36,461 nt of DNA, from the NCBI GenBank assembly GCA_016873835.1, contig VGVY01000013.1, positions 1-36,461 of the forward strand, read 5' to 3'. Under the pieces are notes generated by a model that had not been told where the DNA came from, made no database searches, and saw nothing but the letters and a program-made list of their open reading frames with translations. A program made the translations under genes and the position numbers. This DNA is from Ignavibacteria bacterium. Its GTDB lineage: Bacteria; Bacteroidota; Ignavibacteria; Ignavibacteriales; Melioribacteraceae. Below, piece by piece: positions 1 to 36,461 of the stretch; positions within the stretch are counted from its first letter, which is position 1, and every line of letters starts with the position of its first letter.

Positions 1-898
1 GATCTCGGCGAAACTTTTTCAATTCTGCTTCTTCTGTTAAATTTTTGTTAGTTGCACCAATAACTCGTACTGTTGATGATAAATTGCTTATGCCGCCAAT
101 TCTTCTAAACTCTCCATTTTCAAGAAATCTTAAAAGTTTTGGTTGAAGAGAAAGACTTAATTCACCTATTTCATCTAGAAATAAAGTTCCTCCGTTTGCA
201 ATTTCAACTAAACCTTGCTTTGAAGATTTTGCATCAGTAAACGCTCCTTTTTCATAGCCAAACAATTCACTTTCAATCAATTGATCCGGCAGCGATGCAC
301 AATTAATTGCTACAAATGGTTTGTTTGATTTAGCAGATTGTTTGTGAATAAATTCAGCAAATAATTCTTTTCCCGTTCCGGTTTCACCCTCAAGAAGAAT
401 ATTGGAATTTGACTTTGCCGCTTTTTGAGCGAGTGAAAGAATGTTTTTTATACTTTCACTTTCCCCTATAATAGCGCTGTCAAATGATTTGTCTAACTTG
501 GCTGAAAGGATTTTGTTTTTGATGATTAGATTTCTGTGTTCCAAAGCTCTTTCAATTGTAACACAAAGCTGACCAAATTCATAAGGTTTAGTTATGAAAT
601 CGTATGCGCCATGTTTTATGCAATCAATTGCGGTGCGCATATCAGATTTGGCAGTGAGTACAATTATTTGTGTAGAGGGGTGATTTTCATTTACAAAATT
701 TAATACTTTTTCACCATGTACTTCTCTCATTTCTAAATCAAGAAGCAAAATATCATAGTTATTTTTTTTTAAACTTTCTATTGCATCTTTTCCGTCATAA
801 ACAGTAGTAACAAAATATCCTTCATTAACAAGCTCTTCTTTTAGTAAATAACATAGTGTTTCGTCGTCATCTGCAATTAAAATTTTAGAGTCTTTCAT
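1..898 (-). CDS. Sigma-54-dependent response regulator, NtrC family (3' end cut by window edge)
   Basis: Two-component transcription activator that would drive sigma-54 RNA polymerase after phosphorylation. About 299 residues are visible, read from ATG at 898 (MKDSKILIADDDE). The N-terminal receiver domain has the acidic pocket DDD near residues 9-11 and a likely phospho-acceptor Asp in LLLDLEM. An AAA+ domain follows, with Walker A GETGTGKE and Walker B-like LFLDEIGEL. The loop that contacts sigma-54 reads GAFTDA (about 230-247) instead of GAFTGA; the other NtrC-type regulator in this window has the usual GAFTGA. The frame runs off base 1 at KKFRRD, so the end of the AAA+ domain and the DNA-binding helix-turn-helix are not seen. 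No partner kinase is visible. The family call is secure; targets are unknown. Confidence 0.93.
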   Translation of the reverse strand, partial: MKDSKILIADDDETLCYLLKEELVNEGYFVTTVYDGKDAIESLKKNNYDILLLDLEMREVHGEKVLNFVNENHPSTQIIVLTAKSDMRTAIDCIKHGAYDFITKPYEFGQLCVTIERALEHRNLIIKNKILSAKLDKSFDSAIIGESESIKNILSLAQKAAKSNSNILLEGETGTGKELFAEFIHKQSAKSNKPFVAINCASLPDQLIESELFGYEKGAFTDAKSSKQGLVEIANGGTLFLDEIGELSLSLQPKLLRFLENGEFRRIGGISNLSSTVRVIGATNKNLTEEAELKKFRRD

Positions 899-1015
899 CA
901 AGTATATCGCATTTGTTTTTTTGAAAAATAAAAAAAAATTGTGATAAAACCTTTTTATACTTCGATTAAAGAAATATTCAACATATAAATACAATAAAAG
1001 CTAAAAATCAGCTAG

Positions 1016-1047
1016 TTTGGATTTTTTAAAGGGATGCCGTATATTTA
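1016..1047 (+). promoter_or_regulatory. Predicted promoter of tRNA-Lys
   Basis: TTTG at 1016-1019 and TATATTTA at 1040-1047 are separated by 20 bases, matching the Bacteroidetes-type TTTG / TAnnTTTG pattern except for the last base. Read as sigma-70 boxes it is TTGGAT-17-TATATT. The tRNA begins 20 bases after the -10 box. The trpB2 leader and rpsT promoters in this window have the same geometry. Confidence 0.6.
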
Positions 1048-1066
1048 CGGCTCAAATTTTGAGGTT

Positions 1067-1138
1067 GGGCGCGTAGCTCAGGGGTAGAGCATATGCCTTT
1101 TAAGCATAGGGTCGGTGGTTCGATCCCACCCGCGCTCA
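1067..1138 (+). tRNA. tRNA-Lys (anticodon TTT)
   Basis: A complete cloverleaf folds by eye. The acceptor stem GGGCGCG/CGCGCTC has one G-U pair, and A1138 is the discriminator base. The D arm is GCTC/GAGC. The anticodon stem TATGC/GCATA encloses the loop CTTTTAA, with anticodon TTT at 1099-1101. The T arm GGTGG/CCACC encloses TTCGATC. The 3' CCA is not encoded. It stands alone, with a promoter-like sequence upstream and a hairpin terminator directly downstream. Confidence 0.97.
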
Positions 1139-1140
1139 CT

Positions 1141-1178
1141 AAAAAAAGCCTCTTTACTAATCGTATTGAGGCTTTTTT
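1141..1178 (+). terminator. Intrinsic terminator of tRNA-Lys, probably bidirectional
   Basis: GCCTC (1148-1152) pairs with GAGGC (1168-1172), followed by six T on the plus strand and preceded by seven A, which gives a T tract on the minus strand. It serves the tRNA. On the other strand the 3' arm and most of the loop lie inside the last codons of the convergent hydrolase gene, so it may also stop that transcript. Confidence 0.75.
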
Positions 1179-2131
1179 ATTCTCATATATAAAATTTTAA
1201 ACGTTTCATTAATTATTCCTAATATCCATTTCATCATTTTTGTTCTATCTTCCATCATAAATCCATAAACAACATTGCTAAACTCAGGTGTTCTCAAATA
1301 TCCGTAAGATTTATGAGGATTTTTAATGTTGTTATATGAGTAATCATTTTCTACAATAAAATCTGTTGCAGCTATTCCTTTATCGTTTGGATCATAATCA
1401 TCAGCCAAATTATAATTAACAGCAACTTTATCTTGAAGGTCAGAAAAATTAAACCAGTGTTTAGTAACAGCTGAAGGTGTTGTTAATTTTACTGTGTGAG
1501 GAAAATCTGCTTTTATTTCTTTGGCAATTTTACTTTGCACAATTGGAATTCCAAGTGGTGAGCCGATGGTTGCAAAGGTATCAACTTTAACTTGGGCTAA
1601 ATTAAGGACAAGCACATCATAAGCAATTATTGAACCCATTGAGTGACCAATAAAAAATATTTTTTTCTTTCGATTTTTCGTTAAGATTTTCGCTGCTCTA
1701 TTTCGAATAAGGTCCTTTATATTCTCTTTTTTATAATAATTCTCTAAATCTTCAAAGTACTTATGAATAACATATTCTGAGATAATCGGAATATTCAATG
1801 ATAGATCGTTTTTCAAAAATATTTTGTCTGTAATTTTTTCGAGTTGGTCAAGAATTTTCTTTCTATTAAGATTTGGTTTATTTTTTGAATTAAATTGATA
1901 AGGCTTGTATGGTTCATCTAAATAATTTGGATTTGTCTTGTCATTAATATTAAAGTCTAACGGGGCGGGATGTAAAATATCTGCCCAGTAGATTAAATCA
2001 AATTTTGGTTTTAGGAAATAATTATTATGAATTCGTAATCCATCAATAATTGATTTCTTCCACCACTTTTCTGCCAACTCTTTAGGCGGTTTATTTCCTA
2101 ATCCATGAATACCAACAATTATTCTTTTCAT
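1157..2131 (-). CDS. Alpha/beta-hydrolase (lipase/esterase-like)
   Basis: A 324-residue alpha/beta-hydrolase fold protein without a signal peptide, so probably cytoplasmic. It opens with a strand and HG motif typical of lipases (IIVGIHGLG, residues 4-12). The nucleophile elbow is GHSMGS with Ser164, followed by a second strand with ATIGSPLG. A catalytic His candidate lies in the C-terminal half (NPHKSYGY). The substrate cannot be told from sequence. It starts five bases after the glycerophosphodiesterase gene, so the two are probably co-transcribed. A joint role in lipid or glycerophosphodiester turnover is a reasonable guess but unproven. Its last codons overlap the tRNA terminator. Confidence 0.8.
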   Translation of the reverse strand: MKRIIVGIHGLGNKPPKELAEKWWKKSIIDGLRIHNNYFLKPKFDLIYWADILHPAPLDFNINDKTNPNYLDEPYKPYQFNSKNKPNLNRKKILDQLEKITDKIFLKNDLSLNIPIISEYVIHKYFEDLENYYKKENIKDLIRNRAAKILTKNRKKKIFFIGHSMGSIIAYDVLVLNLAQVKVDTFATIGSPLGIPIVQSKIAKEIKADFPHTVKLTTPSAVTKHWFNFSDLQDKVAVNYNLADDYDPNDKGIAATDFIVENDYSYNNIKNPHKSYGYLRTPEFSNVVYGFMMEDRTKMMKWILGIINETFKILYMRIKKPQYD

Positions 2132-2136
2132 TAATA

Positions 2137-2898
2137 CTAAATTGTATTAAATAAATTATTTGTTAACCAAGATGGTTTGTCGCTGTTTATTCCATCAACT
2201 CCAAGTTCAATTAATCTTTTTGCACGTTCTAAATCATTGACAGTCCAAACGTAAATTTTCAATCCAAGATTTTTGATGCTCTCTACAATTGATTTACTAA
2301 TCAAATTGCTATCCCAAACGTCAATGCCGTTTAAGCTGTTATCAAATGCTCGCTTTATCAATAAATTAATATTGGGTTTGACTATTTTTCGAATAATATT
2401 GTAATCTAAATTATGACACCACAAGACAATGTTTTCTGGGAAAGTTTTTTTAATTGTAACCATTGTTTTAAATTTGAACCCAACAAGTTCAATTTGATCA
2501 ATGTCCAATCCGGAATTATCTATATCCTTTTTAAGGGAAGGAATAATGTCTAAACCGCATTTAATATCAAGTATTATTTTTTTATTACTTGGAACAGAGG
2601 ATAGCACTTCTTCTAAAGTTGGAATTTTTTCACTAATCCATTTTTTTCCTTTGAATTTTCCAAATTCTAAATTTTTTAATTCATGTAATGATTGAGCGGA
2701 AACCTTTTTGCTAACTCCTCCAGTTCTTTTTGTATTTGTATCATGAATCACAACGATTTGTTTGTCTTTGGATAATTGAATATCAACTTCAACAGCTTCA
2801 GCATTTCTTTTCCATGCTAAATTTATTGCAGCCAAAGTATTTTCCGGTGCTTCAAAGGATTCCCCTCTGTGGGCTATTATTAAACTTTTATTGGTCAT
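2137..2898 (-). CDS. Glycerophosphodiester phosphodiesterase (GDPD/UgpQ family)
   Basis: Hydrolyses glycerophosphodiesters to glycerol-3-phosphate and an alcohol; family members use a TIM barrel and a divalent metal. The diagnostic N-terminal block is present: IAHRGESFEAPENT, then VEVDIQLSKD and VVIHD, which supply the general acid/base His residues and metal-binding Glu/Asp. The C-terminal WTVNDLERAKRLIELGVDGINSD is also typical. I place the start at the ATG at 2898, giving 253 residues. The longer frame, from 2973, would add 25 mostly hydrophobic residues, and its first codon lies inside the terminal TGTCATTTC of a palindromic repeat. If that start were used, the product would carry a membrane anchor. 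The gene is followed after five bases by the alpha/beta-hydrolase. Confidence 0.9.
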   Translation of the reverse strand: MTNKSLIIAHRGESFEAPENTLAAINLAWKRNAEAVEVDIQLSKDKQIVVIHDTNTKRTGGVSKKVSAQSLHELKNLEFGKFKGKKWISEKIPTLEEVLSSVPSNKKIILDIKCGLDIIPSLKKDIDNSGLDIDQIELVGFKFKTMVTIKKTFPENIVLWCHNLDYNIIRKIVKPNINLLIKRAFDNSLNGIDVWDSNLISKSIVESIKNLGLKIYVWTVNDLERAKRLIELGVDGINSDKPSWLTNNLFNTI

Positions 2899-2968
2899 CT
2901 GAAAGCATTTTATTCTCAACATTAAAATAGTGACTATTATGAATAGAGACATCAGAAAAATATCGTTT

Positions 2969-3072
2969 GTCATTTCTACTACCGGTCTTACCGATCAAGG
3001 CGAGTCTAGAAGGGAAAAATCTTTGATTCCGATAAGATTTCTCATCAGTCAGTTGACGGATTCGAAATGACA
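2969..3072. repeat. Long imperfect palindromic repeat (REP-like)
   Basis: The ends TGTCATTTC (2969-2977) and GAAATGACA (3064-3072) are perfect inverted copies. Near the centre AAATCTT and AAGATTT again pair around a short loop. The pattern TGTCATTTCGA...GAGAAATCTT resembles a dispersed noncoding palindrome that I recall as common in Bacteroidetes-group genomes; this is from memory, not a search. It sits at the start of the longest GDPD frame and would fold into a long hairpin in RNA or single-stranded DNA. No transposase is nearby. Confidence 0.7.
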
Positions 3073-3117
3073 TTTTAGATTTTTTTAAAAGGCTCAATAA
3101 TTATTTATGAAATAAAA

Positions 3118-3149
3118 TTTGACAAACCTTAAAAGACCTTTTATATTTG
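3118..3149 (+). promoter_or_regulatory. Strong predicted promoter of the trp leader / trpB2
   Basis: TTGACA (3119-3124), 17 bases, TATATT (3142-3147) is a near-consensus sigma-70 promoter. The same bases also fit the Bacteroidetes form TTTG-N20-TATATTTG. Transcription would start at about 3154-3157, immediately before the GTG of the leader peptide at 3158. Confidence 0.75.
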
Positions 3150-3157
3150 TCCCCGAA

Positions 3158-3223
3158 GTGAAAACTAAAATTAATATAGCGCAATTAGGTTGGTGGTGGA
3201 GAAGTTCTTCTCTGCTGTCCTGA
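3158..3223 (+). CDS. Tryptophan leader peptide (21 residues, three consecutive Trp codons)
   Basis: A short reading frame from GTG at 3158 to TGA at 3221-3223, with TGG TGG TGG at 3191-3199 in the context LGWWWRSS. E. coli TrpL has LKGWWRTS, so the resemblance is close. It lies 128 bases before trpB2 and directly after a strong promoter. No other reasonable in-frame start exists. The predicted transcription start is only a few bases upstream, so translation would be leaderless or nearly so, with no Shine-Dalgarno site. Expected role: a ribosome short of charged tRNA-Trp stalls on the Trp codons and changes folding of the downstream RNA. The peptide itself need have no function. Confidence 0.8.
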   Translation: MKTKINIAQLGWWWRSSSLLS

Positions 3224-3322
3224 TGCTATAATTTTTTTAGAAAAGCCGTGGATGGTGGAATACCCGTTCACGGCTTGTTTATTTTAAAGTCGTGAACCCT
3301 CATTAACGGCTATTTCGTTTTA
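3175..3322 (+). promoter_or_regulatory. Tryptophan attenuator region: three hairpins with T tracts and an alternative pairing
   Basis: Hairpin A: TATAGC (3175-3180) with GCTATA (3225-3230), extended inward by 3184-3189 with 3219-3224, followed by seven T at 3232-3238; the Trp codons lie inside it. Hairpin B: AAGCCGTG (3243-3250) with CACGGCTT (3269-3276), followed by a T-rich stretch. Hairpin C: AGTCGT (3289-3294) with ACGGCT (3306-3311, one G-U), followed by TATTTCGTTTT. GTTCACG (3266-3272) can instead pair with CGTGAAC (3291-3297), which would break both B and C. A ribosome stalled at 3191-3199 would cover the 5' side of A. These pairings are read directly; which state terminates is inference. 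Confidence 0.65.
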
Positions 3323-3350
3323 ATAATCCATCAATTAAATGGAGGTTCAT

Positions 3351-4652
3351 ATGTCAAGCAGTAAAATTATTTTTCTTGATCAGTCCCAAATACCAACTCA
3401 TTATTATAATATTCTTCCTGATCTTCCAAAACCCTTAGATCCGCCTTTGCACCCCGGAACAAAACAACCGATTGGTACTCAAGACTTGTCCGCTATTTTC
3501 CCGAAAGAGTTAATTAAACAAGAAGTAAGTTCTGAACAATACATTGAAATCCCTGATGAAGTATTGGAGCTCTATAAATTGAGCAGACCAACACCATTAA
3601 TTCGTGCGGAGAATCTAGAGAAAAAATTGGATACACCCGCTAAAATATATTTTAAGTATGAGGGAGCTAATCCAACTGGAAGTCACAAAACAAATACATC
3701 TTATGCTCAAGCATACTATAACAAGAGAGCCGGGATAAAAAAATTAGTAACAGAAACTGGTGCTGGTCAGTGGGGAAGTGCTCTTGCAATGGCATGTAAA
3801 CATTTTGATTTGGAATGTGAAGTATTCATGGTTAAGGTTAGTTACAATCAAAAACCATATCGAAAAACTTTTATGAAGTTTTTCGGTGCTGAAGTATATG
3901 CAAGTCCCTCAACTTTAACTAGTGCTGGTAAAAAGGTTTTGGATAAAGATCCTAATTCACCCGGTTCGCTAGGTATTGCTATAAGTGAAGCAATTGAAAT
4001 TGCTGCTCAACGAGAGGACACAAACTACAGTTTGGGCAGTGTGTTAAATCATGTTCTGCTGCATCAAACAATTATTGGAGAAGAAGCGAAGAAACAATTG
4101 GAAATTGCTGATGATTATCCCGATGTCGTAATTGGTTGTGTCGGAGGCGGCAGTAACTTTGCCGGAATTGCATTTCCATTTTTGAAAGAAAAACTTACTG
4201 GTGATAAAAATAATCTGGAAGTAATTGGTGTAGAACCACTATCTTGCCCTTCGCTCACAAAAGGGAAATATGATTATGATTTTGGCGATGAAGCTGGAAT
4301 GACTCCATTAATTAAGATGTACACACTCGGTCATGAGTTTGTTCCACCGAGTATCCATGCTGGAGGACTAAGATATCATGGTGCGGCGCCGATTGTTTCT
4401 GCTTTAGTAAATTCAGGTCATGTTATTGCAAAAGCATACGAACAAACTGAAGTTTTTCAGGCAGCACATTTATTTGCACAATGCGAAGGAATTGTTCCAG
4501 CTCCAGAAAGTGCGCATGCAATTAAGGAAGCTATAGTGCAAGCAATAAAATGCAAGGAAACTGGTGAATCAAAAAAAATCTTATTCAATTTATCAGGGCA
4601 TGGATTTTTGGATTTAGGTTCTTACGAAATATTTCTTGAAAATGGTTTTTAA
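3351..4652 (+). CDS. trpB2: Tryptophan synthase beta-like enzyme, TrpB2 type
   Basis: PLP enzyme condensing serine with indole to tryptophan. It belongs to the long TrpB2 class rather than the TrpA-partnered TrpB1. Class features: the extended N-terminus rich in Pro ([15 protein letters not shown]), [15 protein letters not shown], the PLP lysine in [10 protein letters not shown] (Lys113), [10 protein letters not shown], and the phosphate-binding VGGGSN loop. The start is the ATG at 3351, because GGAGG at 3341-3345 sits five bases before it. An upstream in-frame ATG at 3339 precedes that ribosome-binding site. The product has 433 residues. No trpA or other trp gene is adjacent. The Trp-codon leader upstream argues that it is a tryptophan-controlled biosynthetic or indole-salvage enzyme. 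PLP-TrpB2 identity is firm; in vivo substrate supply is inferred. Confidence 0.93.
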
Positions 4653-4819
4653 TATAATGGTGAAAAAATCGAATTATAGAGAATTCAACATCAATCACTA
4701 ATGATTTTATAGTTGATGATTACAGTTTTGAAGAAATATCTAATGAGTATTTGTACTTTTGACAAAGGATAATTTTAGATATCTTCATTTGCTTAATTTT
4801 GGCAATTGACCAAATCAAA

Positions 4820-5770
4820 ATGAAAAAAATTACTTTTGTCATAAACGGAACTCTTAGAAATATTTCTTCAATTAAAAAAAGAATTGTTGAAAATTTTGAA
4901 AGAGATTTTGAAATATCATTAAAAGTTTCTTCTTATAGAACAGATTCAATGAACCTTGCTGAAAACGGAATTAAAGAAGGATCAGATTATATTATTAGTG
5001 TCGGCGGCGATGGAACCATGAATGAAGTTGTAAATGGTGTAATGAGAATTCCAAAATATCAAAGAGAAAAATTGATAGTAGGACTTCTTCCAACCGGATC
5101 TGGTAATGATTTTGCACGAACTATGAAATTATCTTCACATGCGGTTAAATTAAAAAATTACATTCTTAATAACTTATTTACACACATTGACATTGGAAAA
5201 ATTGAATGTAGAAAAATAAACGGCGAGCCAACTACAAGATATTTTAATAATATTGCAGATGCCGGATTGGGAGGGGAAGTAACAAATAAATTAAGTAACA
5301 GTAAAAAATTATTAGGCCCAACATTCACATATTTCAAATCATCGGTTACTTCTTTTATTACTTACAAAAAGAAAAGAATTAGATTTAGTTCCCCACAGTT
5401 TTCATGGGAAGGAGCAATTTTAATTCTATGTTTAGCAAATGCAAATTATTTTGGAAGCGGATTGGGAATTGCACCTCATGCAAAATATGATGATGGTAAA
5501 ATGGCAGTTGTAATTGCGGGAGAAGTGAGCTTATTTGATTATCTCAAGAATGTTCCGAAAATCCGCAGAACACAATTTTTAGATCATCCAGGAATAATTT
5601 ATAATGAAGTAGAATCGTGTGAAATTGAGCCACTTGACGATAATTGTCTAATTGAAACAGATGGAGAAGTCGCTGGTAAATTACCGCTAAAATTAAGCGT
5701 ACTAAACAAAGAATTAAAACTATTATCACCAATTAATGCTTGTAACAAAAATAATTTCCAATCAAGATGA
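4820..5770 (+). CDS. Diacylglycerol/lipid kinase, YegS/DgkB (LCB5) family
   Basis: Cytoplasmic or peripheral lipid kinase transferring the ATP gamma-phosphate to diacylglycerol or a related lipid. The catalytic-domain signature is clear: SVGGDGTMNEVVNGV near the N-terminus, then LLPTGSGNDFARTM, and in the C-terminal lobe DDGKMAVVI and ETDGEV. About 316 residues from ATG 4820, typical for the family. A TTG at 4799 would add seven residues but has no better ribosome-binding site. The TGA overlaps the ATG of the next gene (ATGA at 5767-5770), so the two are translationally coupled. Lipid specificity cannot be read from sequence. Confidence 0.9.
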   Translation: MKKITFVINGTLRNISSIKKRIVENFERDFEISLKVSSYRTDSMNLAENGIKEGSDYIISVGGDGTMNEVVNGVMRIPKYQREKLIVGLLPTGSGNDFARTMKLSSHAVKLKNYILNNLFTHIDIGKIECRKINGEPTTRYFNNIADAGLGGEVTNKLSNSKKLLGPTFTYFKSSVTSFITYKKKRIRFSSPQFSWEGAILILCLANANYFGSGLGIAPHAKYDDGKMAVVIAGEVSLFDYLKNVPKIRRTQFLDHPGIIYNEVESCEIEPLDDNCLIETDGEVAGKLPLKLSVLNKELKLLSPINACNKNNFQSR

Positions 5771-6423
5771 ACCCATATATTCAAATATTGATTGGCAGTT
5801 TTTTGTTAAGTGTTGTACATGCATTAATTCCAAGTCACTGGCTGCCTCTTGTAGCAATTGGAAAGTCAGAAAAATGGACAAACAAAGAGTTGTCATTTGT
5901 TACATTTATAACTGCAGCCTCCCACACTATAAGCACAGTAGTTATTGGAATTATTGTGGGCTTGATTGGTTATAAACTTTCTGAATCATACCATTATATT
6001 ACACATTATGTTGCTCCGGTAATTTTAATTGCACTCGGGCTATTTTATTTTATTCTAGAATATCGGCACAGTTTAATTAAACATAAACATCATCACCATC
6101 ACAACATTGATATCGATGGGATAATCAAAAAGAAAAAAACAAAGCATTCAATAGTAATGAGTTTAAACTTAGCAATGTTTTTCTCGCCATGTTTAGAAAT
6201 CGAAGTATATTATTTTTCTGCAAGTCGATTAGGCTGGGCGGGAATTGGTTTAGTTTCAATTGTTTATTTTTTTGTAACGGTGACTGCAATTGTGCTTTTA
6301 GTTTTTCTTGCATCAAAAGGTGTTGAAAAATTGAAATGGCATTTTCTAGAACATCATGATAAACTTATAAGCGGAATAATTTTAGTATTAGTAGGCATTT
6401 TAGCCTTCTTTGTAGATTTTTAA
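5767..6423 (+). CDS. His-rich polytopic membrane protein, RcnA/NicO-like metal exporter candidate
   Basis: 218 residues with about six hydrophobic segments. Helix 1 carries HALIPSHW, helix 2 begins at ASHTIS, and the loop after the third segment holds a run of His/Lys (HKHHHHH, about residue 103), with SPCLEIE in a later helix. The HALxPxH + HT pair and the His-rich cytoplasmic loop match nickel/cobalt transporters of the NicO/RcnA type and related TauE/UreH-like proteins; this is motif recognition by eye. It overlaps the lipid kinase by four bases. Substrate could be Ni, Co or another transition metal. Alternative: an uncharacterised member of the wider DsbD/TauE-like membrane group. Confidence 0.6.
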   Translation: MNPYIQILIGSFLLSVVHALIPSHWLPLVAIGKSEKWTNKELSFVTFITAASHTISTVVIGIIVGLIGYKLSESYHYITHYVAPVILIALGLFYFILEYRHSLIKHKHHHHHNIDIDGIIKKKKTKHSIVMSLNLAMFFSPCLEIEVYYFSASRLGWAGIGLVSIVYFFVTVTAIVLLVFLASKGVEKLKWHFLEHHDKLISGIILVLVGILAFFVDF

Positions 6424-6428
6424 ACACT

Positions 6429-6456
6429 GTAGAGACGGGACTAATCCCATCTCTAC
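6429..6456. repeat. Short palindrome of the GTAGAGACG family
   Basis: Arms GTAGAGACGGGA (6429-6440) and TCCCATCTCTAC (6445-6456) around a four-base loop. The one mismatch on the plus strand becomes a G-U pair on the minus strand, so minus-strand RNA folds fully. It lies between two convergent genes, where it could stop transcripts, although no T tract follows on either side. A related, longer element lies at 33688-33786. Confidence 0.7.
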
Positions 6457-6466
6457 GAGAAAATAT

Positions 6467-8617
6467 TTAAATCCCAATTTCTCTAAGTAAATTCTGAGCC
6501 CCAGAAAATTTATCCAAGACCCACATTACATAACGAATATCAACGCCAATCGAACGGCTGTAAGATTCATTCCAGGCAAAATCATTTATTGTTGCTTCGT
6601 ATGCACGGTCAAAATTTACACCTACTATTCTTCCATAAGCATCTAGTATAGGCGAGCCGGAATTGCCGCCGGTAGTATCCATATTGTAAAGCATTGCCGC
6701 CGGAATAGAGCCAAGTTTTTGATCAGCATATTTACCATAATCTTTTTTAGAAATTAATTCTTTCAATTTATCCGGAATTACATAATCCTCATTTCCAGTT
6801 GCATTTTTTTCTAAAACACCTTCAATTGTTGTTAAAGGATTGTAATAGACAGCATCTGCCGGACTGTAACCTTTAATATATCCGTAAGTCAAACGAAGTG
6901 TGCTGTTTGCATCAGGTATAAAATTGCTTTTCTTCCATAACATTTTTACATCAACTAAATCAGCATAAAGCTTACTTAAAGTGCCGCTATTTATGTCATT
7001 TTGATGTTGAATGTTTAGTGACTGTTCTCTTAATTTTTTTACGAAATTAATAAAAGGATCGTTCAATAAATCAAATTCTTCTGCAGACAGTTTCATTAGA
7101 GAATTATACTTTGTTTCGTCTAATAAATCTGAATTTAATGCAAGCTTTGCTATGAGTTCAATTTTTTCTGATTGAGTTACAGCTTTAATATCACTTAAGC
7201 TGTGTATTGTTGAACCATTTGAGAAGCTAAAAGCATCGGAAAATAATTTTAACAAGAGTGCTTTTTCTATATCGGGGTGATATAGATTTCGAGAAGCACC
7301 CATTCTACCCATTGCTTGTCTTTGAACTTGACTATCAACAATAGGCTTATTTAGATTTTCAAAATGAACAATCAATTGATTTGCTAAACTGATAGTTGTT
7401 GATTGAGATATAATTTGACGAAACCATAGTTCTGCCAATGCAATATCGAAAACACTGTTATATACTTCTGAAATATCAGTCATCAAATTTCCATATTTAA
7501 TTTTTAGCTGATCGTCAGAATTTATAAATAAATTGAGCAGCTTTTCTTCGTCTATCTTTTGTCCAATCAAATCAATTTTATTCAATCCTTTTAATTTACC
7601 TCGATAGTTCTTCATTGTGTTTGCAAGACCCTTAATACGAGATGAATATTTTAATTTAAGAGCTTGATCATTTTTCCCTAGCTTTTCCATTTCATCTATT
7701 GCAAAAGCATATAAATCAGAAATGTAAGGAAGTAAATATTTTTTTTGATATTCAAGATATTGCGATGGCCAATGTCTGAAAGTTCTTCCTGGGTAACCTA
7801 AAATGAAAACAAAATCTTCCTCTTTCACACCTTGAGAATTAACTTTTAAAAATTTCTTCGGAGTAAATGGGATATTATCAGCAGAGTAAGTTGCCGCACT
7901 GCCGTCTTTTGATACATAAGCACGCATAAAAGAGAAATCGCCAGTGTGACGAGGCCAAACCCAATTATCTGTTTCCCCTCCAAAATTTCCAATGGATTGC
8001 GGAGGCGCATAGACCAATCGAACATCTCTAATAATTCTGTATTTAAATAAAACATAAGTTTTTCCAATAAACATTTCTGATACTTGAGCTGTAATTGAAT
8101 TTTTTTCGTCAGAAGCGTTTTGACTAATCTCTCTAATTTTATTGCTGATAATTTTTATTCTTTCAGCCGGATCATCAACATTTTTTACTGCATTTAATAC
8201 TTGATCCGATACATCTTCATAAGATTCGGTTATTCTAACAGTTACTCCTTTTGCCGGAATTTCTTCAGAAAAGTTTTTAGCGTGGAATCCAGTTTCCAAG
8301 TAATTATTCTCAACAGTGCTTGCAGCACTAATGGAACCAAAAGCACAGTGATGATTTGTAATTATTAATCCATTTTCAGAAATAAATGAACCAGTACAGC
8401 CTCCAATGTTGACAAGCGCATCAATTAAACTAGTTCCTTCTGGATTGTATATTTCTTTAGGATCGATTTTCAAGCCAGCTTTTACTAAATCAACTTTATC
8501 AATTTCACTTAACGGATACATCCCCTCTTCGGGAGAAGTTGGTATCATTGCGCATATAGTTGCCGAGATAATTAGAATAAATAAGTACTTAGTTAAATTA
8601 TTGAAAAGGTTTTTCAT
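6467..8617 (-). CDS. S46 family dipeptidyl-peptidase, predicted Asp/Glu-specific (DPP11-like)
   Basis: Exported serine peptidase that releases dipeptides from oligopeptide N-termini in the periplasm, feeding amino-acid catabolism. The N-terminus has a hydrophobic signal segment. Chymotrypsin-type catalytic blocks are TNHHCAFGS (His), GGETDNWVWPRHTGDF (Asp) and TTGGNSGSP (Ser653). In characterised S46 enzymes the residue 18 after the catalytic Ser decides specificity: Gly in DPP7, Arg in DPP11. Here it is Arg (GVNFDR), which predicts acidic P1 preference. Length 716, normal for S46. I chose ATG 8617 because GGAG stands properly before it; the ATG at 8629 lies upstream of that site. The gene converges with the membrane-protein gene. 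Confidence 0.92.
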   Translation of the reverse strand: MKNLFNNLTKYLFILIISATICAMIPTSPEEGMYPLSEIDKVDLVKAGLKIDPKEIYNPEGTSLIDALVNIGGCTGSFISENGLIITNHHCAFGSISAASTVENNYLETGFHAKNFSEEIPAKGVTVRITESYEDVSDQVLNAVKNVDDPAERIKIISNKIREISQNASDEKNSITAQVSEMFIGKTYVLFKYRIIRDVRLVYAPPQSIGNFGGETDNWVWPRHTGDFSFMRAYVSKDGSAATYSADNIPFTPKKFLKVNSQGVKEEDFVFILGYPGRTFRHWPSQYLEYQKKYLLPYISDLYAFAIDEMEKLGKNDQALKLKYSSRIKGLANTMKNYRGKLKGLNKIDLIGQKIDEEKLLNLFINSDDQLKIKYGNLMTDISEVYNSVFDIALAELWFRQIISQSTTISLANQLIVHFENLNKPIVDSQVQRQAMGRMGASRNLYHPDIEKALLLKLFSDAFSFSNGSTIHSLSDIKAVTQSEKIELIAKLALNSDLLDETKYNSLMKLSAEEFDLLNDPFINFVKKLREQSLNIQHQNDINSGTLSKLYADLVDVKMLWKKSNFIPDANSTLRLTYGYIKGYSPADAVYYNPLTTIEGVLEKNATGNEDYVIPDKLKELISKKDYGKYADQKLGSIPAAMLYNMDTTGGNSGSPILDAYGRIVGVNFDRAYEATINDFAWNESYSRSIGVDIRYVMWVLDKFSGAQNLLREIGI

Positions 8618-8752
8618 AACATTCTCCATAAATGATTTACATCACTTGCTAAACTAAATAAATCGGTTGGCAATTCAAATAAAAACTGATTGAAGAAATG
8701 AGTAAAATATTTATTAAATAATGTTAAGTGAAAAAATATTAATAAAGGATTT

Positions 8753-9211
8753 TTAATTAAAAAAATAACGTGAGCCTATCGCTAAGTCTAAATTTAAAGA
8801 TGTTGATGGAAATAAATTAAATACTGGAACAAGCTCAATGAATGCATCGATAGGTATTTTGCTGCTAAGCCAAGCAATTCCGATTACTCCACGAGCGCCT
8901 AACATATTTTCTGCACCATTGACTAATCTTAGTCTTGCACCAAATCCATAATAGATAGGAAATCTTTCAGTAGATTTAATAACATCAAATGCATGATAAA
9001 GATAATCAGCATGAAGCGACAATGCACTATTTTTACTTACAAAAGAGTATGCTAATCCAAAATCAATAGCCTTGGTGTTATCCAACCAATATTTTCCACT
9101 TATACCGGTCGGTTCTCCTAATATTATTCCGAGTCCGTTACCTTTATCTTGAGCGAGACTAAATTTTGAAATAATTAAAAGAAAGAGAAATAAAAGAGAA
9201 AATTTTTTCAT
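8753..9211 (-). CDS. Small outer-membrane beta-barrel protein (DUF3996/BAPKO_0422-like)
   Basis: 152 residues with a clear signal peptide ending near SLAQ. The mature part is alternating beta strands rich in Gly and aromatics (GLGIILGEPTGISGKYW, YYGFGARLRL, GARGVIGIAW, DAFIELVPVFNL) and ends in Phe-Asn, as expected for a small barrel. The pattern resembles the BAPKO_0422/DUF3996 family, recalled from memory. GAGG stands five bases before ATG 9211; an in-frame GTG at 9217 overlaps that site and is less likely. Function unknown. It stands alone between rpsT and the S46 peptidase, all on the minus strand. Confidence 0.65.
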   Translation of the reverse strand: MKKFSLLFLFLLIISKFSLAQDKGNGLGIILGEPTGISGKYWLDNTKAIDFGLAYSFVSKNSALSLHADYLYHAFDVIKSTERFPIYYGFGARLRLVNGAENMLGARGVIGIAWLSSKIPIDAFIELVPVFNLFPSTSLNLDLAIGSRYFFN

Positions 9212-9344
9212 TATCACCTCAGTATTTTACTTTCTTGTATGTCAATAAACACAAATTTCAATTAAAATTAAAGAGATTAAAATTGGTAATGCAACTATTT
9301 GTAAATAGTCATTTGGAGAAAGGTAGTTTGTTTTGTTAATAAGA

Positions 9345-9376
9345 TAACAAAAGCAATTTAGTTAAATCTAAATTGC
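9345..9376 (-). terminator. Intrinsic terminator of rpsT
   Basis: A perfect nine-pair stem, GCAATTTAG with CTAAATTGC (9353-9376), around a six-base loop. On the minus strand it is followed by TTTTGTT. It starts 20 bases after the rpsT stop codon. Confidence 0.8.
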
Positions 9377-9396
9377 CTTGAGATATTAAAAACTAT

Positions 9397-9660
9397 TTAT
9401 TTTGCAGCTGATAATTTATTGACGTATTTAGTTAATGAAGATTTTTGTCTGGCAGCTGTATTTTTGTGTATTCTTCTTTTTGAAGTTTGTTTATCCAATG
9501 TTGCAGTTGCTTCTTTCAATAAGATTTCTGCTTGTGCTTTATCATCGGTAGCATAAACTTTTTTTACTAGAGTTTTAACTTTTGATATTGCCGCTTTATT
9601 TCTTGCGGTTATTTTGACTGTTTGACGAATTCTTTTTTTTGCCGACTTATGTTGAGCCAT
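9397..9660 (-). CDS. rpsT: 30S ribosomal protein S20
   Basis: An 87-residue, strongly basic, helical protein that binds 16S rRNA in the small-subunit body. The sequence MAQHKSAKKRIRQ, the central ARNKAAISKVKTLVKK and the C-terminal RRIHKNTAARQKSSLTKYV are the standard S20 blocks, and the length is normal. It is a single-gene unit with its own promoter (9691-9722) and terminator (9345-9376), as expected for rpsT. Confidence 0.98.
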   Translation of the reverse strand: MAQHKSAKKRIRQTVKITARNKAAISKVKTLVKKVYATDDKAQAEILLKEATATLDKQTSKRRIHKNTAARQKSSLTKYVNKLSAAK

Positions 9661-9690
9661 TAATTTCCCTAAATTGTTTAAAAACGTGCG

Positions 9691-9722
9691 TAAATATAAG
9701 GTCTTGAAGCTTTCAAATCAAA
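9691..9722 (-). promoter_or_regulatory. Predicted rpsT promoter
   Basis: On the minus strand TTTG (9722-9719), 20 bases, TATATTTA (9698-9691). Read as sigma-70 boxes it is TTGATT-17-TATATT. The predicted transcript starts about 20-25 bases before the rpsT ATG. Same geometry as the tRNA-Lys and trp leader promoters. Confidence 0.65.
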
Positions 9723-9736
9723 CAAAGGATAGATTC

Positions 9737-9767
9737 TTTAATATAAGGGGAGATATTAGTATTTTTG
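9737..9767 (+). promoter_or_regulatory. Possible queED promoter
   Basis: TTTA (9737-9740), 19 bases, TATTTTTG (9760-9767) fits TAnnTTTG downstream with a weaker upstream box. It lies 23 bases before the queE ATG. I looked for a preQ1 riboswitch between rpsT and queE and see none. Confidence 0.35.
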
Positions 9768-9789
9768 CCCACTCTAAATCAATATTGTT

Positions 9790-10428
9790 ATGCTAAAAAT
9801 CAATGAAATATTCTATTCTATTCAAGGGGAAAGTTCAAAGTCAGGGCTGCCGTGTGTTTTTATAAGGTTGACCTATTGTAATCTTAGATGTTCTTATTGT
9901 GATACAGAATATGCTTTTTTTGACGGAAAAGAGATGTCAATTGAGGAGATAATTAGTGAGGTTAAAAGATACAAATGCAATTTAGTAGAAGTAACTGGCG
10001 GTGAACCTTTGATGCAAGAGGATGTTTTTGTTTTAATGAGCCGACTTTGTAATGAGGGTTTTGATGTTATGCTTGAAACCGGCGGTAGTATTTCGATAAA
10101 AGAAGTTGAAAAAAGAGTTATGATCGTAATGGATTTGAAATGTCCGTCGAGTAATATGTTGAAGAAAAATCTTTACTCAAATATTGATTATCTAAAAAGA
10201 AATGATGAAATAAAATTTGTTATTGGAAGCAAAGAAGATTATGATTGGGCTAAAGCCATTATTAAAACTTATAGACTTGTTAATAAATGTGATATCCTTT
10301 TTTCTGTTGTTTATGGTGAGTTAGAACCAGTTAAACTTGTAAATTGGATTTTAGAAGATAAATTAAAAGTTAGATATCAACTTCAGATGCATAAAGTTAT
10401 TTGGCATCCTGAAACAAAAGGTGTGTGA
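9790..10428 (+). CDS. queE: 7-carboxy-7-deazaguanine synthase (radical SAM)
   Basis: Radical-SAM enzyme that contracts 6-carboxytetrahydropterin to 7-carboxy-7-deazaguanine in preQ0/queuosine synthesis. The N-terminus EIFYSIQGESSKSGLPCVFIRLTYCN is characteristic, and the cluster motif is CNLRCSYC (CX3CX2C). The GGEPL block follows (VEVTGGEPLMQ). 212 residues, normal for QueE. The stop codon overlaps the queD ATG (TGATG at 10426-10430), showing coupling to the enzyme that makes its substrate. Confidence 0.95.
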   Translation: MLKINEIFYSIQGESSKSGLPCVFIRLTYCNLRCSYCDTEYAFFDGKEMSIEEIISEVKRYKCNLVEVTGGEPLMQEDVFVLMSRLCNEGFDVMLETGGSISIKEVEKRVMIVMDLKCPSSNMLKKNLYSNIDYLKRNDEIKFVIGSKEDYDWAKAIIKTYRLVNKCDILFSVVYGELEPVKLVNWILEDKLKVRYQLQMHKVIWHPETKGV

Positions 10429-10844
10429 TGAAAATTGCAAAAGAATTTACATGGGAAATGGGTCATCGCCTTCCATTTCACGATGGCAAATGTAAAAACT
10501 TACACGGGCATTCTTATAAATGTATGATTGAATTAACGGGCGATCTTGATAAAAATGGCATGGTGCTAGATTATTTTGAATTTAAAAAAATTATTGAACC
10601 AATTATCGAAGAACTTGATCATTCATTCATGGTTTGTAATGAAGATAAAGAGATGATTGAAGTCCTTAATAAACTATCTTCAAGAAAAGTAATTGTAAAT
10701 TTTGAAACTACTGCTGAAAATATCTGCATTTATTTATTAGAAGAAATTATAAAATCTTCTCTACCGTCAAACATAACTGGAATTAAAGTACGAGTTCTTG
10801 AAACCGACAATACTTATGCAGAAGAATCCCATTTATTTCATTAA
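10428..10844 (+). CDS. queD: 6-carboxy-5,6,7,8-tetrahydropterin synthase
   Basis: Converts dihydroneopterin triphosphate to 6-carboxytetrahydropterin, the step before QueE. The zinc-binding and catalytic block is complete: FTWEMGHRLPFHDGKCKNLHGHSY gives the three His ligands and the catalytic Cys. LDHSFMVC and the C-terminal ETDNTYAEES carry the remaining conserved residues. 138 residues. The in-frame GTG three bases upstream is less likely than ATG 10428. It is the second gene of the queED pair and converges with the sirtuin gene 12 bases later. Confidence 0.95.
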   Translation: MKIAKEFTWEMGHRLPFHDGKCKNLHGHSYKCMIELTGDLDKNGMVLDYFEFKKIIEPIIEELDHSFMVCNEDKEMIEVLNKLSSRKVIVNFETTAENICIYLLEEIIKSSLPSNITGIKVRVLETDNTYAEESHLFH

Positions 10845-10856
10845 AATATCTTTCGG

Positions 10857-11597
10857 CTAGTTTTTTAACGTTCTCATCTCTGTTAAAATTTCTGGCAGTA
10901 TATCCCCAGATTTTCCAAATAATGAATAATCGGCGTAAGAACTTAAATCAGTCGGTTCAACATTGATTTCAACAATATATGAACCATTTCTTTTTGCACT
11001 CATGGGAATATATGCAGCCGGATAAACTACTGCTGAAGTTCCAACTACAAAACAAATATCACTCCATTCTGCAGCCTTTTCACCTCCGCTGAATTGATCT
11101 TGAGGTAGAAATTCACCGAACCACACAACGTCTGGTCTAATCAAACCGCCGCATTTTTTACAATTTGGTACTTTATTAGAAGAATCAAGTTCAACTAAAT
11201 CATAAAAGGTTTTGCAGTCAATACAAAAATTCCTTTCAATATTTCCATGCAATTCAAAAATTTTCTTTGAGCCGGCTCTTCTGTGAAGGTTATCAATATT
11301 TTGTGTTACGACTGTTACGTCAAAATATTTTTCCAGCTCCGCAATTGCATAATGACCTTTATTTGGAGAGGTTTTGTGGATGATATCTCTGCGGTGCTGA
11401 TACCATTCCCATACCAAATCCGGATTTTTCATAAACGCATTAAAACTTGCTAATTCTTCCGGTTTCATCTTATTCCAAATTCCGTCTTTCCCGCGAAATG
11501 TTGAAATGCCGCTTTCTGCACTGATGCCAGCACCAGTAAAAAAAACTATTTTCTTTGCTTCTTTAAGCTTATCAGTAAATTCTTTTTTTAAATTCAT
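10857..11597 (-). CDS. cobB: NAD-dependent protein deacylase, Sir2 family (class III, SIRT5/CobB-like)
   Basis: Removes acyl groups from lysines using NAD. The Rossmann block GAGISAESGISTFRG, the catalytic TQNIDNLHRRAGS...ELHG and the zinc ribbon CIDC...CKKC are all present. The sequence WYQHRR holds the Tyr-x-x-Arg pair that in SIRT5 and E. coli CobB binds the carboxylate of succinyl- or malonyl-lysine, so desuccinylase/demalonylase activity is predicted. I start at ATG 11597 (246 residues). The longer frame to 11642 would add 15 residues encoded within a terminator hairpin that belongs to the upstream TPR gene. Confidence 0.93.
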   Translation of the reverse strand: MNLKKEFTDKLKEAKKIVFFTGAGISAESGISTFRGKDGIWNKMKPEELASFNAFMKNPDLVWEWYQHRRDIIHKTSPNKGHYAIAELEKYFDVTVVTQNIDNLHRRAGSKKIFELHGNIERNFCIDCKTFYDLVELDSSNKVPNCKKCGGLIRPDVVWFGEFLPQDQFSGGEKAAEWSDICFVVGTSAVVYPAAYIPMSAKRNGSYIVEINVEPTDLSSYADYSLFGKSGDILPEILTEMRTLKN

Positions 11598-11600
11598 TTC

Positions 11601-11639
11601 AAAATAAAAAGTCACGCTAGTTTTGAACTTAGCGTGACC
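11601..11639 (-). terminator. Intrinsic terminator of the TPR gene
   Basis: A perfect nine-pair stem, GTCACGCTA (11612-11620) with TAGCGTGAC (11631-11639), ten-base loop, followed on the minus strand by TTTTTATTTTG. A T-rich run also follows on the plus strand. It sits between the TPR gene and the sirtuin, so these are separate transcription units. Confidence 0.85.
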
Positions 11640-11672
11640 CAATTTTTTTTTGTAATAATTGATTCGGCTTTT

Positions 11673-12449
11673 CTATTCGTTTTTAATATCATTCAAGATT
11701 TGTTTAGCTTCAGCTTTTCTTTTATCATCATCTTGATGAGCATTTTTTACAGTTAATGCTTTGTTTAACATTTCACGAGCAGTTTTGTATTCATCTTCCC
11801 GAATAAGTGAGATGGCATAATCTACATAGAACATAACATATTCAGGATAAAGCTGAATTGCCTTTTTATACTCTTTAATTGCAATCTCATTATCTGCCCA
11901 CCCTAATCCTAAGATTGAACGAGCCGGTTTCCATTTATCGCTTGTCTTGGCATGTGTTCTGGCTAATACATAATGAGAAACACCCATTACAAAATCATCA
12001 CCATTGTCTAACTGAATGGCTTTTTCTACATCTGCTTTAACAGAATTAACAACACCAGCTACAGAAAAAATACCTTTGAAAAGTGCAATCTTGCCATTTG
12101 CAATAGCGCGGCGTAAATAGGAAATGGTTTTGTCCGGACCAAGTTTAACTGCTTTTTCAGCATACTCAAGCGCTTTTTGATAAGTTACGAGTTGAGCATC
12201 TTCTTGCTCGTCGGTGTCCGTTGGCATTTTATCTCCAATATCAACATTCGTTCGGCTTAAACGCCATACAACTTCCCAATTATCCGGAGCCGTTACTTCA
12301 GCTTTCTTTAAAACTTCTAAAGCTTTTTGATTATTAAATTGGGAATAAAAATTATCACATTCTGTTATTAATTGTTCAACAGTCTGTGATATTATATAAG
12401 AGGAAGATAGAAGGATAAATGTAATAACCAGGGTGAATAATTTTTTCAT
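11673..12449 (-). CDS. Exported tetratricopeptide-repeat protein
   Basis: 258 residues with a signal peptide (MKKLFTLVITFILLSSSYIISQ). The rest is helical with several TPR-like units: QKALEYAEKAVKLGPD, AIKEYKKAIQLYPEY and YKTAREMLNKALTVKN. Such proteins scaffold protein complexes in the periplasm; no catalytic motif is visible. It has its own terminator downstream. The YhaM-like gene ends 28 bases upstream, and the two may share a transcript. Specific role unknown. Confidence 0.75.
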   Translation of the reverse strand: MKKLFTLVITFILLSSSYIISQTVEQLITECDNFYSQFNNQKALEVLKKAEVTAPDNWEVVWRLSRTNVDIGDKMPTDTDEQEDAQLVTYQKALEYAEKAVKLGPDKTISYLRRAIANGKIALFKGIFSVAGVVNSVKADVEKAIQLDNGDDFVMGVSHYVLARTHAKTSDKWKPARSILGLGWADNEIAIKEYKKAIQLYPEYVMFYVDYAISLIREDEYKTAREMLNKALTVKNAHQDDDKRKAEAKQILNDIKNE

Positions 12450-12477
12450 ATTTAGTCCTCTTTAATTTGGTTGTTAA

Positions 12478-13446
12478 TTAGGTCTCTTTTTCATTAAAGT
12501 CATCTGGAATATAAAGCGAAGTATTAGCAAGATGCAAAAATTTTGTCCATCTATTTCCTTTATTTTTTTCGGCTTCAATAGCATATTTATAGGCATTAGC
12601 TTTTGCGCTTAGCTCATCTGCCTGATAAAGTACTATTGCCTCAAGTGTTTTTGGTTCAACTGGCGATGCAAATTCCAATTTACCCTGATGACTTAAAATT
12701 AAGTGAATTATTTGCTCTTTGAGATAGACTGGAAAATTATCAATTGATTCAATTGCTTTTTCAACTTCTACAGCTCCAATTACGATGTGCCCAATCAATC
12801 TTCCTTTATCAGTATAATCGAATACATTATCGTATGATAGTTCATCTGTTTTGCCCAAATCATGTAATAATGAACCGGTGATTAAAAGATCCCGATTTAT
12901 ATCAGAATGAATTGAACATAATAGTTCGCAAATTTTAATAATCTCAAGTGTGTGTTCTAGCAAACCATGAATGTATGCATGATGCCATGTTTTTCCGGCT
13001 GGTGCATGGAAAAATTTATTTCGTCGTTCATCATTGAAAATCTTAACAAGCAGACGTTTTAAATATTCATCTGTCACTGATGCTACAGTTTCATTAAATT
13101 CATCAATCATTAATTTTAAAGGAATAATTGATTTCGGTAAGAAATCATTTATTGAAACATTATCATTTTTATCAGCCAATCTTATTTTATCAACAGTTAT
13201 TTGAGGTCCATTAAATTCACCCATTGTTCCATCTACAAATACTATTTCACCTTCTTTCAATGAAGGGAGTATGTTCTCAAATTTTTCCCACATTTTACCA
13301 GGTATTTGTGCAGAACGGTCTTTGAATTCTAAATTCAGAAATAGTTTATTTTTTACGGTTGTTTTCACTTCTAATTTGTTAAGAATTAGGAAGTGTTTAA
13401 TTTTATCCCCAACTTTTACTGAGTTTATTTCTTGTTGTTCAAACAT
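12478..13446 (-). CDS. 3'-5' exoribonuclease, YhaM family (OB fold + HD domain)
   Basis: 322 residues, the usual length for YhaM. The N-terminal OB fold (residues about 15-105, KNKLFLNLEFKDRSAQIPGKMW) binds nucleic acid. The HD phosphohydrolase domain follows, with metal ligands in HHAYIHGLLEHTLEI, LLHDLGKTDEL and HLILSHQG. These are the YhaM hallmarks. Predicted role: 3'-5' degradation of RNA or DNA ends. It lies downstream of the NusG-like gene and upstream of the TPR gene on the same strand with short gaps. Confidence 0.85.
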   Translation of the reverse strand: MFEQQEINSVKVGDKIKHFLILNKLEVKTTVKNKLFLNLEFKDRSAQIPGKMWEKFENILPSLKEGEIVFVDGTMGEFNGPQITVDKIRLADKNDNVSINDFLPKSIIPLKLMIDEFNETVASVTDEYLKRLLVKIFNDERRNKFFHAPAGKTWHHAYIHGLLEHTLEIIKICELLCSIHSDINRDLLITGSLLHDLGKTDELSYDNVFDYTDKGRLIGHIVIGAVEVEKAIESIDNFPVYLKEQIIHLILSHQGKLEFASPVEPKTLEAIVLYQADELSAKANAYKYAIEAEKNKGNRWTKFLHLANTSLYIPDDFNEKET

Positions 13447-13503
13447 AGTTTTATCATGATCAATGCGTATAAATATATTAAAAATTATTCAGCTTAATCA
13501 GAA

Positions 13504-14028
13504 TTATAAATCAATTATTTTATAAGAACTATCTTTTGGTAATCTTACTAACACAGTTCTATGAAGCATTTCAATTGTTACACCTAAATATTTTTCACCG
13601 GGCTTATATTCTATTACAATTCCAATAATATCTGAGAAAGGGCCTTCTGTTATTTTCACTTTGGTTCCAATTTCAATTTTATCAGAGATAAAAACTTCTG
13701 GATTAACTTTCAACATTTTCTTCAGATTTTCTATTTGCCATTGAGGAACAATACAAGGCTTTCCTTCAAAACAAATAGTTTTTATTATTGTTGATTGTTT
13801 CAGCGCAAGTAATCTTTCGCTCTCATTAACATAAATAAATATATAACCTCTGAATACTGGTTCTTCAACTTTCTTTTTTCTATCACTCCACTTTTTAGTA
13901 ATTATTATTGTTGGCAAGTAATTTTCAATTTCCAGATGGTGAAGCTGCAATTTAGCTTTAAATTCATGTTTAGGTTTTGTGTAAAGAGCATACCAATGTT
14001 TTAACAATTTATTTTGATTATCTGGCAT
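13504..14028 (-). CDS. NusG-like transcription antiterminator (UpxY type)
   Basis: Specialised NusG paralogue that rides on RNA polymerase to prevent early termination, typically in long surface-polysaccharide operons. The NGN domain is clear: HWYALYTKPKHEFKAKLQL, YLPTI, WSDRKKKVEEPVFRGYIFI. A C-terminal KOW segment follows (EIGTKVKITEGPFSDIIGIV). I prefer ATG 14028 (174 residues, MPDNQNK). The longer frame to 14085 would overlap the kinase gene by 29 bases and add an unconserved-looking segment. No polysaccharide operon follows directly, so its target is elsewhere, possibly the sugar operon at 23-29 kb. That link is speculative. Confidence 0.85.
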   Translation of the reverse strand: MPDNQNKLLKHWYALYTKPKHEFKAKLQLHHLEIENYLPTIIITKKWSDRKKKVEEPVFRGYIFIYVNESERLLALKQSTIIKTICFEGKPCIVPQWQIENLKKMLKVNPEVFISDKIEIGTKVKITEGPFSDIIGIVIEYKPGEKYLGVTIEMLHRTVLVRLPKDSSYKIIDL

Positions 14029-14056
14029 AATAGTATAGTTAATAGTATAAAAGAGT

Positions 14057-15544
14057 TTAATACAAACATTCTTGTATAAACTCAATTAACTTATCCGGGT
14101 CAATTGGTTTTTGTAAAATTTTTTTAACGCCTAATTTTGAATATGTTCTTGAAATTTCATCATTTAGCTTCGCAGAGACAACAATTACTGGGATAGTTCT
14201 ATTCGACTCGCGTTTATACAAAGCTTCAATCAATTGAATGCCATTCATCAATGGCATATCATGGTCAGTAATAATTAATGTCGGAATAAAATCTTTTAGC
14301 AGACTAATAGCTTCATAACCATTTAAAACAGTTTTTACTTCCATATTCTTTAAATGCTGTGAAATTACTTTTTTATATAATTCTTGAACTGGAGGTTCGT
14401 CTTCGACTATTAGGACTAAGTTTTTTGCTTCAGGAACTGTAAAATGGAATTCACTTCCCTCACCTTCCTTAGAATAAAACCAAACATGTCCTCCATGCTT
14501 TTCAACAATCTCCTTCATGAGCGTTAATCCAAGACCGCTTCCTTTTTCTCCATCAGTTCCAGCAAGTACAAATTTTTGATCAATTTTAAATAATTTTGAT
14601 TGATTCTCCTCCGAAATTCCCAACCCTTCATCTTTAACAACAATTTCAATTAAACCTTCTTTGAAACGTTGTGAAAAAATGTGCACTTCTTTTCCTTCCG
14701 GAGTAAATTTAATCGCATTGCTTGTAAGGTTTAGAATTGCTTGATTTATCAATCTTTCATCTGCGGTTATGTTCAAATCTGCCGGAATATCAATTTTTAC
14801 ATCAATGTTTTTTCTTACTGCGTCTCCAGTTAATGGTGCAATAGCAGTTCCAATAATTGATTTTACATTCAACCTTGTTGGTTCAATTTTTATTCTACCA
14901 GTTTGAAGCCGTGACCAGTCAAGAAGACAATTAATTAAATTCAACTGTGTTTTGGATGCATCGTAAATATATTTTATATATTCATTTTTTTCATCATCTG
15001 TTAAGTCTTTTTCATTAAGCAGTATTTCTGAAAATCCTAAAAGTGTAGTAAATGGAGCTCTTAAATCATGAGTTATAATTGAAATAAATTTATCCTTTGC
15101 TGCATTTAATTCTTTTAGTGCAGAAATATTTTTATCAAGCAGAAGTTCGTTATTTCTAATACTTGTAATATCAATTAATAAACTTTGTTTGCTGGAAATT
15201 AAACCTTGAGCGTCTCGGATTATTTTAGTTAATTCTTTTAACCAAATATCTATTCCATTTTTACTTAAAATGCGGTAAGAAATTTCTGAGTTGTTTATGG
15301 ATTTATTTATTTCAAGATCGGTAAGATATTTTTTAACTGAATTGTAATCCTCTTCGTGAACTAGGGAGTAAAATTTTTCTGGTAATTTTTCAATTTCTTC
15401 TGGAGAATAACCAATTACATTTCTCAAATTCTCTGAGTAGATATTATTTTGATGATTTTTCTGCTCAAAATAAGTAATAAAAAAATATTTTGAAGTTGTT
15501 GTAAATTCCTTAAATATGTCTAGAATTTTTGGATTATTTCCCAT
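14057..15544 (-). CDS. Hybrid sensor histidine kinase (PAS - HisKA - HATPase - receiver)
   Basis: 495 residues with no membrane segment, so a cytoplasmic sensor. Order: PAS fold with PAC (residues about 15-135, VIGYSPEEIEKLPEKFYSLVHEED), coiled linker, HisKA with phospho-His in FISIITHDLRAPFT, HATPase_c with N box NLTSNAIKFTPEG and G boxes DEGLGIS and GSGLGLTLMKE, then a receiver domain with phospho-Asp in LIITDHDMPLMNG and the conserved Lys in ILQKPID. No output DNA-binding domain, so it must signal through phosphotransfer or another regulator. It is divergent from the broken receptor gene. Confidence 0.92.
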   Translation of the reverse strand: MGNNPKILDIFKEFTTTSKYFFITYFEQKNHQNNIYSENLRNVIGYSPEEIEKLPEKFYSLVHEEDYNSVKKYLTDLEINKSINNSEISYRILSKNGIDIWLKELTKIIRDAQGLISSKQSLLIDITSIRNNELLLDKNISALKELNAAKDKFISIITHDLRAPFTTLLGFSEILLNEKDLTDDEKNEYIKYIYDASKTQLNLINCLLDWSRLQTGRIKIEPTRLNVKSIIGTAIAPLTGDAVRKNIDVKIDIPADLNITADERLINQAILNLTSNAIKFTPEGKEVHIFSQRFKEGLIEIVVKDEGLGISEENQSKLFKIDQKFVLAGTDGEKGSGLGLTLMKEIVEKHGGHVWFYSKEGEGSEFHFTVPEAKNLVLIVEDEPPVQELYKKVISQHLKNMEVKTVLNGYEAISLLKDFIPTLIITDHDMPLMNGIQLIEALYKRESNRTIPVIVVSAKLNDEISRTYSKLGVKKILQKPIDPDKLIEFIQECLY

Positions 15545-15637
15545 CTTTCTTAATAAAAATGAGTAAAATAAATGAATTATTTCCGAACTTATTTTGCAAT
15601 ATACATGTTTAGATTTTAAAGAGGAAAAATAAAATTT

Positions 15638-17922
15638 ATGAATAGGTTTAATTTGATTTTAGCATCCATTTTTCTGTTGCTTTCCATAAATATTTTAGCA
15701 CAATCTGGTAGAGGTGTAATTAACGGAAAAATTTTAGATAAGGTTTCAAAAGAACCCTTGCCCGGTGTTAATGTTATTGTCATTGGAACAAATTATGGCG
15801 CAGCTACTGACGTTCAAGGAGAATTTGAGATAAGAGGGTTAGAAGTTGGAATGTACCAAATTCGTATTTGTGCTATTGGTTTTAACACAGTAGTAAAATC
15901 TGACATCATTGTTAATAGTGCGAGGCCAAGCACTCAGCTCATAGAATTAAGCAGTACTGTAATCGAATTAGAAAATGTTATTGTAAGATCAGATTATTTT
16001 GATATGGACCCAACAGAATTGAACAGTGTTACTAGTTTCAGTTATGAAGAAATTCGAAGAGCTCCGGGCGGATTTGAAGATGTAATCCGTGCACTTTCTA
16101 TATTACCGGGAGTTGCGCAAGCGAGTCCGGGCAGAAATGATTTAGTAGTTCGTGGAGGTGCGCCGTCAGAAAATTTGTATTTAGTTGATAGATTTGTAGT
16201 TCCAAACATTAATCATTTTGGAAGCCAAGGTGCAACGGGTGGACCACTTAGTTTCATAAATCTTGACTATGTTAGGGAAACCACCTTTTCAACTGGTGGC
16301 TTTTCAACACTCTACGGCGATAAACTATCGTCAGTACTAAAAATTAATTTGCGGGATGGTAGAACTGATAGAATTGGAGGGAAAGGGACAATTTCGGCGT
16401 CTCAGTTTGGATTTAATTTAGAGGGGCCAATTACAAATAAATCTAATTTCATTTTTTCTGGTAGAAGAAGTTATTTGGATTTCATTTTTAATGCGGCGGG
16501 TTTCAATTTTGTGCCTGAATATTATGACTTGCTGACAAAAATAAATTTTAATTTAGATTCGAAAAGTAAACTATCGTTTTTATTTATTGGAGCATTTGAT
16601 AATGTTAACTTTAATAATAATGATGAAGAAGATATTTATGAAAACTCGAGAATACTTGGAAGCAATCAAAATCAGTATGTAACTGGTATTTCTTTTAGAA
16701 AATTATTTAACAAAGGATTTTTTAATGTGTCATTATCACGCAATTTTGTTGATTATGATACTTCTCAAAAGGACACTTTGCTGAATCCGATATTTTTAAA
16801 TCAATCGAGAGAAGGGGAAAATGAACTTAAGACAGATTTAGTTTACCAATTTTCAAAGACCTCAGAGATTAGTGCTGGTCTTTCAGTTAAGTTTATCAAA
16901 TTTAATTCAAAAATAAAGCTCCAAAATTTTATTACTTCATTTGGTGAAAAGCTTAATATCACCTCGTTAGATGAATCAAGAAATTATCAGAAGTACGGTT
17001 TCTATGTGCAGTATTCTAATTTAGTTTTCAATAGAATCATGTATAGCGCTGGTGTTCGCGGTGACTACTTTACCGGTATCAATTCAGAACTGCTAATTAG
17101 TCCTAGATTTTCTATTTCGTATTCACTGAATCAATTATCAAGTCTTTCATTTAGTATTGGGCGGTACAATCAATATCCGTCTTATATCTGGCTGGCAGCT
17201 TCTGAGTTAAATAGGGAATTAAAGGCTGCTCAAGTTAACCAATATGTTTTTGGTATTGAGAGCAAATTACGAGAAGATGTAAGATTAAAATTAGAAGGAT
17301 TTTATAAACACTATTCAAATTATCCAACGAGCAGTTCAAGACCTTATATTATATTGGCAAATACTGGTGCTGGCTTTGGAGGTGGTGATGAAAATTTTGC
17401 TTCCTTCGGATTGGAACCCTTAGTTAGCTCTGGTAAGGGAAGCATAAACGGAGTTGAATTATCACTTCAAAAAAATCTTCGGACCTTCCGCATTACGGTG
17501 TATTAAGCATTACTTGGAGTGAATCTTATTTTACAGCTTTAGATGGAATTTAAAGACCGGGAACATACGATCAAAAGTGGATAATTAATTTAAGTGCCGG
17601 TTATGTATTTAATAATAAATGGGAAGCTTCCTTAAAATTTAGATTTGCTTCTGGAAATCCTTATACACCATTTAACATTGACGGAACTCAAAGCGTTTCT
17701 AATTTTAATTCATTGAGGTTTGATACGCTTCATTCCCTAGATCTTCGAGTGGATAGACGGTGGGATTTTGATGGATTTTCATTAATAACTTATCTTGATA
17801 TTCAAAACATATATAACAACAAAAACTCAAATTCAATAAGATGGGATTACCGTAAAGGAGAAGTTGATAATCAATCGAGTATTGGCATATTACCGACAAT
17901 TGGAATTAGTTTGGAATTTTAA
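15638..17922 (+). pseudogene. TonB-dependent outer-membrane receptor, disrupted near the C-terminus
   Basis: The intact ancestor would have about 760 residues: signal peptide (to LAQ), carboxypeptidase-regulatory-like domain (INGKILDKVSKEPLPGVNV), plug domain (ALSILPGVAQASPGRNDLVVRGG) and a barrel. Translation from ATG 15638 stops at TAA 17504-17506 (622 residues). Reading one base earlier in phase restores barrel homology: SDLPHYGVLSITWSES after the A-run at 17469-17475, where one A appears to be missing. That frame then meets TAA at 17551-17553 before continuing through RPGTYDQKW and DLRVDRRWDF to a typical terminal Phe at 17920. Two separate lesions make a pseudogene more likely than a single sequencing error. 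The truncated product would lack the final strands and the terminal aromatic assembly signal. Confidence 0.85.
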
Positions 17923-17974
17923 AAGAGAAGTAGAAATCAATTGGAAAGGTTCAAAAGATTTCTCCTTTAGCCCT

Positions 17975-18214
17975 CTACTCAGGCAGTTGTCTATCTGAAT
18001 TGAAATTAGAAAGAAATTGTACAAAGAATAACAGTACAAAACCAACAAGAGATAATAAAAAATCATCCGTCTCTACTGATACTCTCTCGTCTCCATAAAT
18101 CCATGACGATAAAACTTTCATTAAAAGTATTAGCGAAAAAAATAGAATTAATCCGAGTAAACCAGATTGCATTGGTTTTAATAAAAAACGATTTAATTTT
18201 GATACTGCTCTCAT
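17975..18214 (-). CDS. Small two-helix membrane protein, unknown function
   Basis: 79 residues: a basic N-terminus (MRAVSKLNRFLLKP), a hydrophobic helix (about 17-37), an acidic loop (GDERVSVETDD) and a second helix (about 53-70). The positive-inside pattern places both ends in the cytoplasm. GGAG lies just before the ATG. I do not recognise a family. It stands between the broken receptor (convergent) and the ntrC-like operon. The two clean helices with charged flanks look like a real small protein rather than chance, but support is limited. Confidence 0.5.
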   Translation of the reverse strand: MRAVSKLNRFLLKPMQSGLLGLILFFSLILLMKVLSSWIYGDERVSVETDDFLLSLVGFVLLFFVQFLSNFNSDRQLPE

Positions 18215-18339
18215 AACTCCGATTATTTTACATATTTAGTAAAACGACTTTTGCTTTTTTTGGAGAATGGCATAAAATAAATCGTTACAAAAACGGTGAA
18301 GTGCAGAATTATATTTTAAACCAAGATAAAGTGAATGAA

Positions 18340-19713
18340 TTAAGTTTCAGTTTCTTTCGAAATTTTTGTTGGTATTTCAAGCTCATCCATTTTTCGATAG
18401 AGTGAGGAAAGTCCTATTTCAAGTGCTTTGGAAGCGTCCTCTTTATTATAATCATATTTCTTAATTGTTTTAAGTATATGATCCTTTTCAAAATTTTTCA
18501 AAGCATCTTTCAATGAATCTGGAAATGATAAAAGAGAGTCACTTCCCTTAACATAATCAGTAAGGTCGTTAACTGTTAATATATCTCCTTTGCAGAATAT
18601 TATAGCGCGCTCAATAATATTTTCAAGTTCTCTCACGCCCCCACGCCAATCATGGGCAGAAAGTGCTTTAATTGTTTCATTATCTGCTCCAATTATTTTT
18701 TTCCCCATTTCACTGCAATATTTATCAATAAAATGATTAACCAAAAGCGGGATATCTTCTTTTCTCTCATTTAGCGAGGGTAACTTTATTTCTACTACAT
18801 TTAATCTGTAAAATAAATCTTCGCGAAATTCATTCAGTTTAGCTTTCTCATATAAATTTTGATTTGTTGCAGCAATTATTCTAACGTTTGTACTCACTGG
18901 TTTTACACCACCAACTGGTAAGAATTCTTTATCTTCAATAGCTCTTAAGAGTTTTACTTGTAAGTTCAAAGGCAAATCGCCTATTTCATCCAAAAACAAT
19001 GTGCCACCGTCTGCAACTTTAAATAATCCTTGTTTATCTTCTGCTGCACCAGTAAATGCACCTTTCTTGTGACCAAATAATTCACTTTCAATAAGGTTTT
19101 CAGAAATTGCACCACAGTTAATCGGTAAAAAGATTTTATCTTTTCGCATACTATTAAAGTGAATTGCTTTTGCAACTAATTCTTTTCCAGTTCCACTTTT
19201 TCCAGAGATGAGTACATTGCTGTTTGTACCGGCAACTTGCAAAATAATATCAAACACTTTTTTCATTGGTTCGCTTTTACCAATTAGATTGGTAAATCCT
19301 TTATCGGAAGAAACTCTTTGCCGTAAGTATTTGTTTTCTAAAGCTAATTTCTTGTACTCAATTAATCTTTTTACTCTCAAAATCACATCATCAAATTCTA
19401 CTGGTTTAATCAAATAATCGTAAGCTCCATTTCGCAACGCATCAATTGCCGTGTTCACAGATGCATAAGCTGTCATAATAATGAAAAAAGTTTCAGGAGA
19501 TATTTTAGAGGCAGATTCTAATAATTGGATTCCATCCAACTTTGGCATTTTTATATCTGTAATGCAGACATCAATATTGCTCTCTTTAATTTTGAGTAAA
19601 GCTTCTTCACCATCGGCTGCTGCCATTGTATTAAATCCTTCTTCTTCAAGAACCATTTTTAATGAATCGCGTATCGGTTTTTCATCGTCAGCAATTAAAA
19701 TATTGTAAGCCAT
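18340..19713 (-). CDS. Sigma-54-dependent response regulator (NtrC/ZraR type)
   Basis: 457 residues. Receiver domain with acidic pocket IADDEK and phospho-Asp in VCITDIKMPKLDG. AAA+ domain with Walker A GKSGTGKE, intact sigma-54 loop ELFGHKKGAFTGA, Walker B LFLDEIGDLPL and an arginine-finger region FREDLFYRLNVV. The C-terminal Fis-type helix-turn-helix is KEDASKALEIGLSSLYRKMDEL. GAGGA precedes ATG 19713, so the in-frame GTG at 19725 is not used. The gene follows its kinase partner with only 12 bases between stop and start. Targets unknown; I did not find a convincing TGGCAC-N5-TTGC site nearby. Confidence 0.95.
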   Translation of the reverse strand: MAYNILIADDEKPIRDSLKMVLEEEGFNTMAAADGEEALLKIKESNIDVCITDIKMPKLDGIQLLESASKISPETFFIIMTAYASVNTAIDALRNGAYDYLIKPVEFDDVILRVKRLIEYKKLALENKYLRQRVSSDKGFTNLIGKSEPMKKVFDIILQVAGTNSNVLISGKSGTGKELVAKAIHFNSMRKDKIFLPINCGAISENLIESELFGHKKGAFTGAAEDKQGLFKVADGGTLFLDEIGDLPLNLQVKLLRAIEDKEFLPVGGVKPVSTNVRIIAATNQNLYEKAKLNEFREDLFYRLNVVEIKLPSLNERKEDIPLLVNHFIDKYCSEMGKKIIGADNETIKALSAHDWRGGVRELENIIERAIIFCKGDILTVNDLTDYVKGSDSLLSFPDSLKDALKNFEKDHILKTIKKYDYNKEDASKALEIGLSSLYRKMDELEIPTKISKETET

Positions 19714-19725
19714 TTTATTCCTCAC

Positions 19726-21222
19726 TTATGCATGAATTGGTAAAATTATTTTAAATGTACTTCCTTTTTCTGGAATACTTTGTACTTCAATTTCGCCTTT
19801 AAATTTTTTAATAATTCCATAACTTACTGATAAACCAAGTCCAGTTCCTTTTCCAACTTCCTTTGTTGTGAAGAAAGGATCAAAAATTTTATCTAAAATG
19901 GATTTGTCCATTCCTATTCCATCATCAGAAATTTCGATAAAAATATTTTTGTTATCAAAATAAGATTTTACCGAAATGACTCCATTCCCTTTAATTGCAT
20001 CAAGTGCATTTATTAAGATATTTATAAATACTTGAAGCATTTGATCAGCCGCAATATTTACCGTTGGCATGTTTGGATGGATTTCATTTTCAAATTTTAC
20101 ATTATGAACCCGTTTATCATACTTCACAATTCCCAAAGCAGTTTTAATAATATCCGAAATATCTTGAATAGCAAGTTCATAACTAGGCGGACGTGAAAAA
20201 TCAACCAACTCTCTAACAATTTTAGAAATTCGGTCGATATTTCCTTTTATATGTACTAATTGTTCATTTAAGAATGAATCTTCGCATTTCCTTTGAAGAA
20301 TTTGCACCAGTGAAGAGATAGAAGCTAAAGGATTTCCAATCTCATGCGCAACTCCGGCGGCTAACTGACCTATTACAGCAAGTTTTTCTGATTGATCAAT
20401 TTGTGCTTGTAATTTTTTAAATTCTGTAAAGTCTTTAATTATGATCGATCTGCCGGTGTATTTTCCATCGCTGCTTGGAAGTTTAGAAACACTTAACTTA
20501 ACACTAAGAATTCTGCCATCTTTTGTTTTTCTTTCGGTTTCTAAAAAGTTTGTTGAATGTGAATTTTTAGTTAGCTCTTTAATTTGATCTAACTCATCCG
20601 AGTATTTTTTTCCATCGGGGAGCAGAAACGAAGAAGCTTTTCCTAAAATTTCTTCTTCAGTATATCCAAAAATTCTTTCAGCGCCTTTATTCCAGGAAAT
20701 AAATTTTTCATTATTATCAACCACCATAATTGCTGAATCTGAAGAATGTAAAATACTTTTCAGGTATCGCTGGTTAAGTTCCAATTTTGAAGCTAATCTG
20801 TCACGATCTCTTTGAACCTCTTTCATTTGTGCATCTTGGTGAAGCATTCCATACCGAGCATATAGCTGTTCAATTACTTGATCAACAGAACTTAACATTG
20901 TTATCGGGTCAAAATTGGTTTCGTTTTTCTTTTCAATTATCTCTAGAATTGAGTACCGGCCTTGGGAAAAGAGTTGGCTTATTTCAAGAAGGTTTAAGTG
21001 TTCTTCAACAAATAATGTATATATATCTATTAAAAATTGATCCGCAAGTACATAGTCTCTGTTTTCAATTTGTTCAATAACTGTAGCAATGATACTATCA
21101 ACAAAAGTCCTTACTTGAGATTCGGAAAGGCGACCATTAATATTCTTAATAATCTGTTGCGACCAAGCTTCAGAAATAGCAGATTCATATCGTTTCAAAA
21201 ACTCAAGTAATACTTGTTTCAT
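19726..21222 (-). CDS. PAS sensor histidine kinase, NtrB-like partner of the adjacent regulator
   Basis: 498 residues, cytoplasmic. The first ~150 residues form an all-helical region I cannot assign with certainty; it has the look of an RsbRD-type or similar helical sensor (SEAWSQQIIKNINGRLSESQV). A coiled coil (about 150-175) leads to a PAS domain (LHSSDSAIMVVDNNEKFISWNKGAERIFGY). HisKA carries phospho-His in LAAGVAHEIGNPLASISSL, the ATPase domain NILINALDAIKGNG, DDGIGMD and GTGLGLSVSYGI. The NtrB-like HEIGNP box fits pairing with the sigma-54 regulator immediately downstream. Input signal unknown. Confidence 0.93.
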   Translation of the reverse strand: MKQVLLEFLKRYESAISEAWSQQIIKNINGRLSESQVRTFVDSIIATVIEQIENRDYVLADQFLIDIYTLFVEEHLNLLEISQLFSQGRYSILEIIEKKNETNFDPITMLSSVDQVIEQLYARYGMLHQDAQMKEVQRDRDRLASKLELNQRYLKSILHSSDSAIMVVDNNEKFISWNKGAERIFGYTEEEILGKASSFLLPDGKKYSDELDQIKELTKNSHSTNFLETERKTKDGRILSVKLSVSKLPSSDGKYTGRSIIIKDFTEFKKLQAQIDQSEKLAVIGQLAAGVAHEIGNPLASISSLVQILQRKCEDSFLNEQLVHIKGNIDRISKIVRELVDFSRPPSYELAIQDISDIIKTALGIVKYDKRVHNVKFENEIHPNMPTVNIAADQMLQVFINILINALDAIKGNGVISVKSYFDNKNIFIEISDDGIGMDKSILDKIFDPFFTTKEVGKGTGLGLSVSYGIIKKFKGEIEVQSIPEKGSTFKIILPIHA

Positions 21223-21420
21223 AAAATATCAGTTTAGAGAATGATTATTAAATAGCTTTGTTTGTTATTTCGAAAATGTTGTTTAAAATTAATTAATCCA
21301 TAGCTAAATTTAAGAAATGATAATTTGTTATTCACCTTGCATTGAATTGTGGAACAAGATACAAGGGACTCTGTATAAACATAAACATTTTCAATTAGTG
21401 AAAATGAAAGTGAGGATAAA

Positions 21421-23004
21421 ATGAAAAAGTATATGGTGTTTATTCTTCTTTTACTTGCATTTACAATTTCGTACGGATCAAATGAAATTGTAATAAAACC
21501 CACATTAAGTGGAGCAAAAGTATTTCTGCGAGGTGCCGAGCTTACACATACTGCAAAATTAAATCTAACTAAAGGAATTAATGAAGTTGTATTAAGTGGA
21601 ATTGCAGCTAACATTGATAGAAATAGTATTAATGTTTCTGCAAAAGGTGATGCAGTAATAATTTCAGTTGTTCAACGATTTGATTACTTACGAACGGTTG
21701 ATAAAGCACCGATGATAAAAATACTAGAAGATTCTCTTGAAACGCTTAATTTCAATTCTTTGAGTAAGAAAAATGAAATTGATGTTTTTGCTTCTGAAAT
21801 AGATATGATTTTAGCCAACAAAGAAATTGGCAGTAAAGATAAAGGTGTTTCGGTTAGCGAGCTTCAAAAAATGGCAGAGTTTTTTAGGAAAAGAATGAGC
21901 GAGTTAAAAAGCAATATTTTATCTCTTCAAATAGATATTAAAAAGATTGAAAAGCAGTCAGAAAGAATTAAAAAACAACTTGCTGAATTAAATAACAACA
22001 GTACAAAGACTGTAAATGAAGTAGTAGTAACACTTCAAGCAAAAAACATTACGTCATCAGAAATTTCCTTGTCATATATAATTTATGATGCTGGATGGAA
22101 TCCGATTTATGATATAAGAGTTGATCAAATTGGCAAACCGGCTAATTTATTTTACAAAGCAAACATAAATCAGAATAGTGGATTTGATTGGAATGATATA
22201 AACGTTGTATTATCCACAAGAAATCCCTCCCTCAATAACAATAAACCCGAGCTTTACACTTGGTATTTAGATTTTTTAAGAATGGAGATGAATGAAAGAG
22301 TTGGAATGCAAAAATTAGCGTTACCTTCCTTAGCAGCTAAAGAAGCTGCAGATAAGGCGGAATCAATGGCAGATTATTTTATGGTTGAACAAAAACAGTT
22401 ATCAGCTGAATTTTCTCCAACATTGAAATATTCAATTCCTTCTGATGGAAAGCCGCATACTGTTTCTATACAAGAATTATCTCTACCAGCTAAGTATGAA
22501 TATTATGCTGTCCCCAAATTGGATAATAATGCATTTCTAGTAGCATATCTTTCGAATTGGGAAGATTACAATTTATTGCCTGGTCAGACAAATATTTATT
22601 TTGAAAATTCATATGTGGGGCAGTCTTATATCGATCCTTTTATTGCTAAGGACACTCTTGCAATTTCACTTGGACGCGATCAGAATATCTCTGTAAAAAG
22701 AAACACTTTGAAAGATTTTACTGAAGATAAATTTCTTAGCAGTGATGTTGAAAGGTTTTATGGTTATGAAATTGTTGTAAAGAATAATAAGAATCTGTCA
22801 ATTGACATTTTAGTTGAAGATCAAATTCCGATTTCAAAAAATGAAGATATTACAGTAAAGATGATAGATTATTCGCAAGGTAATTATTCAATTTCAAGCG
22901 GTAAAATTACATGGAAATTAAAAGTTGAACCTACAAAATCACAATCTAAAAAATTACTTTTCTCTGTTAGATATCCCAAGGATAAACCAATAATGGGTTT
23001 GTAA
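21421..23004 (+). CDS. MuiA-family protein (DUF4140/DUF4139), exported
   Basis: 527 residues with a signal peptide (MKKYMVFILLLLAFTISYGS). The N-terminal DUF4140-like part contains KVFLRGAELTHTAKLNLTKG. A long coiled coil follows (about 140-195, ELKSNILSLQIDIKKIEKQSERIKKQL). The C-terminal DUF4139 domain includes LSYIIYDAGWNPIYDIRV, the usual GRDQNISVKRNTLKDF and GKITWKLKVEP. The family was named mucoidy inhibitor A, but its biochemical role is unknown to me; an envelope role is inferred. GAGGA precedes the ATG at good spacing. It is a single-gene unit, divergent from the kinase. Confidence 0.85.
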   Translation: MKKYMVFILLLLAFTISYGSNEIVIKPTLSGAKVFLRGAELTHTAKLNLTKGINEVVLSGIAANIDRNSINVSAKGDAVIISVVQRFDYLRTVDKAPMIKILEDSLETLNFNSLSKKNEIDVFASEIDMILANKEIGSKDKGVSVSELQKMAEFFRKRMSELKSNILSLQIDIKKIEKQSERIKKQLAELNNNSTKTVNEVVVTLQAKNITSSEISLSYIIYDAGWNPIYDIRVDQIGKPANLFYKANINQNSGFDWNDINVVLSTRNPSLNNNKPELYTWYLDFLRMEMNERVGMQKLALPSLAAKEAADKAESMADYFMVEQKQLSAEFSPTLKYSIPSDGKPHTVSIQELSLPAKYEYYAVPKLDNNAFLVAYLSNWEDYNLLPGQTNIYFENSYVGQSYIDPFIAKDTLAISLGRDQNISVKRNTLKDFTEDKFLSSDVERFYGYEIVVKNNKNLSIDILVEDQIPISKNEDITVKMIDYSQGNYSISSGKITWKLKVEPTKSQSKKLLFSVRYPKDKPIMGL

Positions 23005-23033
23005 ATTGATGTTGATATAAAATATAAAGGGAG

Positions 23034-23069
23034 TCGGATTTAGTTTTTCAAACTTAATCCGATTTCTGT
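23034..23069 (+). terminator. Intrinsic terminator of the MuiA-family gene
   Basis: TCGGATT (23034-23040) pairs with AATCCGA (23056-23062), extended inward by AGTTT with AAACT after one T-T mismatch, and followed by TTTCTGTTT. It overlaps the stop codon of the convergent hydroxylase gene. Confidence 0.7.
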
Positions 23070-23869
23070 TTATTAAAATTTCTAAATGCAAAAAGAAATT
23101 GTTTAATAAAATTATCCGGGAAAAAAGTTTTCAATCCGTAACTTTCAGCTTTTTCATCCGGTAAAAAAGCTGATCCAAAAATCCAATCCCAAACAGTAAG
23201 TTTTGTTGAAAAATTTTTATTTCTGCCTTTACCGGTTGTATGATGAATCCTATGCATTTCCGGTCCATTAATTATCATTTGAAGTTTTCCACTTTTCACG
23301 TTAAGATTAGAATGTATATACATTCCCCACACTGCACTAATTACTCCTTTATATGCAATAACTTCTAGAGGTGAGCCAAGCAATACCATTGGTAAAAATT
23401 CAACAGATTGATTGATTAAGATCTCCAGCGCATGCGATCGTGAACCAGAAAGCCAGTCAACCATTTTTGGAGAATGATGTGCTTCATGAATCCGCCATAA
23501 ATATTTATTTTTGTGTTGCCAGCGGTGCATCCAATAAATGTAAAAATCATGTGTAATAGTAAATAAAATTAGCTGAACCCAAATTGGAATTGAGTTTAAA
23601 AGTTTCAATCTTGATAAGGAAGTTGACTCATCAACAAATCTTATTATTACTGTAAAAATGATTATACCAAGAATGTAGCTTTGCGCAATAGTATAAAGAA
23701 CTAAATCATTGAAAAAACCTTCGCGTAAAGTCTTTTGGTTGTTATATGGAAATATTTTTTCAAGGATAATGAATAGGAAAGCAGTTCCAATAATTATTGA
23801 ATAACTTAATTGTTCGTAAAGCGGAAGGCTGTTTAATTTATTTGAAAATAAATTTAATATATTTTCCAA
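23054..23869 (-). CDS. Fatty acid hydroxylase / sterol desaturase family membrane enzyme
   Basis: 271 residues with about four membrane helices and the di-iron His clusters of the family: HDFYIYWMHRWQH, HEAHHS and HRIHH. These enzymes hydroxylate or desaturate lipids using oxygen and an iron pair. No sterol pathway is seen, so a fatty acyl or other lipid substrate is more likely. It follows the NeuB-like gene by 16 bases as last gene of the sugar operon. That suggests modification of a lipid or glycolipid made by the same pathway, which is an inference from position. Confidence 0.85.
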   Translation of the reverse strand: MENILNLFSNKLNSLPLYEQLSYSIIIGTAFLFIILEKIFPYNNQKTLREGFFNDLVLYTIAQSYILGIIIFTVIIRFVDESTSLSRLKLLNSIPIWVQLILFTITHDFYIYWMHRWQHKNKYLWRIHEAHHSPKMVDWLSGSRSHALEILINQSVEFLPMVLLGSPLEVIAYKGVISAVWGMYIHSNLNVKSGKLQMIINGPEMHRIHHTTGKGRNKNFSTKLTVWDWIFGSAFLPDEKAESYGLKTFFPDNFIKQFLFAFRNFNKQKSD

Positions 23870-23885
23870 TATTTAAGTTCTATTT

Positions 23886-24788
23886 CTAATTTGATCCTGA
23901 TTGAATTTCTTTCTTTTCTCTTCTAAGTTTTTTAATGTTTTTTAATTCGCTTTCATAAACCTTTTTTGTGCCATCGCCTAAAGACTTTTCAATATCTCTA
24001 ATATCTTGAACAAGTTTTAACATTCCATTTATTTCAACCGAGGCAGCTTGATCAGTTCCCCACATTGCTCTATCAAGCGTTATGTGTCTTTCTACAAATG
24101 AAGCTCCAAGTGCAACTGCAGCCAGAGTTGGCGCCAGTCCGGTTTCATGTCCAGAATACCCGATTGGAACATCTGGATATTTATCACGATATGATGTAAT
24201 TACTTTAATATTGAGTTCTTCCAATTTGCATGGATAAGTTGAGGTTGATTGAGCAATCATTAAATTTTCTTTCCCAAGGAAATTAATTGCATCTTCAATT
24301 TCTTCTAATGTTGACATACCAGTAGATAAAATAATAGGTCTTCCAGTAGATTTAACTTTTCTTAGCAAACGAAAGTCAGTTAGTGAAGCAGATGAGATTT
24401 TATAAACCGGCACTTTAAATTTCTCAAGAAAATTAACTGCTTCTTCATCCCATGGAGAAGCAAACCAATCGATTTTTTTCTCACGGCAGTATGCATCAAT
24501 TTCAAAATACTCTTCAAAACCAAACTCAACTTTTTTGCGATACTCTAAATAAGTTAATCTGCCCCAGGGTGTATCTCTTTCAATTTCCCATTGATCTTTT
24601 GGAACGCAAAGTTCTGGGGTTCGTTTTTGAAATTTTACTGCATCGCATCCGGCAAAGACTGCTCCGTCAATTAATTTTTTTGCAAGATCAACAAAACCAT
24701 TATGATTGATGCCAATTTCTGCAATTATATATACTGGTTCTATCTCGCCTATAAATTTATTCCCAACTTTTACTTTAGGAGGCATCAT
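23886..24788 (-). CDS. NeuB-like nonulosonic acid synthase lacking the SAF domain
   Basis: Condenses phosphoenolpyruvate with an amino-hexose (or its phosphate) to a nine-carbon 2-keto sugar acid. The TIM-barrel motifs are present: YIIAEIGINHNG, DAVKFQKRTPELC, WFASPWDEEAVNFLE, YKISSASLTD, STGMSTLEEIE and GYSGHETG...FVERHITLDR. The usual C-terminal antifreeze-like (SAF) domain of about 60 residues is absent: the protein ends soon after IKKLRR, where SAF would begin. Length is about 300, versus roughly 340-350 for classical NeuB. The start is probably ATG 24788 (MMPPK), overlapping the end of the KdsC-like gene by 14 bases; ATG 24818 would lengthen the overlap. The exact product is not predictable. 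Confidence 0.88.
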   Translation of the reverse strand: MMPPKVKVGNKFIGEIEPVYIIAEIGINHNGFVDLAKKLIDGAVFAGCDAVKFQKRTPELCVPKDQWEIERDTPWGRLTYLEYRKKVEFGFEEYFEIDAYCREKKIDWFASPWDEEAVNFLEKFKVPVYKISSASLTDFRLLRKVKSTGRPIILSTGMSTLEEIEDAINFLGKENLMIAQSTSTYPCKLEELNIKVITSYRDKYPDVPIGYSGHETGLAPTLAAVALGASFVERHITLDRAMWGTDQAASVEINGMLKLVQDIRDIEKSLGDGTKKVYESELKNIKKLRREKKEIQSGSN

Positions 24789-25317
24789 ATTTTTTTCGTC
24801 CGATTTTTTTGGCTTCAATAATTAATTCAGCTAATTCTCTTACGGCACCATTTCCGCCTTTGTTTTTTACAATAACATCTGCAGCTTCTTTGGCAAATGT
24901 TGTTGCATCACTTGGACAAGCGCTTAATCCCACTTTTTTCATTATCTCTATGTCATTTGTATCATCACCCATAAATGCAATTTCACTATGTGAAATATTT
25001 CTTTTTATAAGAATTTCTTCTAAAGTTTTTTCCTTTTCAAACGATCCAAGATGAAGTTCAGTAATTTTCAGTTTTTTAGCTCTGCTTGATACAATCTCGG
25101 TGTTTTCTCGTGTGATTATTCCAGTTTCAACATTTACTAAAATGCGCAGCCTTTCAATTCCCATTCCGTCGCGAATTGAAAATCTTTTCATTTCTTCGCC
25201 GTTTGCAGAATAATATACTCCAGTATCAGTTAATACTCCATCAACATCAACGATAAGGAGTTTTATTTTAGAAGCCCTTTTTAAAATATCTTTTTTTGAA
25301 AGTTTTTTCTTTCCCAT
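24775..25317 (-). CDS. HAD phosphatase, KdsC-like (nonulosonate or KDO 8/9-phosphate)
   Basis: 180 residues of the small cap-less HAD type. Motif I is LLIVDVDGVLTDTG (nucleophile Asp and acid/base Asp), followed by FSIRDGMGIERLR, motif II GIITREN and motif IV AFMGDDTNDIEIMKKVG. These are the KdsC features. In this operon it most likely dephosphorylates the sugar-acid phosphate made by the overlapping NeuB-like synthase. Housekeeping KDO-8-phosphate phosphatase is the alternative. Confidence 0.9.
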   Translation of the reverse strand: MGKKKLSKKDILKRASKIKLLIVDVDGVLTDTGVYYSANGEEMKRFSIRDGMGIERLRILVNVETGIITRENTEIVSSRAKKLKITELHLGSFEKEKTLEEILIKRNISHSEIAFMGDDTNDIEIMKKVGLSACPSDATTFAKEAADVIVKNKGGNGAVRELAELIIEAKKIGRKKYDAS

Positions 25318-25341
25318 TTTATAAACCTTTGATAAAATTAT

Positions 25342-26145
25342 TTACCAGCAAGTCCATCCACCATCAACAACTAAATTTGCGCCAGTCATATAACTTGATG
25401 CATCGCTAGCAAGAAATATTAATGCACCTTTGTAATCAGTAGGTTGTGCCATCCTTCCCAAAGGAGTTTTGCTAGAATACTTTTGAATAAAAAATTCGTC
25501 CTGATTATTTTCAATTCCTCCCGGTGAAAGAGAATTAACTCTCACACCTTCTTTTCCCCAGTATGATGCAAGATATTTTGTAAACATAATTACCGCACCT
25601 TTTGTTGCTGAATAAGCCGGGGGTTTGAAAAATGTTTGTTCTTCTTTTTCATTTTTATATAATGACTGATCAGGTGCAGTAATTCCATATGTAGAAGCAA
25701 TATTAATAATGCTACCTGATTTCTGTTTCGCCATTAGGGTGCCAAAAATTTGTGAACATAAAAAAACACCAGTTAAATTTACGTCAATCGATTTTTGCCA
25801 AAGCTCAAGAGGATAATTTTCAAACTTTGATAATTCTAATGCTGCTTTCGGATTTTCAAACATATCATTAATAGCAGCATTATTTACCAAAATATCAATT
25901 CTCTCAAATTTATTTAAGACAGTTTTTTTTACATGTTTAATATTTTCGGAATCAGTTACATCAAGTTTACATCCAATGGAATTAATTCCAAGCGAGTCAG
26001 CAAATTTAATACACTCTTGTTCATCAAGATCAGTAACCACAACATTCGCTCCAGCTTCATAAAGAGCTTTGCAATGTTCTTTGCCGAGTAATCCAAGTGC
26101 ACCAGTTACAATAGCAGTTTTATTTTCAAGCGAAAAAATTTTCAT
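25342..26145 (-). CDS. Short-chain dehydrogenase/reductase (PtmA-like)
   Basis: 267 residues with the classical SDR layout: TGALGLLGKEHCKAL (NAD(P) loop), DLDEQE, NNAAIND, the catalytic Ser in INIASTYG, YSATKGAVIMFTK (Tyr and Lys) and SPGGIENNQDEF. The opening resembles SDR proteins of flagellin-sugar clusters such as Campylobacter PtmA, as I recall them. Likely oxidises or reduces a sugar hydroxyl or keto group in the pathway. It lies 10 bases after the aminotransferase gene. Confidence 0.85.
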   Translation of the reverse strand: MKIFSLENKTAIVTGALGLLGKEHCKALYEAGANVVVTDLDEQECIKFADSLGINSIGCKLDVTDSENIKHVKKTVLNKFERIDILVNNAAINDMFENPKAALELSKFENYPLELWQKSIDVNLTGVFLCSQIFGTLMAKQKSGSIINIASTYGITAPDQSLYKNEKEEQTFFKPPAYSATKGAVIMFTKYLASYWGKEGVRVNSLSPGGIENNQDEFFIQKYSSKTPLGRMAQPTDYKGALIFLASDASSYMTGANLVVDGGWTCW

Positions 26146-26155
26146 AAAGATTTTT

Positions 26156-27493
26156 TTACTGGTTTATTTTTGGTTTAGTATTAAAATTATCAGTCTTTCT
26201 GAAAACTGGCTTTACTGGTTCTCCCATTAATGATTTTTCAAGTTCATTTTTTTCTATAGCTTTTTTTAATACAATTAAGGATTCTTCGAGAGCTTGTAAT
26301 GTATAATTAATATCTGTATCAGTGTGAGTGAAGCTCATATTATGGAAACCTTGCCAAAGGATTCCCCTTTTTATCATTTCTTGCTGCATTAATGATTTTT
26401 GGATTAACGGATCTCCGGCTTTCTCATTAAATGTTGCCATTGAACGCCAATTATATCCAAGTACACTTGTATAATCCATTCCCAATTTTTTTGCAATAGT
26501 ATTATATCCATCCTTTAGTTTCTTCCCTTGGTTGTTCAAATATTCTGGAACGTTAAGAGATTTAGTAATATTAATTGTCGCCTTAGCAGCAGCTAACGAA
26601 AGAGCTTCACCGCCAAATGTAGTATAAAAGAACACATCATCGTCAGCAAGTTTCATAATTTCTTTCTTGCCAGTTAGAATGGAAATTGGCATACCATTAG
26701 CCACGGCTTTTGAATATGTTGCAAGATCCGGAGTGATGCCAAAAAATTCTTGTGCGCCCCCAAGTGCCATTCTAAAGCCAGTCCACATTTCATCAAAAAT
26801 TAAAATAATGCTCTTCTCTTTGCAAAGATTGGCAAGTTTATTTAAAAAATTATCTCTTGGCTCAGCAAAAACAACCGGCTCAAGAATAATAGCAGCCACA
26901 TCATCATCTATCGAGTTCTTAACCGATTCCATATCATTGTAATTAAACGTGAAGGTATTGGCTAATACTGATTCTGGAATTCCATAGTTTCGTGCAGTTA
27001 CAGCAATATACCAATCATGCCATCCATGATAACCACAACAAAGAATTTTATATTTACCGGTATATGCTCTGGCTAATCTAACGGCAGCACTTGTAACATC
27101 AGCCCCGGTTTTACTGTACCGAACTGCTTCGGCATTTGGAATAACTTCTCTTATAAGTTCAGCAACTTCAACTTCTAGTGGATGCATCATTGAAAAAGTA
27201 ATACCATCTTCTAATTGTTTTCTTATTGCCGCATCAACCTCGGGATAAGAATAGCCAAGTGATAATGGACCAACAGCCATTAAATAATCGATATATTCAT
27301 TCCCGTCAACATCCCAAACATGCGATCCTTGTCCTTTGACTAAATATTTTGGTGCGACTCCATTTATCCATTGAGTTGGTCCTTTTGCCAATGTTTGTGT
27401 AACAGATGGGATTAATCCAATTGCACGGTTATAAAGATCATTAGATTTTTGGATCGAAGGGAAATTATTCGTTAATGAAATTTTGTTCGGCAT
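26156..27493 (-). CDS. Class III PLP aminotransferase (glutamate-1-semialdehyde aminomutase-like)
   Basis: 445 residues of the GSA-aminomutase/aminotransferase fold. Landmarks: GVAPKYLVKGQGSHVWDVDGNEYIDYL, YSKTGADVTSAAVRLARAYTG, CCGYHGWHDWY, ILEPVVFAEP, IFDEMWTGFR and the PLP lysine in TYSKAVANGMPIS. In haem synthesis HemL would sit among tetrapyrrole genes; here the neighbours are sugar genes, so a sugar or side-chain amination is more likely. Such HemL-like enzymes are found in some nonulosonic-acid clusters. The acceptor is unknown. Confidence 0.85.
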   Translation of the reverse strand: MPNKISLTNNFPSIQKSNDLYNRAIGLIPSVTQTLAKGPTQWINGVAPKYLVKGQGSHVWDVDGNEYIDYLMAVGPLSLGYSYPEVDAAIRKQLEDGITFSMMHPLEVEVAELIREVIPNAEAVRYSKTGADVTSAAVRLARAYTGKYKILCCGYHGWHDWYIAVTARNYGIPESVLANTFTFNYNDMESVKNSIDDDVAAIILEPVVFAEPRDNFLNKLANLCKEKSIILIFDEMWTGFRMALGGAQEFFGITPDLATYSKAVANGMPISILTGKKEIMKLADDDVFFYTTFGGEALSLAAAKATINITKSLNVPEYLNNQGKKLKDGYNTIAKKLGMDYTSVLGYNWRSMATFNEKAGDPLIQKSLMQQEMIKRGILWQGFHNMSFTHTDTDINYTLQALEESLIVLKKAIEKNELEKSLMGEPVKPVFRKTDNFNTKPKINQ

Positions 27494-27549
27494 AGTTTAT
27501 TTAGCATTTAGCTTTGAATTTATTGTAATGTATTAACATATTGCCCAAT

Positions 27550-28299
27550 TCATTGGGAAAACCAAAACTTACCAAGATGTTTTTTGTTGATATCGTAAAC
27601 CTCAGAATTTTTCAAAACGAGGTTTAATATATCATTTATTCCAAACATTTGGTTATTGGGATATAATTCTTCAAATACTCTTTTTATAAATTGGTAATCT
27701 TCTTCATAATCAATTGTCCAACGGTGAGTTGTGGAATAGTCTACGCCTTTTGACCAAAGAACATTTCCGATTCTAAACTTTTGAGGATTTTCCCAAAAAT
27801 ATGGTGTGGTATGTTCTCGTTCATAATATTTGGTTGATTCTTGCCATGCTTTTCGAAGTGCAGCAATAGACATAATCTCAACATCATTTCCATCAGGATA
27901 AGTAGGTGGATGAAGATTACTCACATAATCATAATCTTTTAATTTTTCCATGTAATATTTTATTACTAAATCAATTATTTCCGGATCAATAAGTGGGCAA
28001 TCAGATGGAATTTTAACAACTGCATCTGCATCGTATTTTAAAGCCGCTTGATAATGTCTGTCTAATAAGTCAGTTAGATGTCCCCGAAAACAAGTTATAT
28101 TTTCACTCTTACATAATTCTTCGATTTTATCATCTTCTTGATTTGTAGAAGTCGCTACCACAACTTTACCAATATATTTTGATTTTTCTACGCGCTCTAT
28201 CATTCTTGATAATAGTGGTTTTTCTAGGATTGGAAGTAATACCTTTCCTGGTAAACGGCTTGAAGATAATCTAGCTTGAATAACTGTTATTATTTTCAT
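27550..28299 (-). CDS. Cytidylyltransferase-like protein, SpsF family
   Basis: 249 residues. The nucleotidyltransferase N-terminus VIQARLSSSRLPGKVLLPI, then VVATSTNQEDD and VVKIPSDCPLIDPEIID, match the SpsF/CMP-KDO-synthetase-like group (COG1861). Predicted to activate the pathway's keto-sugar acid as a CMP derivative before transfer. It is followed after 56 bases by the aminotransferase gene, and begins five bases after the stop of the glycosyltransferase-like gene. Confidence 0.85.
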   Translation of the reverse strand: MKIITVIQARLSSSRLPGKVLLPILEKPLLSRMIERVEKSKYIGKVVVATSTNQEDDKIEELCKSENITCFRGHLTDLLDRHYQAALKYDADAVVKIPSDCPLIDPEIIDLVIKYYMEKLKDYDYVSNLHPPTYPDGNDVEIMSIAALRKAWQESTKYYEREHTTPYFWENPQKFRIGNVLWSKGVDYSTTHRWTIDYEEDYQFIKRVFEELYPNNQMFGINDILNLVLKNSEVYDINKKHLGKFWFSQ

Positions 28300-28304
28300 A
28301 TAAC

Positions 28305-29309
28305 TTAACTACAAGAATATTTTTCTTTTAATTCATCAAGATTGATTTCTTTTTCGGTAAGGAAATCTTTGCCAATGCTCGCAATACGTTCGGCCGATGA
28401 ACCATTATTTTGAATCGGCAACAATTTTCTTAATTCGCTTAAATCAAAAGCAGAATGAACTTCTTTATTTAAAGCTAAACCAACAAATGCAACAGATGAA
28501 TATTTAGTAATTAAAACATCGCAGTTTGCAATCATGTGATTTGTATTTCCACTAGAATAAACAATTGCATTTGGTGCAGAATGATTAATTTCTTTTGTGG
28601 CTCTTTCAAAATTTTCATTTGGATGAAGTTTGAATATCAACTGCTTATCATCAGCTATCCTTACACATTTTTGAATAAACTTTTTACGATTCTCATATTT
28701 AAAAGTTTCCCTTGCATCTGAAGTGCAGACCAATACAAAATTCTTATGAGGAAAATCATTATTTAAAAATTCTTTTACGTTGTCAAAGTTTGGAATGCCG
28801 GTAACAATGATTTTATTTTCATCAGCACCTTTTTTTATAAAAAAGTTTTTATATCCTTCAGATGCAACACAGAAAATATTATATAGATTTGAAATGCCCA
28901 TTGTAGATGTACTTGCCAACCACCTTGGCAGTTTAAAATATTTTACTAAATGAAACATAATTGTTTCCGGATCTGTCATTCCTTCTTGCACTAAAATTAT
29001 TTTTTTATTTCTAATATTTTTCTGAATTATTAAATCAGCACATGTAATAACAAGATCGTAGTTATTTTTTAGACCACGGTAATCCACTTGTAAATTATTT
29101 ATTTCAAGATATTTTTCTGTATTCCATCTAAATGGCCCATTTAAAATTGAGAACTTTCCATAACCTTTTCCTACCAAATAGTTAATCATTCCATCGGAAT
29201 AATATGGAGTGAAAAAGCAATCGTATTCTTTCAAATATTGTGAAATTTGATGCATCATCGAAGTTTGATTTAATGATCCGCAGATAAAGAGTATTTTTTT
29301 TCTAGACAT
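28305..29309 (-). CDS. GT-B fold transferase, CDP-glycerol/capsule-transferase-like
   Basis: 334 residues, soluble. The N-terminal half (KILFICGSLNQTSMMHQI) and C-terminal half look like paired Rossmann domains. Second-domain marks are IIVTGIPNFDNVKE, FVLVCTSDARETF, FKLHPNENFERA and NCDVLITKYSSVAFVGLALNKEV. The HPNE and KYSSVAFVG elements recall CDP-glycerol glycerophosphotransferases and capsule sugar transferases. Probably transfers the CMP-activated sugar, or an alditol phosphate, to a surface glycan. First gene of the operon. Donor and acceptor are unknown. Confidence 0.65.
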   Translation of the reverse strand: MSRKKILFICGSLNQTSMMHQISQYLKEYDCFFTPYYSDGMINYLVGKGYGKFSILNGPFRWNTEKYLEINNLQVDYRGLKNNYDLVITCADLIIQKNIRNKKIILVQEGMTDPETIMFHLVKYFKLPRWLASTSTMGISNLYNIFCVASEGYKNFFIKKGADENKIIVTGIPNFDNVKEFLNNDFPHKNFVLVCTSDARETFKYENRKKFIQKCVRIADDKQLIFKLHPNENFERATKEINHSAPNAIVYSSGNTNHMIANCDVLITKYSSVAFVGLALNKEVHSAFDLSELRKLLPIQNNGSSAERIASIGKDFLTEKEINLDELKEKYSCS

Positions 29310-29564
29310 AATTGAAGTGTAAAATTGTATGCAAAGTTATCAAAAATTCTTGTAATCTTAATTTTTAGGTCAGTCTTTTAAGACCTACTGTAATCTTATT
29401 TCTCAAAAGTATGAGCATATTTTCACAATTGAAAAATCATTTTTGAATTTACTACTTGAACATCTAAAATCAATGTTAATAATGACGTAGAGATGAAAAA
29501 ATATTTCTAAAATCTGGCATGTTTTATGCCTAATCACTCTGAAGTAAAGATTGGATTAAAAATG
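29310..29564. promoter_or_regulatory. Divergent intergenic region with a hairpin flanked by 10-base direct repeats
   Basis: The region between the sugar operon and rnfC is AT-rich. TAGGTC (29366-29371) and GACCTA (29382-29387) form a palindrome whose interior TCTTTTAAGA is itself nearly palindromic. TGTAATCTTA occurs at 29351-29360 and again at 29389-29398, flanking it. This could be an operator controlling one or both divergent operons. No convincing promoter pair was assigned. Confidence 0.35.
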
Positions 29565-30899
29565 TCACTTATATCCAAATTAAAAACATTTAAGGGTGGA
29601 ATTCACCCAAAAGAATATAAATCACTTACTAATAAAATGGAATTTGAAACAATTCCTATTCCTCAGAAATTAATAATTCCATTAGCGCAAAATTTAGGTA
29701 ACCCATCAATTTCATTAGTAAAAAAAAATGATCTAGTGAAAACCGGGGATATAATTGCCGAGCAAAATGGCTTTGTTTCTTCAATCATTCATAGTCCAGT
29801 TAATGGTAAAGTGACAAAAATTTCAAACCATCCATCAGTTACTGGGATTCCGATAAATTCCATTAACATTGAGAAGATAGATTCAAATGAAATAAATTTA
29901 ATGTCTATACTTGATCCGGAAAGGATTTCTTCTGAACAAATTATTGAACGTGTGAAATATGCTGGGATTGTTGGACAAGGCGGAGCTGCATTCCCTACTT
30001 ATGTTAAACTATCACCACCGAAGGGAAAAAAAATTGAACATGTAATTCTAAATGGATGTGAGTGTGAACCTTATCTTTCTCGTGATTTTAGATTAATGAT
30101 TGAAAAACCTGAAGAAATTATCTTAGGAATGCAGCTTATTATAAAAGCTGTTAGCGCAACCAAAGGGACAGTTGGAATCGAAGACAACAAACCAGAAGCT
30201 ATTGAAATGATAAGGAATGCTGCAAAGAATTATCAAAATATTTCTGTCGAAGTTGTAAAAACAAAATATCCTCAAGGCGCAGAAAAGATGCTGATAAAAG
30301 CTGTAACGAATAAAGAAGTTCCTCCCAATAAACTCCCTTTCGATGTTGGAATAGTAATCCAAAATATAGCTACTGCTATTTCAGTTCATGATGCCATCAT
30401 AAAAGGAATGCCGCAAATATCAGCTTCTCTTACTGTAAGTGGATTGGGAATAAAAAATCCGAAAAATTTAATTGTTCCAATCGGTACTCCAATTTCTGAT
30501 ATCCTTGATTATTGCGGAGGCATTGTTCAAAATACTGTAAGAATTATTGCGGGCGGACCTATGATGGGTGCTTCTATTTATGATTTATCAACACCCGTAA
30601 TGAAAGCAACTTCTGGAATCTTAGTATTAACAGAAGAAGAGATTACACACAAAGAGGAAACGAATTGTTTAAGGTGTGGAAAGTGTGTGGAAGCTTGCGC
30701 ATTAAATTTAATTCCAACAAGGTTAGCTCGCTTGTCTTTGCTAGATAAATTAGAACTCGCAGAAACTCAGGGGATTACTATTTGTATGGAATGCGGTAGT
30801 TGTGCTTATACATGCCCGGCAAATATTCCATTAGCACAATGGATTCGATATGGTAAACAAAAAGTATTAAGCTTACAAAAAGAAAGAAAATCAGCATAA
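29565..30899 (+). CDS. rnfC: Ion-translocating oxidoreductase complex subunit C (RnfC)
   Basis: NADH-side subunit of the membrane Rnf complex, which couples ferredoxin:NAD electron transfer to Na+ or H+ movement. The N-terminus KTFKGGIHPKEYK is typical of RnfC, as is the NADH/FMN-binding-like region IVGQGGAAFPTYVK...ILNGCECEP. An SLBB-type segment follows, then two 4Fe-4S motifs, CLRCGKCVEAC and CMECGSCAYTCP. I prefer ATG 29565 (444 residues) because RnfC usually begins shortly before the GGIHP block and GGA precedes it; ATG 29526 would add 13 residues. First gene of the rnf operon, nine bases before rnfD. Confidence 0.95.
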   Translation, partial: SLISKLKTFKGGIHPKEYKSLTNKMEFETIPIPQKLIIPLAQNLGNPSISLVKKNDLVKTGDIIAEQNGFVSSIIHSPVNGKVTKISNHPSVTGIPINSINIEKIDSNEINLMSILDPERISSEQIIERVKYAGIVGQGGAAFPTYVKLSPPKGKKIEHVILNGCECEPYLSRDFRLMIEKPEEIILGMQLIIKAVSATKGTVGIEDNKPEAIEMIRNAAKNYQNISVEVVKTKYPQGAEKMLIKAVTNKEVPPNKLPFDVGIVIQNIATAISVHDAIIKGMPQISASLTVSGLGIKNPKNLIVPIGTPISDILDYCGGIVQNTVRIIAGGPMMGASIYDLSTPVMKATSGILVLTEEEITHKEETNCLRCGKCVEACALNLIPTRLARLSLLDKLELAETQGITICMECGSCAYTCPANIPLAQWIRYGKQKVLSLQKERKSA

Positions 30900-30908
30900 T
30901 TTATTACC

Positions 30909-31871
30909 ATGGAATTTAATTCTAATACAAACCACAGATTAGTAATTGCAAGTTCACCGCATCTTCACTCAAGATGGTCAACTAAACAAGCAATGTGGCT
31001 CGTAGTTCTTGCATTACTTCCATCATTAATTGCGTCGGTTATTTTTTTTGGCGTATATCAATTACTGATTGTAACAACAAGTGTTTTCTTTTCTGTATTG
31101 ACTGAAACGTTAATTAAGAAGATTAGAAAAAAGAAAATCAGTATTGCTGATGGAAGTGCTATAATTACCGGATTATTACTTGGATTAATTTTACCTCCTA
31201 ATTTTTCAATTACTTCAACAGCAATCGGAGCAGTTTTTTCAATCGCGATTGGAAAAGAAATCTTTGGCGGACTTGGTTTTAATATTTTTAATCCAGCATT
31301 AGTTGGTCGTGCATTTTTACAAGCTGCTTTTCCAGTAGCAATGACAACCTGGCAAAAACCTTATTACGCAGTTGATACTATTACAAGTGCAACGCCATTA
31401 GCATCTTTTAAGTTTGATAAAGCCGTAACAGAAATTCAGCCATTAATTTTAGGAAACATTGGCGGCTCAATTGGTGAAACATCTGCAGTTGCAATAATAA
31501 TTGGTGGCGTATTTTTAATTGGTATTGGAATAGTTAATTGGAGAATTCCGGTTTCAATGATAATCGGGATTATGTTAATCAGTGCAATTTTTTGGCTTGT
31601 TGATCCTCTTAAATATGCAAGTCCATTATTTCATTTATTCGCAGGAGGTTATTTGTTCGGAGTCTTTTTTATGGCTACTGATTGGGTAACTTCTCCAATA
31701 ACTGCAAAAGGAATGTGGATCTTCGGCATTGGCATAGCGCTCATTGTCGTTGTTATTAGAACTTTTGGAGGTTTACCTGAAGGAGTTATGTATTCAATAT
31801 TGATAATGAATGCAATTGTACCGATAATAAATAGGCTTACAACTCCCAAAATTTTTGGAGCAGATAAATGA
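30909..31871 (+). CDS. rnfD: Rnf complex membrane subunit D (RnfD)
   Basis: 320 residues, about nine to ten membrane helices. The N-terminal SPHLHSRWSTKQAMWLVVLALLPS is diagnostic of the RnfD/NqrB family. The covalent FMN site is the Thr in VDTITSATPLASF; ApbE from this operon would attach the FMN. Other blocks: KEIFGGLGFNIFNPALVGRAFL and FFMATDWVTSPITAKG. The stop overlaps the rnfG start (ATGA at 31868-31871). Confidence 0.96.
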   Translation: MEFNSNTNHRLVIASSPHLHSRWSTKQAMWLVVLALLPSLIASVIFFGVYQLLIVTTSVFFSVLTETLIKKIRKKKISIADGSAIITGLLLGLILPPNFSITSTAIGAVFSIAIGKEIFGGLGFNIFNPALVGRAFLQAAFPVAMTTWQKPYYAVDTITSATPLASFKFDKAVTEIQPLILGNIGGSIGETSAVAIIIGGVFLIGIGIVNWRIPVSMIIGIMLISAIFWLVDPLKYASPLFHLFAGGYLFGVFFMATDWVTSPITAKGMWIFGIGIALIVVVIRTFGGLPEGVMYSILIMNAIVPIINRLTTPKIFGADK

Positions 31872-32431
31872 ATAATGTAATTAAAATGATTTTAACATTA
31901 ACAGTTATTGGAATTTTTTCAGGGGGATTACTTTCTGAAGTTAGTAATTGGGCTACTCCAAAGATAAAAAAAAATCAAAAAGCAGAAATAGAAAAAGCAA
32001 TTTTTGTAGTTCATCCAAATGGAAAATACTACGAAGTTGTTCAGAACAATAAAGTTGAGATTTATAAAGTGTTTGATGCAGAAAAAAATTTAATTGGATA
32101 TACAATAGTTAATTCTGGGAATGGATTTCAAGGAAAGATAAAAATAATGACCGGTGTTAACATCAAACTAAATAAAATAACTTCAATAGAAATTCTTGAA
32201 CAAGTTGAAACACCTGGACTTGGTACAAAAATAACAGAAGAGCCTTTTAAAAATCAATTTCAAGAAATTACAGCGTTACCAAATATCATTTGGGTAAAAG
32301 GAAAATCACTTGAACAGTCAAATGAAATTCAGACAATTACTGGTGCGACTATTTCATCAAAATCTGTTGTGGAAATTGTTAACGCTGGAATTGAGAAAGC
32401 ACGTGAATCAAAAAACCGGGGCTTGCTGTGA
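31868..32431 (+). CDS. rnfG: Rnf complex subunit G (RnfG)
   Basis: 187 residues with one N-terminal membrane helix and an FMN-binding domain facing the periplasm. The covalent flavin site is the Thr in TITGATISSKSV. The preceding EQVETPGLGTKITEEPFKNQF is the usual family block. It overlaps the next gene by four bases: TGA ends at 32431 and rnfE uses GTG at 32428. Confidence 0.95.
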   Translation: MNNVIKMILTLTVIGIFSGGLLSEVSNWATPKIKKNQKAEIEKAIFVVHPNGKYYEVVQNNKVEIYKVFDAEKNLIGYTIVNSGNGFQGKIKIMTGVNIKLNKITSIEILEQVETPGLGTKITEEPFKNQFQEITALPNIIWVKGKSLEQSNEIQTITGATISSKSVVEIVNAGIEKARESKNRGLL

Positions 32432-33108
32432 AAAAGAATAAAACACTCAGCTATGAATTTATTAAAGGTCTTTGGGAAATAAATCCTATATTCAAACAAG
32501 TACTTGGAATGTGCCCAACTCTTGCTGTAACTGTTTCGGTAATGAATGGTTTAGCTATGGCACTTGCAACTACTTTTGTGCTTGTGTTTTCGAGTTTATT
32601 AATTTCATCCTTCAGAAAATTGATTCCCAATCAAGTTAGAATAGCCGCTTTCATTGTTGTCATTGCAACATTCGTTACAATTGCAGATTTAGTGATGAAA
32701 GCAAAATTCCCAGAGTTAAGTAAAGCACTCGGTCCATTTGTTCCGCTAATTGTTGTAAATTGTTTAATTCTTGGCAGACAAGAAGTTTTTGCTTCTAAAA
32801 ATAACCCTCTCCGTTCGCTTTTGGATGCATTGGGAAATGGAGCTGGCTTTTTAATTGCATTAGTGATTATGGGTGGAATAAGAGAAATTATAGGATCAAG
32901 AACATTAATGGGTTACAGCGTACTGCCAAATAGTTTTGAACCTTGGCTTATTATAATTCTCCCGGCTGGTGCATTTTTAACTCTTGGACTATTGATGGGA
33001 TTTGCTAATTTATATGTTGAAAGGAAAAAACGAATTGAGTTAGAAGCTGGAATAGCAAAATATAAAGCAGCAAAAAATACCTTAGATATAAAGTTAGGAG
33101 AAAAATAA
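32428..33108 (+). CDS. rnfE: Rnf complex membrane subunit E (RnfE)
   Basis: 226 residues with about six helices, of the RnfA/RnfE (NqrD/NqrE) family. Signature blocks: GLWEINPIFKQVLGMCPTLAVTVS, FVPLIVVNCLILGRQEVFAS and ALGNGAGFLIALVIMGGIREI. Each half-channel subunit of this pair supplies conserved Cys residues (GMCPTLAV, VVNCLIL) that in characterised complexes hold an Fe-S centre in the membrane. GTG start, overlapping rnfG. Confidence 0.96.
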   Translation: MKKNKTLSYEFIKGLWEINPIFKQVLGMCPTLAVTVSVMNGLAMALATTFVLVFSSLLISSFRKLIPNQVRIAAFIVVIATFVTIADLVMKAKFPELSKALGPFVPLIVVNCLILGRQEVFASKNNPLRSLLDALGNGAGFLIALVIMGGIREIIGSRTLMGYSVLPNSFEPWLIIILPAGAFLTLGLLMGFANLYVERKKRIELEAGIAKYKAAKNTLDIKLGEK

Positions 33109-33109
33109 A

Positions 33110-33682
33110 ATGGATCTGTTAATAATATTCATCTCCGCAGCAATTGTTAACAATTTTGTCCTTTCTCTCTTTCTTGGAATATGTCCATTTATTGGTGTAT
33201 CAAATAAAACTTCTTCTGCCTTATCGATGGGAATGGCAACAACCTTTGTTATGGTTTTAACGGCAATTGTAAGCTGGTTGTTGTACTTCTTGCTTTTAGT
33301 TCCATTCAAATTGGAATTTCTACAAATACCATCTTTTATTTTGGTTATCGCATCACTTGTTCAATTTGTTGAAATGGTAATAAAAAAAGTGAGTCAGCCA
33401 ATTTACCGAGCACTTGGTATTTTTCTTCCATTAATTACAACCAATTGTGCGATCTTAGGTTTTGCTTTGCTTCTATCTATGAGAGAATATACTTTGATTC
33501 AAAGTATTATATTTGGTTTAGGAGCTGGAGTTGGTTTTACTGTTGCATTATTAATAATGTCCGGGATTCGTGAAGAACTTGAATTAACTGATGTTCCAAA
33601 AGCTTTCAGAGGAGCCCCAATTACTCTTATTATAGCTGGACTTCTCGCATTAGCATTTATGGGTTTTGCTGGAATGATTTAA
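33110..33682 (+). CDS. rnfA: Rnf complex membrane subunit A (RnfA)
   Basis: 190 residues, about six helices, paralogous to RnfE with inverted topology. Blocks: NNFVLSLFLGICPFIGVS, FVEMVIKKVSQPIYRALGIFLPLITTNCAILG and MSGIREELELTDVPKAFRG. The Cys in LGICPF and TTNCAIL correspond to the intramembrane Fe-S ligands. It begins one base after rnfE stops, with GGAG upstream. It is followed by a 111-base gap with palindromes before apbE. Confidence 0.96.
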   Translation: MDLLIIFISAAIVNNFVLSLFLGICPFIGVSNKTSSALSMGMATTFVMVLTAIVSWLLYFLLLVPFKLEFLQIPSFILVIASLVQFVEMVIKKVSQPIYRALGIFLPLITTNCAILGFALLLSMREYTLIQSIIFGLGAGVGFTVALLIMSGIREELELTDVPKAFRGAPITLIIAGLLALAFMGFAGMI

Positions 33683-33687
33683 AAATG

Positions 33688-33786
33688 GTAGAGACGCTAT
33701 AAATGGTCTCTCTAAAAATACTGAGGTTATCTCTCAAGTTGAAAACAATCAACTAGTCTATGAGACGCGAAATATCGCGTCTCTAC
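33688..33786. repeat. Nested palindromic element of the GTAGAGACG family inside the rnf operon
   Basis: GTAGAGACGC (33688-33697) and GCGTCTCTAC (33777-33786) are perfect 10-base inverted ends. Inside lie AGAGAC/GTCTCT (33690-33711), AGTTGA/TCAACT (33737-33754) and GAGACGCGA/TCGCGTCTC (33762-33783). Alternative folds compete for the same arms. The element fills almost the whole rnfA-apbE gap. The core matches the palindrome at 6429-6456, so it is a dispersed repeat. Confidence 0.75.
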
Positions 33787-33793
33787 AAAAAAT

Positions 33794-34759
33794 ATGAAAA
33801 AATATTTTTTATACATATTGATCTTCATTGGGTTAATATCTTGTACCAAAGATGAAACAATAAAACGAACTTCAATTGTAATGGGAAGCACTATTGAAAT
33901 TCAAGTGCGTGGAGTTGATGATGAAATTGCAAATTCTGCTATTACTGCCGCATTCAAAGAAGCAAAAAGGATTGATACTTTGTTTTCAACTTATATTTCC
34001 GGAAATCCTATGTGGTTTTTAAACAATTCAACTAAGGAAGAAATTAAAGTATCAGACGAGATGTTTTCCATGCTAGAAAAATGTGCTGAGCTTTGGAGAA
34101 TTACTGATGGTGCATTTGATCCGGCAATTGGTAGCTTAATTGAATTAATCGGATTTGAAAAAGAGTCACCAAGTTTACCTACAAATGAACAAATTAAAAA
34201 CGCGCTTAATAAAACTGGATGGAAGAAAATTACATTAAAAAAAGAAGATGTTGTTATTAAACCACTTAACATTAAAATCAGTTTTAATGCAGTTGTTCCC
34301 GGTTATGCTGCAGATAAAATTGCAAATGTTTTAAAAGGTTTTGGAATCGAGGATTTTTTAATAAATGTAGGCGGTGAAATTTATGCTGAAGGTGATACTT
34401 GGAGAGTTGGAATTCAACACCCAAGGAAAATTACTAAACTGCTCGGTTCGTTAAAAGCAAACAAAATCGGGATTGCTACTTCAGGAGATTATGAACAGTA
34501 TTTTAATAAAAATGGGAAAAGATATTCACATTTAATTAATCCGCTTACCGGATTGCCAGCAAATGAATGTGAAGCTGTAACAATTATTGCTAAAGATGCT
34601 TTAACAGCAGATGCACTTTCAACCGGTGTTTTTATTCTTGGCCCAAGCAAAGGAATTGAGTTAATAAATAAATTATATGAAGTTGAAGGAATTATAGTTG
34701 ATACCTTTGGAGTAATTCATAAATCTTCTGGTTTTGATAAATATTTTTTGGTTAAATAA
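33794..34759 (+). CDS. apbE: FAD:protein FMN transferase (ApbE), lipoprotein
   Basis: Transfers FMN from FAD onto a Thr of target proteins; here the targets would be RnfD and RnfG of the same operon. 321 residues with a lipoprotein signal ending in the lipobox LISC. Family blocks: IVMGSTIEIQV, DTLFSTYISGN, DGAFDPAIG, VVPGYAADKIANVL, LINVGGEIYAEG, YSHLINPLTG and DALTADALSTGVFILG. One departure: the family usually has a segment like FGGIAKGYA before the ADK; here it is FNAVVPGYAADK. rnfB follows with no gap. Confidence 0.94.
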   Translation: MKKYFLYILIFIGLISCTKDETIKRTSIVMGSTIEIQVRGVDDEIANSAITAAFKEAKRIDTLFSTYISGNPMWFLNNSTKEEIKVSDEMFSMLEKCAELWRITDGAFDPAIGSLIELIGFEKESPSLPTNEQIKNALNKTGWKKITLKKEDVVIKPLNIKISFNAVVPGYAADKIANVLKGFGIEDFLINVGGEIYAEGDTWRVGIQHPRKITKLLGSLKANKIGIATSGDYEQYFNKNGKRYSHLINPLTGLPANECEAVTIIAKDALTADALSTGVFILGPSKGIELINKLYEVEGIIVDTFGVIHKSSGFDKYFLVK

Positions 34760-35578
34760 ATGGATACAACAATTATAATTGCTATTATGACGATGGGAGG
34801 GCTTGGATTCGTATTTGCGAGTGGACTTGCATTTGCGGATAAAAAATTACGCGTTGAAGAAAATCCTCTCATCGGCAAAATAAATGATGCTTTGCCAAAT
34901 GCAAACTGCGGTGGATGTGGATGTGCCGGATGTTTCGATTTTGCAGTTAAACTAGTTGAAGGAAATGCAAAACCAAATGGGTGTCCAGTTGGTGGTGAAG
35001 AAACAACTCAAAGTATTGCAGAGCTTTTGGGTGTTGACAAAGGTTCGATAATAAAAAATGTACCAGTTGTTTTATGTAGAGGCGGTAATAAGGAAGCTGT
35101 CAATAAGAATACTCAATATATTGGACCTACTGATTGTAAAACTGCAATTCATGTTTCCGGAGGTGATAAACTTTGTCTTTATGGCTGCCTTGGTGGAGGC
35201 GATTGTGTTTCTGTATGTCAGTTCAAAGCTATGTATATGAATGAAAATGGACTGCCGGAAATTATTAACGAGTTTTGTACTGGATGTGGAATGTGTGCAA
35301 AAGCTTGTCTAAGAAATGTAATAGAAATGCATCCATCAAATAGAAATGTTTTTATCTTTTGCAAGAACGAGGATGATCCTAAAAGATCAAAGGAAGTTTG
35401 TTCAGTTTCTTGTATCGGTTGCGGTATTTGTGCAAAAAAATCTGATGGCGGAATTGAGATGGTGAATAATCTTGCAATAATAAATTATGACAAACTTGAT
35501 CTCACTAAAATAGCTATTGATAAATGTTCAACCAGAGCTATTGAGGTTATAAATTCGAAAAGTATCATGGTTAATTAA
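34760..35578 (+). CDS. rnfB: Rnf complex ferredoxin-like subunit B (RnfB)
   Basis: Electron entry subunit that accepts electrons from ferredoxin. 272 residues: N-terminal membrane helix (TTIIIAIMTMGGLGFVFASGLAFAD), the first cluster site NANCGGCGCAGC, then CLYGCLGGGDCVSVC, CTGCGMCAKAC and CSVSCIGCGICAKK for further 4Fe-4S clusters. In many operons rnfB comes first; here it is near the end, after apbE. It shares a base with the next gene (TAATG at 35576-35580). Confidence 0.95.
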   Translation: MDTTIIIAIMTMGGLGFVFASGLAFADKKLRVEENPLIGKINDALPNANCGGCGCAGCFDFAVKLVEGNAKPNGCPVGGEETTQSIAELLGVDKGSIIKNVPVVLCRGGNKEAVNKNTQYIGPTDCKTAIHVSGGDKLCLYGCLGGGDCVSVCQFKAMYMNENGLPEIINEFCTGCGMCAKACLRNVIEMHPSNRNVFIFCKNEDDPKRSKEVCSVSCIGCGICAKKSDGGIEMVNNLAIINYDKLDLTKIAIDKCSTRAIEVINSKSIMVN

Positions 35579-36003
35579 TGCTATATGAAGTAATAACTGA
35601 AGAAGGAATTGTTGCTTCTGTAAAAGATGAAATAACAGAAGTTCAGATTATTAGTCATTCCGAATGCTGCAGTTGTTCTGCAAAGGCAGTCTGCTCTCCA
35701 AATAAAATTGTTCATACAAGTAATAAAATTAATGCAAAAGTTGGGGACATAGTTCAAATCAAAATTTCAGGAGATTCGTTACTAAAAACTTCTATGATAC
35801 TTTATGGTCTACCATTGTTCTTTTTAATAAGCGGAATACTTATTGGAACATACTTGTTTCGAAATTACAGCAGCTATGAATTGATTTCAGTAGTTCTTGG
35901 ATTTGTCATAACTTTGCTTTATTATCTTGCAATTTTTAATCATAATAAAAAACATCCCAATACATTACCTAATATTGAATTTATTATTATTAAAAATAAT
36001 TAG
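35578..36003 (+). CDS. RseC/MucC-family membrane protein
   Basis: 141 residues. The N-terminal soluble part carries clustered Cys (ECCSCSAKAVC), as in RseC-type proteins. Two membrane helices follow (about 66-86 and 96-116) with a cytoplasmic tail. Family members are linked to Rnf and to the SoxR-reducing system. Overlap with rnfB places it in the same operon, so it probably helps Rnf assembly or function. The gene symbol is withheld because the family is diverse. Confidence 0.85.
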   Translation: MLYEVITEEGIVASVKDEITEVQIISHSECCSCSAKAVCSPNKIVHTSNKINAKVGDIVQIKISGDSLLKTSMILYGLPLFFLISGILIGTYLFRNYSSYELISVVLGFVITLLYYLAIFNHNKKHPNTLPNIEFIIIKNN

Positions 36004-36057
36004 GTAAAATCGAACGTTTTTGTAATTTTAATAATTGATAAACACAAACAAACTAGA

Positions 36058-36461
36058 ATGCAATCGAAAAAAAAACATTTAATGATTTATGGTGCTAACG
36101 GATATTCTGCCCAATTGATTATTGAAGAACTGATTGCAAGAAATATTAAACCAATTTTAGCTGGAAGAAATAAAAAAGCAATTGCTAAGGTCGCTGAAAA
36201 ATTTTCATGCCAATACAATATTTTTGATTTAACAGAAGAAGTGAAAGCGCTTGAAGCATTAAAAAATATTCATACAGTAATTCATTGTGCCGGACCGTAT
36301 AAATACACTGCTAAAGAAATGATCGATTTATGCTTGGCTTCAAAAACAAATTATCTTGATATTACCGGAGAGATGCCTTCTTTAGCATATGCATTTGGCT
36401 GCAGCAAAAAAGCAAAGGAAGAAGGGATTGTGATCTTACCAAGTGTTGGTTTTGATGTTAT
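36058..36461 (+). CDS. Saccharopine dehydrogenase-like NAD(P)-binding protein (3' end cut by window edge)
   Basis: The visible 134 residues begin MQSKKKHLMIYGANGYSAQL, a Rossmann loop (GxxGYxA) typical of saccharopine-dehydrogenase-like and trans-acting enoyl-reductase proteins. LAGRNKKAIAKVAEKF, VIHCAGPYKYTAKEMIDLCL, YLDITGEMPSL and ILPSVGFDV match the family. The true substrate cannot be given. It starts 54 bases after the RseC-like gene, on the same strand, and may be a separate unit. Confidence 0.85.
   Translation, partial: MQSKKKHLMIYGANGYSAQLIIEELIARNIKPILAGRNKKAIAKVAEKFSCQYNIFDLTEEVKALEALKNIHTVIHCAGPYKYTAKEMIDLCLASKTNYLDITGEMPSLAYAFGCSKKAKEEGIVILPSVGFDV

Follow-up and report, generated by a model that had tools for sequence, protein, structure and literature searches.

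A conserved, probable tryptophan attenuator precedes a stand-alone trpB2 gene in Ignavibacteria

How is a lone trpB2 gene controlled, and what does its control say about its role, in a bacterium whose genome lacks the trp operon? The question is raised by the window analyzed here, a 36,461-nucleotide stretch of DNA from an Ignavibacteria bacterium that carries a gene for a TrpB-like PLP enzyme behind a structured leader. The trpB2 product scores 725.7 bits against NF009057 (cut-off 366) and 671.8 bits against TIGR01415 (cut-off 518.85), as compared with 176.7 bits against the canonical trpB model, which lies below both TrpB2 model scores. Its closest solved chains are 6hul_B, 4qys_B and 6hte_B, the latter two of which are named ‘tryptophan synthase beta chain 2’. 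Judging by where the Shine-Dalgarno sequence lies, and by the relatives, the likely start of trpB2 is the ATG at 3351 rather than position 3339. Two genes follow downstream (4799-6423), one for a diacylglycerol/lipid kinase and one for a protein of 218 aa that matches nothing in Pfam or NCBIfam at the thresholds applied.

Positions 3118-3350 comprise a promoter, a 21-codon GTG-initiated frame and a set of alternative RNA helices, followed directly by trpB2 (Table 1). The near-consensus promoter that leads into the frame, and the three tandem Trp codons within it, had been recognized in an initial annotation of this DNA and stand as described there; the likeness that it drew to E. coli TrpL is confined to the Trp run. 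The RNA fold of positions 3152-3340 is much more stable than that of shuffled sequences (z = -5.7; 0 of 200 shuffles as stable). Three hairpins with T-rich tails (A, B and C) had been proposed within this region. Hairpin B is the terminator T1, and it is the only terminator-like site that a terminator scan returned in 2900-3400. Hairpin A is the 1:2 hairpin rather than a terminator, as its T tract (3232-3238) is not conserved in relatives, and hairpin C, which corresponds to T2, is present but is weak alone (-5.0 kcal/mol) and has an interrupted U tract. Terminators in the leader are thus limited to T1 and possibly T2. The T1 tail of the window is itself interrupted (GTTTATTTTA), and the U tracts of both hairpins are less perfect than those of the relatives. 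A pairing that excludes hairpins B and C, also part of the original proposal, was borne out and is longer than had been claimed (3266-3276 with 3287-3297, as compared to 3266-3272 with 3291-3297); the central 2:3 antiterminator (3211-3220 with 3250-3259) had been missed.

Table 1. Features of the trpB2 leader region, in window coordinates.
Feature	Position	Strand	Description
Promoter	3119-3149	+	TTGACA-17-TATATT at 3119-3147; 11 of 12 consensus positions
Bacteroidota-type TAnnTTTG element	3142-3149	+	TATATTTG; overlaps the TTGACA-17-TATATT promoter
Leader peptide frame	3158-3223	+	VKTKINIAQLGWWWRSSSLLS; GTG start at 3158, stop TGA 3221-3223, 21 codons
Trp sensor	3191-3199	+	TGG TGG TGG, three tandem Trp codons; from sequence and relatives
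Segment 1	3195-3204	+	Pairs with 3207-3216 to form the 1:2 hairpin; covariation
Segment 2	3211-3220	+	Pairs with segment 3 to form the 2:3 antiterminator; covariation and permutation test
Segment 3	3250-3259	+	Partner of segment 2; also part of the T1 5' arm
Terminator T1 (3:4)	3243-3286	+	3243-3255 with 3264-3276, 13 pairs; U-rich tail 3277-3286 (GTTTATTTTA)
Segment 4	3266-3276	+	Part of T1; alternative partner is segment 5
Segment 5	3287-3297	+	Pairs with segment 4, exact save one G-U; holds the T2 5' arm
Second hairpin T2	3288-3321	+	3288-3293 with 3306-3311; interrupted U tract
Shine-Dalgarno sequence of trpB2	3341-3345	+	GGAGG; from sequence, position shared with relatives
trpB2 (TrpB-like PLP enzyme)	3351-4652	+	Likely start ATG 3351

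The leader frame begins with GTG and no obvious Shine-Dalgarno sequence precedes it. Its start codon lies 8 nt after TATATTTG, and in most leaders that have a TAnnTTTG element the end of this element is positioned 4-8 nt ahead of the leader start codon. Because of this short spacing, the leader peptide is probably translated from the very 5' end of the RNA or from a few bases inside it, making it near-leaderless. In two members of the same genus (G002 and G003; loci L005 and L006) the leader directly follows a tRNA-Lys(TTT) gene, with the start codon 6-8 nt past the tRNA, and 3' processing of the tRNA would there create a near-leaderless 5' end. The same tRNA gene is found in the window (1067-1139) at about 2 kb from the leader, and the interval of about 1143-3150 holds two minus-strand genes and the promoter. 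A search of the window genome for other TGGTGGTGG sites found none that forms a Trp-run leader.

Conservation of the leader was assessed by searching for trpB2 proteins in relatives and collecting their upstream regions. Of the 37 best-matching loci of the order that could be assessed, 36 have the same leader in front of trpB2; the proteins encoded at these loci share 64-100% identity with that of the window (locus L146, cut by a contig end, falls outside the assessable set). The exception, genome G128 (L134), has a degenerate leader that keeps the promoter and a T1-like terminator and has lost the Trp leader frame; the lower-identity trpB2 genes examined (about 60-65%) are without a leader of this class. 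Of the 36 aligned leaders, 35 have runs of three to four Trp codons (WWW, WWWW, WxWWW, WWQW), and the remaining one (L143) has two Trp codons only (WRQW). Across 24 aligned leaders the peptides are homologous and share the Trp run; they follow the loose pattern NIxNxNWWWWRxxSLxS, and the T tract of T1 is conserved as well. A covariance model (R1) built from the 36 leaders was searched in 164 genomes of the order and has matches at E <= 1e-7 in 38 of them, all just upstream of trpB2 except that in G101, where the match lies at a contig end, with the Trp-run leader visible but no trpB2 in view. Spread beyond the order was considered and rejected, as the three weak R1 hits obtained when 296 genomes of the phylum were scanned proved to be plain terminators.

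Other Trp-containing frames are found upstream of trpB2. A second leader class in the order, without a visible terminator, is present at L013, L152, L153, L155, L157, L158 and L160; its Trp leader frames end in HTWPWRR, SWPWRR, NWRGWRRW or NWRGWHR immediately before the stop codon, and its g21 members are without TrpA. Four more trpB2 genes (L082, L116, L051 and L078) have Trp-rich frames ahead of them: NWRWWWC in a Caldithrix MAG, MWSWC in a Bacteroidales MAG, NWCWWN with two terminators in a further bacterium, and EWNWRF in a Neomarinimicrobiota MAG. These four frames suggest a wider use of Trp leaders on trpB2.

The three alternative helices are maintained by compensatory changes. In the alignment of 36 genomes, 92.4% of cells in the 2:3 helix are paired and five of its ten pairs have changed on both sides; its covariation score was reached by none of 500 shuffles, and slid controls were at most 52% paired. 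Taken together, 1:2 and 3:4 are 90.4% paired, with two-sided changes in seven pairs and a covariation score above that of all 500 shuffles. Examples in 1:2 are alignment columns 23-32 (GC/AU/UA) and 24-31 (AU/CG/UA), and RNAalifold predicts both 1:2 and 3:4 unprompted. As column shuffles ignore the relatedness of the genomes, a permutation test was added in which segments 2 and 3 swap partners between species. The 2:3 duplexes formed within a species have a mean energy of -15.96 kcal/mol versus -11.9 kcal/mol (sd 0.46) for permuted partners, with 0 of 20,000 permutations as low; when each distinct segment 3 (15 types) is represented by a single genome, the values are -15.05 versus -10.88 kcal/mol, again with 0 of 20,000. 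The 2:3 antiterminator therefore coevolves, and the mutually exclusive 1:2, 2:3 and 3:4 helices are all retained. The check proposed in the initial annotation, comparison of the relatives' upstream regions, thus did not refute its proposal: 36 genomes keep runs of Trp codons and, with compensatory changes, each of the three alternative stems. Since both conservation and covariation extend over these genomes, the attenuator is not a chance arrangement, and the original observation is confirmed.

This pattern bears on the possibility that the leader is a ligand-binding riboswitch or a protein-binding element (a T-box, a TRAP-like leader or the Rfam RF04312 ‘trpB motif’) rather than a ribosome-read attenuator. 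RF04312 is a riboswitch candidate with a terminator, which in Firmicutes and Fusobacteria is occasionally located ahead of trpB (PMC11109978), and its model aligns to positions 3195-3285. Its score of 25.3 bits is, however, far under the 59-bit gathering cut-off and is lost in a narrower scan, and the model scores equally high at many unrelated sites (in 100 of 146 order genomes and 4 of 14 control genomes). Being sub-threshold and unspecific, with 0 of 146 genomes matching over the cut-off, RF04312 was rejected as an identification of the leader. Neither a T-box nor any other Rfam family reaches its gathering threshold there, and the only match at threshold in the whole window is a tRNA. As the conserved core is a translated run of Trp codons, for which a riboswitch would have no need, a ligand- or protein-binding leader is extremely unlikely. 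The leader might also be read by a ribosome and yet act on trpB2 translation, or via Rho, instead of through intrinsic termination. A non-terminator mode may exist nearby, as the second leader class of the order (the HTWPWRR and NWRGW types) carries Trp codons and no visible terminator. In the window class, on the other hand, T1 is a 12-13-bp hairpin with a U tail that is kept across 36 genomes with 96% of cells paired, and the Shine-Dalgarno sequence of trpB2 lies outside the switching helices, making this mode of action very unlikely.

The intrinsic-termination attenuator has the anatomy that defines the classical trp system: a tandem-Trp frame, mutually exclusive helices, and an intrinsic terminator before the gene. 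To follow its switching logic computationally, nascent RNA was folded with the transcript cut where segment 3 has just emerged, before segment 4. When a ribosome is stalled at either of the first two Trp codons, the probability of 2:3 averages 0.96; when it is placed at the stop codon instead, the average is 0.00. The window leader gives the same two values. Without a ribosome the window value is also 0.00, because 1:2 forms; in some lineages 1:2 does not outcompete 2:3 when the ribosome is absent. Equilibrium folding of full leaders was discarded as a switching test in favor of these nascent stages, as it nearly always returns T1: once segment 4 is complete, P(T1) is about 0.96 in most leaders even with a stalled ribosome. 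Given that equilibrium favors T1 as soon as segment 4 has been made, antitermination would have to be kinetic, occurring co-transcriptionally. Kinetic antitermination is also the accepted picture for E. coli.

We consider it very likely that trpB2 is controlled by ribosome-mediated transcription attenuation in response to charged tRNA-Trp. In the proposed mechanism, RNA polymerase would initiate just upstream of the near-leaderless Trp-run frame. With ample Trp-tRNA, the ribosome would reach the stop codon and cover segment 2, leaving 3:4 to pair so that transcription would stop at T1, with T2 as a possible fail-safe. When Trp-tRNA is scarce, the ribosome would stall on the Trp codons over segment 1, 2:3 would pair before segment 4 is made, and T1 would be blocked; the freed segment 4 may then capture segment 5, blocking T2 as well, and trpB2 would be transcribed. 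TrpB2 would most likely condense salvaged indole with serine (or phosphoserine) to form tryptophan.

The final blocking step in this mechanism involves the second hairpin. The 4:5 duplex of the window has an energy of -15.1 kcal/mol, and its T2 forms with a probability of 0.94 when T1 contains segment 4 versus 0.00 with segment 4 free. Not counting the window, a second hairpin with a U tract is found in 25 of the 36 leaders, and it is stronger in these 25 relatives; its 5' arm there is for the most part a repeat of the T1 arm (AGCCGT) and is able to pair with segment 4. In ten leaders, including that of the window, the T2 probability is 0.00 with segment 4 free and 0.64-0.96 with segment 4 held in T1. 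T2 is stronger in other lineages, where its equilibrium suppression by 4:5 is partial or absent. Segment 5 is present and T2 missing in four leaders (L132, L135, L137 and L138), and both are missing in another four (L003, L004, L133 and L136). The 4:5 pairing is conserved and does not measurably coevolve (own -14.3 versus cross -13.4 kcal/mol), and the argument for coupling the two hairpins therefore comes from energetics and conservation. On these grounds a ‘domino’ arrangement, in which a weak T2 can form only if T1 forms, is plausible in the folding models. A broader joint reading is tentative, and we would put it somewhat below an even chance: the leader would be a cascade attenuator in which one ribosome-read antiterminator decision governs two serial terminators, and the switch would be a remnant of Trp-gene regulation in bacteria that lack the trp pathway and use TrpB2 to salvage indole.

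What remains of tryptophan biosynthesis around this switch was determined from the genomes. In the window genome, which is 98.8% complete, canonical TrpB and TrpA have no match, and a concatenated TrpE-G-D-C-F-A query shows trpE, trpD and trpC to be missing. The matches of this query are instead an isochorismate synthase, PabB and a TrpG/PabA-type amidotransferase adjoining pabB, together with a sub-cut-off TrpF-like protein and weak matches to other amidotransferases. The TrpF-like protein is divergent (L204, contig C32 of the same genome, 228-884, plus strand; 127.8 bits, cut-off 215) and occurs in a genus without trpE, D, C and A. TrpA is present in 23 of the 37 attenuator-bearing genomes tested and absent from 14 (the window genome and 13 others); these 14 fall into seven genera, and nine of them are at least 90% complete. 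Four relatives that retain the trp operon (G009, G011, G022 and G027) have a Trp attenuator of its own before trpE, with a terminator sequence unlike that of trpB2. The leaders upstream of trpE contain VWAWWWWQ, FWWF, SWWWH and HWWWWR (L166, 13953-14063, minus strand; L167; L168; L169). These attenuators indicate that control of this kind is general for Trp genes in the lineage, and that trpB2 keeps its own attenuator where the operon is gone. The earlier suggestion that the cell treats trpB2 as a tryptophan-supply gene is strengthened on both counts, by the missing trpE, D, C, A and canonical trpB and by the separate attenuator before trpE.

The loss of the operon also allows the leader to be viewed as a decaying relic, inherited from ancestors with the full pathway and non-functional since the trp operon was lost in the genus. 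The imperfect U tracts of T1 and T2 in the window and the degenerate leader of G128 are consistent with such decay. Nevertheless, the Trp codons, 9-10-bp 2:3 helices and T1 are kept in each of the three genus members that have trpB2, all of them without TrpA above the cut-off, and in TrpA-less genomes of several other genera; the 2:3 probability of the window still switches from 0.96 to 0.00. A relic is accordingly very unlikely. As a functional attenuator, the leader most likely marks trpB2 as a retained tryptophan-supply gene that acts in indole salvage. Since the trp operon is absent, TrpB2 would have to obtain its indole elsewhere. In Thermococcus kodakarensis, TrpB2 is reported to salvage indole (Hiyama 2014, as cited in PMC11085991). 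The window genome encodes an enzyme of the tryptophanase/tyrosine phenol-lyase family (L211, contig C23, 307-1677, minus strand) that scores 694.6 bits against NF009709 without reaching the stricter cut-offs for TnaA and tyrosine phenol-lyase. This enzyme and TrpB2 could possibly sustain internal indole recycling, i.e. a Trp-indole cycle.

The core mechanism is already known; what is new is the target gene, the lineage, the near-leaderless leader peptide and the predicted coupled second terminator. As in the E. coli and proteobacterial trpL leaders (Yanofsky type), a tandem-Trp frame is combined with 1:2, 2:3 and 3:4 hairpins and an intrinsic terminator, and a stalled ribosome favors the antiterminator. 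E. coli trpL has its own ribosome-binding site, whereas the leader here starts 4-8 nt past a -10-like element; the target is a single stand-alone trpB2 rather than trpE-A, and in many members a second terminator is linked to the first through 4:5 pairing. Candidate trp attenuators are known in Corynebacterium and Streptomyces, including one before trpB2A in C. diphtheriae (PMC1262725), which likewise places a Trp leader with a terminator and antiterminator before a second trpB. In that operon, however, trpB2 adjoins trpA and apparently means a second trpB copy, whereas here it encodes a lone TrpB2-family enzyme (TIGR01415/NF009057), often with no trpA in the genome. RF04312 (PMC11109978) is similar in that it sometimes lies upstream of trpB and has a terminator with a competing upstream stem, but it comes from Firmicutes and Fusobacteria and mostly precedes an ABC transporter. 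The Chlamydia trachomatis trpRBA operon (PMC7755916) is a Trp-responsive salvage tryptophan synthase system in an organism without the full pathway, but is described as relying on the repressors TrpR and YtgR and a TrpBA complex, with no ribosome-read terminator before TrpB2. In the open papers searched, Trp attenuation was not directly described for Ignavibacteria or for genes of the TrpB2 family, although a 2010 attenuator survey by Lopatovskaya and colleagues (cited in PMC4833913) may include related phyla.

These results would extend ribosome-read attenuation to a lineage without an earlier description in the open papers searched, with a near-leaderless leader peptide and possibly a two-terminator cascade. 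Because the attenuator is conserved while the rest of the tryptophan pathway has been lost in several relatives, the cell appears to treat trpB2 as its tryptophan supply, probably via indole salvage. The retention of a Trp-codon switch in seven genera with TrpA-less members argues that selection counts trpB2 as a source of tryptophan.
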